Below are positions 1 to 64,000 of a stretch of DNA of 64,000 nt, one piece after another. The position numbers were made by a program, and so were the translations under genes. Under the pieces are notes generated by a model, which was given only the letters and a program-made list of their open reading frames with translations, did no database searches and was not told where the DNA came from. Position 1 is the stretch's first letter. Each line of letters begins with the position of its first letter. The stretch is from Caproicibacterium argilliputei (lineage in GTDB: Bacteria; Bacillota; Clostridia; Oscillospirales; Acutalibacteraceae), in NCBI RefSeq assembly GCF_029211325.2, contig NZ_CP135996.1, forward strand, positions 310,001 through 374,000. The letters run 5' to 3'.

Positions 1-27
1 ATTAGAATAAAAATATTCAAAAATCAG

Positions 28-56
28 TTGACTTTTTATCTATAACGGTCTATCTT
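28..56 (+). promoter_or_regulatory. Sigma-A-type promoter of the lactate/Etf operon
   Basis: TTGACT at 28-33 and TATCTT at 51-56 are separated by 17 bases. This is the best sigma-70-like pair upstream of the first gene, and it leaves a leader of roughly 105 bases. Inference from sequence only. Confidence 0.5.
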
Positions 57-118
57 AAAAACAGGATTTTAAATCTGCAGACATATCTGCAGGTACGGAA
101 AAGCTACAACTTACAAAT

Positions 119-129
119 AGGTAGTACCA
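119..129. promoter_or_regulatory. FadR/LldR-type (GntR family) operator candidate
   Basis: AGGTAGTACCA contains the GT-NNN-AC core with symmetric flanks that is typical of FadR-subfamily GntR repressors, which include lactate regulators of the LldR type. It lies downstream of the promoter and about 40 bases before the lactate dehydrogenase start. No GntR gene is present in the window. Just upstream, ATCTGCAG occurs twice, 12 bases apart, at 73-80 and 85-92. Confidence 0.4.
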
Positions 130-167
130 ATTATGCTGTAAATAATTTTATAAAGGAGGTATGTGTC

Positions 168-1589
168 ATGGGCCAGTATGAAAAAGTCACGCCAGAGTTG
201 CTGGAAGCACTGAAAGCCGCTGTTCCGGGACGGGTGCAGGCAGGTGCGGAGATCAATGCTGATTATTCTCATGACGAGATGCCGATTTATGGCGCAGCCA
301 TGCCAGAGGTGGCTGTGGAAGCCCGTACAACCGAAGAAGTCGCCGCGGTTATGCGGCTGTGTAATGAGCACCACGTCCCGGTGACGCCGCGGGGCGCCGG
401 AACCGGTCTTGCAGGCGGTGCGGTCGCCATGCACGGCGGCATTGTCCTTTCTTTGGAAAAGATGAACAAAATTCTCGGCTATGATGAGGACAACATGATG
501 GTCAGCGTACAGGCAGGCGTTCTGTTTCAGGATCTTTCAGAAGACGCTGCGAAGCGCGGGTTCCTTTATCCGCCGGATCCGGGCGAGAAATTTGCTACAC
601 TTGGCGGCAATGTTTCTACCAATGCCGGCGGTATGCGCGCAGTAAAATATGGAACAACACGTGACTATGTGCGTGCAATGACGGTCGTGCTCCCTACGGG
701 TGAGGTCATCCATTTGGGCGCCTCTGTTTCCAAGAGCAGTTCCGGTTACTCCCTTTTAAATCTTATGATTGGTTCGGAAGGAACACTTGGCATTATTACA
801 GAACTGACCTTAAAACTTCTGCCGAGGCCCAAGCAGGTCATCAGCCTTATTGTGCTGTATGAAAATCTTAAGGACTGTATTGGAACTGTGCCCAAGCTGA
901 TGCGTGCAAATCTGCATCCGCAGACTTTGGAGTTTATGGAACATGATATCATTCAAGTTTCTGAGGATTATCTGGGAAAGAAGACATTTCCACAGAAATT
1001 TCAGGGCAAGGATGTGAATGCGTATCTGCTGGTTTCCTTTGAGGGGGACAGCGATGACCAACTGACCGATATCATTGAAAAAGCTTCTGATGTTGTACTG
1101 GAAGCCGGCGCCCTTGATGTATTGGTTGCGGATACACCACAACTGAAAAAGGATGCATGGGCTGCCCGCAGCACGTTTCTGGATGCCATTGATTCCAGCA
1201 CAAAGCTGGTCGATGAGTGTGATGTTGTTGTTCCGGTCAGCAAAATTCCGGATTACCTGACTTCTATTAAGGAAACGGCCAAAGCGTACAAATTTCACCT
1301 GCAGGACTTTGGCCACGCAGGTGACGGCAATCTGCATATTTACTGCTGTTCCAATGATATGGAAGTGGATGTGTTTAACCGGCAGGTTGCCGACTTTATG
1401 CGCAGGGCCTATGCGACCGCAACAGAAATGGGCGGCCTGATTTCCGGGGAACACGGCATTGGCCATGGAAAGCTGGATTACCTCGCCGAGGTTGCCGGGC
1501 CGGTTAAGATGCGCTTGATGCGCGATATAAAGAAAGTTTTTGACCCGAATGCGATTCTTAACCCGGGCAAGGTCTGCTGCAAACTGTGA
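168..1589 (+). CDS. FAD-linked lactate/glycolate (2-hydroxyacid) dehydrogenase, GlcD family
   Basis: 473 aa cytosolic flavoprotein that probably oxidises lactate to pyruvate and passes electrons to the Etf encoded downstream. The FAD_binding_4 (PCMH) half carries PRGAGTGLAGGAVA near residues 75-88. The FAD-oxidase C-terminal half carries FGHAGDGNLH and GEHGIGHGKLDYL, which are diagnostic for the GlcD/LctD family. Length is normal. ATG at 168 follows AAGGAGG at 153-159. It heads a same-strand run of LDH, acyl-CoA dehydrogenase, EtfB and EtfA. The family also holds glycolate and D-2-hydroxyglutarate dehydrogenases, so lactate as substrate is inferred from the Etf neighbours. Confidence 0.85.
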   Translation: MGQYEKVTPELLEALKAAVPGRVQAGAEINADYSHDEMPIYGAAMPEVAVEARTTEEVAAVMRLCNEHHVPVTPRGAGTGLAGGAVAMHGGIVLSLEKMNKILGYDEDNMMVSVQAGVLFQDLSEDAAKRGFLYPPDPGEKFATLGGNVSTNAGGMRAVKYGTTRDYVRAMTVVLPTGEVIHLGASVSKSSSGYSLLNLMIGSEGTLGIITELTLKLLPRPKQVISLIVLYENLKDCIGTVPKLMRANLHPQTLEFMEHDIIQVSEDYLGKKTFPQKFQGKDVNAYLLVSFEGDSDDQLTDIIEKASDVVLEAGALDVLVADTPQLKKDAWAARSTFLDAIDSSTKLVDECDVVVPVSKIPDYLTSIKETAKAYKFHLQDFGHAGDGNLHIYCCSNDMEVDVFNRQVADFMRRAYATATEMGGLISGEHGIGHGKLDYLAEVAGPVKMRLMRDIKKVFDPNAILNPGKVCCKL

Positions 1590-1661
1590 CGCAAACAGGA
1601 CGCGGGCTTTTTAGGAAGATCGGACACAGAAGTTTTGTTGTTTTTATAAGGAGGAACTCTG

Positions 1662-2801
1662 ATGGCATACTTAATTTCTGATGAAGCAAAAGATTTATTA
1701 AAGGATGTTCATGAATTCTGCGAAAAAGAAGTCAAGGAACCGTGCAAAGAATACGACCGCTCCGGGGAATGGCCGAAAGAACTCTACCAAAAGGCAGTTG
1801 ATATGCAGCTGCAGACACTGGAAGTGCCAAAGGAATACGGAGGCCCGGGCCTTGACCGTGTTTCGGTTGCAGCCTTGATTGAAGAAATGGCAAAAGCAGA
1901 TGCGGGTTTTGCCACAACCATTTCCGCAAGTGGCCTTGGCATGAAGCCGGTACTGATCGGCGGAACGGAGGCGCAGAAAAAGCACGTCTGCAAACTCGTT
2001 ATGGATGGCGGCTTTGGTGCGTTTGCTTTGACGGAACCGGGTGCCGGTTCTGACGCAGGTGCAGGAAAGACAACCGCCGTACGGGACGGGGACAGTTATG
2101 TTTTGAACGGACGGAAATGCTTCATTACAAATGGCGGAGTCGCTTCTTTTTACTGTATTACCGCTATGACGGATAAGAGCCAGGGAACACGGGGAATGTC
2201 CATGTTCTACGTTGAAAAGGGCACCCCTGGCCTTTCAACCGGTCATGAAGAAGACAAGATGGGAATCCGCACTTCCAACACCTGCGACGTTGTCTTGGAA
2301 AACTGCCGGATTCCGGCCGCGAACCGGATTGGTGAAGAAGGCCACGGCTTTAAGATTGCCATGATGACATTGGATCAGGCACGTACTTGGATGGGCTGTG
2401 TAGCAACCGGAATCGCGCAGCGCTGCATGGAAGAAGCGATTGCCTACGGCAAGCAACGCTGCCAGTTTGGTAAGCCAATCCTGAAAAATGAAGTCATGAA
2501 GTTTAAGATTGCGGATATGGCCATTGGAATTGAAACAGCACGCCAGATGGTTGCCCATTCCCTGACTCTGATGGATAAGGGTCTGCCGCATGTGAAGGAA
2601 TCTGCCATTGCGAAATGCTATGGCTCCGATGTGGCAATGAAGGCGGCTTCTGAAGCAGTGCAGATGTTTGGCGGTTACGGATACAGCAGAGAATATCCGG
2701 TTGAAAAGCTGATGCGCGATGCAAAGATTTTCCAGATTTTTGAAGGTACCAACGAAATCCAACGCATTGTAATTGCCGGCAATGTCATCGGTAAATTCTA
2801 A
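1662..2801 (+). CDS. Acyl-CoA dehydrogenase (butyryl-CoA dehydrogenase type)
   Basis: 379 aa, full length for the short-chain acyl-CoA dehydrogenase family. It interconverts enoyl-CoA and acyl-CoA with FAD and partners with Etf. Visible signatures are ALTEPGAGSDAG (about 125-136), the central ITNGG segment, and the C-terminal FEGTNEIQRIVIAGNVIGK. The usual catalytic glutamate position is the E of FEGTNEIQ. RBS AAGGAGG lies about 9 bases before ATG. Placed between LDH and EtfBA it fits reductive chain elongation (crotonyl-CoA or longer enoyl-CoA) fed by lactate oxidation. Chain-length specificity cannot be read from sequence alone. Confidence 0.88.
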   Translation: MAYLISDEAKDLLKDVHEFCEKEVKEPCKEYDRSGEWPKELYQKAVDMQLQTLEVPKEYGGPGLDRVSVAALIEEMAKADAGFATTISASGLGMKPVLIGGTEAQKKHVCKLVMDGGFGAFALTEPGAGSDAGAGKTTAVRDGDSYVLNGRKCFITNGGVASFYCITAMTDKSQGTRGMSMFYVEKGTPGLSTGHEEDKMGIRTSNTCDVVLENCRIPAANRIGEEGHGFKIAMMTLDQARTWMGCVATGIAQRCMEEAIAYGKQRCQFGKPILKNEVMKFKIADMAIGIETARQMVAHSLTLMDKGLPHVKESAIAKCYGSDVAMKAASEAVQMFGGYGYSREYPVEKLMRDAKIFQIFEGTNEIQRIVIAGNVIGKF

Positions 2802-2818
2802 GCCGGGGGGAGAATACA

Positions 2819-3610
2819 ATGGAAATTCTGGTATGTATAAAGCAGGTTCCGGATGACGCAGTAGCAGTCCATCTGAAACCGGGCACGCAGGAAGTTGAGC
2901 TTGAAGGGGTTACTCCGGTCGTCAATGCATTTGATACATATGCCCTTGAAATGGCCGCCCGCCTAAAAGAAGCGGTCGGCGGCACAATTACGGTTATTAC
3001 AGTTGGCGATGAAGAGACAAAGGCTTCCATTAAAAATTGCCTGGCGGTTGGTGCGGATCATGGCTTTGTTCTTCATGATTCATCTTTTGCGGGGACAGAT
3101 ACGCTTGGAAGAAGCCAGATTCTTGCCGCTGCAGTTCGGTATTTGGAAAAAGACAGCGGCAAACCGTTCGATTTGGTTTTCTGCGGCAGGGAAGCAACGG
3201 ACCATGTGAATGGTCAGGTCGGTTCTCAGCTAGCAGAAACGCTTGGCACCGGGGTCATTACTGACCTTGTCGATGTGGAAAAGACGGATACCGGCGTTTG
3301 CTGCAAACAGCAGACAGAAGACGGCTATCGCCGTGTTGAGAGTCCGCTGCCATGTGTTGTGACAGTCAGCAAACCGGAATATGATCCGCGTTACCCAACC
3401 ATCCGGAGCAAATTGGCCGCACGCAAAATGACCATTCCGGTTGTAACTAAAGAACAGCTTGGGGATGTTTCTGTCAGGAAGCCCGGTTTCCACATTGTGC
3501 AAACCTTTGAACCACAAAAGCGGCAGGCAGGGGTCAAACTTCAGGAGAAAAACGTTGAGGACACCGTGCGGAAAGCCATCGGCATGATGGCGGATGCCAA
3601 ACTGCTGTAA
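2819..3610 (+). CDS. etfB: Electron transfer flavoprotein subunit beta
   Basis: 263 aa. Small subunit of the FAD-containing Etf heterodimer. N-terminal MEILVCIKQVPD is the classic EtfB start, and CGREATDHVNGQVGSQLAE is the nucleotide-site loop. It starts 17 bases after the acyl-CoA dehydrogenase stop, with a GGGGGAG-type RBS. The usual EtfB length is 250-265 aa. Whether the second nucleotide is FAD (bifurcating) or AMP (non-bifurcating) cannot be settled by eye. Clustering with an LDH and a butyryl-CoA dehydrogenase favours a bifurcating or confurcating role. Confidence 0.93.
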   Translation: MEILVCIKQVPDDAVAVHLKPGTQEVELEGVTPVVNAFDTYALEMAARLKEAVGGTITVITVGDEETKASIKNCLAVGADHGFVLHDSSFAGTDTLGRSQILAAAVRYLEKDSGKPFDLVFCGREATDHVNGQVGSQLAETLGTGVITDLVDVEKTDTGVCCKQQTEDGYRRVESPLPCVVTVSKPEYDPRYPTIRSKLAARKMTIPVVTKEQLGDVSVRKPGFHIVQTFEPQKRQAGVKLQEKNVEDTVRKAIGMMADAKLL

Positions 3611-3624
3611 AGGAGAGAGTGAAT

Positions 3625-4620
3625 ATGGACTGGGGCAGTCAGAAAAATATCCTCGTTTTTGTAGAACAAAAAGATGGTAAGCCGGTCGGTGCGGGTCTTG
3701 AAAGTTTGACACCGGCACGCACCCTGGCTGAAACTTCTGGTGGCAAGGTGCTCGCTTTGCTGGTGGGCAAAGATAATACGGAAGCGGAAAAGGACACCGC
3801 TGCTTTCGGGGCTGATCAGATTTTATCCGTACAAGGGGATGCTTTCGGCGAGGGCTGCGCGGACGCTTTCCTTTGCGCGCTGGAACAGATGACCGAGAAA
3901 TACCATCCGGGGGTCATTTTGGCAGCCAATACGCCTTTGAGCAGAGAACTGACCGCGCGGCTGTGTGCCCATAAACAACTGGGCAGTATACAAGATGCAG
4001 TGGCTCTTCGGATGGAAGACAATACGCCGGTTTGGACTGTTTCGGCTTATGGCGGCACGATTCGGGAAGATGTCGTTCCGGATACGGTTCCTTTTGCTGC
4101 GACGGTGCGTTCCGGTGCGTTCCGCAAGGCAAAAGCAGGCGGCGCTGCGGCTTCGGTGGTACAGGAAACCGTTTCTGTACCGCAGGATGCGCTGCACACA
4201 AAGGTTCTGGAATCTGTTAAAGAAATTGCGGAAGCGGTTAACCTGGAAGACGCAAAGGTTATTGTTTCCGGCGGACGCGGCATGGGCAGCAAAGAAAATT
4301 TTGCCCTCGTTCAGCAGCTGGCGGATGTATTGGGCGGTGTTGTGGGTGCAACACGACCGGCAATCGAAAGTGGCTGGATTTCCCGTGTGCATCAGATTGG
4401 GCAGTCCGGCAAGAGCGTTGCTCCGGCACTGTATATTGCCTGTGGAATTTCCGGCGCCATTCAGCACGTTTCCGGTGTGGTGAATTCCGGATATATTGTA
4501 GCCATCAATAGTGATGAGGATGCTTCCATTTTTGACATTGCCGATGTTGGCATTGTGGGAGACGTGATGCAGGTGCTCCCGCTTATGATTGATGCAATCA
4601 AGAAGCGGAAGGCAGGCTGA
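3625..4620 (+). CDS. etfA: Electron transfer flavoprotein subunit alpha
   Basis: 331 aa from ATG 3625. A GTG at 3619 is in frame but abuts the AGGAGAG RBS (3611-3617), so the ATG with 7-base spacing is preferred. The C-terminal FAD domain is clear: SGGRGMGSKENF, ATRPAIESGWI, QIGQSGKSVAP and the GISGAIQH loop. There is no N-terminal ferredoxin-like extension with a CxxCxxC motif. This differs from the longer LctC-type EtfA described for the Acetobacterium lactate enzyme. Last gene of the operon; a hairpin terminator follows at 4688-4741. Confidence 0.93.
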   Translation: MDWGSQKNILVFVEQKDGKPVGAGLESLTPARTLAETSGGKVLALLVGKDNTEAEKDTAAFGADQILSVQGDAFGEGCADAFLCALEQMTEKYHPGVILAANTPLSRELTARLCAHKQLGSIQDAVALRMEDNTPVWTVSAYGGTIREDVVPDTVPFAATVRSGAFRKAKAGGAAASVVQETVSVPQDALHTKVLESVKEIAEAVNLEDAKVIVSGGRGMGSKENFALVQQLADVLGGVVGATRPAIESGWISRVHQIGQSGKSVAPALYIACGISGAIQHVSGVVNSGYIVAINSDEDASIFDIADVGIVGDVMQVLPLMIDAIKKRKAG

Positions 4621-4687
4621 AAAAGCTGTATTTTAGGAAAGCGGCCAAACGATTTTCAGAGCGAAATCATTCTCTGGCTGCCTCCTC

Positions 4688-4741
4688 AAAAAAAGGCGTG
4701 AAAAGAGCGGCTTTCGGGCTGCTCCTTTTTCATGCCTTTTT
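4688..4741 (+). terminator. Terminator after etfA
   Basis: A long imperfect hairpin (AAAAAGGCGTGAAAAGAGC against GCTCCTTTTTCATGCCTTTTT) ends in a T-run, 67 bases after the etfA stop. Both arms have A/T tracts, so it could work in both directions. Bases 4742-4935 hold nothing I can identify. Confidence 0.7.
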
Positions 4742-4935
4742 GCGCTTCGCGCCTGAAATCATCCGGATACTTTTTCAATGGATTCTGCCGAGAAAGGGCA
4801 GCCTGTTTGGGCGGCGCAGGCGTTTTCAGCCTCTCTTTTCTGACAGACGTGGCCTTACCAATTCGCAAAATCCATTCTGTCAAACTGCGCACATGGCGGT
4901 CAACCGCCGTGGAAAGCACGGACAAAAATGCGATT

Positions 4936-5397
4936 CTATCTTGTGGCTTGCCTGCAGGAATCGGGGCGGGGATGTTTTGCGCCTATGGCGCTGCAGCAGG
5001 CACGCACTTCCGCTGCCCATTTTTCCGGGTAGCGGATCAGCAGTTCTTCATGCTGGAGCTCGTAGCGCCGAATATCCGGGTTTTTAAAATGAAGCTGATA
5101 GCGTGCCTGATACTTTTCGCCCATTTTAGCGGCATAAAAACAATGAATGGTGGTGCCGGGAGCAGAAATGTTTTCTCCAACCGGCGTAACAAGATCTGAG
5201 TAAAATGGATTGTATACGCTTTGCTTTTGCACAAAGGACATGACACCGTTTCCACAGAAAAGACGGAGAAACTTTTCCGTGTATCGCCTCGCCTCCGGTG
5301 ACTTTTTGGCAACTCTTCCGGTTTGTCAATCGTTTGTGTCAGTTAACGTGCCCAAGGCACCGGAAAACCGCGCGGCGGCTGTCCTTTCAGCACACAG
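4936..5397 (-). pseudogene. Frameshifted protein remnant, unknown family
   Basis: On the minus strand, a protein-like frame from 5323 to 4936 reads EARRYTEKFLRLFCGNGV, continues through NPFYSDLVTPVGENISAPGT and NPDIRRYELQHEELLIRYPE, and stops at 4936. Upstream, the adjacent frame has DKPEELPK-like sequence that would join after a one-base shift at the A-run near 5308. No start with a good RBS precedes it; an internal ATG at 5241 would give 101 aa with only a weak RBS. It lies right after the hydrolase gene on the same strand. I read it as a decayed or truncated gene. A real small gene starting at 5241 is the alternative. Confidence 0.35.
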
Positions 5398-5408
5398 AGC
5401 GGTTCCTT

Positions 5409-6302
5409 TTAGCGCTTCAAAGCAAGGGGGGCAGATTCCTGCGCAAATACTTTCTGCAAAAACCGCAGGACAGTCTGCTCCATTTCCCGGCGTTCTGCTG
5501 CACATTTCGTGGGGTACAGTCGCTCTGAGCGAAACAGCAGGCGGAGCAGCCGCTGTGATTTTTGATGGAGAATCGGTACCATCAGATGGCTGATGTGCGA
5601 AAAGACAACCGTTTGCACCGCATACGGGAAATGCTTTTCAGCAAACCGCTTCTGCAGATGTTCCAGATACACAGCGGAGGGCCAGATGGTGTCCGCCTGT
5701 GTTGACAGTAAGAGAACCGGCCCGTGAATTTTTTCTACCGGAATGATAGATTCGGGCGTGACGGTTTTGTTTTCGTTCAGGGGCAGCAGGGAAAACTGCC
5801 TTTCCGTCCGCCAGATTTTCAGTTTGTTAATCTTGCGCACCGTGTAGGGCGTACAGGCAAGCGGCTTTCCGCGGTATGACCAAGAGGAACAGCCGCTGGG
5901 GGCTTTGCCCGCAAGTCCCTCGCCGACAAAGTAAGATGGTGCACGCGCAATAACGCCGCAGATTTCCGGCATGACGGCCGCTGCGCACAGCACGTATTCC
6001 GCCCCTTTGGAAATGCCGTCTGCCACAATCCTACTGTATCCCTGCCGGTTTAGCCACGCGGCGGCGTGCTCCAGATACTCCAGCGGAACTTCGGACAGTA
6101 CCGGATTCGTGTGCTTGGTGCCAAACAGCGCCAGTGCCAACGCCGAGAAGCCGTGGGATTGATAATACGCGCCGAGCCTTTTTCCGGTGGCAAGGCCGCC
6201 TTCTGAACCTGATACAAAAATGACGGCGCTGTTTGGCGTGCCTGCCGGATAAAAAATGCCGTCAAAGCCTTCTTTTTCTGCCGAAATTTTGATTGCTTCC
6301 AT
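5409..6302 (-). CDS. BAAT-type acyl-CoA thioester hydrolase (alpha/beta hydrolase)
   Basis: About 297 aa. It has the alpha/beta-hydrolase layout of the bile acid-CoA:amino acid N-acyltransferase C-terminal family: VSGSEGG (oxyanion region), nucleophile elbow DGISKGAEYVL, acid segment STQADTIWPS and histidine segment SHISHLMVP. The predicted activity is hydrolysis or transfer of an acyl group from CoA or a related ester. ATG at 6302 is preferred over 6311 because GGAAAGG sits 7 bases upstream of it. It lies 27 bases downstream of the MarR gene, so the two probably form one operon controlled by the palindrome at 6791-6841. Substrate unknown. Confidence 0.75.
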   Translation of the reverse strand: MEAIKISAEKEGFDGIFYPAGTPNSAVIFVSGSEGGLATGKRLGAYYQSHGFSALALALFGTKHTNPVLSEVPLEYLEHAAAWLNRQGYSRIVADGISKGAEYVLCAAAVMPEICGVIARAPSYFVGEGLAGKAPSGCSSWSYRGKPLACTPYTVRKINKLKIWRTERQFSLLPLNENKTVTPESIIPVEKIHGPVLLLSTQADTIWPSAVYLEHLQKRFAEKHFPYAVQTVVFSHISHLMVPILHQKSQRLLRLLFRSERLYPTKCAAERREMEQTVLRFLQKVFAQESAPLALKR

Positions 6303-6329
6303 TTTCATCATCCTTTCCGCGCAGTGACG

Positions 6330-6773
6330 CTATTCGTATTGATCCAGCGCATGCTCTACCACACAAAGCATTTTTTCTAAGGTTTCGCGGCTTTCCTGCG
6401 GGAGTTCCCGTACCAGCACGGCGAGTTCCGCCAGCAGGTTTTCGTGAAAGGCGAGATGACTGTCGTAAACGGTTTTTCCGGCAGCTGTTAGGCTGAGAAA
6501 GACTTCGCCCCTACCGGCGGGGGATGGCTCTTTCTGAATCAGCCCCTTTTGCAGCAGCTTCTGGGTCATTTGCGAAACGGCACCCTTCGTAATCCCCTGC
6601 AGGGCGGCGAGCTGCTTGGCAGTTACGCGGCCGCGCCCGCCGATGACGGTCATCGTGTGTACTTCGGAGCCGTAGAGCAGCTGTCCGGTGGGGTACTGCC
6701 TCGGCTGCTTGGTCTTTTGGTTGTATTTGTTGATTACGCGGTATACAGCCTCAAAAAAATCCTTTTCATCCAT
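6330..6773 (-). CDS. MarR-family transcriptional regulator
   Basis: 147 aa from the ATG at 6773 (MDEKDFFEAVYRVI), preceded by an AAGGTG RBS. A longer in-frame start at 6854 would cross the promoter palindrome. Winged-helix DNA-binding region: VTAKQLAALQGITKGAVSQM, then a wing rich in charged residues (KEPSPAGRGEVFLSLT), then a dimerisation helix. Divergent DNA is absent; the regulated unit is probably its own operon with the downstream BAAT hydrolase. A ligand such as a fatty acyl or aromatic compound is plausible for the family but not visible here. Confidence 0.85.
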   Translation of the reverse strand: MDEKDFFEAVYRVINKYNQKTKQPRQYPTGQLLYGSEVHTMTVIGGRGRVTAKQLAALQGITKGAVSQMTQKLLQKGLIQKEPSPAGRGEVFLSLTAAGKTVYDSHLAFHENLLAELAVLVRELPQESRETLEKMLCVVEHALDQYE

Positions 6774-6790
6774 AGGAAAACACCTTCTAG

Positions 6791-6841
6791 AAAACAGTGT
6801 ACAATATAGTTTAGCTGCTAAACTATATTGTACACTGTTTT
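6791..6841. promoter_or_regulatory. 51-base perfect palindrome, MarR operator
   Basis: Two exact 23-base arms (6791-6813 and 6819-6841) flank GCTGC, centred on TTTAGC-TGC-TAAA. It ends 18 bases before the marR start codon and contains the minus-strand -10 hexamer. A bound MarR dimer or pair of dimers would block transcription, so autoregulation is inferred. Confidence 0.75.
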
Positions 6842-6854
6842 TCGGAAATAGCAA
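6827..6854 (-). promoter_or_regulatory. Promoter of marR-hydrolase operon
   Basis: On the minus strand, TTGCTA (6854-6849) and TACAAT (6832-6827) are spaced by 16 bases. The -10 lies inside the right arm of the palindrome. Confidence 0.5.
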
Positions 6855-6904
6855 GCGGCACTAAAAAAGTGTCAGGCACGTCCCATGGTATCCGGAACCG
6901 TGCT

Positions 6905-8323
6905 TTACGGGTTCTGTCGTTCCTTTCGCAGGGTCAGGGAAAGCAGGAAAGCGATTGCAATCAAACCTGCGGCGACCTGCGTGGCACTGCGGAATCCGGC
7001 GTACAGCGCCTGTGTTTTGGCAGCAGCGTCCGCAGTGGCGGCCGCTGCCAGATAACGGCTCTGTCCGGCAGAGAGAAGCCCCACAAAGAGCGGTGTGCCA
7101 AGCGCGGAGCCAAGCTGTATAAATGTGTTGATAATGGCAACACCGTCGGTTTGCTCCTCCGGCTGCAGCTGGCGCAGCGCGTTCGATTGGTCAGGCGACC
7201 ATGCAAGGGCGATACCGAAATAAATCAGCGTGTTTATTACCGCAATCCAGGCAATCGGTGTGGACGGCTGGATTCCGGTCATCATGACGAGAAAAACGCA
7301 CATGAGCAGCAACCCCAGCGGGATGAGAAGCTTTCCGCCAATGCGGTCATACAGCTTTCCTGAAAAAATGGTCATGAGGCTGCACACCAGTACAGCCGGA
7401 AACAGGAGGAGCGCAGACAGCAGGGAGGACAGCCCGATTCCGCTTTCAAACAGCATAGGGAGCAGGATGTTCAAAGAAAACTGCACCATTTGCATGACGA
7501 TGACAAGCACGGCGCCTACTGTAAAATACGGCTTCCGAAATACACGGATATTCAGCATGGGCTGCGAAAGTTTGAGCTGGCGTACTGTAAAACAAATCAA
7601 GGACAGTGCTCCGCCGGCAAACAGCAGCATGGTTACGAGGATGCTTGTGTCGGAACCAATGACGCTCATGCCAAATACAAGGAGGGAGAAGCCTGCGGAA
7701 GAAAACACGATGGAAGGAACGTCGAGTTTCGGCTTTGTCAGTTCGATGGTGCTTCCCAAAACCAGCAGTCCGCCAACGATGCAGGCACCCGCCAAAGGAA
7801 TGAGCATGATGAACAACGCTCTCCAGCTGAAGACCTGCAGCACAACGCCGGACACAATGGGCCCGACCGAAGGGCCGACCAAAACGACGCAAGTGCAGAT
7901 TCCCATAATGAAGCCGTGCTTTTCGCGTGGATACAGGGTCAGGGCGGTGTTGATCATAATCGGTGCCAAAAGGCCGGTTCCAATGGCCTGCACCATTCTT
8001 CCTGCCAGCAGAACCGCAAAATTGCCCGAAGCAGCGGCAATCACAGTGCCCAGCAGAAAAAAGCCCATTGCGCCGGTGTAGATTTGCTTTGTGGTAAAGG
8101 TGTGCAGTAAAAAAGCAGAGATGGGAACCATGATGGCAACAATAAGAACATAGCCGGTGGACAGCCACTGAACCGTTGTGGCGGTCACGTGCAGGTCTGC
8201 CATGATTTGTGAAAGTGCAACATTGAGAATGGTTTCGTTAAATAGAGAAAGAAAGCCGCCAAACAGCAATAGCGCCATCATGGCTTTCAGCGGGGCGGGC
8301 TTGGAACGTTTTTTTTCAGACAT
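6905..8323 (-). CDS. DHA2-family multidrug efflux MFS transporter, LmrB/EmrB type
   Basis: 472 aa integral membrane protein. The hydrophobic profile fits 14 transmembrane segments, as in the drug:H+ antiporter-2 family. Motifs include LNVALSQIMADL with VQWLSTGYVL (motif D1 region), LAGRMVQAIGTG, and a GPSVGPIVSGV motif C, which marks antiporters. ATG 8323 has an AAAGGAGT RBS 8 bases upstream; the GTG at 8332 overlaps that RBS. It lies directly downstream of the TetR gene behind a YxaF/LmrA-like box, the arrangement of Bacillus lmrAB, so induced drug export is likely. Substrates are unknown. Confidence 0.85.
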   Translation of the reverse strand: MSEKKRSKPAPLKAMMALLLFGGFLSLFNETILNVALSQIMADLHVTATTVQWLSTGYVLIVAIMVPISAFLLHTFTTKQIYTGAMGFFLLGTVIAAASGNFAVLLAGRMVQAIGTGLLAPIMINTALTLYPREKHGFIMGICTCVVLVGPSVGPIVSGVVLQVFSWRALFIMLIPLAGACIVGGLLVLGSTIELTKPKLDVPSIVFSSAGFSLLVFGMSVIGSDTSILVTMLLFAGGALSLICFTVRQLKLSQPMLNIRVFRKPYFTVGAVLVIVMQMVQFSLNILLPMLFESGIGLSSLLSALLLFPAVLVCSLMTIFSGKLYDRIGGKLLIPLGLLLMCVFLVMMTGIQPSTPIAWIAVINTLIYFGIALAWSPDQSNALRQLQPEEQTDGVAIINTFIQLGSALGTPLFVGLLSAGQSRYLAAAATADAAAKTQALYAGFRSATQVAAGLIAIAFLLSLTLRKERQNP

Positions 8324-8340
8324 CTTGCACACTCCTTTAA

Positions 8341-8356
8341 TAGACCAGTCTGTATA
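8341..8356. promoter_or_regulatory. LmrA/YxaF-like operator before the efflux gene
   Basis: TAGACCAGTCTGTATA resembles the TAGACCRGTC-type box I recall for Bacillus LmrA/YxaF repressors. A related sequence, TAGACTAGT, occurs on the minus strand at about 9005-8994 upstream of the tetR gene. Two similar boxes flanking the regulator support autogenous control plus control of the pump. Confidence 0.55.
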
Positions 8357-8363
8357 TTTGACA

Positions 8364-8404
8364 CAAAAAGAAACGTTTCCATTTTTCAGGGTGGAAACGT
8401 TTCT
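8364..8404 (-). terminator. Terminator overlapping the tetR stop
   Basis: An exact 12-base inverted repeat (AGAAACGTTTCC / GGAAACGTTTCT, arms 8369-8380 and 8393-8404) is followed on the minus strand by a run of T. Each arm also contains the self-palindrome GAAACGTTTC, so a protein-binding role is possible too. Confidence 0.6.
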
Positions 8405-8969
8405 ATCGAATTAACGTGGGCAGAAACTGCAGAATCGTGTCCAATGGCGCCGTGTCCTTTTCTGTGATGGAAAGCGTAATGGCACCCTCAATCATGGACT
8501 GCAGAAGGCTGCCGAGATTCGCGGACTGCTCGGCGTCGAAGCCGCTTTTCTGCAGCTTTTCAGAGTAAAGCGCCGCCATCTTTGTAAAGGAGCGGGCGCA
8601 GGCTTCCCGCAGCAAATCGCTGGTTTGGCAGGTTTCCAGAGCTATCATGCTCAGGGACATGGTCTGCAGCTTTCCGTCGTCCCGCAGGGCGGCGGTCATA
8701 TCCTGAATCACCTGGGCGATGGCACGAACGGGCTCGCGGTGTCGGCTTAGGCTGGAGCTGACCTTTTCCCGCATGGACTTGCCCGCCAGCTCCACGGCGG
8801 CTAAAGCCAGCTGCTCTTTTCCGTTTGGAAAGTAGTAATACAGAGAGCCTCTGGGCGCTCCGCTTTCCCGCAGAATTTCGTTCAGTCCGGTAGCAGTATA
8901 GCCTTTCAGCTGAAACAACCTCGAAGCGGTCTCAACAATCTTTGTGCGGGAGTCTGTTTGACTGCTGAT
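8403..8969 (-). CDS. TetR-family repressor (LmrA/YxaF-like), apparent ATC start
   Basis: 188 aa if it starts at ATC 8969. The N-terminal helix-turn-helix reads SRTKIVETASRLFQLKGYTATG, then GAPRGSLYYYFPNGKEQLA, which is typical of the TetR family. The C-terminal part is the variable ligand domain. The only ATG/GTG in this frame (8918) would delete the first DNA-binding helix. The frame is open back to a stop at about 8998 with no standard start between. AGGAGG sits 7 bases before ATC, so ATC is the best-placed initiation codon. A mutation or base error is the alternative. It lies upstream of the DHA2 pump on the same strand. Confidence 0.8.
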   Translation of the reverse strand: MSSQTDSRTKIVETASRLFQLKGYTATGLNEILRESGAPRGSLYYYFPNGKEQLALAAVELAGKSMREKVSSSLSRHREPVRAIAQVIQDMTAALRDDGKLQTMSLSMIALETCQTSDLLREACARSFTKMAALYSEKLQKSGFDAEQSANLGSLLQSMIEGAITLSITEKDTAPLDTILQFLPTLIR

Positions 8970-9167
8970 ATGCTCACCTCCTTTTTTATAGTATAACTAG
9001 TCTATATAATACTCCTGCCTGTCTGGAAATGTCAAGCGGCAGTTTGCCGGAGCCGCTTGAAAGTCTGCCGAACTGTTGCAGGACAGCTCCTTTTTTGTTA
9101 TGATGAACAGAAAGAACTCGATGCGGCCGCGCGGAAGGGCTGCAATATTCAGAGAGTTCCGGGAGGA

Positions 9168-9605
9168 ATGATGAAGCAGACGATTCGCCGCAATCAAACG
9201 CAGCTGCCCTACAGCTTACACGACAGTATTGTGACAGAACTTGTAAAATCCGAAGATCAACTGACAGTACGGTTTCAAAACGGGTTTGTTGCGGCCACGG
9301 AGCCGTACCCGCAGGTCGAAGGGGAACTTGTCTTTGCGCATGTGGATTGGGATTTCAGCTCGGTCTATCTCCTTTCCTATCCGGATGCTTTTTGTGGAAA
9401 CACCGGCCGCTTTTTCGGCGAAAAGATGGCGCTGGAAGTATTTTTGGAGATGTATGGAACGACTCGATTTGACTTGGTCGATGAAACTTATGGTTTTCAT
9501 CTTTCAAAATTTGACGGTTTTCTTTCTGCAGAGGACGGTTGTACATATGAATGTAAAATGGAAATTTATCATCTGGGGGATATGCAATACCTGGTCAAGC
9601 CGTGA
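9168..9605 (+). CDS. Conserved-looking hypothetical protein
   Basis: 145 aa from ATG 9168, or 144 aa from the adjacent ATG 9171; GGGAGGA immediately upstream supports one of these. A longer in-frame start at 9057 has no RBS and overlaps the tetR promoter region. No signal peptide or membrane segment. The composition is that of a compact beta-rich soluble protein with many aromatic residues, e.g. HVDWDFSSVYLLSYPD and FDLVDETYGFHLSKF. I do not recognise the family. It stands alone between tetR and the ilv leader. Confidence 0.6.
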   Translation: MMKQTIRRNQTQLPYSLHDSIVTELVKSEDQLTVRFQNGFVAATEPYPQVEGELVFAHVDWDFSSVYLLSYPDAFCGNTGRFFGEKMALEVFLEMYGTTRFDLVDETYGFHLSKFDGFLSAEDGCTYECKMEIYHLGDMQYLVKP

Positions 9606-9798
9606 CGGTTCGCAAGCGGAAAAGCAGGAAATTGACCTTTGGAAAGCGGCACCAATTGCCGCAGACCGCAATGGCTGAGATTGTATTCGGGCACTTTCCC
9701 CTGTGTGGCAGACGGTTTTGTGCAGAAAAACACGGCTCGCTTTGCAGAATCCCCAATAATTTGATGCGCAGCGCCCGCAAATTTTTTGAAAATGCTGT

Positions 9799-9827
9799 TT
9801 GACATTTCTGCTTTAGGCGAGTAAAAT
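9799..9827 (+). promoter_or_regulatory. Promoter of the ilvBNA operon
   Basis: A consensus TTGACA at 9799-9804 and TAAAAT at 9822-9827 have a 17-base spacer, just before the T-box leader. Bases 9606-9798 contain no gene that I can support. Confidence 0.8.
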
Positions 9828-9833
9828 ATAAAG

Positions 9834-10119
9834 AAATTCAATTCTGTTCGAAATGCAAGGAAAGGGACAGCCCGCAGGAATACTCCTCTGCAGAGAGCCG
9901 CCGGTTGGTGCAAGGCGGCGGGGAGTCCGGCGGTCAATCACCCTGGAGCAGGCGGCTGAAAGCCTTTGAAGGCCAGTAAGCGCGCCCGGTTTTCCCCGTT
10001 ACAGGAACACGCATTGCTGGATGCGTATGAGGCCGCGAAAGCGGCGAAGCAGAGTGGTACCGCGGAAGCTTTGGCGCTCCCGCCTCTGAGCTTAAAAAGC
10101 CGGAGGCGGGGGCTTTTTT
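9834..10119 (+). promoter_or_regulatory. T-box leader, probably isoleucine (AUC)
   Basis: The T-box sequence AGAGTGGTACCGCGGAA lies at 10051-10067. It is followed by a GC-rich terminator hairpin (about 10075-10085 with 10103-10113) and a T-run. Upstream Stem I has the AGAGAGCC and GGTTGGTGCAAGG features. In the specifier loop, ATC at 9937-9939 followed by A and CCCTGGAGC is the best specifier codon, giving tRNA-Ile. Uncharged tRNA-Ile would pair with the specifier and T-box bulge and prevent termination, inducing ilvBNA. Confidence 0.88.
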
Positions 10120-10156
10120 ATATGCAGGCGAATTGTAAGAATGGAGGAATCGCAGG

Positions 10157-11821
10157 ATGTTACGAACGGGTGCACAGATCATAATGGAGTGTCTTTTGGA
10201 ACAGAACGTCGATACGGTTTTCGGTTACCCCGGCGGCGCGGTGCTGAATATTTATGACGCGCTGTATGAGTACCGCGACCGCATCCGCCATGTGCGCACG
10301 GCGCATGAGCAGGGGGCGGCGCACGCTGCGGATGGCTACGCACGCTCTACGGGGAAACCGGGCGTTTGCATCGCGACTTCCGGCCCGGGGGCGACCAACC
10401 TGGTGACCGGCATTGCGACAGCGTATATGGACAGCGTGCCGGTGGTTGCCATTACCGGCAACGTCAACGTCGAACTGCTGGGGCTGGACTCCTTTCAGGA
10501 AGTGGATATCACCGGCATTACCATGCCGATTACCAAGCACAATTTTCTGGTGAAGCATATTGAAGACCTTGCGGATGTGCTGCGTCAGGCATTTCAGATT
10601 GCGCAGTCTGGCAGACCCGGTCCGGTGCTGGTGGATATTCCGAAAGATGTGACCGCGAAACAATATGACTACGAAAAGCGGGAACCGCTGCCGCTGTTTT
10701 CGGCGCACGTACCGTCAGAGGAGCGCCTGCAGCAGGCGGCGCAGATGCTGCAAAAAAGCGAACGGCCGTTTTTGTATTTGGGCGGCGGCACCGTCCTTTC
10801 CGGCGCGGCAGAAGCAGCGGCGGCGCTGGCGGAGCGCCTGGACGCGCCGGTCAGCGAGTCGCTGATGGCACAGGGAGCGTTTGATGCACACAACCCGCGT
10901 CACATGGGGATGCTGGGTATGCACGGCACGAAAACCAGCGCGGAAGCCATTAAAAACTGTGATTTATTTGTGGCAGTCGGCACCCGCTTCTCGGACCGCG
11001 TGCTGTGCAATGCGGGACTGTTTGCCCGCAACTGTCCGATTCTTCAGATTGACATCGACGCGGCGGAGTTTAATAAGAACATTGATGTGGATCTGCGTCT
11101 GGAGGGGGATGCGCGGCAGGTTCTGCAGGCGCTGCTTTCGCGCCTGCCGCAGCAGAATCACGCCGCGTGGATGCAGCAGGTTCATGCATGGCAGAAGGCG
11201 TATCCGCTCACGCAGACCGCGAAAGCAGGCGTTCTGCCCAAAGATGTATTGGAAACGCTGGACCGCCTGACGGATTCCAATGCGATTTTGACCACAGAGG
11301 TCGGGCAGCACCAGATGTGGGCGGCGCAGTTTTACAAATTTCGCCGTCCGCGGCAGTTCCTGACCTCTGGTGGGCTGGGCACCATGGGATATGGCCTTGG
11401 CGCGGCACTGGGGGCGCAGGTCGGCAATCCGGACAAAAAAGTCATCAATGTGGCGGGGGACGGCGGCCTGCACATGAACTGCAATGAGCTTGCCACTGCG
11501 GCGCATTACCGCCTGCCAGTGGTGGAATTGCTGCTCAATAATTCCGTGCTCGGCATGGTGCGTCAGTGGCAGAAGCTGTTTTACGGCAGCCGCTTCTCTG
11601 AAACAACGCTGGATACCAACACCGATTTCTGCAAGCTGGCGGAAGCCTTCGGCGTGAAGGCGTACCGCATAAAGACCAAAGAGGAAATCGAACCGGTGCT
11701 GAAAGAAGCGCTGTTGCAGAGCGGCCCTGTGCTGGTGGACTGCTGGGTGGATCAGGATGTCAACGTGCTGCCGATGGTTCCGGCGGGCGCAAGCGTAGAA
11801 GAGCCGATGCTGGAAATGTAG
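10157..11821 (+). CDS. ilvB: Acetolactate synthase, catalytic (large) subunit
   Basis: 554 aa thiamine diphosphate and FAD enzyme. It condenses pyruvate with pyruvate or 2-oxobutyrate, the first common step of Val/Leu/Ile synthesis. Visible: the glutamate-containing TAHEQGAAHAADGYAR (about 47-62), SGPGATNLVTG, and the TPP/Mg motif that opens with GDGGLHMNCNEL and ends with LLLNN. Full length for the biosynthetic class. ATG follows GGAGGA with about 8-base spacing. First gene behind the T-box; the regulatory subunit gene is 26 bases downstream. Confidence 0.95.
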   Translation: MLRTGAQIIMECLLEQNVDTVFGYPGGAVLNIYDALYEYRDRIRHVRTAHEQGAAHAADGYARSTGKPGVCIATSGPGATNLVTGIATAYMDSVPVVAITGNVNVELLGLDSFQEVDITGITMPITKHNFLVKHIEDLADVLRQAFQIAQSGRPGPVLVDIPKDVTAKQYDYEKREPLPLFSAHVPSEERLQQAAQMLQKSERPFLYLGGGTVLSGAAEAAAALAERLDAPVSESLMAQGAFDAHNPRHMGMLGMHGTKTSAEAIKNCDLFVAVGTRFSDRVLCNAGLFARNCPILQIDIDAAEFNKNIDVDLRLEGDARQVLQALLSRLPQQNHAAWMQQVHAWQKAYPLTQTAKAGVLPKDVLETLDRLTDSNAILTTEVGQHQMWAAQFYKFRRPRQFLTSGGLGTMGYGLGAALGAQVGNPDKKVINVAGDGGLHMNCNELATAAHYRLPVVELLLNNSVLGMVRQWQKLFYGSRFSETTLDTNTDFCKLAEAFGVKAYRIKTKEEIEPVLKEALLQSGPVLVDCWVDQDVNVLPMVPAGASVEEPMLEM

Positions 11822-11847
11822 CAGGGCAAAGACAGGAGGAATACGCC

Positions 11848-12339
11848 ATGTATGAAGATCAAAACGAAAAAGAATATGTGCTGTCCATTTTGGCGCGAAA
11901 CAATCCCGGCGTGCTGCTGCGGATTGCCGGATTGTTCAGCCGCCGGTGTTACAACATTCTGTCCATTGTCGCCTGCCAGACGGAAGATACCGGCTACTCA
12001 CGGATTCTGATTGTCGTTTCGGGCGATGACCGGATTATCCGCCAGGTCGACAAGCAGGTGAGCAAGCTGATGGATGTGGAAAACGTGACGGTGCTGGAGC
12101 GTGACAAGGCGGTCATTCGGGAGCACCTGCTGCTCAAAGTCAGCCGCACACCGCAGACGAGCGAAAAGCTGGTTGAGCTTGCAAATGTGTTTCATGCCAA
12201 AATTTTAAATGTGGAGCCGGTTTCCATGATTCTGGAGCTGACCGGCGATGCTGCCGCCATCAATTCCTTTATTGAGCTTGCCGATCCTTATGGCGTCCTG
12301 CAAATTCTGCGCACCGGCGCTATGGCGATGGGAAAATAA
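11848..12339 (+). CDS. ilvN: Acetolactate synthase, regulatory (small) subunit
   Basis: 163 aa, the usual length for IlvN/IlvH. The N-terminal ACT domain begins EYVLSILARNNPGVLLRIAG (about 8-27), where valine binds in the family, and a C-terminal activator domain contains SMILELTGD. It stimulates IlvB and confers feedback inhibition. RBS AGGAGG precedes ATG, and it is co-directional within the ilvB-ilvN-ilvA operon. Confidence 0.94.
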   Translation: MYEDQNEKEYVLSILARNNPGVLLRIAGLFSRRCYNILSIVACQTEDTGYSRILIVVSGDDRIIRQVDKQVSKLMDVENVTVLERDKAVIREHLLLKVSRTPQTSEKLVELANVFHAKILNVEPVSMILELTGDAAAINSFIELADPYGVLQILRTGAMAMGK

Positions 12340-12405
12340 AAAGTTCGGAACGATTCTGGAAAACGTCTATTTTTGCACTTCAATTTGCGGAAAGAGGGTA
12401 CGATC

Positions 12406-13605
12406 ATGCTGACACTGGATAAAGTATATCATGCGGCTTTTGTACTGAAGGAAGTTGCCCGAAAGACGGATTTGATTCCTGCACCGAAGCTTTCGGACTG
12501 CTGCGAGGTTTATCTAAAAACGGAGAACCTGCAGGTGACCGGTTCGTTTAAAGTGCGCGGTGCGTACTACAAAATCAGCCAGCTGTCTGAGGAAGATAAG
12601 AAAAAAGGTGTGATTGCCTGCTCCGCCGGCAACCATGCGCAGGGCGTGGCGCTTGCGGCGGCGCGCAACGGCATTGACGCGGTCATTTGTGTGCCGGCCA
12701 CCGCACCCATCAGCAAGGTAGAGGCGACCAAAAGCTACGGCGCGCAGGTTTGCCTGGTTCCGGGTGTGTATGACGACGCGCACAATAAAGCGGAGCAGCT
12801 GCAGAAAGAAAGCGGCCGCGTGATGATTCACCCGTTTGACGATTCAGATGTCATTGCCGGACAGGGCACCATTGGTCTGGAACTGTTGGAGCAGCTGCCG
12901 GAAATGGACGCGGTGGTGGTGCCGGTGGGTGGCGGCGGTCTGCTTTCCGGTATTGCGTTTACTGTCAAATCCTTAAATCCGAATTGCAAAGTTTACGGGG
13001 TGCAGGCGGAAGGCGCTCCCAGCATGGTGCGGTCACTCAAAGACGGCAAGCCGGAAGAACTGGCACAGGTGCACACCTTTGCGGACGGCATCGCGGTGAA
13101 GTGCCCGGGCGAGTTGACCTACAAGCTCTGCCAAAAATACGTGGACGGCGTGGTGACCGTCACAGAGGACGAAATCGCCGCGGCGGTGCTGTCGCTGATT
13201 GAGCAGCACAAGCTGATTACCGAGGGTGCCGGCGCGGTGTCGGTTGCGGCGGTTATGGCAGGCAAGCTGGACTTAAAGGGCAAAAAGGTGGCGTGCGTGC
13301 TTTCCGGCGGAAACATCGACGTGACCATCCTCAGCAAGGTGATCAGCCGTGGGCTGCTGAAAGCCGGCCGCAATACCGACCTGACCATCACGCTGATGGA
13401 TCGCCCTGGCGAGCTGAAGGAGATTTCCGCCATCATCGCCGACCTTGGCGGTAACGTGGTCAGCGTGTTCCATGACCGCGCGGATGAGGATGCGGATGTT
13501 TCCGGCTGCTACCTGAAAATCCGGATGGAAACCCGCAACTGGGAGCACGTTCAGCAAATCCGCCAGGCGATCGCGGACGCCGGGTACCATATCTGCGTTT
13601 CCTAA
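12406..13605 (+). CDS. ilvA: Threonine ammonia-lyase
   Basis: 399 aa PLP enzyme deaminating threonine to 2-oxobutyrate, the isoleucine-specific entry step. The PLP lysine lies in GSFKVRGAYYK, the phosphate loop is VGGGGLLSG, and the C-terminal about 80 residues form an ACT-like domain (LMDRPGELKEISAIIADLGG). The length matches the shorter ilvA/tdcB-with-ACT class. ATG 12406 has AGAGGG upstream; the in-frame ATG at 12373 has none. With ilvBN it supplies and uses 2-oxobutyrate under Ile T-box control, which supports a biosynthetic rather than catabolic role. Confidence 0.92.
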   Translation: MLTLDKVYHAAFVLKEVARKTDLIPAPKLSDCCEVYLKTENLQVTGSFKVRGAYYKISQLSEEDKKKGVIACSAGNHAQGVALAAARNGIDAVICVPATAPISKVEATKSYGAQVCLVPGVYDDAHNKAEQLQKESGRVMIHPFDDSDVIAGQGTIGLELLEQLPEMDAVVVPVGGGGLLSGIAFTVKSLNPNCKVYGVQAEGAPSMVRSLKDGKPEELAQVHTFADGIAVKCPGELTYKLCQKYVDGVVTVTEDEIAAAVLSLIEQHKLITEGAGAVSVAAVMAGKLDLKGKKVACVLSGGNIDVTILSKVISRGLLKAGRNTDLTITLMDRPGELKEISAIIADLGGNVVSVFHDRADEDADVSGCYLKIRMETRNWEHVQQIRQAIADAGYHICVS

Positions 13606-13672
13606 TGAGTATAAGAAAAGTGAGGCGGGCACAGGCGCCGTTGCCTGTTTCACTTGTTGATTGGTTTCCAAA

Positions 13673-13707
13673 CGAAAGCCGCTGTGAATTCCTCACAGCG
13701 GCTTTCG
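13673..13707. terminator. Bidirectional terminator between ilvA and the flippase gene
   Basis: A perfect 15-base stem (13673-13687 with 13693-13707) with a 5-base loop lies between two converging genes. The flanking T-runs are short, so efficiency is uncertain. Confidence 0.65.
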
Positions 13708-13714
13708 CGTGTTT

Positions 13715-15055
13715 TCAGTACGGCAGGAATTGGGTGAAGAGCGCATACAGCACAACCGCGCCGCAGGCGGGCAGAAACACCCAGACGGGGGAAATCTCTA
13801 CTTCGGCGACTTTCAGCAGGCGGGAAATGCTAAGCGCGGCGTTGAAGATTTCACTGAGGAACAGCAGCAGGATGTACCCCATCAGACCGAGGTGCGGCAG
13901 GACAAACGCGCACCATGTCACCCGCATACAGGCATCCACAATGTTGTAAAACAGGGAGTAGGACTGCTGGTCCAGTCCCTTGAGCATTCCGTCCACCACG
14001 CTGTCCACATACATTAAGGGCATGAGCGGTGCCATGATACGCAGCAGAAACGCACCGTCTGTGCTGCCGTAAAATATACGGCACAGCGGAGCGGCAAAGG
14101 CGGCAATAAAGGCGGCGGCGGAAAAGGAAAAGCAGAGCGTCAGCCGGAAAGCACGGCCAGCCACCAGCTGAATCCGCACTTTGCGGCGGTCGGCACAGCA
14201 GCGGGCAAGTTCCGGTACCAAAAGGGTGATGGCGGCGGAAAGAATCGCGTTTGGAAACAGCAGCATGGGCAAAACCATGCCCTGTACCAGCCCGTACTGC
14301 GACAAAGCGGCGGTGTTGCCGGCCCGCACAGCAAGCCCGCGCGGAATCAGCAGGTTTTCCACCGAAAAGAGCAGGCTGCGCAGTCCGGTGCCGCCGATGA
14401 CCGGCCCGCCGATGCGCACAGCTTCTTTCCATGGGGCGGGCGGCTGCGTTTCCGGCGCGACGTGCCGCACGTACCGCCGCAGGTAGGCGAGCACCATAAA
14501 CAAGCAGGAGCAGCCCTCCGAAAGGGTAGAGGCGAGCATCAAGGCTGTCAGGGGATTCTGCATCTGTCGCACTAGGAAAATGCTCAGGGCGATCCCCACC
14601 GCCTGTTCCAGAAGTTCCGCCGCCATCGGAGAGCCGGTGTGTCCTTCCGCAACGAAGCAGCCCTTCAGCGTGGCGGCAGCCGCGATGCACGGCAGGCCGG
14701 GAATCAGCACGCGCAGGGGCGTGGTGCCGCCGAGCGTGCCCGCCAGCAGCGGCGCACAGAAGTAAAGTCCGGCGCCCGCCGCCGCGCTGACTGCCAGACT
14801 CAGCAGCAGGCAGCGACGCAGGGTTTGACGGTTGGGGCCGCGCTCCGCAGTCAGGCGCGTTGCGGCAAAGTTTGCGCCGGAGGCGGAAAGCACCACGCCG
14901 AGCGAAAAGACGGAGAAAACCAGCTGGTAAATGCCCATTTGTACAGAGCCGAGTGCGTCGCACACCCAGCCTTTAAACCAAATGCCCGAAAGGCGCACGG
15001 CGGTGCTTTCCAGTGTCAGCCAAAACGTGTTTCTGATGAATGCGCGTTTGTTCAT
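13715..15055 (-). CDS. MATE/MVF-superfamily flippase, SpoVB/polysaccharide exporter-like
   Basis: 446 aa polytopic membrane protein with about 12 predicted membrane segments. The start is ATG 15055, which has GGGAGG upstream; the frame is open to 15394 but that extension would cross the prmA promoter and lacks membrane character. The N-terminus (IRNTFWLTLESTAVRLSGIWF) and segments such as VRIGGPVIGGTGLRSLLFSVENLLIPRG match the MOP flippase group that includes SpoVB, YtgP and MurJ. The likely role is moving a lipid-linked saccharide or similar amphiphile across the membrane. It is shorter than typical SpoVB (about 520 aa). Substrate unknown. Confidence 0.7.
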   Translation of the reverse strand: MNKRAFIRNTFWLTLESTAVRLSGIWFKGWVCDALGSVQMGIYQLVFSVFSLGVVLSASGANFAATRLTAERGPNRQTLRRCLLLSLAVSAAAGAGLYFCAPLLAGTLGGTTPLRVLIPGLPCIAAAATLKGCFVAEGHTGSPMAAELLEQAVGIALSIFLVRQMQNPLTALMLASTLSEGCSCLFMVLAYLRRYVRHVAPETQPPAPWKEAVRIGGPVIGGTGLRSLLFSVENLLIPRGLAVRAGNTAALSQYGLVQGMVLPMLLFPNAILSAAITLLVPELARCCADRRKVRIQLVAGRAFRLTLCFSFSAAAFIAAFAAPLCRIFYGSTDGAFLLRIMAPLMPLMYVDSVVDGMLKGLDQQSYSLFYNIVDACMRVTWCAFVLPHLGLMGYILLLFLSEIFNAALSISRLLKVAEVEISPVWVFLPACGAVVLYALFTQFLPY

Positions 15056-15234
15056 CCGCCTGCCTCCCTTTGGACATCCTTTTCCATATATATTGAAACG
15101 AACCTTGGAAAATGATAGAATGTTTCGGAAGCGGTTATGCGGGAAAATTCTGCGGTATGGAGGGGCAAATACTGTTTTACACCATGATTTTTCGGCGTAT
15201 CGCTGATTGCGCCCAATCCGGAAGGCCGCTTTGG

Positions 15235-15263
15235 TTGAAAAACCATAGGCGGCATGGTAAGAT
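15235..15263 (+). promoter_or_regulatory. Promoter of prmA
   Basis: TTGAAA at 15235-15240 and TAAGAT at 15258-15263 with a 17-base spacer, about 40 bases before the prmA start codon. Confidence 0.6.
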
Positions 15264-15305
15264 ACATAGAAAGAGACTTGCAAATTGCGGACAGGAGAAG
15301 CAAAC

Positions 15306-16226
15306 ATGGATTGGACAGACGTGACCGTGACCGTGGCACAGGCAGACGGCGAAAAAGCCGAAGCCATTGCACAGATGGTGGTGCCATACGGCATTTATAT
15401 TGAGGATTACTCGGATTTGGAAGAGGGCGCGCGGGAGATTGCGCACATTGACCTGATTGACGAGGAACTGCTGAAAAAAGACCGCACGCATACGGTGATT
15501 CACATTTATCTGGAGCCGCAGGAAAACCCTTCGGAGGCAGTAGCGTTTTTGTCGGAACACCTTAGTGCGGCGGGGATTGACCATCATATCGGCGAATCCT
15601 CCTGCAAAATGGAGGACTGGATTAATAACTGGCGGAAATACTTTCACCCGATGCCGGTGGGTGAAAAGCTGCTGATTCAGCCCTCTTGGGAGGAGCCGGC
15701 GGAAAGCGGCGGCCGCACCGTGCTGCATCTGGAGCCGGGCTTAGCATTCGGCACTGGCACACACGAAACCACGCGGCTGTGCATGGAATTGCTGGAAACC
15801 TATGTGCGGCCAGATGCACAGGTGCTGGATGTCGGCTGCGGCAGCGGCATTTTGAGTGTGGCGGCGCTGCTCTTGGGGGCGAAGTCCGCAGTCGGCGTGG
15901 ATATTGACGAGCTGGCAGTCAAAACCGCTATTGAGAACGCAAACCGCAACCATGTCGGGAACCGCTTCACCGGTATCTGCGGCAGTCTGACCGAGCAGGT
16001 CAGCGGTACTTACGACGTGGTGGTTGCCAATATCGTTGCGGATGTGATTCTTGCGCTGACGGCAGATGTGGAAAATTTTCTTAAGCCGGGTGCGGTTTAT
16101 TTGATGAGCGGCATTATTGATGAGCGCGAGGCAGATGTACTGGAAGGCTTAAAGCCGCATTTTGAGATTTTGCAGCGCAAAGAGGAACGCGGCTGGGTGG
16201 CGCTGGCAGCAAAGGTACGAAACTAA
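15306..16226 (+). CDS. prmA: Ribosomal protein L11 methyltransferase
   Basis: 306 aa from ATG 15306 with AGGAGA upstream; an in-frame start at 15285 lacks an RBS. SAM-dependent enzyme trimethylating L11. Motif I is LDVGCGSGILSVAALLLGA (about residues 176-194), the post-I acidic residue is in VGVDIDELAV, and VVANIVADVI is the PrmA catalytic-region signature. The N-terminal third is the L11-recognition domain. Length is normal. Monocistronic, between its own promoter and a strong terminator. Confidence 0.93.
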   Translation: MDWTDVTVTVAQADGEKAEAIAQMVVPYGIYIEDYSDLEEGAREIAHIDLIDEELLKKDRTHTVIHIYLEPQENPSEAVAFLSEHLSAAGIDHHIGESSCKMEDWINNWRKYFHPMPVGEKLLIQPSWEEPAESGGRTVLHLEPGLAFGTGTHETTRLCMELLETYVRPDAQVLDVGCGSGILSVAALLLGAKSAVGVDIDELAVKTAIENANRNHVGNRFTGICGSLTEQVSGTYDVVVANIVADVILALTADVENFLKPGAVYLMSGIIDEREADVLEGLKPHFEILQRKEERGWVALAAKVRN

Positions 16227-16265
16227 AAAGGACCGGATTTTCATTTTGAAAATCCGGTCCTTTTT
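16226..16265 (+). terminator. Terminator after prmA
   Basis: A 17-base near-perfect stem (AAAAGGACCGGATTTTC / GAAAATCCGGTCCTTTT) with a 5-base loop and flanking A/T runs. It probably also ends the converging aro-phe operon on the minus strand. Confidence 0.88.
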
Positions 16266-16443
16266 ATGCCCTGTGCAGCGGATCAATATTTTTCGTATCG
16301 GTGGTTCGGGTCAAGATACCGCCGCTATGCAGAATCACGCGTTTTGAACGGGTACTTTCCTTGTTTGCGCCGATCTGCACATCCTGAATATACCTTTGCT
16401 CACACGCTGCAAGCAGCAGCCGGAGCAGTGCCTGCCCATACCC
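16264..16443 (-). pseudogene. C-terminal remnant of a GNAT acetyltransferase
   Basis: Immediately after the pheA stop, and in the same frame, the minus strand encodes 59 residues starting GYGQALLRLLLAACEQRYI, continuing VQIGANKESTRSKRVILHSG and ending at TAA 16264-16266. It carries the acetyl-CoA motif A remnant (GYGQALL) and the motif B pattern N-x-x-S-x-x-x-I-x-x-x-GG. There is no start codon, RBS or N-terminal half. It looks like a GNAT gene whose 5' part was lost when pheA became its neighbour. Confidence 0.7.
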
Positions 16444-17559
16444 TTATTTGCATTCGCAGTAGTTGCCGAGAAAATGGAAGCGCGGCAGTTCGTCTTCGAG
16501 CGAGCAGAGCAGCTCCAGGACTTTCGGGTCGTGTACATTGCCGGTAAAGTCCAGATAAAAGTCGTATTCAAACGTTTTACCGGCAATCGGTCGGGATTCA
16601 ATTTTTGTCAGATTCATGCCTGCCGCCGCAAAGCGGGAAAGCACAGCGTTCAGGCTGCCGGTGGTGTGCGGCACATTAAAGCAAAGACTGATTTTTTCCG
16701 CGGTGCGCGGAATGCACAGTTCCTTGCTGATGACCACAAAGCGTGTGGCGTTATTGTCGGTATTCTGGATGTCGCGCTCCAAAATGTGCAGGCCGTGTGC
16801 TTTGGCGGCGCTTTCGCTGCACACCGCGGCGACGCCTGCGTCCCGCGCCGCCAGTTCGGCGGCGGCGCTGGTGCTGCTGCTGTCAGAAAGCGGCACCTGC
16901 AGGGCAGCCAAACGCTGCGAGCACTGCATCAGCGCAATGTCTTTGGAGCGCACGCAGCGGATATCCTCGAATTTTCCGGTGCGGTTTGCCAAGCAGTGAT
17001 GTACGCCGAGCGTTTTTGCGGCGATAATTGAGAAGCAGTACTGCATCAGCAGACCGTACACTTCGCTGACGCTGCCCGCACTGGAGTTTTCTACCGGAAT
17101 TACGGCAAGGTCGGCCTCGCCTTGCTCCACACAGCGGAAAATATCCCCAAAGCGGCTGAAGAAGCTGGGAACCGCCTGCGGATACAGCTGTGACACCACA
17201 TCGTGGCTGTAAGACCCTTTCCCGCCGAGGCAGGCGATGGCGGCTGTCCGGCGCGGGGCTTCGGGCGCGGCGGCAATGCGCGTGCGCAGACGGCTGCCTG
17301 CCCCCAGAAGCGTGTGCTGCAGCGCGCGGCTCTCACTCATAATGGTGTTATAAACAATGCGCGCCGCGCCGCCGTACTCGCCCGCCTGCGCCGCAATGCG
17401 GTTTAAAATTTCCTGTTCCCGTTCCAGATTAAAAACCGGGGTGCCGTCCCGCCGCTTTACTTCCGCCACTTTTTTGGCGCAGTCCATGCGCCGTATAAAC
17501 AGCGGCAGCAACTGCGCGTCAATCGCGTCGATTTCCTTACGAATCTCGCTTAATTCCAT
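16444..17559 (-). CDS. pheA: Bifunctional chorismate mutase/prephenate dehydratase (P-protein)
   Basis: 371 aa. N-terminal AroQ-type chorismate mutase (about 1-90; IRKEIDAIDAQLLPLFIRRM, then KKVAEVKRRDG). The prephenate dehydratase domain follows (about 108-285), with the NNATRFVVIS motif containing the catalytic TRF. The C-terminal ACT domain (about 290-371) has SLCFNVPHTTGSLNAVLSRF and ESRP, the Phe-binding signature. It converts chorismate to phenylpyruvate and is normally feedback-inhibited by Phe. Last functional gene of the aro operon, 3 bases after aroC. Confidence 0.94.
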   Translation of the reverse strand: MELSEIRKEIDAIDAQLLPLFIRRMDCAKKVAEVKRRDGTPVFNLEREQEILNRIAAQAGEYGGAARIVYNTIMSESRALQHTLLGAGSRLRTRIAAAPEAPRRTAAIACLGGKGSYSHDVVSQLYPQAVPSFFSRFGDIFRCVEQGEADLAVIPVENSSAGSVSEVYGLLMQYCFSIIAAKTLGVHHCLANRTGKFEDIRCVRSKDIALMQCSQRLAALQVPLSDSSSTSAAAELAARDAGVAAVCSESAAKAHGLHILERDIQNTDNNATRFVVISKELCIPRTAEKISLCFNVPHTTGSLNAVLSRFAAAGMNLTKIESRPIAGKTFEYDFYLDFTGNVHDPKVLELLCSLEDELPRFHFLGNYCECK

Positions 17560-17562
17560 CGG

Positions 17563-18654
17563 TTACACCTCCGCAGAACCATTCAGAATACCGGGCAGAT
17601 TTAGAAGCGCCAGCGCGGCGGCAGACTCCACCACCGGCACGGCGCGGGGCACAATGCAGGGGTCGTGCCGCCCGCGCACCGCAAGCGTGGTGTTCTGCCG
17701 GGCGGCAAGGTCAATGCTTTGCTGCTCTTTGGCAATAGAGGGCGTTGGCTTAAACGCCGCACGGAACAGAATCGGCATACCGGTGGTTATGCCGCCGAGA
17801 ATGCCGCCGGCGTGATTGGTGCGCGTTTTGACCGCACCGCTTTCGTCATAAAAATAAGCATCGTTGTTTTCGCTGCCGTGCAGCTTGGCAGCGTCAAATC
17901 CCGCGCCGAACGCAACGCCTTTGCACGCGGGTATGCCAAACAGAATCGAAGAGAAAATACTTTCAACGCCGCCGAACATCCCCTCGCCGCCAAGTCCTGC
18001 CGGCACGCCGGTAATGCCGCACTCCACAATGCCGCCGATGCTGTCTTGTGCGGTGCGCGCAGCTTCGATTTCACGAATCATCGCGTCTTTCCTTTCGGCG
18101 GAAAGCACTGGAAAGTACGCGCCGCTCAGGTTTTGCAGCACTTCCGGCAGCGGGTTCAGCGGCAGGTCTTCCACAGCGCCGACTGCCGCCGCGTGCGCCC
18201 CAAGCACGATGCCCCGCCGGAGCAGAATCTGGCGGCAAACAGCGCCCGCAAAGACCAGCGGCGCGGTCAGCCTGCCGGAAAAATGCCCGCCGCCGCGTAC
18301 GTCTTGAAAACCGTGGTATTTGACCCACGCCGGATAGTCCGCATGGCCGGGACGCGGAACGGCCAGCAGATTTTGGTAGTCGCCGGAGTGTGTGTTGGTA
18401 TTGGCAATCACCGCGCACAGCGGCGCACCGGTGGTGGTGTCATGTAGAAGGCCGGAGAGCACCTGCGGCGTGTCGGCTTCTTTGCGTGGTGTGCTGGTGC
18501 GGTCTTGCCCCGGTGCGCGGCGTGCCATCTGCAGGCGCACCGCTTCTAAATCCACTGTCTCACCGGCGGGCAGTCCCTCCAGTACACAGCCGATGGCAGG
18601 GCCGTGGCTTTCCCCGAAAATACTGATTTTTACCTGATTACCCCAGGATGACAT
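17563..18654 (-). CDS. aroC: Chorismate synthase
   Basis: 363 aa FMN-dependent enzyme converting EPSP to chorismate. Signatures: GESHGPAIGCVLEGLPAGE near the N-terminus, RRAPGQDRTSTPRKEAD, and GGGHFSGRLTAPLVFAGA. Length is typical. Its ATG lies inside the last codons of aroA (17-base overlap), indicating translational coupling. Confidence 0.96.
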   Translation of the reverse strand: MSSWGNQVKISIFGESHGPAIGCVLEGLPAGETVDLEAVRLQMARRAPGQDRTSTPRKEADTPQVLSGLLHDTTTGAPLCAVIANTNTHSGDYQNLLAVPRPGHADYPAWVKYHGFQDVRGGGHFSGRLTAPLVFAGAVCRQILLRRGIVLGAHAAAVGAVEDLPLNPLPEVLQNLSGAYFPVLSAERKDAMIREIEAARTAQDSIGGIVECGITGVPAGLGGEGMFGGVESIFSSILFGIPACKGVAFGAGFDAAKLHGSENNDAYFYDESGAVKTRTNHAGGILGGITTGMPILFRAAFKPTPSIAKEQQSIDLAARQNTTLAVRGRHDPCIVPRAVPVVESAAALALLNLPGILNGSAEV

Positions 18655-19903
18655 CTGCTTTTCCTCCTAACGAACCGAACACTTCAAAAAAGTCCGGCCA
18701 GCTTTTGCGCACGGCTTCCGCATCTGTAATCACCACCGGGTGGGCTGCGTGCAGCGCAGCAACTGCCGCCGCCATCACAACGCGGTGGTCGTTATATCCG
18801 TCTGCTGTGCCGCCGCGCAGACCGGAACCGTACAGAATCAGACTGTCTGCCGTTTCTTCAGCGCGTCCGCCCAGCGAGCAGACCATCCGGTGCAGGGCAG
18901 CCAGCCGGTCACTTTCCTTCAGACGCAGCCGTGCACCGTTGAGCAGGCGGGTGTGTCCCGGCGCGCAGGCACCCATGACCGCGAGTGCGGGCGCAAGGTC
19001 GGGAATCTGCCCCACGTCAATGTCAATGCCGTGCAGTTCACCGGGGCGCGCAGTCAGAACGCCGTCCTTCCAGTGCAGATCCGCGCCGAAGCGGCACAGC
19101 AAATCCACAATGGCGCGGTCCCCCTGCGCAGAGGCAGGGTCCAGACCGGTGAGTGATACTTCACCGCTGAGCGCGCCCGCTGTGAGCAGAAACGCCGCCT
19201 GACTCCAGTCCCGCTCAATCTCCAGATTGTTTGCCTGGTAAGTTTGGTTACCCGGCACTTTCCAGCCGGTTTCGGTACAAAGGACCTGCACGCCGAATTT
19301 CTGCAGGGTGTGCACGGTCATTTCCACATAAGCGGCGCTCTGCAGCGGCGTGGTCAGCCGGATTTCGCTGTCACCCGAAAGCAGCGGCAGCGCAAAGAGC
19401 AGACCTGTGATAAATTGACTGGAAACATCGCCGGGCAGGTCGTAAAGGCCGGGTTGCAGCCTGCCCGAAACTGTCAGCGGCAGTCCACCGGCGGAGTCAC
19501 ACGAAACGCCGTGCTGCGGCAGCAGTTCCAGATAAATGCCGAGCGGGCGCTGCGGCAGCCGCCCGTGTCCGACAAATGTTGCCGTAACGCCGAGTGCCGC
19601 TGCAACCGGGATGAAAAAGCGCAGGGTAGAGCCGCTTTCGGCGCAGTCCAGTGTGACCGGTTCGGCTGGCGGTACGGAAATGCCGGTCATCTGCAGGGCA
19701 GTACCGTCCCGTACCGGCGTTGCCCCCAGTGCGTGCATACAGCCGATGGTGGCTTCCATATCTGCGCTGCTGCCGATGGGCGTCAGCGTACTGGTGCCCT
19801 GCGCAAGCCCTGCGCAAAGAATGGCGCGGTGCGCGGCGCTTTTGCTGGGCGGAGGCGCGGCGGTTCCGTGCAGGGTGCCGGGCAGAATCCGTGCGCGGCT
19901 CAT
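18638..19903 (-). CDS. aroA: 3-phosphoshikimate 1-carboxyvinyltransferase (EPSP synthase)
   Basis: 421 aa. Two-domain enzyme of the shikimate pathway adding enolpyruvate to shikimate 3-phosphate. PPSKSAAHRAILCAGLAQG (about 17-35) holds the conserved PEP/S3P-binding lysine and serine, AESGSTLRFFIPVAAALG is the central motif, and RLKESDRLAALHRMV and DYNDHRVVMAAAVAAL-like C-terminal signatures are present. Overlaps aroB by 4 bases (ATGA) and aroC by 17. Confidence 0.95.
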   Translation of the reverse strand: MSRARILPGTLHGTAAPPPSKSAAHRAILCAGLAQGTSTLTPIGSSADMEATIGCMHALGATPVRDGTALQMTGISVPPAEPVTLDCAESGSTLRFFIPVAAALGVTATFVGHGRLPQRPLGIYLELLPQHGVSCDSAGGLPLTVSGRLQPGLYDLPGDVSSQFITGLLFALPLLSGDSEIRLTTPLQSAAYVEMTVHTLQKFGVQVLCTETGWKVPGNQTYQANNLEIERDWSQAAFLLTAGALSGEVSLTGLDPASAQGDRAIVDLLCRFGADLHWKDGVLTARPGELHGIDIDVGQIPDLAPALAVMGACAPGHTRLLNGARLRLKESDRLAALHRMVCSLGGRAEETADSLILYGSGLRGGTADGYNDHRVVMAAAVAALHAAHPVVITDAEAVRKSWPDFFEVFGSLGGKADVILG

Positions 19904-20955
19904 GGCTGCACCCCACAGAGAGCAGGCAGCTCGGCACGCGGAACTTTCCGAATGAAGCTGGTGCCGATATTTTTTAGAAAAATAAGGTTCACGCTGCTGC
20001 CGCTGCTCTTTTTGTCGTGTGCGGTTGCGGGCAGCAGGACTTCCAGTGTTTCGGCGCAGGTGGTCGGCAAACCGTACTTTTGCAGAACCACCGCAATTTT
20101 TTCGGCAGTGCCTGCTTCGGTTAGTCCGGCTTTTTCGCCGATTTGTGTAATCAGCAGCATACCGATGCCCACCGCCTTGCCGTGGGAAAGACCGCCGTAG
20201 TGCTGTACGCGCTCCAGTGCGTGCCCGAGGGTGTGTCCGAAGTTCAGGACGGCGCGCTCACCGGTGTCGTGCTCATCGCGTTCCACCACCTGCCGTTTGA
20301 TGTCAACACAGGTGTAAATCATTTCGGAAAGCCAGCCGCGGCAGTCTTCTGCCGCCAGACGGTCAAACAGCGCCTTGTCGCGAATACAGCCGTATTTAAT
20401 GACTTCTCCCATGCCGTCTGCAAAGTATGCGGCGGGCAGGGTAGTTAGGGTTTCCGGGTCAATCAGCACCAGTGCGGGCTGATGAAACGCCCCAACCAGA
20501 TTTTTTCCCTCCGGCAAGTCAACGCCGGTTTTGCCCCCAACGGAGGAATCCACCTGCGAAAGCAGTGTGGTTGGTAGTTGGATGAATGGAATGCCGCGCA
20601 GCCAGGTGGCCGCCGCAAAGCCGGTCATATCACCGCACACGCCGCCGCCGAGCGCCACGGCGAAATCTGTGCGCGTCAGCTCCGCTTCGGCAAATGCCGT
20701 GTACAGAGAGGAGATGGACGCCAGATTTTTGCTTTGCTCACCTGCAGGAAATACGGAAACGGACGTCCGAAAGCCTGCAGCTTCCAGCGCACAGCGAACG
20801 GTTTCCACGTACAGCGGGGCAACATTGGTGTCGGTAACGAGGACAGCGCGTTCCGCCGCCGGCAGCAGTGCCTTGGCACGTGTTCCAATTTGTGAAAGGC
20901 AGCCGCTTTCAATGATGATTTCGTAGGAAGGCTGTGTGTGTACAGTCAGATTCAT
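19900..20955 (-). CDS. aroB: 3-dehydroquinate synthase
   Basis: 351 aa NAD- and metal-dependent enzyme cyclising DAHP. Key parts: ALGGGVCGDMTGFAAATWLRG (glycine-rich NAD site), QLPTTLLSQVDSSVGGKTGV, and the metal-binding histidines in NFGHTLGHALE and GLSHGKAVGIG. Full length. Start codon overlaps the tyrA stop by 4 bases, and its own stop overlaps the aroA start by 4. Confidence 0.95.
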   Translation of the reverse strand: MNLTVHTQPSYEIIIESGCLSQIGTRAKALLPAAERAVLVTDTNVAPLYVETVRCALEAAGFRTSVSVFPAGEQSKNLASISSLYTAFAEAELTRTDFAVALGGGVCGDMTGFAAATWLRGIPFIQLPTTLLSQVDSSVGGKTGVDLPEGKNLVGAFHQPALVLIDPETLTTLPAAYFADGMGEVIKYGCIRDKALFDRLAAEDCRGWLSEMIYTCVDIKRQVVERDEHDTGERAVLNFGHTLGHALERVQHYGGLSHGKAVGIGMLLITQIGEKAGLTEAGTAEKIAVVLQKYGLPTTCAETLEVLLPATAHDKKSSGSSVNLIFLKNIGTSFIRKVPRAELPALCGVQP

Positions 20956-21788
20956 TCTCCCAGTTCCTCCTTAATCAGGCGGCCCTGCCGCAGCAGCGCC
21001 TCCAGCTTGTTCCGGTCGTTTTCCGCCACGGCACTGCGGATATCCGAAAGGTTTTCCAGCAGCGTGTCCAACTCTGCGGTGAGCGCGGCGCGGTTGTCCA
21101 AAAACAGCTCTGCCCACATGACTTCGTTGATGTTTGCCACGCGCGAAACATCGCGGTAGCTGCCTGCGGAAAAGCCGCGGTGTCCCAGGCAGCGCGGGCT
21201 CATCACATAAGCGCACGCCAGCGCGTGCGGCAGCTGGCTGGTAAAAGCAATCATCTGGTCGTGTTCTTCCGGCGTTGTGGTGACCGAGCGCCCAAAGCCC
21301 AGCGTAAACGCGGTCTGCCGCAGCAGTTCCTGTACTTGTGCAGGAGCACTGCAGGGTACCAGAATGTAACTTGCCCCTTGAAACAGGTCAGCGCGCGAGG
21401 CGGAAAAGCCGTGCTTTTCCGTGCCCGCCATCGGGTGCGCGCCGCAGTACGGGAAGCCGCCTTTTTTTGACAACGCGGTCAGCGCACGGCAGACCTCCGT
21501 TTTGATGCCGCAGACGTCGGTGACGATGGTGTGCGGGGAGAAAGCAGAAAGATGACCCTTTACAAAATCAATGTCCGCCTGCGGGTACAGGCAAAGATAC
21601 ACAATGTCTGCACTGCGCAGGTCGTTGTCATCCCCGACTTTGGTCACCGCGCCGCAGGCGAGCGCGGCTTCCAGCGCGGCGGGGTCGGTGTCGATTCCGG
21701 CCACGCGGCAGTCGGTATACTGCGTAAATGCCTTTGCGAGACTGCCGCCAATCAGACCAAGCCCCACAATTACGATGTTTTTTTTCAC
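20952..21788 (-). CDS. tyrA: Prephenate dehydrogenase
   Basis: 278 aa from GTG 21788, which has GGGAGGA 7 bases upstream; the longer frame to 21830 has no RBS and non-homologous residues. NAD-binding IVIVGLGLIGGSLAKAF is at the N-terminus; the active-site segment CGAHPMAGTEKHGFSAS includes the conserved histidine. Converts prephenate to 4-hydroxyphenylpyruvate for tyrosine. No C-terminal ACT domain and no fused chorismate mutase, so the mutase is probably supplied by PheA. Confidence 0.92.
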   Translation of the reverse strand: MKKNIVIVGLGLIGGSLAKAFTQYTDCRVAGIDTDPAALEAALACGAVTKVGDDNDLRSADIVYLCLYPQADIDFVKGHLSAFSPHTIVTDVCGIKTEVCRALTALSKKGGFPYCGAHPMAGTEKHGFSASRADLFQGASYILVPCSAPAQVQELLRQTAFTLGFGRSVTTTPEEHDQMIAFTSQLPHALACAYVMSPRCLGHRGFSAGSYRDVSRVANINEVMWAELFLDNRAALTAELDTLLENLSDIRSAVAENDRNKLEALLRQGRLIKEELGE

Positions 21789-21836
21789 AGCAGATTCCTC
21801 CCGGCATGGTTTTTGTGTTTTGCGCGGCACGCAGGG

Positions 21837-22859
21837 CTACAGCGACTTTCCGAAGAACGGGGCAATCTCCCGAATGCGGCCCGCCACATGGTCAAACTGG
21901 TCCGGTGTCAGGGACTGCGCACCATCGGAAAGCGCTTTTGGCGGATTGTTGTGCACTTCAATAATCAGACCGTCCGCTCCGGCGGCGACCGCCGCCATGG
22001 CCAGCGGCTCTACCAGCCAGGCAATGCCGCCCGCATGGCTGGGGTCAACCACAACCGGCAGGTGGGAGATCTTTTTCAGAATCGGCACAGCGGAAATATC
22101 CAGTGTGTTACGGGTGTAGGTTTCGTAGGTGCGGATGCCGCGTTCGCAAAGGATGACGTTGCTGTTGCCGCCTGCCATGATATACTCTGCGCTCATGAGC
22201 AGTTCCTCAATTGTGGCGGAAAGACCGCGCTTGAGCAGAATCGGCGTTTGCAGATGTCCCAGTTCCCGCAGCAGGTCGAAGTTTTGCATATTGCGTGCGC
22301 CGACCTGAATGATGTCAACACCTGCCTGCAGGAACAGGTCAATCTGCCGCACGCTCATCAGCTCGGTGACAATGGGCAGCCCAGTTTCTTTTTTGGCGGC
22401 GTTGAGCAGATCCAGCCCCTGTGCCTTCAGCCCCTGAAATGCATAGGGGCTGGTGCGCGGCTTAAACGCACCGCCGCGCAAAAACTGCGCGCCGGCGTGT
22501 TGCACCCGTTTGGCAACTTCCGTAATCTGCGCTTCGGACTCGACACTGCACGGGCCGGCAATCAGCGCTAGTTTTTCGCCACCAATTTGCAAGCCGTTCG
22601 GCAGGGTGACCACGGTGTCATCTGGGTGGAACTTGCGGTTTGCCTTTTTGTACGGTTCCTGCACACGCTTGACAGACTCGACAATTTCATTGGCGGCGAT
22701 GTTGTCAATGTCAATGCAGGCTGTGTCGCCGATTAAGCCGAGCACGGTGCTCTGTGTGCCAACCCAGGTGTTGACGGCAACGCCGTAGGTGTCTTCCAGT
22801 TCCGCAATGAACGTGTCGCGCTGCACCCTTGTGCAGTCCGGCTTCAAAACGATAATCAT
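21837..22859 (-). CDS. aroF: 3-deoxy-7-phosphoheptulonate (DAHP) synthase, type I-beta
   Basis: 340 aa. First committed step: PEP plus erythrose 4-phosphate. An N-terminal about 70-residue ferredoxin-like regulatory domain (MIIVLKPDCTRVQRDTFIAE) precedes the KDO8PS-like TIM barrel with LIAGPCSVESEAQI, GGAFKPRTSPYAFQGL and VDPSHAGG metal/substrate motifs. The extra domain in this subclass is often the site of Tyr/Phe inhibition. ATG 22859 has GGAGGG 8 bases upstream. It is the first gene after a leader ORF and terminator, so it and the whole block may be attenuation-controlled. Confidence 0.94.
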   Translation of the reverse strand: MIIVLKPDCTRVQRDTFIAELEDTYGVAVNTWVGTQSTVLGLIGDTACIDIDNIAANEIVESVKRVQEPYKKANRKFHPDDTVVTLPNGLQIGGEKLALIAGPCSVESEAQITEVAKRVQHAGAQFLRGGAFKPRTSPYAFQGLKAQGLDLLNAAKKETGLPIVTELMSVRQIDLFLQAGVDIIQVGARNMQNFDLLRELGHLQTPILLKRGLSATIEELLMSAEYIMAGGNSNVILCERGIRTYETYTRNTLDISAVPILKKISHLPVVVDPSHAGGIAWLVEPLAMAAVAAGADGLIIEVHNNPPKALSDGAQSLTPDQFDHVAGRIREIAPFFGKSL

Positions 22860-22889
22860 TGATTTACCCTCCAGTATCCAGTTTGCTAT

Positions 22890-22922
22890 AAAAAAAGACG
22901 GAGCTGCTGATGCGCTCCGTCC
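22890..22922 (-). terminator. Leader terminator (attenuator) before aroF
   Basis: Stem GACGGAGC / GCTCCGTC with a 9-base loop, then seven T residues (22896-22890) on the minus strand. It lies between a short leader ORF and aroF, the classic place for an attenuator. Confidence 0.8.
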
Positions 22923-22960
22923 AAAAGCCTATGCAAACATGAGAAAAATAGTCTGCGCCT

Positions 22961-23068
22961 TTAACAGGGAAGCTTCCGGCAGGAATCTGCACACAGCGAA
23001 AAAGCCCGGGTAAAAAAGCAGCCGGGAAACAGGGAAACGCTAAATCGATGTGTGCCGAAAATCTGCAT
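22961..23068 (-). CDS. Phe-rich leader peptide of the aro/tyr/phe operon (candidate)
   Basis: 35 codons, ATG 23068 to TAA 22961. AAGGAG sits 8 bases before the ATG, an excellent RBS. The product begins MQIFGTHRFSVSLFPGCFF and contains six Phe codons (positions 4, 9, 14, 18, 19, 23; five of them TTT) plus four Cys. The stop is about 38 bases before the terminator stem. Ribosome stalling at Phe codons could allow read-through into aroF-pheA. Ribosome-mediated Phe attenuation is known from enterobacterial pheA. I know of no established case in this lineage, so the function is inference. Confidence 0.55.
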   Translation of the reverse strand: MQIFGTHRFSVSLFPGCFFTRAFSLCADSCRKLPC

Positions 23069-23124
23069 GAAGAAAGCTCCTTCCAGAAAAAGGACGCGAA
23101 AGTCGTAAAGAAAAGTCTGTGCTT

Positions 23125-23155
23125 ATCATAATACAGAAGGGAGGCGCTTGTCAAT
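23125..23155 (-). promoter_or_regulatory. Promoter of the aroF-pheA operon
   Basis: On the minus strand, TTGACA is followed after 18 bases by TATGAT (TATTAT overlaps it with shorter spacing). It lies downstream of the aroE-aroK stop and about 60 bases before the leader ORF. Confidence 0.65.
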
Positions 23156-23168
23156 ATGTTTTACCGAT

Positions 23169-24641
23169 TTAAAGCGAATTATCATCTTCTGCTGTCAGCA
23201 GCGCCTGCAGCTTTTGCGCAGCCGCGTCGCTCTGCGCCTCTTGCACTGTCAAATCCGCCGCGCTTTGGTAAACCGGCATCCGCGTTTCGTACAGGCTGCG
23301 CATGAATGCGGCTTTGTCAGCACGCTCCAAAAGTGGGCGGCTGTGGTCGCCTGACAGCCGCTGCGCAATGCTTTCATACGGGGTGTGCAGCAGCGCGATT
23401 ACGCCGGTTTCTCGCAGCAGCCGCGTGTTTTCCGGATGCAGCAGCGTGCCGCCGCCCGCGGCAAGTACCAGCCCGCTTCGGCGGGACAGCGTACGGCACG
23501 CTTCGGTTTCACACCGGCGGAAATACGCTTCGCCCTTTTCACGGAACAGGTCAGAAATGCTCATTCCCTCTTTCCGCTCGATAAATGTGTCCAAATCCAC
23601 AAATTCGCGCCCCAGACTTTGCGCGAGCAGACGCCCTGCCGTACTTTTGCCGCAGCCCATGAAGCCGCACAGAATGACGTTGCCGAATCGGCGGCGCATG
23701 GTCTGCTCGGCATCCGCGACAATGGGGGCAACCTCCTGCGGGGCGAAGTGGTGTTTGAGCCAGATTTCCTCAGAAGCGGCGGCCTGCCAGACCAGCATAC
23801 CCATGCCGCCCGCGCAGGGAATGCCGGCTTCCTGCGCGTAGTGCATCAGCATGGTGACGCCGGGGTTGTACACCGCGTCAAACACAGCATGGCAGGCGCG
23901 CACTGTCTGCGCGGAAACCGGGCAGTCCGCCAAGTTTGGGTACATTCCGGCGCTGGTTCCGTTGACCAGCAGATCAAAGGAAAGCCCATCAGCGCAGGAC
24001 TGCTCCACAGTTTCTTCGTCGGTAATGCAGATTTTGCGGGACAGCGCGGCACCGTCCTTTTTGTCGGGCGCCTGCAAACGGCGGTTCAGACTGTTTAAAA
24101 ATGCCTGCTCGCGGGCGGCGCGGCGTGCCTGCCGCTCCTGCGCCTGCCGCAGTGTGTCCGATGCATGGGGACGCTCGTCTTCGTGCCGCCGCATGACGAT
24201 GTACAGGGTGTTCCAGTTTGGAGCGGCTTGAATTTCATTTGCAAGGACGCGTGCAACGCCGCCGGTGCCCAGCAGCAGGACGCGCCCTTTGACTGGCAGC
24301 CCCGCAGCGGACAGCGCACGGCGGAAGCCGATGCCGTCCGTGGTGCAGCCGGCGGCTTTTCCACCGCGCAGGGAAACAGTGTTGACACTGCCGAAAGCGG
24401 CCGCGTCGCCGTCCAGTTCGTCCAGCAGCGGGATGACCGCCTGCTTGTGCGGAATGGTCACATTAAAGCCGTCCAGCAGCCGGAGCGTGTCGGCAAAGCG
24501 CTCGGCAAGTTCCTGCGGCGGAATGTCCATTTTAGCATAGGTTCCATTGACACCGCACAGTTTCAGCAGCTTTTGGTGGATGTACGGCGACATGGTGTGG
24601 CCAATCGGGTGCCCGATGACGGCAAATCTTTTCTGCGGCAT
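23169..24641 (-). CDS. Shikimate dehydrogenase-shikimate kinase fusion
   Basis: 490 aa, two enzymes in one chain. AroE part (about 1-300): SPYIHQ, catalytic Lys66 in NVTIPHK, Asp102 in TTDGIGF, NADP loop LLLGTGGVARVLANE, and MGMLVWQAA near the end. AroK part (about 318-490): Walker A GFMGCGKST (326-334), DLDTFIE, YFRRCETE and GGGTLL. A charged Arg/Gln-rich stretch (about 151-205) interrupts the NADP domain after the second strand and looks longer than in stand-alone AroE. Together they take 3-dehydroshikimate to shikimate 3-phosphate, the aroA substrate. A separate promoter follows before aroF, so it may be transcribed independently. Confidence 0.92.
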   Translation of the reverse strand: MPQKRFAVIGHPIGHTMSPYIHQKLLKLCGVNGTYAKMDIPPQELAERFADTLRLLDGFNVTIPHKQAVIPLLDELDGDAAAFGSVNTVSLRGGKAAGCTTDGIGFRRALSAAGLPVKGRVLLLGTGGVARVLANEIQAAPNWNTLYIVMRRHEDERPHASDTLRQAQERQARRAAREQAFLNSLNRRLQAPDKKDGAALSRKICITDEETVEQSCADGLSFDLLVNGTSAGMYPNLADCPVSAQTVRACHAVFDAVYNPGVTMLMHYAQEAGIPCAGGMGMLVWQAAASEEIWLKHHFAPQEVAPIVADAEQTMRRRFGNVILCGFMGCGKSTAGRLLAQSLGREFVDLDTFIERKEGMSISDLFREKGEAYFRRCETEACRTLSRRSGLVLAAGGGTLLHPENTRLLRETGVIALLHTPYESIAQRLSGDHSRPLLERADKAAFMRSLYETRMPVYQSAADLTVQEAQSDAAAQKLQALLTAEDDNSL

Positions 24642-24696
24642 AATGCTGCCCCCCTAAAAGAAAATCAAAGTTTCTGAGAAAATTTCAAGAAAGATA

Positions 24697-24725
24697 TTGA
24701 CAAAGACAGGCTTTGCTAATAGTAT
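24697..24725 (+). promoter_or_regulatory. Promoter of acpP
   Basis: TTGACA at 24697-24702 and TAGTAT at 24720-24725 with a 17-base spacer, divergent from the aroE-aroK start. Confidence 0.65.
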
Positions 24726-24825
24726 TGTGGATAGAATAAATGCAGGCTCTCCTACCGCTGTTTTCTATTATACCGCCGGTAGGTCGGGTTTGTCTATACA
24801 CCCAAAGCAGGAGGAGGGAAACGAA

Positions 24826-25053
24826 GTGGTACTGGAAAAAGTCAAGCACATTCTCGCCGAACAGTTTGATGTGGAGGAAGAAAACATCAACGCAGAGACG
24901 AGCATTGCCGACGATCTGGGCGCCGATTCACTGGATGTGGTGGATTTGCTGATGTCTATTGAGGACGAATTTGAAATTGAAGTCCCGGATGGAGAGATTG
25001 ACAACATCAAAACCGTTGGGGATCTTGTCAATTATATTGAAGAGCATATGTAA
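24826..25053 (+). CDS. acpP: Acyl carrier protein
   Basis: 75 aa from GTG 24826, with GGAGGAGGG upstream; the in-frame extension to 24697 overlaps the promoter. Phosphopantetheine attachment serine lies in GADSLDVVDLLMSIEDEF. The product is small, acidic and four-helical. It carries acyl chains for fatty acid synthesis or related pathways. It sits alone here rather than in a fab cluster. Confidence 0.93.
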   Translation: MVLEKVKHILAEQFDVEEENINAETSIADDLGADSLDVVDLLMSIEDEFEIEVPDGEIDNIKTVGDLVNYIEEHM

Positions 25054-25318
25054 AGCGCTTCGTTTTTGCCGCGGCCTTTTTTAGGTTCGCGGCCTTTTTT
25101 CTGTCTGCGGCGTCTGCGGAAAAGCGCAGTTTGCCGCGAAAAATCCAGAATGCGGGCGCAGCGGCGCAACCGCCGCCGCACCGGGCGCGAAAGGTTGCAT
25201 TTCCTTTCGATTTTCTTTATAATAGATGCATTCACCCGGAAAATGCGCCCTGCGGCATACCGGGAACTGGCGCGTCCCGCAAATTCGGGCGGGGCACCGG
25301 GGAAGGAGCGTGCAAAGT

Positions 25319-26452
25319 TTGGGAGACTTTCACTTTTTAATCAGCGGCATTCAGGCAATCGACTGGAAAATGCTTGTCATGTGGGGCATTGGCGGTCTGC
25401 TAATTTGGCTGGCAGTCAAAAAGGATTTTGAGCCGTCGCTGCTGCTGCCGATGGGGTTCGGCGCCATTTTGGTGAACCTGCCGTACAGTGGTGTGCTGGG
25501 GGACAGCGGCATTGTGCAGTGGCTGTTTCATGTGGGGATTGAAGCCAGCGAGGCGATGCCGCTGCTGCTGTTTGTCGGCATCGGCGCGATGATTGATTTC
25601 GGTCCGCTGCTGAGCAATCCGCGGATGCTTCTGTTTGGCGCGGCGGCGCAGTTCGGCATTTTCATGACGGTGGTGCTGGCGGTACTTTTGGGCTTTCCAC
25701 TCAACGATGCGCTGAGCACCGGCAGCATTGCCGCGGCGGATGGCCCGACGGCGATTTATGTCAGCCAGACGCTCAACTCCAGTTACAAAGGCGCCATCGC
25801 GGTGGCGGCGTACAGTTACATGGCGCTGGTGCCGATTATACAGCCCGCCGCCATCAAGCTGGTGACTACGCATAAGGAGCGCACCATCCGTATGCCGTAC
25901 CATCCCGAGACGGTTTCCAAGACCACGCGGATTCTGTTCCCGATTATCGTAACGGTGATTGCGGGGCTGATTGCACCGGCGAGCGTGGCGCTTGTCGGTT
26001 TCCTGATGTTCGGCAACCTGCTGCGCGAGTGCGGCAAGCTGGACAGCCTTAAGGAAACGGCCGCCGGCCCGCTTGCCAATCTGATTACGATTTTTCTGGG
26101 CATTACCATCGCGTTTCAGATGCGCGCGGAGCAGTTCCTTAGTCTGGGTACGCTTTTGGTGATGGGGCTGGGGTTGTTCGGCTTTGTCTTTGACACCATC
26201 GGCGGCGTTCTGTTCGCGAAGTTTATGAACCTGTTTTTGCCGGAAGGCAAAAAAATCAACCCGATGGTCGGCGCGGCGGGCATTTCCGCGTTTCCAATGA
26301 GTGCCCGCGTGATTCAGAAAATGGCGCTCAAAGAGGACAACCAGAACCATTTGCTCATGCACGCGGTGGGCGCCAATGTGGCCGGGCAGATTGGCTCGGT
26401 GGTTGCAGGCGGTATCGTTTTGAACCTTGCGCACAGTATGCTGGGGGTGTGA
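25319..26452 (+). CDS. Sodium-translocating decarboxylase subunit beta (OadB/GcdB/MmdB family)
   Basis: About 377 aa membrane protein with 9-11 segments. It carries family motifs: NLPYSGVLGDSGIVQWLF, the FVGIGAMIDFGPLL segment, GSIAAADGPTAIYVSQ with the conserved Asp implicated in Na+ binding, and the C-terminal VGAAGISAFPMSARV. The start is uncertain: TTG 25319 is 10 bases after AAGGAG; GTG 25310 is too close to it. The beta subunit couples carboxybiotin decarboxylation to Na+ export. The small downstream gene looks like the gamma subunit. No alpha (carboxyltransferase) or biotin-carrier gene is in the window. Bases 25054-25318 hold only the acpP 3' region and leader. Confidence 0.85.
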   Translation: MGDFHFLISGIQAIDWKMLVMWGIGGLLIWLAVKKDFEPSLLLPMGFGAILVNLPYSGVLGDSGIVQWLFHVGIEASEAMPLLLFVGIGAMIDFGPLLSNPRMLLFGAAAQFGIFMTVVLAVLLGFPLNDALSTGSIAAADGPTAIYVSQTLNSSYKGAIAVAAYSYMALVPIIQPAAIKLVTTHKERTIRMPYHPETVSKTTRILFPIIVTVIAGLIAPASVALVGFLMFGNLLRECGKLDSLKETAAGPLANLITIFLGITIAFQMRAEQFLSLGTLLVMGLGLFGFVFDTIGGVLFAKFMNLFLPEGKKINPMVGAAGISAFPMSARVIQKMALKEDNQNHLLMHAVGANVAGQIGSVVAGGIVLNLAHSMLGV

Positions 26453-26456
26453 CACA

Positions 26457-26660
26457 ATGCGTATGCTGATGAACACGTTGGACTTTTCAAGTATTATGGG
26501 AATCGTAAAGGAAAGCGACCTGCTTGGCTCGCTGTGGCTTCTGCTGCAGGGCATGGTGGGCATCTTCCTTGTGATGCTGGTGATTCTGCTGGTGGTTGTG
26601 GTGCTGGGCAGGACGACCGGCGCGCACCGCGGCAATGGGGAGAACAGCCGAAAAGAATAA
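26457..26660 (+). CDS. Small single-span membrane protein, OadG-like gamma subunit
   Basis: 67 aa. One long hydrophobic segment (about 24-46; [20 protein letters not shown]) followed by a short charged tail ending NSRKE. It starts 5 bases after the beta-subunit stop, with GGGGGTG upstream of ATG. Architecture and position match the OadG family, which anchors the decarboxylase complex, though the typical Pro/Ala-rich linker and C-terminal zinc residues are missing or shortened. Function is inferred from context. Confidence 0.6.
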
Positions 26661-26719
26661 AATTGCGCAGCGGGTATTCCTGTGGCGGAATTGTCTGTAA
26701 AAGGAGAGAAACTAAGGGT

Positions 26720-28162
26720 ATGGCACAGCAGAAAAAAATGGTGGAAGAAATCACGCCGATGGAGGAGGACTTTGCCCGCTGGTACACGGATGTGGTTAAA
26801 AAAGCGGAGCTCATGGATTACAGCAGCATCAAGGGCTGCATGATCTTTGAACCGTACGGCTACGCAATTTGGGAGAATATGCAGGCAATTTTGGACAAAC
26901 GCTTCAAGGAATTGGGGCACCAGAATGTGTATATGCCGCTGCTGATTCCGGAAAGCCTGCTGGAAAAGGAAAAGGAGCACGTGGCGGGCTTTGCGCCCGA
27001 AGTCGCGTGGGTGACGCAGGGCGGCAACGACAAACTGGAGGAGCGCCTGTGCATTCGCCCGACCAGTGAAACGCTGTTCTGTGAGCACTATAAAAAGGTG
27101 ATTCACTCCTGGCGTGACCTGCCGAAGCTTTACAATCAGTGGTGCAGTGTGGTTCGTTGGGAAAAAACCACCCGCCCGTTCCTGCGTACCAGTGAGTTTC
27201 TCTGGCAGGAGGGGCACACCATGCACGCCACCGCCGAGGAGGCGAAAGCCGAAACGCGGCAGATGCTGCAGGTTTACGCGGACTTTTACCGGGATGTGCT
27301 TGCCATTCCGCCGGTTATCGGGCAGAAGACCGAAAGCGAAAAATTCGCGGGCGCGGAGGAAACGTACACCATCGAGGCCATGATGCACAATGGCGTGGCG
27401 CTGCAGGGCGGCACCAGTCACTATTTTGGCGACGGCTTTGCAAAGAGCTTTGACATCACCTTTACCGATAAAAACAATCAGCTGCAGCATCCGTTCCAGA
27501 CCAGCTGGGGGGTTTCCACCCGCATGATCGGCGGCATTATTATGACGCATGGTGACAACAGCGGCCTCGCACTGCCTCCGGCCATCGCGCCGATTCAGGT
27601 GGTCATTGTGCCGGTTGCCCAGCATAAGCCCGGCGTTCTGGAAAAGGCAAACGAGCTGTTTGAGCAGCTGAAAGCGGCGGGCCTGCGCGTCAAGGTAGAC
27701 GACAGCGAACAGTCCCCCGGCTGGAAGTTTGCCCAATATGAGATGCAGGGGGTTCCGCTGCGTCTGGAAATTGGCCCGAAGGATATTGAGAAAAATCAGT
27801 GCGTGCTGGTGCGCCGCCCCGACCGCAACAAGGCGTTTACGCCGCTGGACAACCTTGTGGATTCCGTCAAGGCGGAACTGCAGATGGTGCACGATATTCT
27901 CTATAACAATGCGAAGGATAATCTGGAAAGCAAGATTTACGCTGCGCATAACCACGCGGAGTTTTTGGATATTGCCCAGAACAAGCCTGGCTTTATCAAG
28001 GCCATGTGGTGCGGTGACCCTGCCTGCGAGGAGCAGCTCAAAAACGAAACCGGCGGCGTGAAGTCCCGCTGCATTCCGTTTGAGGAGGAACACCTCAGCG
28101 ACACCTGCGTGTGCTGCGGCAAGCCTGCCAAGCATATGCTGTACTGGGGCCGTCAATACTAA
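26720..28162 (+). CDS. proS: Prolyl-tRNA synthetase, archaeal/eukaryotic (ProS3) type
   Basis: 480 aa class II synthetase. Motif 2/3 elements include [17 protein letters not shown] and [17 protein letters not shown]; the anticodon-binding domain begins near IQVVIVPV, and the C-terminal zinc-like domain has [10 protein letters not shown] and CVCCGKPA. There is no editing insertion between motifs 2 and 3. This fits the short archaeal-type enzyme rather than the about 570-residue bacterial type. ATG 26720 lies 11 bases after AAGGAGAG. The terminator at 28164 ends the unit. Confidence 0.94.
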
Positions 28163-28163
28163 T

Positions 28164-28198
28164 AAAAAGCGCAGCCGTTTTTGCGGCTGCGTTCCTTT
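28164..28198. terminator. Terminator between proS and the antiporter gene
   Basis: Stem CGCAGCCG / CGGCTGCG (28170-28177, 28184-28191) with A-tract before and T-rich tract after, between convergent genes. Confidence 0.75.
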
Positions 28199-29633
28199 AT
28201 TCCAAGCGGATGCCCGGCACCTCGTCAAAGTCGCTGCCGGAAAGGATGAGCACATCGCCCGGCAGAATTTCTGTGCTGCCATTGGGAACCAGTTCCTCCT
28301 TGCCGCGCTGAATCAGCACCAGCAGGATGTCATCCGGAATGCCCGCCTCCGCCACACTTTTGTGTGCCCAGGGGTATTGCGCGTCAATGTGGACCCTTTT
28401 GAGGTTGGCGGTGATTTCTTCACCGTAGTCACTGAACGTCTGCAGCACATTGACGTGGGTGTCGTCAATCAGATCCAGTTTGTTGGCGATAAGCGGCAGG
28501 AAGGTGCCTTGTATGGTGACAGAGAACATGGAAACGAAGAAGACAATGTGGTAGATGTCGTTCTGTACGGCAGTGCCGTGTGTAACCGCGAAAATGGCGA
28601 ATACAATGGACGCCGCCCCGCGCAGCCCCACCCACGAAACGAACGCCATGGACTTCGGCGAATAGTGGAAAAAACTGAGAATGGCAAACACCACTGCCGG
28701 CCGCGCGACAAACGTGAGAAACAGGAAGATGGCAAGCGAGATGCCAAATACCTGAAACAGGCGCGACGGAAAGCACAGCAGCCCCAGCGTAAAGAACATG
28801 AAAATCTGCATGACCCACGACATGGAGTCGAAAAACCGCAGCAGGCTGCGCTTGCGCGGCGTGCGGCCGTTGCCCAGCAGAATACCGGTCAGGTACACCG
28901 CCAGATAAGCGTTGCCGTGCAGGGTTTCAGTCAGCGCATAGGAGAGCAGCGCGATGCCTGCCACCAGAATCGGGTAAAGACCCATGACTTCAAAATGAAT
29001 GTGCGCCAGTACCCGTTCTGATAGAAGCCCGATGCCGACACCCAGCAAAAGCCCGAACCCGATCTGCTCTGCAATCAGCAGCGGTATATTTTCCTGCTGG
29101 GAAGTCCCCATCAGCGACAGCAGCAGGGCGGTGATCATGTAGGAGCAGGGGTCGTTAGAGCCGGACTCTACCTCCAACAGCGGCGCAAGGCCGGTTTTTA
29201 GGTTCAGCTTTCTGGAGCGCAGGATGGAGAAAACACTTGCCGCGTCAGTGCTGCTTAAAACAGAACCAACCAGAAAGCTTTCCAGCAGCGGCATTTGCAG
29301 CACATATCGGCAGAAAACACCGACCAGCGCAGTGGTGGCTATGACGCCCACGGTGGAAAGCAGCAGCGACGGTGCGGCAACCTTGCGGGCAGTTTTCCAG
29401 TTGGTGCTGAAGCCGCCGAAAAACATGATTACGGCGAGACCCACTTCGCACAGATTTTCCGCGAAGCTGTAGTTGTCAAACCACAGCCCACCGATTCCAT
29501 CGGAGCCAAACAGCATTCCCAAGATGGCAAATATGAGCAGTGACGGAATACCAAACTTAAACAGCAGCTTGCTGAACGCGATGCAGAGAATCAGCACCAG
29601 AGCAATCAAAAGAATGTACGAGGTAAATGCCAT
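28197..29633 (-). CDS. K+/H+ (or Na+/H+) antiporter, CPA1 NhaP2/CvrA type
   Basis: 478 aa. About 12 membrane segments from residue 5 to 390, including the ion-path segment VESGSNDPCSYMIT (the paired Asn-Asp). A soluble C-terminal TrkA_C-like domain (about 410-478) ends with LSGSDFDEVPGIRLE. This is the layout of potassium/proton antiporters such as CvrA. Start ATG 29633 follows an AAAAGGGG-type RBS. It may balance the Trk uptake system encoded near the window end. Cation selectivity is inferred. Confidence 0.85.
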   Translation of the reverse strand: MAFTSYILLIALVLILCIAFSKLLFKFGIPSLLIFAILGMLFGSDGIGGLWFDNYSFAENLCEVGLAVIMFFGGFSTNWKTARKVAAPSLLLSTVGVIATTALVGVFCRYVLQMPLLESFLVGSVLSSTDAASVFSILRSRKLNLKTGLAPLLEVESGSNDPCSYMITALLLSLMGTSQQENIPLLIAEQIGFGLLLGVGIGLLSERVLAHIHFEVMGLYPILVAGIALLSYALTETLHGNAYLAVYLTGILLGNGRTPRKRSLLRFFDSMSWVMQIFMFFTLGLLCFPSRLFQVFGISLAIFLFLTFVARPAVVFAILSFFHYSPKSMAFVSWVGLRGAASIVFAIFAVTHGTAVQNDIYHIVFFVSMFSVTIQGTFLPLIANKLDLIDDTHVNVLQTFSDYGEEITANLKRVHIDAQYPWAHKSVAEAGIPDDILLVLIQRGKEELVPNGSTEILPGDVLILSGSDFDEVPGIRLE

Positions 29634-29898
29634 AAAACGCCCCTTTTCCTAAAAAATGAACCTGCATAGGCTTTGCTATGCAAACGAGTTTTTTATAGTA
29701 TAACATAAAAAGGGATGCTTCGCCATAGAAACACGGATTCATTCAGCCTTATTGATAAAATTGCGAAAAAAATGCGGACTTCTTCATAGTAAAGCGACAA
29801 TAAGAAAAATGCGCGTATCCACTGAAAACGCGCAAAATGAATTTTTTGAAATGCAATTGCGCAAATTGAATATGCGAACACCGGAAGGAGGAAGCCTG

Positions 29899-30177
29899 AT
29901 GATTGAAAAACACGCAGCCCGCCTAGTTGCTGGCGGATTGCTGGGCGCTGCGGCAGCCGCTGCCGTCTGCAGCCGACTGGGAAAGCAGCCGACGTCCATT
30001 GCCGTGACCGGTGCGGACTGCAAAATCACATTGAAAAGGAAAAAGAAACCGGTGGCTGTATTTTCCTGCGGCGGACTGACGCCACATACAGCGGCAGGTA
30101 CGGTCGCGCACGTCTGCGCGGCAGGGGCGCGGGCAGTTTTGCACGCCCACAGAAATACAGCAGGGGGAATACGATGA
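29899..30177 (+). CDS. Small hypothetical protein with N-terminal membrane segment
   Basis: 92 aa from ATG 29899 with GGAAGGAGG upstream. N-terminal Ala/Gly/Leu-rich hydrophobic stretch (about 8-24), then a basic cluster KRKKK and a His/Ala/Gly-rich tail. Its stop overlaps the glycosyltransferase start by 4 bases, so the two are translationally coupled. Family not recognised. Bases 29634-29898 hold only promoter-like AT-rich DNA. Confidence 0.5.
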   Translation: MIEKHAARLVAGGLLGAAAAAAVCSRLGKQPTSIAVTGADCKITLKRKKKPVAVFSCGGLTPHTAAGTVAHVCAAGARAVLHAHRNTAGGIR

Positions 30178-31184
30178 ATTTACTTTACGGAACGAATGCG
30201 GGCTACTGTGAGCAAACGGCGGTTTCCATGCGGTCGGTTTTTGAAAACAACCGCGATCTGGAAATTCAGGTCTTTCTTCTGTGTGAGCAGGTGCCTGCCG
30301 AATTGCGCCGGAAGATGTGCAGCGTTGCGGATGATTTTGACAATGTGCAAGTTACCTGTTTGAACCCGCAGCCCTTTCTGGAGCCTTTAGAGAAAGCGTT
30401 TCAAATGCGAAACTGGCGTGGCAGCAGCGTGCAGTATATCTACGCTTGCATTTGTGACGCGTTTCCACGTTTGGACCGCATCCTTTGGCTGGACGGCGAT
30501 GTGGTTTGCTGCGGTTCGCTGCGGGAACTGTGGGAAACCGATATGGGTGATACCTGCGTGGCGGCGGGACTGGACTGCACGCCGTTTCTTGCCCTGCAGG
30601 TGGATAAACCCTTTTACAACACGCCGTTTTACTTCAATGCCGGCGTACTGCTGTTTGACCTGAACAATTGTTACCGCCACGAACTGCAGCAGCGCTGCCG
30701 CAATGTACTGCGCGGATTTGGAAAAAAGCTGGCTTACTGTGACCAGTCCATGCTGAACCTTGCGCTGCCGCCGCGGTTGGTGCACCGCTTGGATCTGCGC
30801 TGGAACTATCCGGCCGGCGTGAGCCGTGCCGCTATGCAGTGCGTTTCGCTGCGAGACACGCCCGAAAAGCGGACTTTTTCGGCAGTGCAGCTGAACGATG
30901 CGCTGTCGGATTTGCGCCTGATCCATTATATAGGCGGTTCCCTGCCGACCAAACCGTGGTTTGCGGAGTATCGGTCGCCGCTGCGGGTCGATTATATCAA
31001 GTACCGCGCGCATACGCCGTGGCGCGAGGAACCACTGCGAACTTGGCCGCGAAAAGACTGGAAAGAAGCTTTTGTGACAGACTTTTCAAAGACCTGGGAC
31101 ACACCGGGCATGGGCGCATTGGTGAGCCTGTACCAGAAGCTGCACGGCTGGGGTTCCAGCGTGCAAAACCTGCCGGAAAAATAA
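30174..31184 (+). CDS. Family 8 glycosyltransferase
   Basis: 336 aa GT-A fold enzyme of the LgtC/glycogenin-like family. N-terminal MNLLYGTNAGYCEQTAVSMR is the nucleotide-sugar strand; the metal-binding DxD is Asp107-Gly-Asp109 in RILWLDGDVV; NTPFYFNAGVLLFDL and YCDQSMLNL are further GT8 landmarks, and IHYIGG carries the late His. It probably transfers hexose to a cell-surface glycan or lipid. The acceptor is unknown. It is coupled to the 92-aa protein upstream. Confidence 0.88.
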   Translation: MNLLYGTNAGYCEQTAVSMRSVFENNRDLEIQVFLLCEQVPAELRRKMCSVADDFDNVQVTCLNPQPFLEPLEKAFQMRNWRGSSVQYIYACICDAFPRLDRILWLDGDVVCCGSLRELWETDMGDTCVAAGLDCTPFLALQVDKPFYNTPFYFNAGVLLFDLNNCYRHELQQRCRNVLRGFGKKLAYCDQSMLNLALPPRLVHRLDLRWNYPAGVSRAAMQCVSLRDTPEKRTFSAVQLNDALSDLRLIHYIGGSLPTKPWFAEYRSPLRVDYIKYRAHTPWREEPLRTWPRKDWKEAFVTDFSKTWDTPGMGALVSLYQKLHGWGSSVQNLPEK

Positions 31185-31206
31185 TTTGAAAAACTGAAAA
31201 AAACGC

Positions 31207-31235
31207 TTGCATTCCCGCACACTCTATGGTATTAT
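31207..31235 (+). promoter_or_regulatory. Promoter of the S10 ribosomal operon
   Basis: TTGCAT at 31207-31212 and TATTAT at 31230-31235 with a 17-base spacer, upstream of the long rpsJ leader. Confidence 0.65.
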
Positions 31236-31241
31236 GCTTAA

Positions 31242-31521
31242 GTACGACTGCGACAGATATGCGTTGAAGCGGGAGGTTGCGGCCACATGGCCGGTTTTTC
31301 CGTGGAGTATGTCCGATTTTAAACCGGGCGAGAGAGAATCAAACGTGCACGTTGCTCCCTGCGGGGAATTGCGCGCACAGGCGTTTTTGATTGCACCCGG
31401 ATCTTCCAAAGCGGAGGGTCCGGTTTTTCAATGGGCTGGGAAGAAACACCCGGCTCAGTGTTTGAAAAGAATGCCGCCTGAAAGGCTCTGTCCGCCTACT
31501 ACAACAAGGAGGCGATCCAAA
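31242..31521 (+). other. S10 operon leader (about 280 bases, no gene)
   Basis: Untranslated leader between promoter and rpsJ. The rpsJ frame happens to be open throughout, but no start with an RBS occurs before 31522. Self-complementary patches such as CACCCGGATCTTCC-to-GGAGGGTCCGG suggest structure. I do not recognise a known L4- or other r-protein-binding leader. Confidence 0.4.
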
Positions 31522-31833
31522 GTGGCAGTCAAAGAAAAAATGAGGATCCGTATCAAGGGTTATGACCACCAGCTGGTCGACCAGTCCGCCGAGAAAATCG
31601 TGCAGACTGCAAAGCGCACAGGTGCCCGCGTCAGCGGCCCTGTCCCGCTGCCGACTGAAAAGCAGATCATCACCATCCTGCGCGCTGTGCATAAGTACAA
31701 GGACAGCCGTGAGCAGTTCGAAATGCGCACGCACAAGCGCCTGATCGATATCCTCAGACCGTCCAACACCACCGTTGAGGCTCTGATGGGCCTCGAGCTC
31801 CCCGCCGGCGTTGAGATTGAGATTAAACTGTAA
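31522..31833 (+). CDS. rpsJ: 30S ribosomal protein S10
   Basis: 103 aa, uS10. GTG start at 31522 with AAGGAGG 9 bases upstream. [20 protein letters not shown] and [13 protein letters not shown] are family hallmarks. Part of the 30S head and, as NusE, of antitermination complexes. First gene of the S10-spc-alpha supercluster. Confidence 0.97.
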
Positions 31834-31947
31834 GGCACCGCTTTATAAGTAATCGACCCTCAACCTACCGAGCAGCCCTTGCGGCTGCGTGCGGCCGAGG
31901 TCATGTTGGCACAACGCCAACCAATAACCTGCATAGGAGGAACAAAT
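31834..31947 (+). other. Structured rpsJ-rplC spacer
   Basis: 114-base gap with two hairpins: GCAGCC/GGCTGC (31872-31888) and GTTGGC/GCCAAC (31905-31921), the second ending just before the rplC RBS. No T-run follows, so it is more likely an RNA-processing or translational-control element than a terminator. Confidence 0.4.
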
Positions 31948-32589
31948 ATGCAAAAAGGAATCATCGGCAAGAAGATCGGCATGACGCAGATCTTCGATGC
32001 ACAGGGCAATGTCGTGCCGGTAACGGTCATTGAGGCAGGCCCCTGCGCAGTTACCCAGAAAAAAACCGTTGAAAACGACGGCTACCAGAGCGTTCAGCTG
32101 GGCTTCGGCGAGCTGAAAGCACAGCGCGTGAACAAGCCCCTTAAAGGCCACTTCGACAAGGGCGACGTTGCCCCGAAGAAGGCACTGCGCGAATTCCGTC
32201 TGGACGACACTTCCGCTCTGAACATCGGCGACATTGTCAAAGCAGACGTGTTCGCCGAGGGCGACCGTGTGGACGTACAGGGAACCAGCAAAGGTAAAGG
32301 CTGGGCCGGCGTGATTAAGCGCTGGAACTTCAGCCGCCTGAAGGAGTCACACGGTACCGGTCCTGTCGGCCGTATGGGCGGCTCCACCGGCTGCTGCTCC
32401 GACCCGTCCCGTGTGTTCCCGGGCAAGCACCGCTCCGGCCATCTGGGCGCCGTCACCACCACTGTACAGAACCTGACAGTGGCTAAGGTGGACGCGGAAA
32501 ACAACCTGATCGCCATTAAGGGCGCCGTACCTGGCCCGAACGGCGGTATCGTCTGCATCCGCGACAGCGTCAAAGCGAAGAAAGCGTAA
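31948..32589 (+). CDS. rplC: 50S ribosomal protein L3
   Basis: 213 aa, uL3. Starts [16 protein letters not shown]; the loop region around [15 protein letters not shown] reaches toward the peptidyl transferase centre. ATG follows AGGAGG. Binds near the 3' end of 23S rRNA and helps initiate 50S assembly. Spaced 17 bases from rplD. Confidence 0.97.
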
Positions 32590-32606
32590 GGGAAGGAGGA
32601 ACCGCA

Positions 32607-33230
32607 ATGCCTACAATCGCAGTGAAAGATATGACAGGTAAAGAGGTCGGCAAAATCGACCTGTCCGATGCCGTTTTTGGCGTCGAACCCAACGTTAGCG
32701 TCATGCATGACGTTGTAAAGAACCAGCTCGCTAACCGCCGTCAGGGCACCCAGAGCGCCCTGACCCGCAGCGAGGTTTCCGGCGGCGGCAGAAAGCCGTG
32801 GCGCCAGAAAGGCACAGGCCACGCACGCCAGGGCTCCACGCGGGCTCCCCAGTGGACCCACGGCGGCATCGTGTTTGCGCCGAAGCCGCGTGATTACAGC
32901 TACACCCTGAACAAAAAGGTTCGCCGCCTGGCCCTGAAGTCCGCTTTTTCCAGTAAGGTGAAAGACAACGAGATGATCGTCCTTGACAGCATCTCTCTGG
33001 ACACTTACAAGACCAAGACTGTGGCCGATATGCTCAAGGCACTGGGCGCCGACAAAACTGTTCTGCTGGTTTTGCCGGAAAACAACAAGACTGTCATTGC
33101 TTCCGCCCATAACATTCCGGGTGTGAAGACAGCCCTGACCAACACCCTCAACGTTTACGACATTCTCAATGCTGACAAGTTCATCGTTGTGAAGGATGCC
33201 GTGGCACAGATCGAGGAGGTATATGCATAA
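32607..33230 (+). CDS. rplD: 50S ribosomal protein L4
   Basis: 207 aa, uL4. The extended loop (about 45-100) includes [20 protein letters not shown] and RSPQW-like residues that line the exit tunnel. In some bacteria L4 also represses the S10 operon; no matching leader was recognised here. Its TAA shares one base with the rplW ATG. Confidence 0.97.
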
Positions 33231-33520
33231 TGACTGCACATGAGATTATTTTGCGCCCGGTCATCACGGAGAAATCCATGGCCGGCATCGCAAATAAAGC
33301 TTATACGTTCCAGGTCGCGCCGAATGCAACGAAAGTTGACATCAAAAGAGCCGTTGAAGAACTCTTCGGCGTTAAGGTGCGTAAAGTGAACACCCTGCAC
33401 GTCCGCGGCCATCTGCGCCGTCAGGGACGCAGCCAGGGCTTCACCCCCGCCTGGAAGAAAGCTGTTGTTTCTTTGACAGAGGAAAGCAAGACCATCGAAT
33501 TCTTCGAGGGAATGCTGTAA
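33230..33520 (+). CDS. rplW: 50S ribosomal protein L23
   Basis: 96 aa, uL23. IILRPVITEKSM at the N-terminus is diagnostic. It sits at the tunnel exit and docks trigger factor and SRP. ATG overlaps the rplD stop by one base, implying coupled translation. Confidence 0.97.
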   Translation: MTAHEIILRPVITEKSMAGIANKAYTFQVAPNATKVDIKRAVEELFGVKVRKVNTLHVRGHLRRQGRSQGFTPAWKKAVVSLTEESKTIEFFEGML

Positions 33521-33652
33521 GCTGCCGAATGAAACCGGCCTTCCGGCAACGTATGGGGCGCGAAAGGGCTTCGTTCCTTTCGGCCGGCTGCAGACAGCCG
33601 CTCCTGCGGGAGCGCCCCGCAAAGCCTAGTTTAAGGAGTGTGAAACCAGAGA
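33521..33652 (+). other. Structured rplW-rplB spacer
   Basis: 132-base gap, unusually long for this cluster, with three consecutive hairpins: CGAAAGG/CCTTTCG (33561-33582), GGCTG/CAGCC (33586-33599) and GCTCC/GGAGC (33600-33613). No T-run follows. It may be a processing or translational-control region. Confidence 0.4.
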
Positions 33653-34486
33653 ATGGCTATTAAGAACTATACCGCCAGCACGCCTTCCCGCCGCAATATG
33701 TCGACGACGGATTACTCCGGTCTTTCCAAGAAAGGCCCGGAAAAGAGCCTGCTGGACACCAATAAAAAGAACGCTGGCCGCAACAGCTACGGCCGCATCA
33801 CCGTCCGCCACCGCGGCGGCGGCAACCGCACCAAATACCGCCTGATCGACTTTAAGCGTCAGAAGGCGGACGTGCCTGCCACTGTGCAGAGCATTGAGTA
33901 CGACCCGAACCGCTCCGCGTTTATCGCGCTGGTGAAGTACGAAGACGGCGAAAAAGCCTATATCATTGCGCCGAACGGCCTGAAAGTCGGCGATGTCATT
34001 GTTTCCGGTGTGAATGCTGACATTAAGCCCGGCAACGCACTTCCGCTTTCCGCCATCCCGACCGGTACCTACATCCACAACGTGGAACTGTATCCGGGCA
34101 AGGGCGCTCAGCTGGCACGTGCCGCTGGCATTATGGCACAGCTGATGGCTAAGGAAAACGGCATGGCACTGCTCCGTTTGCCCTCCGGCGAGCTGCGCAA
34201 TGTACCCGATTCCTGCATGGCCACCATCGGCCAGGTCAGCAACATTGACCACGAGAACGTCAAACTCGGCAAAGCAGGCCGCAAGCGCCACATGGGTTGG
34301 CGCCCGACCGTCCGCGGTTCTGTTATGAACCCGAACGACCATCCGCATGGCGGCGGCGAAGGCAAATCTCCTGTCGGCCATCCCGGCCCGATGACGCCTT
34401 GGGGCAAGCCTGCTCTTGGCTACAAGACGCGTGATCATCACAAGGCTTCCGATAAGTTTATCGTCAAGCGCAGAAACGACAAATAA
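33653..34486 (+). CDS. rplB: 50S ribosomal protein L2
   Basis: 277 aa, uL2. Contains [17 protein letters not shown] and the C-terminal [18 protein letters not shown] stretch with the conserved histidine near the peptidyl transferase centre. Required for subunit association. Preceded by the structured spacer and an AAGGAG RBS. Confidence 0.97.
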
Positions 34487-34511
34487 GGCATAAGAAAGGA
34501 GCTTTTAAACC

Positions 34512-34793
34512 ATGAGCAGAAGCTTAAAGAAGGGTCCTTTTGTAGAGCCTGGTCTGCTGAAGAGGATCCAAGCGATGAACGCTGCGGGTGAAAAGAAGAT
34601 CGTCAAAACCTGGAGCCGCGCGTCCATCATTTTCCCGGATTTTGTCGGCCACACCATTGCAGTTCATGACGGCCGCAAACACGTTCCGGTGTACGTTACG
34701 GAAGACATGGTCGGTCACCATCTCGGCGAGTTTGCACCGACCCGTACTTTTAAAGGCCATTCCGGCAGCAAAACGACTGCCCCGACAAAATAA
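34512..34793 (+). CDS. rpsS: 30S ribosomal protein S19
   Basis: 93 aa, uS19. [19 protein letters not shown] at the N-terminus and [14 protein letters not shown] near the C-terminus. It pairs with S13 in the 30S head near the A site. RBS AAAGGAG. Confidence 0.97.
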
Positions 34794-34814
34794 CGGCTGA
34801 AAGGAGTGTATCAA

Positions 34815-35150
34815 ATGGAAGCAAGGGCTAACCTGAAATACGCCCGTATTTCCCCTCGTAAAGTATCCATTGTGCTGGACTTGATCCGCAACAAGCCGGT
34901 GGATGAGGCTATGGCTATCCTTAAGAATACGCCCAAGGCCGCTACAGAGTATCTGGTAAAGCTGCTCAAGTCGGCTATGGCGAACGCTGAGAATAATCAC
35001 AGCATGGACGTTTCCCGGCTGTACGTTTCGGAATGTTACGCATGCCCGGGCCCGATCCTCAAGCGCATCCGTCCGCGTGCCCAGGGCCGCGCGTACCGTG
35101 TCCTGAAAAGGACTTCCCACGTGACGCTGGTGCTTAAGGAAAAGGAATAA
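34815..35150 (+). CDS. rplV: 50S ribosomal protein L22
   Basis: 111 aa, uL22. Start ATG 34815 (GTG 34806 overlaps the RBS). The YARISPRKVSIVLDLIRNK motif and the hairpin loop around PRAQGRAYRVLKRTSH line the exit tunnel and form a macrolide contact. Confidence 0.97.
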   Translation: MEARANLKYARISPRKVSIVLDLIRNKPVDEAMAILKNTPKAATEYLVKLLKSAMANAENNHSMDVSRLYVSECYACPGPILKRIRPRAQGRAYRVLKRTSHVTLVLKEKE

Positions 35151-35168
35151 AGCAGAGGAGGTTACACA

Positions 35169-35876
35169 ATGGGCCAGAAAGTGAATCCGCACGGTTTACG
35201 TGTCGGTGTTATCAAAGATTGGGATTCCCGCTGGTACGTCAATGCAAAAGACTTTGGCGATACCTTGGTGGAAGACTACAAACTGCGCAAAACGCTGAAA
35301 AAGCAGCTTTATTCCGCGGGCGTCCCGAAGATTGAAATTGAACGTGACGCATCGAAAGTCCGCATCCACATCCACTGCGCAAAGCCGGGCATGGTCATCG
35401 GCAAGGGCGGCGCTGAAATCGAAAAGCTCCGCCTGCAGTGCGAAAAGATGCTGGGCAAACCTGTCACCATCAATATTGTCGAGGTCAAAACACCCGACCT
35501 CAACGCACAGCTCGTTGCCGAAAACATTGCTCAGCAGCTGGAGAAGCGCACTTCTTTCCGCCGCGCCATGAAGCAGTGCATCGGCCGCGCCATGAAGCTT
35601 GGCGCAAAGGGTATCAAAACGCAGGTTTCCGGCCGTGTGGGCGGCGCTGAAATTGCCCGCACAGAGCAGTACCACGACGGTACCATCCCGCTGCAGACTC
35701 TGCGTGCCGATATCGACTACGGCTTTGCCGAGGCTGCGACCACCTACGGCCGCATCGGCGTAAAAGTTTGGATTTATCGGGGCGAAGTTCTGCACGACAC
35801 CCGCCGCACCGCTGAGAACCGCACAGAGCAGCGCAGCGACCGCCGTGCGCCCCGTCGGGAAGGAGGCCGCAAGTAA
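35169..35876 (+). CDS. rpsC: 30S ribosomal protein S3
   Basis: 235 aa, uS3. KH domain with [18 protein letters not shown] and a C-terminal domain with [18 protein letters not shown] basic tail (about 212-235) extends the protein slightly. It forms the mRNA entry tunnel. Its stop overlaps the rplP start. Confidence 0.97.
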
Positions 35877-36298
35877 TGTTAATGCCTAAACGCGTGAAAC
35901 ACCGCCGCACGCACCGCGGTCGTATGACCGGCAAGGCTTACCGCGGCAACAAGGTTGTGTACGGTGATTACGGCATTCAGGCACAGGAGCCTGCATGGAT
36001 CACCGCAAACCAGATTGAGGCGGCTCGTGTCGCCATGACCCGTTACTGCAAACGCTTCGGTCAGGTCTGGATTAAGATTTTCCCTGACAAGCCTTACACC
36101 AAGAAACCGCTTGAAACCCGAATGGGTAAAGGTAAAGGCGCCCCCGAGTACTGGGTGGCTGTGGTAAAGCCCGGCCGCGTGATGTTCGAAATCGGCGGCG
36201 TGCCGGAAGAAACTGCGCGCGAAGCCCTGCGTCTGGCGGCAAGCAAGCTGCCCATCAAGACAAAGGTAATTGCGAAGGAAGAGGAGGTTGCCCAGTAA
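35876..36298 (+). CDS. rplP: 50S ribosomal protein L16
   Basis: 140 aa, uL16. Begins [15 protein letters not shown]; the [20 protein letters not shown] segment is characteristic. It helps position A-site tRNA. Overlaps rpsC and rpmC by one base each. Confidence 0.97.
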
Positions 36299-36504
36299 TG
36301 AAAGCTTCTGAAGTTCGGGAGATGACAACTGCAGAGCTCGAGAGCAAGCTCAAGGACCTGAAAGAGGAGCTCTTCAACCTCCGTTTCCAGCTTGCGATCA
36401 ATCAGCTCGACAACCCGATGCGTATTTCCGCTGTCAAAAAGGACATTGCCCGCGTTAAGACCGTTCTGCGTGCGAATGAACTCAACGACAGCGCGAACGC
36501 GTAA
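36298..36504 (+). CDS. rpmC: 50S ribosomal protein L29
   Basis: 68 aa, uL29, two antiparallel helices; [19 protein letters not shown] core is visible as [20 protein letters not shown]. It lies near the tunnel exit next to L23. Confidence 0.96.
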
Positions 36505-36522
36505 CCGGAAGGAGGAAACATC

Positions 36523-36783
36523 GTGAGCGAACAGAGAAACAACCGGAAAACTGAGGTTGGCACTGTTGTCAGCAATAAAATGGACAAAACCATTGTCATT
36601 GCCATTAAGGACAGCGTCAAGCATCCGCTGTACAATAAAGTTATTAAGCGTACTGTTAAACTGAAAGCACATGACGAGAAAAACGAGTGCAACATCGGTG
36701 ACCGCGTGCGTGTGATGGAGACCCGCCCCCTCAGTAAGGACAAACGGTGGCGTCTTGTGGAGATTATCGAAAAGGCGAAGTAA
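36523..36783 (+). CDS. rpsQ: 30S ribosomal protein S17
   Basis: 86 aa, uS17, OB fold. GTG start with GGAAGGAGG upstream. [18 protein letters not shown] and the [15 protein letters not shown]-terminus are family marks. Primary 16S rRNA binder. Confidence 0.96.
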
Positions 36784-36813
36784 GACTTTGCCCATGCAAA
36801 GGAGGAACGCACT

Positions 36814-37182
36814 GTGATTCAACAGCAGACTTACCTCAATGTTGCCGATAACACCGGCGCGAAGCAGCTTATGTGCATCCGCGTACTCGGCGGTACCGGC
36901 AGAAGGTATGCAAATATCGGTGATGTCGTGGTCGCTTCCGTAAAGAAAGCGGCCCCGGGCGGAACTGTAAAAAAAGGTGAAGTTGTAAAGGCGGTCATCG
37001 TCCGCACAGCTTCCGGCGTGCGCCGTGAGGACGGCAGCTACATCCGTTTTGACGAAAACGCAGCCGTATTGATTAAAGACGACAAAAATCCGCGGGGAAC
37101 CCGTATCTTCGGGCCTGTGGCGCGCGAACTGCGTGACCACGACTACATGAAGATTCTGAGCCTTGCCCCGGAAGTGCTGTAA
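36814..37182 (+). CDS. rplN: 50S ribosomal protein L14
   Basis: 122 aa, uL14. GTG start after AAGGAGG. Begins [20 protein letters not shown], with [13 protein letters not shown] near the end. Forms an intersubunit bridge and the RsfS-binding surface. Confidence 0.97.
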
Positions 37183-37198
37183 GGAGGTGTCACAGGAA

Positions 37199-37519
37199 AT
37201 GGCAAACAAACTGCAAGTAAAAACCGGTGACACTGTTGTCATGCTTTCCGGCCGCGATGCCGGCAAGCAGGGCAAGGTCATGGCTGTCAGCCCCAAAGAG
37301 GGCAAGGTCATTGTTGAAAAGCTCAACATGGTCACCAAGCACGTCAAGCCCCGCAAAATGGGCGAAGAGGGCGGTATTGTAAAGGGCGAAGGCGCCGTTT
37401 ACGCCTGCAAGGTTCAGGTGGTCTGCCCGAACTGCAAGAAACCCACCCGTGTCGGCCACCAGATTGCTGAGGACGGCACGAAGACCCGCATCTGCAAAAA
37501 ATGCGGGAAAACGCTGTAA
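37199..37519 (+). CDS. rplX: 50S ribosomal protein L24
   Basis: 106 aa, uL24, KOW domain ([20 protein letters not shown]). Start is ATG 37199, with AAGGAGGTG just after the rplN stop. The C-terminus has four cysteines in two CxxC pairs ([11 protein letters not shown] and CKKCGKTL), a probable zinc knuckle seen in many but not all bacterial L24. Confidence 0.96.
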
Positions 37520-37533
37520 GGGAGGAGGACATC

Positions 37534-38073
37534 ATGGCTAGACTGAAAGAATATTACAAGAGCGAGGTCGCGCCCGCCCTCATGAAGAAATTCTCTTACA
37601 AGAGTGTGATGCAGATCCCGAAGCTTGACAAGATTGTCATCAACGTCGGCGCGGGCGAAGCAAAAGAGAACGCGAAGGTCATTGATTCCATTATCGGCGA
37701 CCTGAAGGCGATCACCGGCCAGAAGCCGGCTATCTGCAAAGCGCGCAAGAGCGTTGCAAACTTTAAATTGCGTGAAGGTATGCCCATCGGCGTGAAGGTT
37801 ACGCTGCGCGGCGACCGGATGTACGAATTCCTGGATCGTTTCTTCAACGTATCGCTGCCCCGCGTGCGCGATTTCCGCGGGATTAACCCGAACGCGTTTG
37901 ACGGCCGCGGCAACTACAACCTCGGCGTGAAGGAACAGCTGATCTTCCCGGAAATCGAGTTTGACAAGGTCGATAAGGTACGCGGCATGGACATCTGCTT
38001 CGTTACAACCGCGCAGAACGACGAGGAAGCCCGCGAGCTGCTTACGCTCATGGGCGCCCCGTTCGAGAAATAA
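37534..38073 (+). CDS. rplE: 50S ribosomal protein L5
   Basis: 179 aa, uL5. Start ATG 37534 after [28 protein letters not shown] and the [20 protein letters not shown] segment are characteristic. Binds 5S rRNA and contacts P-site tRNA. Confidence 0.97.
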
Positions 38074-38085
38074 GGAGGGGTTCCT

Positions 38086-38271
38086 GTGGCAAAAACATCT
38101 ATGAAAGTCAAGCAGCGCCGCCCTGCGAAGTATGCTTCTCGCCAGTACAACCGCTGCAAAATCTGCGGTCGGCCGCACGGCTACCTTCGTAAGTTCGGTA
38201 TCTGCCGTATTTGCTTCCGCGAGCTTGCCTACAAGGGCGAGATTCCGGGCGTAAAAAAGGCAAGCTGGTAA
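38086..38271 (+). CDS. rpsZ: 30S ribosomal protein S14, zinc-binding type
   Basis: 61 aa, uS14 of the short C+ class. GTG start. Zinc site Cys-x2-Cys...Cys-x2-Cys is visible in [20 protein letters not shown]. The zinc form is the one normally located in the spc operon of Firmicutes. Confidence 0.96.
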
Positions 38272-38291
38272 AGAGCTAAGGAGGAAACGGA

Positions 38292-38690
38292 ATGCAGATT
38301 ACAGATACGATTGCAGACCTGCTCACCCGCATCCGCAACGCAAGTTCCGCCAAACATGCCACTGTCGAGATCCCCGCTTCCAATATGAAGAAGGCGATCT
38401 GCCAGATCCTGAAGGATGAAGGCTATGTTAAGAACTTTACAGTTGCGAACGACGGCAAACAGGGTATTATCAAGGTAGACCTCAAGTATACAGAAGACCA
38501 TACACCGGTTATTTCCGGTCTGAAGCGCGTCAGTAAGCCCGGCCTGCGCATTTATTCCAGCGCAGAGGAACTGCCGCGTGTGATGAAGGGACTCGGCGTT
38601 GCGGTGATTTCCACCAGCCACGGCGTAATGACCGACCGTGAGGCTCGCAAGGCCAACGTCGGCGGCGAAGTCCTCGCATTTATTTGGTAA
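38292..38690 (+). CDS. rpsH: 30S ribosomal protein S8
   Basis: 132 aa, uS8. [18 protein letters not shown] start and [16 protein letters not shown] near the C-terminus. Binds the central domain of 16S rRNA. In some bacteria it also represses the spc operon at the L5 mRNA. Confidence 0.97.
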
Positions 38691-38705
38691 GAAGGGGGCG
38701 CAGAA

Positions 38706-39254
38706 ATGTCTCGAATTGGAAGAAAACCTATAAATATTCCCGCAGGCGTTGATGTCAAAGTCAGCGGCAGCGTTGTGACGGTAAAGGGCCCGAAGGGCAC
38801 CCTGACCAAAGAATTCCACCCGAACATGACAATCGCGGTGGAGGGCAACGAGATCCTCGTAACCCGTCCGAACGATACAAAGGAAAACAAGTCCCTGCAT
38901 GGACTTACCCGCACACTGATTCACAACATGGTGCTGGGTGTGACAGAAGGCTTCAAAAAGGAGCTGGAAGTCCGCGGCGTCGGTTACCGTGTGCAGAAAA
39001 AGGGCAAGGAACTGGTTATGAACCTGGGGTATTCTCACCAGGTGATCGTTCCGGAAATTGACGGCATCACCATTGAGTGCCCGTCTGCGAACCTGATTAC
39101 CATCCACGGCCCTGACAAGCAGCAGGTTGGTCAGTTTGCTGCGGAAGTCCGTGAGAAACGTCTGCCGGAGCCTTACAAGGGCAAGGGCATCCGCTACGTC
39201 GGCGAGTTTGTCCGTCATAAGGAAGGCAAAGCCGGCAAGGGCGCTAAGAAGTAA
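38706..39254 (+). CDS. rplF: 50S ribosomal protein L6
   Basis: 182 aa, uL6, two similar domains. MSRIGRKPINIPAGVDV at the start; GPDKQQVGQFAAEVR and PEPYKGKGIRYVGE are conserved. Lies near the sarcin-ricin loop. Confidence 0.97.
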   Translation: MSRIGRKPINIPAGVDVKVSGSVVTVKGPKGTLTKEFHPNMTIAVEGNEILVTRPNDTKENKSLHGLTRTLIHNMVLGVTEGFKKELEVRGVGYRVQKKGKELVMNLGYSHQVIVPEIDGITIECPSANLITIHGPDKQQVGQFAAEVREKRLPEPYKGKGIRYVGEFVRHKEGKAGKGAKK

Positions 39255-39275
39255 CTGAAGGAGTGAAAAATACAA

Positions 39276-39635
39276 ATGGTGAACAAGGCTGACAAAAGCA
39301 CTGCCAGACTGCGCCGCCACCGCCGTGTGCGCGGTAAGATTTCCGGCACATCGGTGTGCCCCCGCCTGAATGTGTTTCGCTCTACCAAGAACATCTACGC
39401 CCAGGTCATTGACGATATCAATGGGGTCACGCTGTGCGCGGCTTCCACTCTGGACAAAGAGTTCGACGGTAACGGCGGCAATAAAGACGCTGCACGCAAG
39501 GTTGGCGAGCTGATCGCAAAGCGTGCCGCGGATAAAGGCATCAAAGAGGTCAAGTTTGACCGCGGCGGTTATTTATTCCACGGCCGTGTCAAGGAACTGG
39601 CCGACGGCGCCCGTGAGGGCGGCCTCAAGTTCTGA
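39276..39635 (+). CDS. rplR: 50S ribosomal protein L18
   Basis: 119 aa, uL18. [20 protein letters not shown], then [17 protein letters not shown], and the [21 protein letters not shown]-terminus. Binds 5S rRNA together with L5. Confidence 0.97.
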
Positions 39636-39652
39636 TAAAGGAGGAAAAACGA

Positions 39653-40159
39653 TTGGCTAGATTCGACGCAAGACGTAAAGAAGACGACGAGTTCAAGGAG
39701 CACGTAGTTGCCATCAACCGTGTTTCCAAGACAGTTAAAGGCGGCCGTATTTTCAAGTTTGCTGCGCTGGTAGTGGTCGGCGACGGCAAGGGCACTGTGG
39801 GCTTCGGCATTGGCAAATCCGGCGAAGTTCCGGATGCCATCCGCAAGGGCATCGAAGACGCGAAGAAAAACCTCATTAAGGTTTCCACTCGCGGCTCTAC
39901 GATTCCGCATGAAATTATCGGCGCATTTGGCGCGGGCCGCGTTCTCATGAAGCCCGCTGCTCCCGGTACCGGCGTTATCGCCGGCGGTCCGGTGCGTGCT
40001 GTTATTGAAGCAGCCGGTATCCGCGATATTCGTACGAAGGCACTGCGTTCCAACAATCCTTGCAACGTTGTGCGCGCCACCATCGAGGGTCTTTCCAAGC
40101 TGCGCACAGCCGAGCAGGTTGCAGCGCTGCGCGGCCGCTCTGTGAGCGAAATTCTGTAA
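39653..40159 (+). CDS. rpsE: 30S ribosomal protein S5
   Basis: 168 aa, uS5. TTG start at 39653 with AAAGGAGG upstream. The double-stranded RNA-binding fold has [16 protein letters not shown] sequence, [20 protein letters not shown], and GRSVSEIL at the end. Involved in decoding fidelity. Confidence 0.96.
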
Positions 40160-40172
40160 GGAGGGCGCAACC

Positions 40173-40352
40173 ATGGCACAGGTAAATATTAAGCTGGTCA
40201 AAAGCCTGATCGGCGCACAGAAAGACCAGATCGCCACTGCTCAGTCTCTGGGCCTTCACAAGATCGGTGACACCACCGTTCAGCCCGACAATGAGCAGAC
40301 AAAAGGCAAGGTGCGTAAAATCACCCACCTCATCGAGGTTACAAACGCTTAA
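40173..40352 (+). CDS. rpmD: 50S ribosomal protein L30
   Basis: 59 aa, uL30, between rpsE and rplO. MAQVNIKLVKSLIGAQKDQI, then LGLHKIGDTTVQPD. ATG 40173 has AAGGAGGG upstream. The small size is normal for the family. Confidence 0.95.
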   Translation: MAQVNIKLVKSLIGAQKDQIATAQSLGLHKIGDTTVQPDNEQTKGKVRKITHLIEVTNA

Positions 40353-40374
40353 AACAGCAAGGAGGTGCGAGTAA

Positions 40375-40818
40375 ATGAAACTGAATGACTTGACAGCAGT
40401 TCAGGGCGCAACGCAGACCGCAAAACGCATTGGCCGCGGCCACGGCTCCGGTCAGGGAAAAACCGCCGGCAAAGGTCACAAGGGCCAGAAGGCACGTGCA
40501 GGTCGCGGTATGCGTCCGGGATTTGAAGGCGGCCAGATGCCTTTGCAGCGCCGTGTTCCGAAGCGCGGCTTCAACAATATTTTCGCGAAGTCGATTGTTA
40601 CGGTCAATGTCGGTACGCTGGACAAAAAATTCGAAGACGGTGCCACTGTGGACACACAGGCTCTGCTGGACGCAGGCGTCATTAAGTCCGCTCTGGATGG
40701 TGTGAAAATCCTCAGCAATGGCAATGTTACAAAAAAATTCACTGTGAAAGCCGCTGCTTTTTCCGCCGCTGCAAAAGAGAAGATTGAATCTGCAGGTGGG
40801 AAGGCAGAGGTGATCTGA
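40375..40818 (+). CDS. rplO: 50S ribosomal protein L15
   Basis: 147 aa, uL15. Glycine/arginine-rich N-terminal extension (GRGHGSGQGKTAGKGHKGQK) and a globular C-terminal domain ending SAGGKAEVI. Ends one base before the secY start. Confidence 0.97.
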   Translation: MKLNDLTAVQGATQTAKRIGRGHGSGQGKTAGKGHKGQKARAGRGMRPGFEGGQMPLQRRVPKRGFNNIFAKSIVTVNVGTLDKKFEDGATVDTQALLDAGVIKSALDGVKILSNGNVTKKFTVKAAAFSAAAKEKIESAGGKAEVI

Positions 40819-40819
40819 G

Positions 40820-42157
40820 TTGTTTAAAACAATAAAGAATGCCTGGGGAATTCCCGATCTTCGCAAGAAAATCATCTTTACACTGGTAATCATCGTTATC
40901 TTCCGCTTTGGTTCGGTGATTCCGGTTCCGTTTTTGGATTCGACCGCACTCAACGGTATCATGAACAGCAGCGCCGTCAGCGGCACTGCGCTCGGGTATC
41001 TGGATATGCTTTCCGGCGGTGCATTTTCCAATGCAACGCTTTTTGCAATGAGTGTTACGCCTTACATCAATGCCCAGATCATTATGCAGCTGCTTGCAGT
41101 GGCCATTCCGGCGCTGGAGCGCATGGTGAAGGACGGCGGCGAAGAGGGACGTAAAAAGATGAGCGCCATCACCCGTTATGTGGGCGTGGCACTCGGTTTA
41201 GTACAGGGTCTGGCGTACTACTTCTATCTGCGTAACAGCAGCTATGGCAGCACGCCAATCGTGAAATTTACCACCGGCAGCGCGGGCATTTTTACCGCGT
41301 TCGTCATTGTACTGGTCTTTACGGCCGGCACGGCACTGATCATGTGGATGGGCGAGCAGATTAACCAGTTCGGTATTGGCAACGGTATTTCCATTCTGCT
41401 GTTTGCCGGCATTGTGTCCCGTATTCCGAGCATCATCGGTCACTTGGCAAACTATGTGCAGATGGCTTGGAAAGACGGCTCCGCAAACGGCAAGTACTTC
41501 TTCCTGGTGCCGTTGTGGGTGATTCTGTTCCTGGCTCTGATTTGGGTCATTGTCTTTATGAACGATGCGGAGCGCCGGATTCCGGTGCAGTACGCAAAAC
41601 GTGTTGTCGGCCGCAAGCAGTACGGTGGCCAGGCCAGCCATATTCCGATTAAAGTCGGAATCGGCGGTGTTATGCCAATCATTTTCGCAAGCTCCATTTT
41701 GTCCATTCCGACGACGATTCGTTTCTTCATCGGCAACAAAGACATGGGCAGCTTCGGAAACGCATTTTTCACTGCTTTTTCTAATACAGGCTGGGTCTAC
41801 TGTGTGCTTTATGTGCTTCTGATTCTGGCATTTGCATATTTTTACACGGCAATTCAGTATAATCCGGTAGAGATGGCAAATAACCTGCGTCAAAGCAACG
41901 GCACCATCCCGGGTATCCGCCCCGGCAAGCCGACCTCTGATTTCATTGGCAAGGTTCTTTCTAAGATTACACTGATCGGTGCAGTCTTTCTTGCGTGCAT
42001 CGCCCTGCTGCCAATCGTTTTTGCAAATGCGACCGGCATGAGCAACCTTTCGATGGGCGGCACTTCCATCATCATCCTTGTGGGTGTTGCTTTGGAAACA
42101 GTGAAACAGCTGGAAAGCCAAATGATGATGCGTCATTATAAAGGCTTCCTCGATTAA
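40820..42157 (+). CDS. secY: Preprotein translocase subunit SecY
   Basis: 445 aa, ten membrane segments. TTG start at 40820, one base after the rplO stop. Signatures: FGSVIPVPFLDSTAL, the plug/TM2a region with LDMLSGGAFSNATLFAMSVT, and NPVEMANNLRQSNGTIPGIRPGKPT in the cytosolic loop (seen in parts). Forms the protein-conducting channel with SecE and SecG. Confidence 0.97.
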   Translation: MFKTIKNAWGIPDLRKKIIFTLVIIVIFRFGSVIPVPFLDSTALNGIMNSSAVSGTALGYLDMLSGGAFSNATLFAMSVTPYINAQIIMQLLAVAIPALERMVKDGGEEGRKKMSAITRYVGVALGLVQGLAYYFYLRNSSYGSTPIVKFTTGSAGIFTAFVIVLVFTAGTALIMWMGEQINQFGIGNGISILLFAGIVSRIPSIIGHLANYVQMAWKDGSANGKYFFLVPLWVILFLALIWVIVFMNDAERRIPVQYAKRVVGRKQYGGQASHIPIKVGIGGVMPIIFASSILSIPTTIRFFIGNKDMGSFGNAFFTAFSNTGWVYCVLYVLLILAFAYFYTAIQYNPVEMANNLRQSNGTIPGIRPGKPTSDFIGKVLSKITLIGAVFLACIALLPIVFANATGMSNLSMGGTSIIILVGVALETVKQLESQMMMRHYKGFLD

Positions 42158-42172
42158 GAAGGAGTTTTAACT

Positions 42173-42805
42173 ATGAACCTGATTCTATTGGGCGCGCCCG
42201 GCGCCGGAAAAGGTACACAGGCAGAAACTATCTGTGCCAAACTGCACATTCCTGCCATTTCGACCGGCAACATGATTCGAGAGGCGCTGAAAAACGGTAC
42301 GGAGATGGGTTTGGCCGCCAAGTCCTATATGGACAAAGGCGACCTGGTGCCCGATGAAGTCGTTATTGGCATTGTGAAAGACCGCTTACAGCAGGACGAC
42401 TGCAAAAACGGTTTTGTGCTGGACGGCTTTCCGCGCACCATCCCCCAGGCCGAGGCTCTGGACAAAATGGGCGTTCGGATTGACAAGGTCATCGAAATTG
42501 ATGTCCCGGATGAAACCATTGTAACGCGTATGTCCGGACGCCGTGTCTGCGCGGAGTGCGGCGCAAGCTACCACCTGGTGTACAAAAAGCCGAAGGTGGC
42601 GGGCAAGTGCAACTTCTGCGGAGGCGCCTTGGTTCAGCGCACGGATGACCACCCGGATACGGTTCATGCACGTTTGAAGGAATATCACGCGAAGACAGAG
42701 CCGCTCAAGGCTTACTATGAGAAGCAGGGCAAGCTGGTCGTCGTGGATGGTCAGGAGGATGTGGCAGACACGTCCCGCCTGACACTTGCAGCAATCGAGG
42801 CGTAA
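42173..42805 (+). CDS. adk: Adenylate kinase
   Basis: 210 aa. P-loop [10 protein letters not shown] at 7-16, [13 protein letters not shown], and a lid with a structural zinc site (CAECGASYH and CNFCGGAL), typical of Gram-positive Adk. Interconverts ATP plus AMP and two ADP. Within the spc operon, 15 bases after secY. Confidence 0.97.
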
Positions 42806-42807
42806 TT

Positions 42808-43560
42808 ATGATCATTCTAAAAACCAGCCGTGAGCTGACCTGCATGAAGCATGCGGGCCGGATTGCGCAGAACGCATTGAAGCTGGCCGGCTCGCTGGTC
42901 AGGCCGGGAGTTTCCACTTGGGAACTCGACAAGGCGGCTCATGATTACATTGTGGGCGAGGGCGCAGTTCCGTCCTGTCTTGGCTACGGCGGTTTTCCGG
43001 CGACCTGCTGTATTTCCGTCAACGATGTGGTTGTCCATGGCATACCGAGTAAGACGAAAATCCTCAAGGAGGGCGACATCGTCAGCATTGACCTGTGCGC
43101 CACTTACGAAGGCTTTATCGGTGACAATACCTGGACTTTTCCGGTTGGAAAGGTCAGCGATGAGGCGCAGCGTCTTATGGATACAACCCGCGAGTGCCTG
43201 TTTCAAGGCATAGAGGCCGCAAAGCCCGGCAACCGAATTGGTGATGTGGGCAGCGCGGTTCAGCGGTATGCTGAAGCTCGCGGTTACTCGGTGGTACGGA
43301 ATTATACCGGCCATGGAGTAGGCGCGAATATGCATGAAGATCCCAGTGTTCCAAATTACGGCACGCCCGGCCGCGGCGTGCGCCTGTTGCCCGGCATGGT
43401 CATTGCCATTGAGCCAATGATCTGTCAGGGCACTTACGAGGTAAAAACCCTGTCTGACGGCTGGACAACTCTGACGAAAGACGGCAAGCTCGCAGCACAC
43501 TATGAGCACACCGTGGCCATTACGGAATCCGGCCCCGTCATTTTGACACAGGGCGACTGA
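42808..43560 (+). CDS. map: Methionine aminopeptidase type I
   Basis: 250 aa. Metal ligands in the pita-bread fold: VSIDLCATYEGFIGDNTWTF (two Asp), GHGVGANMHEDPSVPNY (His), AIEPMI (Glu) and YEHTVAITE (Glu). Removes N-terminal Met from nascent proteins. Starts 2 bases after the adk stop. Confidence 0.96.
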   Translation: MIILKTSRELTCMKHAGRIAQNALKLAGSLVRPGVSTWELDKAAHDYIVGEGAVPSCLGYGGFPATCCISVNDVVVHGIPSKTKILKEGDIVSIDLCATYEGFIGDNTWTFPVGKVSDEAQRLMDTTRECLFQGIEAAKPGNRIGDVGSAVQRYAEARGYSVVRNYTGHGVGANMHEDPSVPNYGTPGRGVRLLPGMVIAIEPMICQGTYEVKTLSDGWTTLTKDGKLAAHYEHTVAITESGPVILTQGD

Positions 43561-43572
43561 GGAGGTCGCCAG

Positions 43573-43845
43573 ATGGAAATAAAGCGCGGCACAGTGGCCC
43601 GCAGTGCAGCAGGCCGCGATAAAGGCAGCTTTTGCACTGTGCTTTCCCTTGCAGGGTCGTATGCCCTGGTGAGCGACGGAAAGCGCCGCACACTGGAAAA
43701 GCCGAAAAAGAAAAAGCTTATCCACCTTTTTCCGACCCGCACGATTTTACCGGAGGAAGCCCTGCACAGCAACCGAGCGCTGCGGGCGGCTCTTCGGCCG
43801 TTTTGCGGCAAGGGCAGTTCCACGCCAGAGGAGGCTGATTTGTAA
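43573..43845 (+). CDS. KOW-domain RNA-binding protein (L14e-like)
   Basis: 90 aa. KOW-like N-terminus ([20 protein letters not shown]) with a basic linker (KPKKKKL). Matches the small protein commonly found between map and infA in Clostridia and annotated as L14e-like. RBS GGAGG is at the map stop. Its TAA overlaps the infA ATG by one base. Exact role unknown; probably ribosome- or RNA-associated. Confidence 0.85.
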
Positions 43846-44063
43846 TGTCAAAGCAGGACGTAATTGAAACCGAAGGCACCGTTGTTGAGGCTCTGCCGAA
43901 TGCTATGTTTAAGGTAGAGCTGCAGAATCACCACACGATCCTGGCTCATATCTCCGGCAAACTGCGTATGAACTTTATCCGCATTCTGCCTGGAGATAAG
44001 GTCACCGTAGAGATGTCTCCCTACGATCTGACACAGGGCCGCATCACGTGGCGTACCAAGTAA
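43845..44063 (+). CDS. infA: Translation initiation factor IF-1
   Basis: 72 aa OB-fold protein. [20 protein letters not shown], then [19 protein letters not shown]. Binds the 30S A site during initiation. Normal length and place in Firmicutes. Confidence 0.97.
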
Positions 44064-44098
44064 GAAAACGGAAACATTCCCACAAGGAGGGTACACCC

Positions 44099-44212
44099 AT
44101 GAAAGTAAGACCTTCTGTTAAAAAAATGTGCGAAAAGTGCAAGATCATCAAGCGTAAGGGCAAAGTCATGGTGATCTGTGAGAACCCGAAGCACAAACAG
44201 CGTCAAGGCTAA
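44099..44212 (+). CDS. rpmJ: 50S ribosomal protein L36
   Basis: 37 aa, bL36. [20 protein letters not shown] start; zinc ligands Cys-x2-Cys...Cys...His are all present, so this is the C+ form. ATG 44099 has AAGGAGGG upstream. Confidence 0.96.
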
Positions 44213-44246
44213 GTGACGCGATTATCATTTTGGAGGTGCAACCAGT

Positions 44247-44615
44247 ATGGCTCGTATAGCAGGTATTGACTTGCCAAGAGACAAACGCGTCGAGATCGCC
44301 CTGACTTATATCTTTGGTATCGGCCGCAAGACCGCCACGGATATTTGCTCCGCAACCGGCGTGAACCCTGATCTGCGCGTGCGCGACCTTACCGAGGACG
44401 ACGCCGCAAAGCTCAGAGAATATATTGACCACAACTGCCGCGTGGAGGGCGACCTTCGCCGCGATGTGGCATTTGACATCAAGCGGCTTACGGAAATCGG
44501 CTGCTACCGCGGCATCCGTCACCGTAAGGGACTGCCGGTGCGCGGCCAGCGTTCCAAGACTAACGCGAGGACTCGTAAAGGCCCCCGTAAGACCATGGCC
44601 AACAAGAAGAAGTAA
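44247..44615 (+). CDS. rpsM: 30S ribosomal protein S13
   Basis: 122 aa, uS13. [31 protein letters not shown], and a basic tail with [20 protein letters not shown]. Contacts the 50S head bridge and P-site tRNA. Confidence 0.97.
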
Positions 44616-44630
44616 AGGAGGGTCTATCAC

Positions 44631-45041
44631 ATGCCAGCAACTAAAGGCACAGCAAAAAAGACTGCTGCGACTCGCCGCCGTCGGGAACGGAAAAACATTG
44701 ACCGCGGTGCGGCGCATATCCAGTCTACTTTCAATAATACGATTGTAACAATCACCGATGTGCAGGGCAATGCGGTTTCCTGGGCAAGCTCTGGCGAGCT
44801 GGGTTTCCGCGGCAGCAGAAAGTCCACCCCCTTTGCCGCACAGACCGCCGCCGAAACTGCCGCAAAGGTGGCCATCGACCACGGTATGAAGACGGTGGAT
44901 GTCTACGTGAAGGGCCCGGGTGCAGGCCGCGAGGCTGCCATCCGTGCGCTGCAGAACGCCGGTCTGGAGGTCACGTTGATCAAAGATGTGACCCCGGTTC
45001 CCCACAATGGATGCCGTCCTCCCAAAAGAAGACGTGTATAG
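44631..45041 (+). CDS. rpsK: 30S ribosomal protein S11
   Basis: 136 aa, uS11. [19 protein letters not shown], then [19 protein letters not shown], and the C-terminal [15 protein letters not shown]. Forms part of the 30S platform. Confidence 0.97.
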
Positions 45042-45074
45042 CAAACAGGAATTCAAAAAGGAGGAATACGACGA

Positions 45075-45668
45075 ATGGCAAGAAATATGCAGCCTATCCT
45101 GAAGCGGTGCAAAACCCTGGGTATCAGCCCCGCTGCGATGGGCGTCAATAAAAACTCAATCCGCAACCCGAAGCAGGGCCGCCGCAAGCAGAGTGAATAT
45201 GCCATGCAGCTTAACGAAAAGCAGAAGGCAAAGTTCATTTACGGCGTACAGGAGCGGCAGTTCCGCCATTACTATGAAATGGCAACCAAAACTTCCGGCG
45301 TGACCGGCGAAAACCTGCTGCGTCTGCTGGAGCGCCGCCTGGACAATTGCGTGTACCGCCTCGGCTTTGCCAACACACGCCGTGAGGCGCGCCAGATGGT
45401 GAACCACGGCCACATCACAGTAAACGGCAAAAAGGTGGACATCTGCTCTTATCTCATCAGTGAGGGCGACTTGATTTCCATTGCAGAAAAGAGCCGCTCT
45501 TCTCAGCACGTAAAGGACATTCTGGAGAAGAATGCCGCGACCGTTGTGCCGAAGTGGCTTACTGTGAACCACGATGCAGTTGAGGGCAAGGTTGTTGCAA
45601 TGCCCGAAAGAAGCGATATTGACTTTGATATCAACGAAACGCTTATCGTTGAGTTGTACTCCAAGTAA
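45075..45668 (+). CDS. rpsD: 30S ribosomal protein S4
   Basis: 197 aa, uS4. C-terminal S4 RNA-binding domain: [20 protein letters not shown], then [15 protein letters not shown]. The N-terminus lacks a four-cysteine zinc site (C- form) and begins [15 protein letters not shown]. Initiates 30S assembly. Confidence 0.95.
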
Positions 45669-45735
45669 TGCCCTGCAGGCACATGACACATCATGGCAGA
45701 GTTTCTTTCCGCTATATGTCTAAGGAGGTTGCTTA

Positions 45736-46689
45736 ATGATCGAGATAGAAAAGCCCAAAATTGAAACTGCAGACGTATCTGATGACGGCAACTACGGCAA
45801 GTTCGTTGTGGCTCCGCTGGAGCGCGGCTTCGGCACGACTCTCGGCAACAGCCTGCGGCGTGTGCTGCTTTCCTCCCTTCCAGGCGTGGCGCCCACGTCC
45901 ATTAAAATTGACGGCGTGGTGCACGAATTTTCTACCGTGCCTGGCGTGAAGGAAGACGTTACAGAGATCGTTCTGAACATCAAGAACCTTACGGCAAAGC
46001 TGCACTGCGACGGCCCCAAAACCGTTGAAATTTGTGCGGAAGGTCCCTGTGAGGTCACGGCGGATTCTATCAAGTGTGACAGCGAAGTCGAGATACTCAA
46101 CCCCGACCTGCACATTGCAACTTTGGGCGAGGGCGCAAAGCTGTATATGGAGATCACGCTGGATAAAGGGCGTGGATACGTCCCCTCCGACCGCAACAAG
46201 CAGAACATGACCGCCAATGTGATTGGCGATATCCCCGTAGATTCGATCTACACCCCGGTGTACCGGGTAAACTTCAGCGTGGAGAATGCCCGTGTCGGTC
46301 AGCGCATCGATTATGATAAGCTGACCCTTGAGGTATGGACGAACGGCGTCATTACTGCCCAGGAGGCGGTTTCTCTGGCGGCGAAGTTCCTCACCGAGCA
46401 TCTCAACCTCTTCGTAAACCTGTCTGATAAAGGCAGCAATGCGGAGATTATGGTGGAGAAGGACGACAAGGACAAGGAAAAGGTGCTCGAAATGACCATC
46501 GAAGAGCTGGATTTGTCTGTACGTTCCTTTAACTGCCTGAAGCGCGCTGGTATCAACACGGTGGGTGACCTTGTCAACAAGTCTGAAGAGGACATGATGA
46601 AGGTACGCAACCTTGGACGTAAATCGCTGGAAGAGGTCATCTGGAAGATGGCTTCTCTTGGATACAATCTGCGCAAGGAAGATGAATAA
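45736..46689 (+). CDS. rpoA: RNA polymerase subunit alpha
   Basis: 317 aa. Alpha-NTD dimerisation region (about 1-230): [20 protein letters not shown] is the hallmark. Linker about 231-250 is acidic and Lys-rich. Alpha-CTD (about 255-317) with [20 protein letters not shown] and [15 protein letters not shown] contacts UP elements and activators. Confidence 0.97.
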
Positions 46690-46725
46690 TTTCCCTATCC
46701 CCATAGGTTAAAGGAGTGACATTCG

Positions 46726-47118
46726 ATGCCAGGAACCAGAAAGCTCGGCAGAGCGACAGACAGCCGCACCGCGATGCTGCGTGCCATGGTAACCTTTCTC
46801 TTAGAGAACGGCAAGATCGAAACGACCGTCACTCGCGCCAAGGAGGTTCGCTCCATGGCCGAGAAGATGATCACGATCGCAAAAGAAGACACGCTGCACA
46901 ACCGCCGCATGGTAATGGCTTTCATTACGAAAGAAGCGGTTGCCAACAAGCTGTTTACCGAAATTGCGCCGCAGTATAAAGAGCGCAACGGCGGTTACAC
47001 CCGCATTGCGAAAATCGGGCCGCGCCGCGGCGACGCCGCTGAAATGGCGATTATTGAGCTGATGCCGGTAGAAACAGCAGCGCCTGCTGCCGAAGCTGCC
47101 CCCGCAGAAAGCAAGTAA
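46726..47118 (+). CDS. rplQ: 50S ribosomal protein L17
   Basis: 130 aa, bL17. [20 protein letters not shown] and [20 protein letters not shown] are diagnostic. A short Ala/Glu-rich tail follows the conserved end. Last gene of the ribosomal supercluster. Confidence 0.97.
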
Positions 47119-47136
47119 ACACCACATTTTTATACA

Positions 47137-47178
47137 AAGAAAAGGACTGCTGTTTTGTAAAACAGCAGTCCTTTTTGT
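47137..47178. terminator. Terminator of the alpha operon
   Basis: A perfect 17-base stem (AAAAGGACTGCTGTTTT / AAAACAGCAGTCCTTTT) with a 3-base loop and T-run on both strands. It also ends the converging 57-aa gene. Confidence 0.92.
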
Positions 47179-47179
47179 T

Positions 47180-47353
47180 TTAGCTTTTGCTGACGAAATC
47201 CGGGAAAAAGGCGTCTGGATTTTGTTTAAACGCCTCCACGGGGTTTGCGGAAAGGGGCTCGGCGGCTTCCGCACTGCCGGAAAACTGCTGACGCAGCCAG
47301 TCCGGCAGGGGGTTTTCCGTTGGGTTTTTGCAGTTATAAACTTTTGTTTCCAT
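47180..47353 (-). CDS. Small hypothetical protein
   Basis: 57 aa, METKVYNCKNPTENPLPDWL start, Pro/Phe-rich, no membrane segment. ATG 47353 has GGAGGTG about 7 bases upstream, and the gene ends at the shared terminator, so it is likely translated. Family not recognised. Confidence 0.55.
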   Translation of the reverse strand: METKVYNCKNPTENPLPDWLRQQFSGSAEAAEPLSANPVEAFKQNPDAFFPDFVSKS

Positions 47354-47405
47354 TGTAAACACCTCCGCAATATTGTATGCGCAGGCGGGAAAATGATTGC
47401 AGAAC

Positions 47406-48440
47406 TTACAGTGCGGAAATTGCCGAGCAAAGCGCGTTTACAGCTGTGTCGGTGCTTGCCCAGCTTGTACAGATGCGCACTTCCGTGTGGCTGGCGTCCG
47501 GTTTGCAGATTGGAGAGAAGGTAAAATTCTGCTCCAATTTGGCAAGCGCGGTGTCGGGAAAGACGAAAAACTGCTGGTTGGTCGGCGAATCAACCGCCAT
47601 GGGAAGTCCCTTTTCCAGACAAGTGCGGCGAATTTGCAGGGCAAGCCGGTCGGCGTGCTGCCCAATTTGCAGATAAAGGCTGTTCCGCAGCAGCGTGTCA
47701 AACTGGATGCCCAGCAGACGGCCTTTTGCCAGCATACCGCCGCGCTGCTTGATGTTGTAGCGAAAGTCCTTTTTCAGGGAATCGTTTGTAATGACAACTG
47801 CCTCGCCAAATAATGCGCCTGCCTTTGTACCACCGATGTAAAAAACATCGCACAGGCGCGCAAGGTTGCCAAGCGTCAAGTCTGTGCCCTCTGCGGCAAG
47901 GCCGTATGCCAGCCGTGCACCGTCTAAAAACAGGGGCAGCCCATACGTGTCGCAGACAGCACGGAGTGCCTCCAGTTCGTGCAGGGTGTAAAGTGTGCCG
48001 GTTTCAGTGGGGTGGGAAATGTACACGATTCCGGGCTGCACCGTATGCTCTCTGGAGCTATCATCAAAGTGTGCTTTGCAGAGTGCCCGCAGGTCCTGTG
48101 CGTCCATTTTTCCGTTGTGCGGCGGCAGTGTCAGCACTTTGTGTCCGGCAGCTTCAATGGCGCCGGTTTCGTGTACGGCAATGTGCCCCTCGCTGACCGC
48201 TACGGCACCCTGCCACGGGCGCAGGGCGGCAGCGATAACCGTTGTGTTGGCTTGTGTGCCGCCCACCAGAAAGTGGACATCTGCCTTCGGTGCTTCGCAT
48301 ATCTGGCGAATCCGCGCCGCCGCGCGTGTGCAGTAGGGGTCCAGCCCGTAGCCGGGGGTTTGTTCCAGATTGGTTTTAGCAAGCGCCTGCAAAATCAGCG
48401 GGTGCGCACCCTCGCAGTAGTCACATTCAAAACGAAACAT
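47406..48440 (-). CDS. Low-specificity L-threonine aldolase (PLP beta-eliminating lyase family)
   Basis: 344 aa fold-type I PLP enzyme. FLVGGTQANTTVIAAAL binds cofactor phosphate, the Asp of LFLDGARLAYGL binds the pyridine nitrogen, and the Schiff-base lysine is in YIGGTKAGALFGEA. It cleaves L-threonine or L-allo-threonine to glycine and acetaldehyde. ATG has AAGGAGA 8 bases upstream. Alternative: another aldolase or lyase of the same family. Confidence 0.85.
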   Translation of the reverse strand: MFRFECDYCEGAHPLILQALAKTNLEQTPGYGLDPYCTRAAARIRQICEAPKADVHFLVGGTQANTTVIAAALRPWQGAVAVSEGHIAVHETGAIEAAGHKVLTLPPHNGKMDAQDLRALCKAHFDDSSREHTVQPGIVYISHPTETGTLYTLHELEALRAVCDTYGLPLFLDGARLAYGLAAEGTDLTLGNLARLCDVFYIGGTKAGALFGEAVVITNDSLKKDFRYNIKQRGGMLAKGRLLGIQFDTLLRNSLYLQIGQHADRLALQIRRTCLEKGLPMAVDSPTNQQFFVFPDTALAKLEQNFTFSPICKPDASHTEVRICTSWASTDTAVNALCSAISAL

Positions 48441-48507
48441 TCTGTATTCTCCTTGTTATTCAGTTGTACTTACTATACCATAAAATAGAGTAAGAAAACA
48501 GAGCAGG

Positions 48508-48536
48508 TTGACGCGCCTGCCGGAACGTGCTACAGT
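48508..48536 (+). promoter_or_regulatory. Promoter of the 98-aa hypothetical gene
   Basis: TTGACG at 48508-48513 and TACAGT at 48531-48536, 17-base spacer. The predicted transcript would start only about 6 bases before the ATG at 48550. Confidence 0.6.
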
Positions 48537-48549
48537 GCTAGTTGAAAGT

Positions 48550-48846
48550 ATGAACGAGGATGTGGAAAATGTGGAAAACCGGTTCGGAATACCGAAAGCA
48601 GACTACTTTACAGAGAACAGCAATTTTTACACAGGAAGCCTGCTGCCGTTTAATTACCGTATGGATGCAAGCGGTGACACCATTCAGGTGACGGTTTGGT
48701 ACGGCAAACTGTGCCTTGCCAAAAGCGAGCCTGCAGCCAGCAGAGAGTTTTCAAAGGACAGCGATGGCTGTGACAAAGCACTGGCATGGCTGGAGGAGCA
48801 GTATCAGGTCTGTATAAAACAGCAGGCTGCCGCAGAGGAAGCGTAA
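48550..48846 (+). CDS. Hypothetical protein, possibly near-leaderless
   Basis: 98 aa from ATG 48550 (MNEDVENVENRFGIPKADYF). A longer frame to 48508 overlaps the promoter. Acidic, soluble, C-terminal helix (KALAWLEEQYQVCIKQQ). No clear RBS; the close promoter suggests a very short leader. Family not recognised. A strong terminator follows. Confidence 0.6.
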   Translation: MNEDVENVENRFGIPKADYFTENSNFYTGSLLPFNYRMDASGDTIQVTVWYGKLCLAKSEPAASREFSKDSDGCDKALAWLEEQYQVCIKQQAAAEEA

Positions 48847-48890
48847 CAAATGCCGCCCGCTTCGAATGGAAGCAGGCGGCATTTGTTTTT
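48846..48890 (+). terminator. Terminator after the 98-aa gene
   Basis: Stem AAATGCCGCC...GGCGGCATTT with an inner CTTC/GAAG pairing, then GTTTTT. Overlaps the stop codon region. Confidence 0.85.
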
Positions 48891-49022
48891 CATGTGTTAC
48901 GCCGCGTTTGTGCGGTACAGTGCCGCTGCCGCAGGTGTAGCGCACTTTGGCGGGATGAGCAGCGCAAACGAACGTTTTTTTCGTCGAAAACTTGCAAAAG
49001 AAAAGAAAAAATTTTCAAATTA

Positions 49023-49053
49023 GGGAACATTTCCTCCCAACAAAGCGTGTTAC
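49023..49053 (+). promoter_or_regulatory. ECF-type promoter candidate (autoregulation)
   Basis: GGGAACATTT followed after about 16 bases by CGTGTTA resembles the AAC...CGT pattern of ECF sigma promoters. It lies just before the sigma gene, so self-regulation is plausible. Weak evidence. Confidence 0.3.
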
Positions 49054-49073
49054 AGGTGAAAGGAGGCGGAGAG

Positions 49074-49652
49074 ATGAAAAAAGAATTGCGTTCAGACGCG
49101 TTCCTGCAGGACGCGATGGAGCGCTGGGGCGATATGGTATATCGCCTTGCACTGGGACATACGCGAAACATCGCGGATGCTGAGGATATTTACCAGGATG
49201 TATTTTTGCGCTTGCTGCGGGATACCACAGACTTTCAAACAGAGGAGCATTTGAAAGCATGGCTGCTGCATGTGACACAGAACCGTTGCTGTGACCACGC
49301 ACGGCATTTGCAGCGGCACAGCACGCAGGAACTTCCTGCGTGTATTCCGGACAGCCCCCCTGACCCCGCCGCGGAGGAGCTGTGGCAGGCAGTGGCGGCT
49401 TTGCCACCCAAACAACTGACGGTGATTCACCTGTTTTACGAGGAAGGCCGCACGACAGAGCAAATTGCTTCGCTGCTGCACTGCCGCCCGGCTACCGTAC
49501 GCACCCGTTTGCACCGTGCGCGCAAGGCATTAAAACGATTGTTAGGAGGAGATCAGGATGAAGAGAGATTTGAACGAGTACGGCAGGCTGATGCACCAAG
49601 TATATGCGCCGCAGGAACTAAAGCAGCGCGTGCTGAAAGCAGCCGACCGTGA
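49074..49652 (+). CDS. ECF-type RNA polymerase sigma factor with C-terminal overlap
   Basis: 192 aa from ATG 49074 (AAGGAGGCGG upstream). Sigma-70 region 2: RLALGHTRNIADAEDIYQDV, then FLRLLRDTTDF. Region 4: LPPKQLTVIHLFYEEGRTTE, then IASLLHCRPATVRTRLHRAR. The conserved part ends near residue 161; the frame runs about 31 residues further (RQADAPSICAAGTKAARAES) and overlaps the next gene by 95 bases. This tail looks non-conserved, either a lost stop or a functional overlap. The downstream membrane protein is its probable anti-sigma. Confidence 0.88.
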   Translation: MKKELRSDAFLQDAMERWGDMVYRLALGHTRNIADAEDIYQDVFLRLLRDTTDFQTEEHLKAWLLHVTQNRCCDHARHLQRHSTQELPACIPDSPPDPAAEELWQAVAALPPKQLTVIHLFYEEGRTTEQIASLLHCRPATVRTRLHRARKALKRLLGGDQDEERFERVRQADAPSICAAGTKAARAESSRP

Positions 49653-50709
49653 ACGCGAAAAGCAGAAGCCGCCGGTGCCCGTTCGCTGGAAAAAGGCAGC
49701 CATGCGCACGTCAGCGGTGTGCTGTGCGCTGGCTCTCGTTGCGGGCGGCTTTGTCTTTTCCGGCGGTCAGCATTCGGCGGTGCCCACATCCGCGGGCAGT
49801 GCGCAAAGCGCAAGCTCAGCCGCCGCGCCCAAAAATACCTTTGACCTTGCGGTTTACGCGGCGGGTGTAAAACGGGAGAAAAAATCGACCGGTTCGTCAA
49901 CCTCCGGTCAAAATCCGCAAGCGCAAAATACAACGGTGAGATTGCTGGATTTTGGCTGGTCTTACCGCAGTGGCAACGGCCCAACGGCACCTTACGATGC
50001 CAAAACGCAGGATTGTCGGCTGGAAAACTATGAGTTTGACAAGGCGTACAATGAGTTTCAGTATGGTTTAAATGTGGCCTGCACGGGGAAAAACATCAAG
50101 AGTATTCAGTATTCATTCGACAATTCCGGACTGGCCAAAGGGCAGAGCGTCGATTTTGATATTTGGGAAACTGGAGCAGATGGTTCAGAAAGTGAGGCCT
50201 TTTCGCCGTCCTTTACAGTGTCGTACAGTGTGCAGAACAGTAAGTCGTTAGACCGCAGCATTCGCATTAAAATGCCGATTCCGGCAGAGGAGGCAAAAGC
50301 TTGGATACAATCTTACGACTTTCATGAGCCAATCAAGACAGAAGCAGAAAAAAAGCAGTATGAAGCGCAGTTTGAACCACGCATAGACGCATATGAATAT
50401 CAGCTTGCACAGGTTCTGGCGCAGTCCCGCTTGGTCATGACAGCGACATTCACAGATGGAACCAAGCAGACGAAAAAGTATCGGATTGCGCCGGTGTCAC
50501 GGGAGGCTTTTTTGCAACGAAGGGAGCAGGATAGAAAAATATGTGATCAGTGGAGTAAGGAATGTGACAAATATCCGTGTGATAAGTCGGGACACCGGAC
50601 ACCGGAGAATCAAGCGGCATATGATAAAATGGCCAAAAAATATTCGACAGAGAGACAAGCTTATACCGCCGCACACCCGCTGTTTATGCTCACACAGGTC
50701 AGCGGCTGA
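49558..50709 (+). CDS. Membrane-anchored putative anti-sigma factor
   Basis: 383 aa. Cytosolic N-terminus (about 1-45), one membrane segment (about 46-68), then a Ser/Ala/Gln-rich linker and a large extracytoplasmic domain with many Tyr/Lys. A short RLMHQVYAPQELKQRVLKAA segment resembles the N-terminal helix of DUF4179-type anti-sigma proteins. ATG 49558 has TAGGAGGAG upstream. Gene order sigma then membrane protein supports the role. The signal sensed is unknown. Confidence 0.65.
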   Translation: MKRDLNEYGRLMHQVYAPQELKQRVLKAADREREKQKPPVPVRWKKAAMRTSAVCCALALVAGGFVFSGGQHSAVPTSAGSAQSASSAAAPKNTFDLAVYAAGVKREKKSTGSSTSGQNPQAQNTTVRLLDFGWSYRSGNGPTAPYDAKTQDCRLENYEFDKAYNEFQYGLNVACTGKNIKSIQYSFDNSGLAKGQSVDFDIWETGADGSESEAFSPSFTVSYSVQNSKSLDRSIRIKMPIPAEEAKAWIQSYDFHEPIKTEAEKKQYEAQFEPRIDAYEYQLAQVLAQSRLVMTATFTDGTKQTKKYRIAPVSREAFLQRREQDRKICDQWSKECDKYPCDKSGHRTPENQAAYDKMAKKYSTERQAYTAAHPLFMLTQVSG

Positions 50710-50787
50710 GTCCAAACCAAGCAAATACAACTGCCCTTTGTTTTTTAGAGGCAGCCCGCCGGGAGAGCTGCAGGAAGCGCACCTAAT

Positions 50788-50833
50788 AAAAGACAGAGCC
50801 GCCTGTAAATTTTGCAGGCGGCTCTGTCTTTTT
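50788..50833. terminator. Terminator between anti-sigma gene and metY
   Basis: Stem AAGACAGAGCCGCCTG / CAGGCGGCTCTGTCTT with a 9-base loop and T-runs on both strands, between convergent genes. Confidence 0.9.
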
Positions 50834-50839
50834 GGGTCT

Positions 50840-52144
50840 TTATTGAATGGCTTGGAACGCAGCATCCAAAGCGGCAATCAAGTCTTCAACCCGCTCAATG
50901 CCGATGGAAAGCCGGATGGTATTCGGCTTAATGCCCTGATCCAACAGTTCCTCTTCGGTCAGCTGCGAATGGGTGGTGCTGGCGGGATGGATAACCAGCG
51001 ACTTGACGTCCGCCACATTGGCAAGCAGGGAGAAAATGGGCAGATGGTCAATGAAATTCTGCGCGGTTTCTGCGTCGCCTTTAATCTCAAAGGTGAAAAT
51101 GGAACCGCCGCCGTTCGGGAAGTACTTCAAATACAACTGGTGGCTGGGGTCACTTTCCAGGGACGGATGGTGCACCGCCTCTACCTGCGGGTGCTGGGAA
51201 AGATAAGATACAATCTTCAGCGCATTCTGTACATGGCGCTCTACCCGCAGCGAGAGAGTTTCCAATCCCTGCAGGAACAGGAACGCGTGAAACGGCGAAA
51301 GCGTTGCGCCGGTGTCACGCAGCAGAATGGCACGCACATAGGTGACAAAGGCGGCGGCGCCGGCGGCATCTACAAATGAAATGCCGTGATAGCTGGGATT
51401 TGCTTCGGAAATCCACGGGAACTTACCGGAGCCTTTCCAGTCAAAGTGACCGCCGTCCACAATCACGCCGCCGATGGCGGTTCCGTGGCCGCCAATGAAT
51501 TTGGTAGCAGAGTGCACCACGATGTCTGCGCCGTATTCGATGGGGCGCACCAGGTAGGGGGTTGCAAAGGTAGAGTCTACAACCAGCGGAATGTGGTGCC
51601 GGTGGGCGATTGCCGCCACCGCTTCGATGTCAATAATGTTGCAGTTCGGGTTGCCGAGTGTTTCAATGAGAATCGCCTTGGTGTTCGGCTGAATCGCCGC
51701 TTCAAAGGAGCCTTCCTCCTCCGGATCCACAAAGGTGGCGGTAATGCCGGAAGTCAGCGGAAGGGTGTGGGCGAGCAGGTCATAGGTTCCGCCGTAGATG
51801 GTTTTTGCCGCCACAATGTGTTCGCCGCTGCGCGCCAGGGCGGAAAGTGCATAGTTGATTGCCGCAGCGCCGGATGCGACTGCTACGGCGCCGGCGCCGC
51901 CCTCCAGTGCGTTGATGCGTTCCTCAAAAACGCCCTGTGTTGTGTTGGTCAGTCTGCCGTAAATATTGCCGGGGTCGCGCAGACCGAAACGGTCTGCGGC
52001 GTGCTTGGAGTTATGAAAGACGTAAGAAGTTGTTGCGTAAATAGGCACAGCGCGCGAATCGGTTGCCGGGTCGGCGTGCTCCTGCCCGATGTGTACTTGT
52101 TTGGTTTCAAATCCCCATGTTTTAGAATCTCTGATATCTGCCAT
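50840..52144 (-). CDS. metY: O-acetylhomoserine aminocarboxypropyltransferase (sulfhydrylase)
   Basis: 434 aa PLP enzyme of the Cys/Met metabolism family. Starts at ATG 52144 with AGGAGGTAA upstream; the longer frame to 52381 would cover the leader ORF. Marks: [40 protein letters not shown], catalytic lysine in [19 protein letters not shown], and C-terminal [16 protein letters not shown]. It makes homocysteine (or methionine) from O-acetylhomoserine and sulfide or methanethiol. A LysR gene is upstream, so sulfur-dependent control is likely. Confidence 0.94.
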
Positions 52145-52184
52145 AATAGTTACCTCCTGCGGCTGACCGCTGCTGTTTTTTGTT

Positions 52185-52301
52185 TTATTTCGGAAGAGAA
52201 CGCCTTGCGGGGCGCCGGCACATTCGGTTCCGGCTGAGCAGTACGGAATAGCCGGTGCGGTCTTTCCGCGGGTCGAGTCTGCTTTTATGGTTGTTTCGCA
52301 C
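52185..52301 (-). CDS. Basic 38-aa leader ORF upstream of metY
   Basis: GTG 52301 to TAA 52185, with GGAGGAGG 8 bases before the GTG, as strong an RBS as any in the window. The product (VRNNHKSRLDPRKDRTGYSV, then LLSRNRMCRRPARRSLPK) has 11 Arg and 4 Lys among 38 residues and a single Cys. It precedes metY by 40 bases in a different frame. It may be a regulatory uORF, e.g. responding to Cys or Arg-tRNA supply, or a small functional peptide. The family is not one I can name with certainty. Confidence 0.55.
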   Translation of the reverse strand: MRNNHKSRLDPRKDRTGYSVLLSRNRMCRRPARRSLPK

Positions 52302-52331
52302 GGCTGTTTCCTCCTCCCTGATGTTAACAAT

Positions 52332-52361
52332 ATGGTACGGCAGGAACGGCTTTTTGTCCAA
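52332..52361 (-). promoter_or_regulatory. Promoter of the leader ORF-metY unit
   Basis: Minus-strand TTGGAC followed after about 18 bases by TACCAT, close upstream of the leader ORF RBS. Moderate match. Confidence 0.4.
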
Positions 52362-52431
52362 TACAGGAAAGTGATAGGCAATCATTGATTATTCCTATAA
52401 GTTTAATCAGCATGAATCCGCAAAGCGGTTT

Positions 52432-53367
52432 TCACGCTTCCGGCGCTGCGTGTGCGTTCAGGTAGGTTTCAATGTTCTGAATGTACAGGCTGCCCATTTG
52501 GCTCAGCAAAACATTTTTTCGCACGATGTACCCGATTTCCATAACGCTGTTGGGATTTAAGTCATCGGCTTCAAACGGTACAGCGGCAAAATCGGTGCCG
52601 TTCAGCTCCTCACAGATGATACCGGAGCAAAGGGTGTAGCCGTTGAGACCGACCATCAGGTTCAGCATGGTGGCGCGGTCACACGCTTTAATGGTGCGTG
52701 GATACTCATTCATGCTGAGAATTTCCTCGGCAAAATAAAAGGAACTGTTGTCGCCCTGCTCAAAGGAAAGGCAGGGGTAGGGGTCCAGCTGCGAAAAATG
52801 GATGGAAGGCTCCTTAGCCAGCGGGTGTCCCTTCCACAGGTACACGTATGCCCTGCAGTCAATCAGCTTGTGGAACTCCAGATTGTTGGACGTGAGCAGT
52901 TTCCGGATGGCTTTGCGGTTAAAGTCGCTCAGATACAGGATGCCGATTTCGCTTTTCAGGGTGCTGACATCGCGAATCACATCCTGTGTTTTCGCTTCAC
53001 GGATGGCAAATTCGTACTTGGAGGTGTCAAACGCCTTGACCATCTCGACAAACGCTTTGACCGCGAAGGAATAATGCTGGGTAGAAACGCCGAATTTCTT
53101 TTTGAGGCTGCTGTTTTTTCCAAATTTCTCAAGCAGGTTTTCGTACTGACTGTACACCTGGCGCGCGTACAGCAGAAACTCTGCCCCGTCGTTGGTCAGT
53201 GTGACGCCTTTGCCGCTGCGGTTAAAAAGGGTGATGCCGATTTCTTTTTCAACTTCCTGAATGGCGCTGGTCAGCGAGGGCTGGGAAACATAGAGCTGCT
53301 CGGCTGCTTTATTGAAAGAGCCAGCCTGCGAAATGGTGATAAGATAATGAATTTGCTGTAAGGTCAT
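52432..53367 (-). CDS. LysR-family transcriptional regulator
   Basis: 311 aa. N-terminal winged helix: MTLQQIHYLITISQAGSFNK, then AAEQLYVSQPSLTSAIQEVE and FNRSGKGVTLT. The C-terminal effector domain is periplasmic-binding-protein-like. ATG follows AAAGGAG. Between metY and patB, so it probably governs sulfur amino acid genes; a CysB/MetR-like effector is an inference. A good symmetric LysR site lies at 53490-53508. Confidence 0.9.
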   Translation of the reverse strand: MTLQQIHYLITISQAGSFNKAAEQLYVSQPSLTSAIQEVEKEIGITLFNRSGKGVTLTNDGAEFLLYARQVYSQYENLLEKFGKNSSLKKKFGVSTQHYSFAVKAFVEMVKAFDTSKYEFAIREAKTQDVIRDVSTLKSEIGILYLSDFNRKAIRKLLTSNNLEFHKLIDCRAYVYLWKGHPLAKEPSIHFSQLDPYPCLSFEQGDNSSFYFAEEILSMNEYPRTIKACDRATMLNLMVGLNGYTLCSGIICEELNGTDFAAVPFEADDLNPNSVMEIGYIVRKNVLLSQMGSLYIQNIETYLNAHAAPEA

Positions 53368-53489
53368 AAAAGGTCTCTCCTTTTCAGGGCTTTTCCTGTT
53401 TTTTCTGCAAGCAAAGCATAGCAGATTTGCCGCACAAAATGCAACCGCCCTGCTTACAAAGGACTGTACTAATAGAAATGTTTCGAGTG

Positions 53490-53508
53490 TTTATACAATT
53501 TGTATAAA
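53490..53508. promoter_or_regulatory. 19-base palindrome, LysR-type operator
   Basis: TTTATACAA-T-TTGTATAAA, perfect 9-base arms around one base, containing a T-N11-A core. It sits in the 252-base divergent region between the LysR gene and patB, about 50 bases upstream of the patB -35. Confidence 0.65.
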
Positions 53509-53557
53509 ATGGGCAGTGCAGACGTGTTCCTGTGCAGGTGCAACGAAAAATTAAACA

Positions 53558-53586
53558 TTGACAAGCTTCTTTCGGACAGGTAACAT
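53558..53586 (+). promoter_or_regulatory. Promoter of patB
   Basis: TTGACA at 53558-53563 and TAACAT at 53581-53586 with a 17-base spacer. Confidence 0.75.
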
Positions 53587-53619
53587 ATATTTTGTAGACA
53601 GCGAAGGGAGCAGCGAAGA

Positions 53620-54801
53620 ATGCGGTATGATTTTTCCTCAAAAGTAGAACGCCGGAATACGGGTTCTTATAAATGGGACGAGATGTACAGAAAAAAGCCG
53701 GATGTTTCACCGGACACCATCCCCTTTTCCGTGGCGGATATGGAACTGATGAATCCTCCGGAAATCATTATGGGACTGCAGAGTTTTTTGGACTCTGCAG
53801 TGCTGGGTTACACGGGCATGACGCCGGCGTACCGGCAGGCGGTTGTCAGCTGGATGAAGCGCCACCACGGCTGGGAACCGCAGGAGAGTTGGATGGTTAC
53901 CTCACCGGGTGTGGTGCCGGCTTTCTTCAATGCGGTGCGGGCGTTTACCGAACCGGGCGACGGCGTGATTCTAATGCCGCCGGTGTATTATCCCTTTTTG
54001 GGCGCGATTGAAAAAAACGGCCGCACCGCGGTCGAAAACCCGCTGCTGCTGCAGGGCAGCCGCTACACCATTGACTTTGCGGATTTGGAGCGGAAAGCGC
54101 GGGACCCGAAAAACAAGCTGCTGCTTTTCTGCAGTCCGCACAATCCGGTCGGGCGCGTATGGAGCAAGGAGGAACTGTGCCGCGTTGCGGAAATCTGCCT
54201 TGCAAATCACGTGTTTGTGGTTTCCGATGAGATTCACTCGGATCTGCTGCTGCCCGGTGTGGAGCACACGGTGTTTGCCACACTGTCCGAAGAAGCGGCG
54301 CAGAACTGTATCGTTTGTACCGCACCGAGCAAGACCTTTAATCTGGCGGGAATGCAGACTTCTAATATTTTTATTCCCAATGCGGAGCGCCGTAAACGCT
54401 TTGAGCAGGAATTTGCAAAGGCAGCCATGGGCGGCGTCGGCATTCTCGGTTTGAAAGCCTGCCAGATTGCATACACGGAGTGTGATGAGTGGCTGCGGCA
54501 GCTTTGTGAGCTGCTGCAGCAGAACCACGAGCTGGTGCGGGACTTTATGGCGCAGAACCTGCCGCAGGTCAAGGTGTTTCCGCTGGAGGGCACGTATCTG
54601 CAGTGGATGGACTTCCGCGGCTTGGGCATGGACTACAGGGAACTGGAAACGTTCATGCAGCAGAAAGCAGAATGGTTTCTGGACGAAGGTTATGTGTTTG
54701 GAAAAGAGGGGCGCGGCTTTGAGCGATTGAACCTTGCGTGCCCCACAGCGGTGCTGCAGGAGGCGCTGGAACGCCTGCTGGACGCCCTGCAGAACGCCTG
54801 A
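53620..54801 (+). CDS. PatB/MalY-type cystathionine beta-lyase
   Basis: 393 aa PLP fold-type I enzyme of the MalY/PatB class: IPFSVADMELMNPPEI near the N-terminus, YTGMTPAYRQAVVSWMKRHH, SPHNPVGRVWSKEEL, DEIHSDLLLPG, and the Schiff-base lysine in APSKTFNLAGMQ. It cleaves C-S bonds (cystathionine, cysteine), giving homocysteine or H2S plus pyruvate and ammonia. AAGGGAG RBS. With MetY and LysR it forms a sulfur amino acid locus. Confidence 0.9.
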   Translation: MRYDFSSKVERRNTGSYKWDEMYRKKPDVSPDTIPFSVADMELMNPPEIIMGLQSFLDSAVLGYTGMTPAYRQAVVSWMKRHHGWEPQESWMVTSPGVVPAFFNAVRAFTEPGDGVILMPPVYYPFLGAIEKNGRTAVENPLLLQGSRYTIDFADLERKARDPKNKLLLFCSPHNPVGRVWSKEELCRVAEICLANHVFVVSDEIHSDLLLPGVEHTVFATLSEEAAQNCIVCTAPSKTFNLAGMQTSNIFIPNAERRKRFEQEFAKAAMGGVGILGLKACQIAYTECDEWLRQLCELLQQNHELVRDFMAQNLPQVKVFPLEGTYLQWMDFRGLGMDYRELETFMQQKAEWFLDEGYVFGKEGRGFERLNLACPTAVLQEALERLLDALQNA

Positions 54802-54805
54802 ACAA

Positions 54806-54846
54806 GAAAAAACTGCCGCATGGAAAAACCATGCGGCAGTTTTTTG
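54806..54846. terminator. Bidirectional terminator between patB and rnpB
   Basis: Stem AAAAAACTGCCGCATGG / CCATGCGGCAGTTTTTT with a 5-base loop. T-runs on both strands; it ends patB and the 3' end of rnpB. Confidence 0.93.
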
Positions 54847-54848
54847 TG

Positions 54849-55199
54849 ACCAAACCTGTAAGCCGGGTTCTGTTGTAGACGACCATCTATCTTGGCCGGG
54901 CGTTGCCGCCACGGCTCAGTGCCACCTCCCCGGGACGCGCCGGGCCAGCGCTCGTGTCCCTCTGCGGTGTTGCTCCGGATAGGGTTTGCACAGCCGTCAA
55001 GTCTCCCTGACGCTGGTGAGCTTTTGCCTCGCCTTTCCACCCTTACCGCGGCCGCAAAGCCGCGGCGGTACTTTTCTGTTGCACTTTCCCTGGGGTTGCC
55101 CCCGGCGGCCGTTAGCCGTTATCCTGCCCTGCGGAGCCCGGACTTTCCTCGGAAGTTTGCTTTCGCGCATCTCCCGCGGCCGTCCAGCTTGCTCACAAT
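54849..55199 (-). ncRNA. rnpB: RNase P RNA, class A
   Basis: Minus strand. Conserved CR-I sequence GAGGAAAGTCCGGGCTCC near the 5' end, GGATAACGGC-type P4 partner region, and the 3' element ACAGAACCCGGCTTACAG before the terminator. About 350 nt, the usual size. Ribozyme subunit that matures tRNA 5' ends. The 5' end is set from the promoter, plus or minus a few bases. Confidence 0.93.
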
Positions 55200-55205
55200 T
55201 CTTCT

Positions 55206-55234
55206 ATTATAGTGGAATCCGGTGCTTCCGTCAA
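55206..55234 (-). promoter_or_regulatory. Promoter of rnpB
   Basis: Minus-strand TTGACG (55234-55229) and consensus TATAAT (55211-55206) with a 17-base spacer; predicted start near 55199. Confidence 0.85.
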
Positions 55235-55284
55235 GTACAGGACTTTGGAAGCGGCGGGTGCGGCGCGGCGCAAAAAGGATTTTC

Positions 55285-55313
55285 TTGACTTTGCAGGGGA
55301 ATTTCCGTATAGT
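55285..55313 (+). promoter_or_regulatory. Promoter of the AIM24 gene
   Basis: TTGACT at 55285-55290 and TATAGT at 55308-55313 with a 17-base spacer. Confidence 0.7.
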
Positions 55314-55374
55314 AAAAGGAAGATCGGCGCCGCAGCAACGGTGAGATTTTCACAAATGGAGAGGAGACTTCCCT

Positions 55375-56148
55375 ATGTATCGTATTTCAAATTTTCTGGA
55401 GAACGACGATGTGGACACCCTGGCGGCCATGGGGCCTTTTACAGTTGCGGAGTACCAGCGCGACTTGAGCGTGATGCCGGACACTGCCCAGCAAGCATAC
55501 TTTGCAAATGAAATGCACGTGCGCAAGCGGCAGGTGATCTGTGATCTTTCTAAAACCAGTGGCGTTACCGTGCAGGCAGGTGCCATGCAGTGGATGGTGG
55601 GAAATGTGCAGGCAACCACCGGCATCAAAAGCGTTGGCGACCTGTTTGGCAAGGCCGTGCGCGGCAAGGTGACTGGTGAATCTGCCATTAAACCAGAGTA
55701 TGTGGGGGACGGGACTCTGGTTTTGGAGCCGACCTATCGCCACATTCTACTGATGAATCTGAAAGACTGGAACGGTTCTGTGGTGCTGGATGATGGCCTG
55801 TTCCTGGCGTGCGAATCCAGCCTGAAGCAGAAAGCGGTCATGCGTTCTAACTTTTCCTCTGCGGTTGCCGGCGGCGAGGGACTGTTTAACCTGAGTGTGC
55901 AGGGCGAGGGCGTGCTTTGTCTGGAATCCCACTGCCCGCAGGAAGAACTAATAACCATAGACCTGCAGGACGACGTACTCAAGGTGGACGGCAATATGGC
56001 TATCGCGTGGAGCGGCAGCCTGGACTTTACCGTCGAACGTTCCGGCAAGTCGCTGATTGGCTCTGCCGCCTCCGGCGAGGGGCTGGTCAATGTTTACCGC
56101 GGCACCGGCAAAGTGCTGCTGGCGCCGGTTCTGCGGGGTACCGTTTAA
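55375..56148 (+). CDS. AIM24/TIGR00266 family protein
   Basis: 257 aa beta-rich protein. GVTVQAGAMQWMVGNVQATT is the family's 'AGxMxxM' region, and GSLDFTVERSGKSLIGSAAS plus GEGLVNVYRGTGKVLLAPV is the conserved second half. Bacterial members are soluble and of unknown molecular role; the mitochondrial namesake affects inner-membrane architecture. AGGAGA RBS. Single-gene unit between promoter and terminator. Confidence 0.85.
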   Translation: MYRISNFLENDDVDTLAAMGPFTVAEYQRDLSVMPDTAQQAYFANEMHVRKRQVICDLSKTSGVTVQAGAMQWMVGNVQATTGIKSVGDLFGKAVRGKVTGESAIKPEYVGDGTLVLEPTYRHILLMNLKDWNGSVVLDDGLFLACESSLKQKAVMRSNFSSAVAGGEGLFNLSVQGEGVLCLESHCPQEELITIDLQDDVLKVDGNMAIAWSGSLDFTVERSGKSLIGSAASGEGLVNVYRGTGKVLLAPVLRGTV

Positions 56149-56156
56149 AAAGGAAC

Positions 56157-56201
56157 CTAAAAAATCTTCGCTTTCGGGGTTTCCCGAAGCGAAGATTTTT
56201 T
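56157..56201. terminator. Terminator after the AIM24 gene
   Basis: Stem AAAAAATCTTCGCTTCGGG-like / CCCGAAGCGAAGATTTTTT with flanking A/T runs; probably works for the converging AraC gene too. Confidence 0.88.
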
Positions 56202-56208
56202 CAATTGT

Positions 56209-57084
56209 TTATTTTTCCTTGACCGGAATCCAGATCTCGCTTTCGTAGTCTGGGGAGCTCATTTCACCCAGTGAATACCATTCCACACTGATACCCTGCG
56301 CAATTTCGTAGTCCGGATTGCCGGGAAGCCAATTTTTAAAAATCTCCGTGTTGACGGACTGCAGAGCACCGGGCATCGGGCCAACGCAGCGGAACTTTGC
56401 CCAAGACCCGGCGGGCAGGGTGTAAAGCTGCATCCCATCCGGAACAGGTCCGCCCTTATAAGTTCCCGCAATCATGTAGCGAAACTGTTTGCCGTCGTTC
56501 AGGTCATCGATGCAGATGCCGAACTCGCCGACCATACAGCTATCTATTACCTGCTGTACCTCTGATGAATTGGACTTGGAAGTGCATTTTTCGCTGAACG
56601 CGCTCCAGAACTGTGGAATCTCCTTGTAAGAGCTGTCTTCGGAAAAAGATTTTTCAAATCCGATTACCTGTACGGGGTCCATGTGTTGAACAGTAAAATC
56701 CATGTCATTGCCTCCCTGTATGGTTACAGTAATTTTCAGGGGGAGAAACACTTTGATTTTGGATGCATTGCCGCGCAGCTGTGCCGGGGACACGCCGTGA
56801 AAGCGAATAAATGCTTTTGTAAAGCTTTCTGGCGTTTGGTAGCCGTACTTGTATGCCAAGTCAATGACTTTTTCCTGACCGGACAGGGATTCCAGTGCGG
56901 CAAGGTACAGCCGTCGCTGACGGATGTACTCTCCGACCGAGTAACCGGTCATTATCCGAAATCCTTTTTGAAAGTAAAACGGTGACAGGCATACCGTGTC
57001 GGCGATTTCCTGTATGGTCATTTCCGTAAGCAAATGTGATTCGATGTATGAAATTGTCAGCTTTAAGCTTTGCGTCCACTCCAT
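56209..57084 (-). CDS. AraC-family regulator with GyrI-like effector domain
   Basis: 291 aa from ATG 57084 (GGAGGTGAG upstream; the longer frame to 57306 overlaps the next gene). Two helix-turn-helix motifs at about 20-105: MTIQEIADTVCLSPFYFQKG and VIDLAYKYGYQTPESFTKAF. The second half (about 130-291) is a GyrI/Rob-type small-molecule-binding domain. This Rob/BmrR-like pairing often senses drugs or amphiphiles. Target genes are unknown. Confidence 0.85.
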   Translation of the reverse strand: MEWTQSLKLTISYIESHLLTEMTIQEIADTVCLSPFYFQKGFRIMTGYSVGEYIRQRRLYLAALESLSGQEKVIDLAYKYGYQTPESFTKAFIRFHGVSPAQLRGNASKIKVFLPLKITVTIQGGNDMDFTVQHMDPVQVIGFEKSFSEDSSYKEIPQFWSAFSEKCTSKSNSSEVQQVIDSCMVGEFGICIDDLNDGKQFRYMIAGTYKGGPVPDGMQLYTLPAGSWAKFRCVGPMPGALQSVNTEIFKNWLPGNPDYEIAQGISVEWYSLGEMSSPDYESEIWIPVKEK

Positions 57085-57122
57085 GTTTCTCACCTCCTGC
57101 TCATATTTTACCGGAAAGGCGG

Positions 57123-57416
57123 TCATTTGTCCTGTCTTTTTCTGCTTTCTTTTGTCTGCGGACTCTGCTCCGCAAGAAGTTCTCCGTGCAGGGTCACACG
57201 GCCACCGTCCGGGCACTTGAGGTCGAATGCAGGCGTTTTGTCGGAGCCGTAGTCCAGCGTACCGCCGTTGAGCAGGGCATAAACCATGGGATAAGCGCAG
57301 TTCCACAGTTCATGGCAAATGGGCGGACATAAGTCTTCTACCAGAAAGGTATCGCCGGTTTTATGGCAGCCGCTCCGGCAGCGGCTTTCGGTGATGGTCA
57401 GCTTGACTTTCGGCAT
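57123..57416 (-). CDS. TIGR04076-family protein
   Basis: 97 aa. MPKVKLTITESRCRSGCHKT, then GDTFLVEDLCPPICHELWNC and LKCPDGGRVTLHGELLAEQS, with Cys-rich positions and a GG turn. Resembles the small proteins of TIGR04076, whose function is unknown. Ends shortly before the AraC start. The basic tail is probably disordered. Confidence 0.7.
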   Translation of the reverse strand: MPKVKLTITESRCRSGCHKTGDTFLVEDLCPPICHELWNCAYPMVYALLNGGTLDYGSDKTPAFDLKCPDGGRVTLHGELLAEQSPQTKESRKRQDK

Positions 57417-57440
57417 TTTGGCTTCCTTTCTGAAAGCGTT

Positions 57441-58238
57441 TCAGTGCAGCATCGCGTACTGACCGATTTTTTCAAAGCCCAGCCGCAGGTAGATGCGGCC
57501 TGCGGCCGGATTGTCGTAAAAGAGGCACAGGAACTTGCGCCCCTTTGCGAAGCTTGCCTGGCACAGCGCCGCAACAGCCGCGCTGGCGTAGCCGTGGCCG
57601 CGCTCCTCCGGGCGGGTGGCAACCGACACCACCATGGCGTTCTGGCTGTTGTCTGCTGTGGTGGCAGCTGTGGCAAGCAGACGCTCACCACGGTAAACAC
57701 CGTAGGTCAGGCTGCCGTGGCGGTAGTTCTCCAGTTGCCGTTCCATGGCTTTTTCCGGTCCCAGATCGCTTTTTTCAAATTCCTGAATGCCCGAAAGCAA
57801 CTCCAGCAGCTGCGGAAAGTCCGCTTCCTCTAAAAGCCGGATTTGTACGTCCTGCGGCAGTGGTGCAGTAGCTTCGTCCCGCAGTTGGTTACAACGGCAC
57901 ATATAGGTCGGTTGCAATTCGAGCTTGGGGAAAAACGGCGTGAGCTTTTGCACCAGCTCCAGCTTGCCGCTGATGCAGTCGCAGGTGCGGCCTTTCAGAA
58001 ATTCCGCGACGGTTGCGGCGTTGTAGTCTTTTGATGGGCTGTAGACAATATAAGAATCGTAAAACTGCAGCAGCAGGCAGTCCCAATCCTGCGCGCCGGG
58101 GAAAGCCCAGACTTTTATAGGGCCGCCCTGTACGCCAAAGTTTTCAAGATCTCCGTAAAAGAACAGGTTCATTTCCGGTTCCTTGGCGATGTACTGGTAG
58201 ATGCGGGCACGGTCATTTTCTGTGCACAAGGTTGGCAT
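57441..58238 (-). CDS. GNAT-family acetyltransferase
   Basis: 265 aa. Acetyl-CoA motif A is visible as VATRPEERGHGYASAAVAAL; motif B region FYDNPAAGRIYLRLGFEKIG. The about 120 N-terminal residues form a second, less conserved domain, as in two-domain GNATs. AGGGG-type RBS about 9 bases before ATG. Substrate unknown. Confidence 0.8.
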   Translation of the reverse strand: MPTLCTENDRARIYQYIAKEPEMNLFFYGDLENFGVQGGPIKVWAFPGAQDWDCLLLQFYDSYIVYSPSKDYNAATVAEFLKGRTCDCISGKLELVQKLTPFFPKLELQPTYMCRCNQLRDEATAPLPQDVQIRLLEEADFPQLLELLSGIQEFEKSDLGPEKAMERQLENYRHGSLTYGVYRGERLLATAATTADNSQNAMVVSVATRPEERGHGYASAAVAALCQASFAKGRKFLCLFYDNPAAGRIYLRLGFEKIGQYAMLH

Positions 58239-58291
58239 GGTGGTTCATCCCCTCAATAAAAATGATAGAGTATGTGAAAGGCAAAGAAGCG

Positions 58292-58543
58292 TTAGCCATG
58301 CAGCCCCTTTGCCTGACGCTCCATGTCCTCAACGACAATGTCATAAATCTCGCCCAGCGTGGCGCAGTACTCCAGTACCTTCCACGGCGTGTTGGTATGG
58401 TAGTGGATTTTCAGCACATCCTCGCCGCCGACCGCCAGCAGGCAGTCACCCGGAATATTTGTGCGCAGATAATCGTTTACGGTGTCTTCGGACAGGTTTT
58501 GGCCGTCAATCAGTAATTGTGTATCATAGCGAAATTCCAGCAT
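58292..58543 (-). CDS. Stand-alone FakA/YloV-like middle domain protein
   Basis: 83 aa from ATG 58543 with AAAGGAA upstream (a frame to 58606 has no RBS and overlaps the neighbour). LRTNIPGDCLLAVGGEDVLK and IHYHTNTPWKVLEYCATLGE closely follow the pattern of the middle domain of fatty acid kinase FakA (GDSLLVVGDD...VKVHVHT...GxVLxYA). The DhaL-type kinase domain and the C-terminal EDD part are absent. It may bind lipid or FakB-type proteins; that is inference. Confidence 0.65.
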   Translation of the reverse strand: MLEFRYDTQLLIDGQNLSEDTVNDYLRTNIPGDCLLAVGGEDVLKIHYHTNTPWKVLEYCATLGEIYDIVVEDMERQAKGLHG

Positions 58544-58559
58544 AAAAAATTCCTTTCGG

Positions 58560-58925
58560 TTATAAGAGGGCGGTTGGTGCGGACGCTTCGGGGAGCAGCT
58601 CCACATGGAGAATGCTTTCGAGACGCAGCATCTGCGTTTTTACCGTTCCTTTTTTATCGGTGAAGCGAATTTTAACCCACTCCTCATCGGTATCCAAGAT
58701 GGTCACCGGGCAGTCGGTGTCCGGCGCGCTAGTTGAGGACAGGTCGTCGTCCAGTTCCAGCAGGCAGGTCTTTCCGGTTAATTCTGAAAAAAGTTTGGAC
58801 ATGGCGGTTCCTCCCTCAAGTTTCGATTTCAGCTTCCTTACTTTTCGTTCCAGATTGCGTAACCGTCCGGGGTAGCTGCTGTAGCACAGGAACAGTAGCA
58901 GGGCAATGACGCCGAGATATTCCAT
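58560..58925 (-). CDS. Small membrane-anchored hypothetical protein
   Basis: 121 aa. N-terminal membrane segment (about 3-17), a basic coiled-coil-like stretch (RLRNLERKVRKLKSKLEGG), and a soluble C-terminal part with VTILDTDEEWVKIRFTDKKG and many acids. AAAGGAG 7 bases before ATG. It is followed after 16 bases by the FakA-like gene, so they may be co-transcribed. Family not recognised. Confidence 0.6.
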   Translation of the reverse strand: MEYLGVIALLLFLCYSSYPGRLRNLERKVRKLKSKLEGGTAMSKLFSELTGKTCLLELDDDLSSTSAPDTDCPVTILDTDEEWVKIRFTDKKGTVKTQMLRLESILHVELLPEASAPTALL

Positions 58926-58958
58926 GGCTTTTCTCCTTTACAGCGGCAGATTTTGGAT

Positions 58959-60413
58959 TCAGTAGGTGTATTCGTCCAGCATTTTTTGTTTGATGTTCCA
59001 CAGCGGGCGCGAAAGATCCACATAGTAGCGGTGCGGGTTGTCAAAACGCAGCACTTCGTCCCAAAGGGTGCTCACTTCACGCTTGCAGTCCGCCTGCAGC
59101 TCACGCAGGGTCTTTTCCTTTGCCACACACTTGCCATGGTCAAACAGCTGCCTGCGCAGGGGAACCGCACGGAAGTTTGTCACGTGCTTGCGCTTCCAGA
59201 CATGGATGGGGTCAAAGATTTCGTAGGGCTTGGTGTCGTCAATGGTTTCGTTGTGCAGAGTGACCACATCGGCGATGGCTTTTCCGCTTTCGCGGTCATA
59301 AAGCCGCCACAGCTTTTTGAAGCAGGGGGTGGTGATTTTGGAAACATTCTCGCTGACCTTGATTTTCGGAATGATGGTGCCGTTTCCTGCTTCCACTGCG
59401 CAGAGCTTGTACACACCGCCGAAAACCGGATGGCTGCTGCTGGTAATCAGCCGCTCGCCGACACCGAAGGAGTCTACCGGCGCGCCTTGAATCAGCATAT
59501 CGCGGATGATGTACTCATCCAGTGAGTTGCTTACACAGATTTTGCAGTCCGGGTAGCCGGCTTCATCCAGCATCCGGCGCGCTTTTTTGGCAAGGTAGGT
59601 GATGTCGCCGCTGTCAATGCGGATACCGGCGGGGCGAAAGCCGCGCGGAACAACCTCTTCGTTAAATGTTTGAATCGCATTGGGAATGCCCGATTTTAGA
59701 ACATTGTAGGTATCCACCAAAAGGGTGCAGCTGTCAGGATACTCGCGCGCATAGGCGCGGAAAGCGTCCAGCTCCGTGTCAAACAGCTGTACCCAGCTGT
59801 GCGCCATGGTGCCCAGCGCCGGCACGCCGAAGTCGCGGTCACAGATGGTGCAGGCGGTGCCGCAGCAGCCGCCGATGTAAGCTGCACGCGCGCCCAATGT
59901 GGCACCGTCCGCGCCCTGTGCGCGGCGTGAGCCAAACTCCATGACCGGCCTGCCCTGCGCCGCGCGCACGATGCGGTTTGCCTTGGTGGCAATCAGGCTT
60001 TCGTGATTGATGGTCAGCAGAATCATGGTTTCGACGAACTGTGCCTGAATGACCGGGCCGCGCACTGTCAGAATCGGCTCGCCGGGGAAAATCGGCGTGC
60101 CCTCCGGAACCGCCCAGACGTCGCATACAAAATGGAAGTCGGCAAGATACTGCAGAAACGCTTCGCTGAAAATGCCGCAGCCGCGCAGATAGGCAATATC
60201 TTCCGGTGTAAAGTGCAGCTTCTGCAGGTAATCGGTCACCTGCTGAACGCCGGCCATGATGGCAAAGCCGCCGTTGTCCGGTACCTGGCGGAAAAACATA
60301 TCAAAGTACGCAATTCGGTCACGGAAGCCGTTGGCAAAGTAACCGTTTGCCATGGTGATTTCATAGAAGTCCGTCAGCATCGTCAGGTTCGTTTTTTCCC
60401 GCGTATTGTTCAT
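58959..60413 (-). CDS. pncB: Nicotinate phosphoribosyltransferase
   Basis: 484 aa from ATG 60413 (GGAGA 8 bases upstream; ATG 60428 has no RBS). TMLTDFYEITMANGYF near the N-terminus, the phosphorylated-His type region EFGSRRAQGADGATLGARAA, GIRIDSGDITYLAKKARRML and GVGERLITSSSHPVFGGVYK are all PncB marks. It makes nicotinate mononucleotide from nicotinate and PRPP for NAD salvage. Confidence 0.93.
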   Translation of the reverse strand: MNNTREKTNLTMLTDFYEITMANGYFANGFRDRIAYFDMFFRQVPDNGGFAIMAGVQQVTDYLQKLHFTPEDIAYLRGCGIFSEAFLQYLADFHFVCDVWAVPEGTPIFPGEPILTVRGPVIQAQFVETMILLTINHESLIATKANRIVRAAQGRPVMEFGSRRAQGADGATLGARAAYIGGCCGTACTICDRDFGVPALGTMAHSWVQLFDTELDAFRAYAREYPDSCTLLVDTYNVLKSGIPNAIQTFNEEVVPRGFRPAGIRIDSGDITYLAKKARRMLDEAGYPDCKICVSNSLDEYIIRDMLIQGAPVDSFGVGERLITSSSHPVFGGVYKLCAVEAGNGTIIPKIKVSENVSKITTPCFKKLWRLYDRESGKAIADVVTLHNETIDDTKPYEIFDPIHVWKRKHVTNFRAVPLRRQLFDHGKCVAKEKTLRELQADCKREVSTLWDEVLRFDNPHRYYVDLSRPLWNIKQKMLDEYTY

Positions 60414-60443
60414 TTTGCACGTCTCCATGTTCTATTATAAAAA

Positions 60444-60480
60444 ATTCTGTCACTGTATCCCCATGCTGTGACATAGTATG
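60444..60480 (-). promoter_or_regulatory. Hairpin in the pncB leader
   Basis: TGTCAC ... GTGACA, a 6-base inverted repeat with a 14-base loop, followed on the minus strand by AATTTTTT, about 30 bases before the start. It may be a weak terminator or an operator; I cannot say which. Confidence 0.3.
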
Positions 60481-60502
60481 GAAGGGAAACGATGATATCC
60501 CT

Positions 60503-60531
60503 ATTATAACAAACACAAAGGCAAATAACAA
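60503..60531 (-). promoter_or_regulatory. Promoter of pncB
   Basis: Minus-strand TTGTTA (60531-60526) and TATAAT (60508-60503) with a 17-base spacer. Confidence 0.7.
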
Positions 60532-60672
60532 ACCGTTTTTCAGCGATATGGCCAGAAAAGCTCGAACCGAAACGAAAGGGGTGCCTGCCCCGCCGCAGAC
60601 CGGTCTGTGCAGGGCGTGTGTTCTTTTCTTTCAATATTTGTGTAAAAAAGCCTAGCTTTATTTCTTATTTTA

Positions 60673-60701
60673 TTGCAACGAGATAAGAAATCGGTTATAC
60701 T
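60673..60701 (+). promoter_or_regulatory. Promoter of the HTH gene
   Basis: TTGCAA at 60673-60678 and TATACT at 60696-60701 with a 17-base spacer; divergent from pncB. Confidence 0.7.
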
Positions 60702-60707
60702 ATAAAT

Positions 60708-60937
60708 ATAATTGGGAAATATAACTGTTTTGCTGTATGCCTGCACAGGCGTCGTGACCCTGGCGCATGGGGTGTATCCGGGAGAGCGGGGATGGTTGGC
60801 TGCAGACCGGCTTTTCAGAAACAGCTGACGCATTCCCCTGTTTCATATGTCCTGAAAAAAGAAGATGCTTTTTGCAGCCGGGTGCGGCCAGTGCGCCCGG
60901 CAAACCACGGAGTTTATTTTTTAGGAGATGAACCAAA
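60708..60937 (+). other. Long structured leader of the HTH gene (no ORF)
   Basis: About 230 bases between the predicted transcription start and the TTG start. It has local inverted repeats (GCCTGcacaGGC near 60739; GCCGGGTGC...GCGCCCGGC at about 60878-60902). No T-run follows the last hairpin. It does not match a riboswitch class I know. Confidence 0.4.
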
Positions 60938-61201
60938 TTGAGATTACGCAAGCAGGCACTGGGCAACCGCAACTTAGTTGGTGCCCGCGTGGAGGCCGCT
61001 CGCAAGAGCGAGGGAATGAAGCAGAAAGAGCTGCTCGCGCAGCTGCAGGTACAGGGAATCGACATGAATGCTTCCGGTCTTTCCAAGCTGGAAGGGCAGA
61101 TTCGCTATGTTACAGACCATGAGCTAGTTGCGCTCGCTAAAATCTTCAATGTTTCTGTCGACTGGCTGCTGGGGCTGGACGACCACGAGGACAAAGGCTG
61201 A
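60938..61201 (+). CDS. Small HTH (XRE/Cro-like) regulator
   Basis: 87 aa, TTG start with AGGAGA 9 bases upstream. Helix-turn-helix: VGARVEAARKSEGMKQKELL, then LSKLEGQIRYVTDHELVALA and FNVSVDWLLGLDD, the classic XRE end. Single domain, so a small DNA-binding regulator with unknown target. Own promoter, long leader and terminator. Confidence 0.85.
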   Translation: MRLRKQALGNRNLVGARVEAARKSEGMKQKELLAQLQVQGIDMNASGLSKLEGQIRYVTDHELVALAKIFNVSVDWLLGLDDHEDKG

Positions 61202-61213
61202 CACAAGAATCCG

Positions 61214-61247
61214 GCGCTCCGTTTCCGCGTGAAACGGAGCGCTTTTT
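61214..61247 (+). terminator. Terminator after the HTH gene
   Basis: Stem GCGCTCCGTTTC / GAAACGGAGCGC with a 5-base loop followed by five T. Confidence 0.92.
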
Positions 61248-61344
61248 GCGTTGTGCGGTGCGCGACTTGTTCCGTACGGCAGGATGTGCTATACTTCTCC
61301 TTGTTCCCAAAGAGAACACGGAACAGAAAAGAGGGTGCAGGGCT

Positions 61345-61779
61345 GTGAAAATCACCTATACGGAAAATGATTTGCGTGTGGAAGAATATGAATCCCTGCG
61401 TGCGCAGGTGCAGTGGAAGCCCTTTACCCGGCGGCAGTCCGCCGCTGCCCTGCAGAACAGCCTGTATGTGCTGTGCGCGCGCACGGAAACGGGGGAGCCG
61501 GTCGGCATGGGGCGCATTGTCGGCGACGGTGCCACCATTTGCTATGTGCAGGATCTGGTGGTGGTGCCGGCGTGCCGCTGCCGGCACATTGGCACCGAGC
61601 TGATACACCGCCTGCGGGCGTATGTGCGCACGCTGGTGACCGGCGGCGAAACCATGCGGCTGTGTCTGATGTGCGCACTGGGCCGCGAGGGATTTTACGA
61701 AAACTGTGGGTTCCTTACGCGCCCAACGCCAGAACTTGGCCCGGGCATGATCAGCTGGCTGCAGGCGGAGCATACATGA
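61345..61779 (+). CDS. GNAT-family acetyltransferase
   Basis: 144 aa from GTG 61345 (weak GAGGG upstream). Motif A: VVVPACRCRHIGTELIHRLR, with the usual RxxGxG partly replaced (CRCRHIGTEL). C-terminal FYENCGFLTRPTPELGPGM. Single-domain GNAT, length normal. Substrate unknown. Confidence 0.8.
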   Translation: MKITYTENDLRVEEYESLRAQVQWKPFTRRQSAAALQNSLYVLCARTETGEPVGMGRIVGDGATICYVQDLVVVPACRCRHIGTELIHRLRAYVRTLVTGGETMRLCLMCALGREGFYENCGFLTRPTPELGPGMISWLQAEHT

Positions 61780-61939
61780 GGTCTTGCCATTTCTGTATGC
61801 CTATGCTATGATGGAGTCTACTTTTAAGTGAAGTGCAGTATCCGAAAAAAGCCGCCGAACAAAACTGGTTTGCCGGCTATGTATCTTGTGGCCGGATTTT
61901 CGTTCGTGCGGAAATCCGGCAGAGGAGGAACGAGACGAA

Positions 61940-62566
61940 ATGAACGTTTTGGTGATTGGGTGCGGCCGCTTGGGTGTGCGGCTTGCTGCGCTGCTGGATG
62001 AGCGCGGACACGAGGTGGCTGTGGTGGATGAGTCTGCTGCCATGCTTGCCCATCTGCCGGAAGATTTCAGCGGACTGGCGGTAACCGGTATGCCCATGGA
62101 CATGGCGGTATTGAAAAGCGCCGGTATCGAAAACTGTGACGCGGTGGCGGTTGTCACGCCGGATGATAATCTGAACATTACCATTTCTCAAGTGGCACGG
62201 GAGTTCTTTCATATCGACAATGTGGTGGCGCGCATTAGTGACCCTTCCCGCGAAAGCGTTTTTGCGGCGTTTGGCCTGCACACGGTGTGCCCAACCAAAA
62301 TGGCGGCGACATCCATTTATAATGCCATTACCGAGCCGTGGGAAAACCGTCAGCTGACCTTTGGCACAGCGTCGGTGGCTTTCCGTGTGTGGGAAGCAGA
62401 CCATGCGCATCAAGGCAGGCTGCTGCAGGAGGCACCGCATTTTTCGGAGGAAGCGGTTTTCGCGGTTGTGCGGGCAAACGGCAGCATGGAGCTGGCACAG
62501 CCGAATCAGTTTGACCAAAAGCTCAATGAGGGGGACCACGTACTTCTGGCCTCCGTTACGGATTAA
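61940..62566 (+). CDS. TrkA-family potassium channel regulatory subunit (first)
   Basis: 208 aa from ATG 61940 (GAGGAGG upstream). Rossmann RCK-N domain: MNVLVIGCGRLGVRLAALLD, then the acidic VAVVDESAAML; TrkA_C-like end near HVLLASVTD. Cytosolic gating subunit for a TrkH/KtrB-type channel, binding NAD(H) or ATP in the family. Only 12 bases from the next trkA-type gene. Confidence 0.88.
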   Translation: MNVLVIGCGRLGVRLAALLDERGHEVAVVDESAAMLAHLPEDFSGLAVTGMPMDMAVLKSAGIENCDAVAVVTPDDNLNITISQVAREFFHIDNVVARISDPSRESVFAAFGLHTVCPTKMAATSIYNAITEPWENRQLTFGTASVAFRVWEADHAHQGRLLQEAPHFSEEAVFAVVRANGSMELAQPNQFDQKLNEGDHVLLASVTD

Positions 62567-62578
62567 GGGGGCACAGAC

Positions 62579-63244
62579 ATGAATGTTGTCATTTTAGGGG
62601 GCGGCAAACTGGGCCGTCAGCTTGCCCGCAATATGTTGGACCGCAAGAACACCGTGCACTTGATTGAAAAGGATAAGCTGCGCTGTATGCATCTTGCCAA
62701 TGAGCTGGACATTGAGATTATTTGTGGGGACGGCACCGAGATCGAGGTGCTGCGCCGGGCGCAGACAGAGCACGCGGACTGCTTCCTGGCGGTCGGCGGC
62801 AGCGACCAGGACAATCTGGTGGCGTGCCAGCTTGCCAAGAAGGAGTTTGGCGCGCAGAAGGTGATTGCACGCGCGAACGACCCGCGCAACCTGCCTGTTC
62901 TGCGCACCCTCGGCACAGAGCTTGTTGTCAGCAGCACGGAAATTATTACAAACCTGATTGAACAGGAAGTGGATATGGCAGAAATGCATATGCTGGCTAC
63001 CCTGAACAAGGGTCGCGCGGCGATTTCCGCAGTTACCCTGCCAGACAACACGGAACTGGAGGGCGTGGCGCTGAAAGATTTGAGCCTGCCCGCCGGTTCG
63101 CTGCTCATTTCTGTGGTGCGCGGCGAAACCATGATGGTTCCTAACGGCGACACCATGTTTCAGCCGGGCGACGAAATCGTTGCGGTCTGCGAGGGTGCTT
63201 CACAAAGGAAACTGCAGGCGCTGCTGACCGCCACCCGCGGTTGA
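62579..63244 (+). CDS. trkA: TrkA-family potassium channel regulatory subunit (second)
   Basis: 221 aa. MNVVILGGGKLGRQLARNML, then TVHLIEKDKLRCMHLANELD and a TrkA_C end (MVPNGDTMFQPGDEIVAVCE). Distinct from its upstream neighbour, although both are one-RCK proteins. Together they may form the hetero-octameric ring that two-RCK TrkA makes as a single chain. Confidence 0.9.
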   Translation: MNVVILGGGKLGRQLARNMLDRKNTVHLIEKDKLRCMHLANELDIEIICGDGTEIEVLRRAQTEHADCFLAVGGSDQDNLVACQLAKKEFGAQKVIARANDPRNLPVLRTLGTELVVSSTEIITNLIEQEVDMAEMHMLATLNKGRAAISAVTLPDNTELEGVALKDLSLPAGSLLISVVRGETMMVPNGDTMFQPGDEIVAVCEGASQRKLQALLTATRG

Positions 63245-63274
63245 GGCGAAACGGTTCTATTTAAAAAGAAATAT

Positions 63275-63318
63275 AAAAGTCCGCTGCGGTTCTTCCGAAC
63301 CTGCAGCGGACTTTTTTG
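63275..63318. terminator. Terminator between trkA and the TrkH gene
   Basis: Stem AAAAGTCCGCTGC...GCAGCGGACTTTT with inner GGTTC/GAACC pairing and T-runs on both sides, between convergent genes. Confidence 0.9.
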
Positions 63319-63334
63319 CTGTTTTGCGGCTTTT

Positions 63335-64000
63335 TCAGCCGACGATAATTTTTCCTTCCGGCAGAACACTGTCGGCGTGCAGATGACCGCGCCGCAGCGA
63401 AATGGCAAGGCCGAGGGAAAGCGGCCCCACACGGCCAATGTACATCATGAGAATCAGCGCAATTTTAGACACAGCCGACAAACGCGGTGTCACACCGGCA
63501 GATAATCCTACAGTGCCAAATGCACTGGTCGCTTCAAACAGCGCGTCAACACCGTTAATCTGTGGGTCAAATGTGGTGATGATGCCGGTGACAATCAGCA
63601 GCAGGCACATGGAGGCGCTGGTGATGGCAAGCGCGCGGTACACAGTGAATTTGTCAATCCGGCGGTGGATGAAGATGGTGTCTTCCTTGCCACGCAGGAT
63701 GGAAACAACGGTGCAGACCAACACCAGGACAGTTGTGGTCTTAATGCCGCCGCCGGTGGAGCCGGGCGCCGCGCCGATGAACATCAACAGTACGGTGAAG
63801 AGCTTTGTAAAGTCATGTTCCTGTGCAATATTAACAGAGGCGAAGCCGGCGGTGCGCGCGGAAATGGACTGGAACAGAGCGGCATTCAGCTTTGCGCCGA
63901 AGTCCGGCAGATTTTTCAGCGTATTGTCGTACTCCAGAATGAAAAAGACAAGGGTGCCCAGCACAATCAGCAGTGCCGCCATGAGCAGCACAACACGGGA
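63335..64000 (-). CDS. TrkH/KtrB potassium channel subunit, C-terminal part (cut by window end)
   Basis: About 222 residues of the C-terminal half; the 5' part lies beyond 64000. P-loop/selectivity segments SISARTAGFASVNI and ATSAFGTVGLSAG, with MYIGRVGPLSLGLA near the end. Membrane protein that conducts K+ under control of the TrkA proteins encoded convergently. Confidence 0.9.
   Translation of the reverse strand, partial: SRVVLLMAALLIVLGTLVFFILEYDNTLKNLPDFGAKLNAALFQSISARTAGFASVNIAQEHDFTKLFTVLLMFIGAAPGSTGGGIKTTTVLVLVCTVVSILRGKEDTIFIHRRIDKFTVYRALAITSASMCLLLIVTGIITTFDPQINGVDALFEATSAFGTVGLSAGVTPRLSAVSKIALILMMYIGRVGPLSLGLAISLRRGHLHADSVLPEGKIIVG

Follow-up and report, generated by a model that had tools for sequence, protein, structure and literature searches.

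The window, that is, the whole stretch of 64,000 nucleotides analyzed here from Caproicibacterium argilliputei, carries on its minus strand an operon for the synthesis of aromatic amino acids, the first gene of which, aroF (21837..22859, start at 22859), codes for a DAHP synthase with an FXD domain (Pfam PF18152 and PF00793). The remaining genes, tyrA, aroB, aroA, aroC, and pheA, occupy 16444..21830 on the same strand, and Pfam assignments agree with the order aroF-tyrA-aroB-aroA-aroC-pheA that had been given in an earlier note on this DNA. The end products of the operon include phenylalanine (pheA) and tyrosine (tyrA); tryptophan is not made by it. A gene fusing shikimate dehydrogenase and shikimate kinase (Pfam) lies upstream of the leader and the aroF operon. 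The genome encodes a second DAHP synthase that is 52% identical (L002, G000:C1:2876951-2877961) and was excluded from all counts; the stretch just 5′ of this paralogue resembles a 5S rRNA, and no leader ORF was found by eye upstream of it. Other RNA features of the window are an S10-Clostridia ribosomal protein leader (RF03136; 31256-31331, plus strand) and an RNase P RNA of class A (RF00010; 54843-55195, minus strand).

Organization of the aroF Leader

The leader begins, also on the minus strand, with a promoter (23125..23154) composed of TTGACA (−35, 23154-23149), an 18-nt spacer and TATGAT (−10, 23130-23125), the position of which would place the transcription start at about 23119. A Shine-Dalgarno (SD) motif, AAGGAG (23077..23082), precedes an ORF of 35 codons and a stop (22961..23068) that encodes the peptide MQIFGTHRFSVSLFPGCFFTRAFSLCADSCRKLPC, with Phe at positions 4, 9, 14, 18, 19, and 23 (six of the 35 codons), Cys at positions 17, 26, 30, and 35, and no Tyr. 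Downstream lies an intrinsic terminator (22890..22922), consisting of a stem-loop at 22922-22896 (−17.7 kcal/mol), in the stem of which both-sided changes occur, and seven T residues at 22896-22890. The ORF, with its SD, start and stop, sits between promoter and terminator and is thus predicted at the sequence level to be translatable. The earlier note had described the promoter, the ribosome-binding site, the 35-codon ORF with its stop, the six Phe positions and the terminator with seven T residues before aroF, all of which are borne out by direct reading and translation of the minus strand and by the folding energy.

The leader can be divided into segments with competing partners. The outer part of segment 1 is the SD region itself (GGAGCTTTC, 23072..23080), paired with 22977-22968 at the end of the ORF according to the MFE fold, the 1:2 duplex test and the swap control; segment 1 thereby extends to the leader's own SD. 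Segment 2 (22970..22994) is the end of the ORF, and folds, duplex tests and swap controls give it segment 1 or segment 3 as partner. Segment 3 (22910..22930) comprises the spacer and the 5′ arm of the terminator and forms a predicted antiterminator with segment 2 when the RNA is folded with a ribosome at codon 19 and arm 4 absent, while segments 3 and 4 together make the terminator. Inside the ORF, RNAalifold pairs from 17 sequences define a hairpin (CCCGG...CCGGG, 23005..23026), the loop of which holds Phe18-Phe19, and the alignment of 17 leaders draws attention to a heptamer, CGATTTA (23041..23047), that covers codons 8-9 and the first base of codon 10.

Distribution of the Leader among Clostridia

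Of 10 same-genus genomes, 9 showed an orthologous aroF; the remaining one, which is 67% complete, yielded the paralogue only. All nine orthologues are preceded by a leader ORF with SD and by a terminator, the 5′ arm of which includes CGGAG in every case, and 9/9 leaders have upstream of them a TTGACA-18 nt-TATGAT or -TATAGT promoter. Aromatic residues recur near window positions 9, 14, 18-19, and 23; position 12, a Ser in the window, is often aromatic, and the remaining residues drift. The other nine same-genus leaders contain three to nine F/Y/W residues each.

For a broader view, 110 upstream regions were gathered, 30 from the window's own genome and its relatives and 80 from named contigs, of which one duplicate (L032) was dropped; some of the 109 regions are truncated at contig ends (L039, 118 nt; L022 and L062, 365 nt; L046, 436 nt). 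Leaders were picked by a rule ignorant of amino acids, which called for a terminator of −10 kcal/mol or lower no more than 200 nt from aroF, together with an ATG-initiated ORF of 15-50 codons that has an SD match of at least 4 nt and a stop located −10 to 110 nt ahead of the terminator. Of the 109 regions, 76 have a terminator and an ORF, 17 a terminator without ORF, 14 no terminator, and 2 a T-box motif. The 76 picked leaders consist of 16.8% F, 8.7% Y, and 1.2% W, the corresponding values for the two alternative reading frames of this DNA being 9.3/12.1% F and 1.2/4.9% Y. Holders of the leader include Clostridium weizhouense, C. chromiireducens, C. cuniculi, C. nigeriense, C. mediterraneense, C. 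ganghwense, and Marasmitruncus massiliensis, among others. At the scale of the class, an aroF match was obtained in 220 of 293 genomes, and 80 upstream regions from 79 genomes were hand-chosen for family spread among the best matches listed (L135 is truncated at a contig end). This sample divides into 48 regions with terminator and ORF, 14 with a terminator without ORF, 16 with no terminator, and 2 with a T-box motif; by our own tally its 48 leaders span 30 family labels, and they contain 17.1% F, 12.5% Y, and 1.0% W. The ORF is therefore kept in 9/9 same-genus orthologues and in 48/80 regions of the class sample, and the lack of conservation on which the earlier note had offered to give up its reading is not observed. 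A relaxed rule, admitting other start codons and weaker SDs and requiring F/Y, rescues 7 of 33 and 12 of 32 remaining regions; as 28 of 400 shuffles also pass, some of these additions are due to chance.

F and Y together amount to at least 15% in 71/76 and 46/48 strict picks, the picks below this value being L008, which belongs to the window's genus, L035, L049, L058, L111, L123, and L156. Tyr is present in 70/76 and 47/48 leaders, so that the window leader is among the few that are Tyr-free, and 122 of the 124 leaders of both sets are distinct. Beyond what the earlier note had described, most relatives thus have codons for both Phe and Tyr, and the leader is widespread at aroF. Trp was considered as a third signal and rejected, there being no enrichment (about 1%) in either leader set. 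Cys was likewise set aside as a signal; it shows a small excess only, 4.0% near aroF vs. 2.9% elsewhere, which may stem from TGC/TGT within segment 2.

The position of these leaders was assessed with a matched control in 80 named loci (2.16 Mb, both strands), which contain 182 candidates made of SD, ATG ORF and terminator. The 54 candidates located less than 250 nt upstream of aroF have 16.8% F and 8.4% Y, the 128 found elsewhere in the same loci 4.4% F and 1.8% Y, and 43 of the 44 aromatic-rich candidates, in 41 loci, lie less than 250 nt 5′ of aroF (the exception is L045:16031). Another scan, extended to other loci and to the window itself, produced 62 hits, of which 45 precede an ORF with an aroF-like start pattern; 16 of the 17 other rows likewise precede aroF, as judged by reading. 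The earlier note had also allowed for an unrelated upstream ORF, an alternative that is contradicted by the Phe/Tyr enrichment and by the aroF-adjacent position of the aromatic-rich candidates.

A search of the window's own genome with model R1, which is sequence-only because the ORF-only set gave no structure, found one strong copy (E 6.4e-19), the runner-up having an E of 0.08. In one relative (G437; L236, G437:C2:46500-56500) the leader occurs twice, about 3 kb apart, one copy lying 5′ of aroF and the other 5′ of an in-frame fusion of an FXD domain with shikimate kinase (Pfam, single frame); this second copy suggests that the leader may serve as a portable control unit. In L225, a gene from the family of NAD-dependent epimerases (PF01370) is located between an aromatic leader with a terminator-like hairpin and aroF.

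Predicted Competing Pairings in the Leader RNA

Duplex energies of the 76 leaders were compared with those of 200 dinucleotide shuffles. The mean z is −1.30 for the 2:3 duplex (p < 0.05 in 24/76) and −1.55 for the 1:2 duplex (p < 0.05 in 27/76), the per-leader tests being mostly weak, and segment 2 is common to both best duplexes (overlap of at least 4 nt) in 73/76 leaders. The window alone gives z 0.2 (p 0.57) for 2:3, computed with the terminator arm only, and z −2.0 for 1:2. A swap control was run on 121 distinct leaders of 123 usable ones, with 60 partners each and segment 3 taken with 8 nt of spacer. Native 2:3 partners have mean z values of −1.16/−1.24, rank in the best 5% in 33 and 35 of 121 leaders and beat the middle in 104 and 106 of 121; for 1:2 the mean z is −1.61/−1.59, with 57 and 55 of 121 in the best 5%. 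For the window itself the scores are −1.9/−2.2 for 2:3 and −1.7/−1.7 for 1:2, and its 2:3 pairing is significant in the swap control only. Related leaders are non-independent in these pairing tests. On average over leaders, the competing pairings 1:2 and 2:3 appear to be coadapted, a conclusion supported by sequence comparison, and the same averages point to mutually exclusive 1:2, 2:3, and 3:4 pairings that have segments 2 and 3 in common.

Comparative folding captures other parts of the structure. RNAalifold recovers two elements, the hairpin within the ORF and the terminator, with both-sided changes in 6 of 15 pairs of the window clade and 9 of 17 pairs in Clostridium; applied to whole leaders, it returns these two elements only, and the alternative helices are absent. 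Across 12 leaders of the Clostridium type, the terminator has a nearly invariant CTCATTA on its loop side, and its outer stem covaries; such invariance is expected if CTCATTA also pairs with TAATGAG at the end of the ORF. This Clostridium 2:3 helix (CTCATTA:TAATGAG) is 94% paired, vs. 21-78% when slid, and its alignment contains zero both-sided changes and no excess over column shuffles.

Ribosome Position and the Proposed Attenuation Mechanism

The effect of a ribosome on these pairings was modeled as masking, i.e., the free energy with which RNA 3′ of the ribosome hides the 5′ arm of the terminator while arm 4 is not yet made. Over the 76 leaders, the mean masking is −5.7 kcal/mol for a ribosome placed on F/Y codons, as against −2.7 kcal/mol at the stop and −3.4 kcal/mol when ribosome-free; stalled masking is more than 2 kcal/mol stronger than at the stop in 48/76 leaders and than without ribosome in 43/76. 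Against 60 shuffles for each leader, averaged over every second F/Y codon, the mean z is −0.80 for stalled masking and −1.05 and −1.42 for the two differences. Masking is not stronger in the stalled state than at the stop in 9/76 leaders (L005, L006, L007, L023, L029, L034, L038, L062, and L084), the first three of which belong to the window's own genus, and the gain is below 1 kcal/mol in 8 further leaders. In the window, masking amounts to −9.6 kcal/mol at F9, −10.0 kcal/mol at F18/F19 and −10.2 kcal/mol at F23, and weakens to between −1.2 and −3.5 kcal/mol from codon 30 to the stop, with −3.5 kcal/mol at the stop itself.

The folding of antiterminator structures that the earlier note had recommended has a divided outcome: masking is stronger at Phe codons, but the completed terminator is still favored at equilibrium with the ribosome at F18-F23. 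In the window, scanned at every second codon, its probability is 0.87-0.93 at codons 18-24 and falls as low as 0.21-0.23 at codons 14-16 alone, so that it dominates except around codons 12-16. The antiterminator would consequently have to win by forming first, a kinetic order that is assumed here as it is for other attenuators.

The window element is very probably a classical ribosome-mediated transcription attenuator that senses phenylalanine, and we read the attenuators of most relatives as likely sensing Phe plus Tyr. The computation supports the anatomy, the conservation of the ORF, the enrichment in Phe/Tyr and the coadaptation of the 1:2 and 2:3 duplexes; we infer, in addition, the sequence of steps, the role of Phe-tRNA as signal and a kinetic edge of the antiterminator. 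RNA polymerase would initiate near 23119, and a ribosome would load onto the leader ORF. If charged Phe-tRNA is available, the ribosome would reach the stop and cover segment 2, the terminator (22922-22896) would form, and transcription would stop before aroF. If Phe-tRNA is scarce, the ribosome would stall at Phe codons within the initial two thirds of the reading frame and the 1:2 hairpin would open, whereupon segment 2 (22994-22970) would pair with segment 3 (22930-22910), including the 5′ arm of the terminator, and polymerase would read into aroF-tyrA-aroB-aroA-aroC-pheA. Without a ribosome, the SD region would pair with the end of the ORF (1:2), and the terminator would form. The attenuation reading of the earlier note is favored by the coadapted pairings and by the predicted masking of the arm at Phe codons, both in the window and on average. 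A further observation counts against this explanation, namely that the window leader is Tyr-free although the operon includes tyrA.

The CGATTTA Heptamer and Alternative Explanations

CGATTTA is invariant in the 17 aligned leaders, the mean identity of which is 51%, and in one clade, that of the window, it is better conserved than the sequence around it. It occurs in 27 of 122 distinct leaders, with the CGA at codons 7-9 in 26 of them and further in for L187. The 76 leaders encode 39 RF pairs, and 31 of these use CGA for the Arg; CGA accounts for 4 of the 156 Arg codons across the seven aro genes of the window. Placement of the heptamer in one fixed helix was rejected, as its pairing and partners vary among 24 leaders, and this inconsistent pairing makes a decoding or pausing role possible. 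A far-reaching proposal, which we regard as speculative and rather doubtful, is that in the class Clostridia, whose members employ T-boxes for other amino acids, the first enzyme of the shikimate pathway is controlled ancestrally and predominantly by a dual Phe/Tyr leader-peptide attenuator, and that in the window clade the fixed CGA-UUU (a rare Arg codon, possibly slow, before a conserved Phe) serves to gate the timing of the leading ribosome.

The same codons give some footing to nascent-peptide arrest, in which the leader peptide, rather than uncharged tRNA, would stall the ribosome on free Phe/Tyr or another metabolite and throw the same RNA switch. The Arg-Phe conserved near codons 8-9 in one clade, with its bias for CGA, could be read in this way, as could the recurrence of the peptide pattern [FY]FSAG in 11/76 and 3/48 leaders (e.g., L055, L057, L061, L072, and L085), which possibly arises from the ORF hairpin at the RNA level. 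However, Phe and Tyr interchange among leaders and form runs midway along the ORF, residues other than Phe/Tyr vary widely, and the RNA pairing of segment 2 can explain part of the C-terminal pattern, all of which makes peptide arrest improbable. No NCBIfam family matches the window leader peptide.

Control by a T-box, a TRAP-like system or a riboswitch, the ORF being incidental, is still less probable. T-boxes are at home in this genome, which has 11 matches, 4 of them above the Rfam cut-off, and the consensus motif appears in the 2/109 and 2/80 aroF upstream regions mentioned above. One T-box match lies in the window at 9849-10090 (plus strand; 91.2 bits, just below the Rfam cut-off of 93), directly 5′ of a gene for a TPP enzyme (PF02776) that resembles ilvB, the gene of acetolactate synthase; the window would therefore carry T-box and leader peptide alike. 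The aroF leader, on the other hand, matches no Rfam family at the gathering score, and its matches up to E = 10 are all far below the cut-offs and include no T-box, just as the earlier note had seen none; the genome-wide T-box search lists none here, so that a T-box at the aroF leader is refuted. The recurrence of the ORF and of its aromatic content across the class argues in the same direction. Finally, an unrelated small protein gene or a chance ORF beside a plain terminator, for which the four Cys and scattered Phe, less clean than in enterobacterial leaders, might speak, is the least credible explanation, as the drifting ORF retains its aromatic codons and pairing segments and nearly all aromatic-rich candidates of the 80 loci lie just upstream of aroF.

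Significance and Comparison with Known Systems

The control of amino acid genes in Firmicutes is usually described in terms of T-boxes, TRAP and repressors. In the majority of sampled Clostridia, a Phe/Tyr leader precedes aroF, and T-box motifs are rare there. Many of these Clostridia come from gut and rumen by record, and the leader predicts the regulatory input of aromatic amino acid synthesis in a major gut lineage. The leader set also constitutes a large natural alignment for the study of attenuator evolution and of the exchange between T-boxes and leaders, and, since Rfam 15 is silent on it in the window, the aroF leader is a candidate RNA family for annotation. Leader-peptide attenuation is already known as a kind; as for the aroF family, Rfam has no match to it in the window, and in the open-access literature we found no Phe/Tyr leader described for aroF of Clostridia.

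The Phe attenuators of enterobacteria are the pheA and pheST leaders, represented in Rfam by Phe_leader, a covariance model that has no match in the window leader at the gathering score or up to E = 10. They likewise combine a Phe-rich leader ORF, alternative hairpins and an intrinsic terminator with a downstream gene of Phe biosynthesis. The aroF leader differs from them in its phylum, in a gene order that starts with aroF and in its lack of an Rfam match, and further in the presence of Phe plus Tyr codons in most leaders, in the CGATTTA of one clade and, in the window, in a segment 1 that extends to the leader's own SD.

Among Gram-positive bacteria, His leader attenuators are described in restricted groups of Firmicutes (PMC2965389, PMC9413887), where leader-peptide attenuation also replaces the T-box; they differ from the aroF leader by their histidine genes and restricted distribution. 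Similarly, the branched-chain amino acid operon of S. aureus is described, with experiments, as having a leucine-responsive, cis-acting leader-peptide attenuator (PMC5794164), a Firmicute case that differs in amino acid (Leu) and operon. A survey of T-boxes places tyrosine biosynthesis under T-box control in the B. cereus group, and its main text has zero occurrences of aroF (PMC2494555). Going by published descriptions, the closest object found is the uORFC-13-1 motif, a candidate upstream ORF with one or more Phe codons and a terminator directly 5′ of aroF in Acholeplasma, for which attenuation has been proposed (PMC8632094). It is described from 24 representatives, confined to Acholeplasma and environmental sequences, that have at least one Phe codon each (PMC8632094). 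The leader presented here shares with it the candidate Phe-codon ORF and the terminator directly upstream of aroF and, compared with that published description only, differs in its occurrence in many Clostridia, its Phe/Tyr runs and its tested pairings (PMC8632094).
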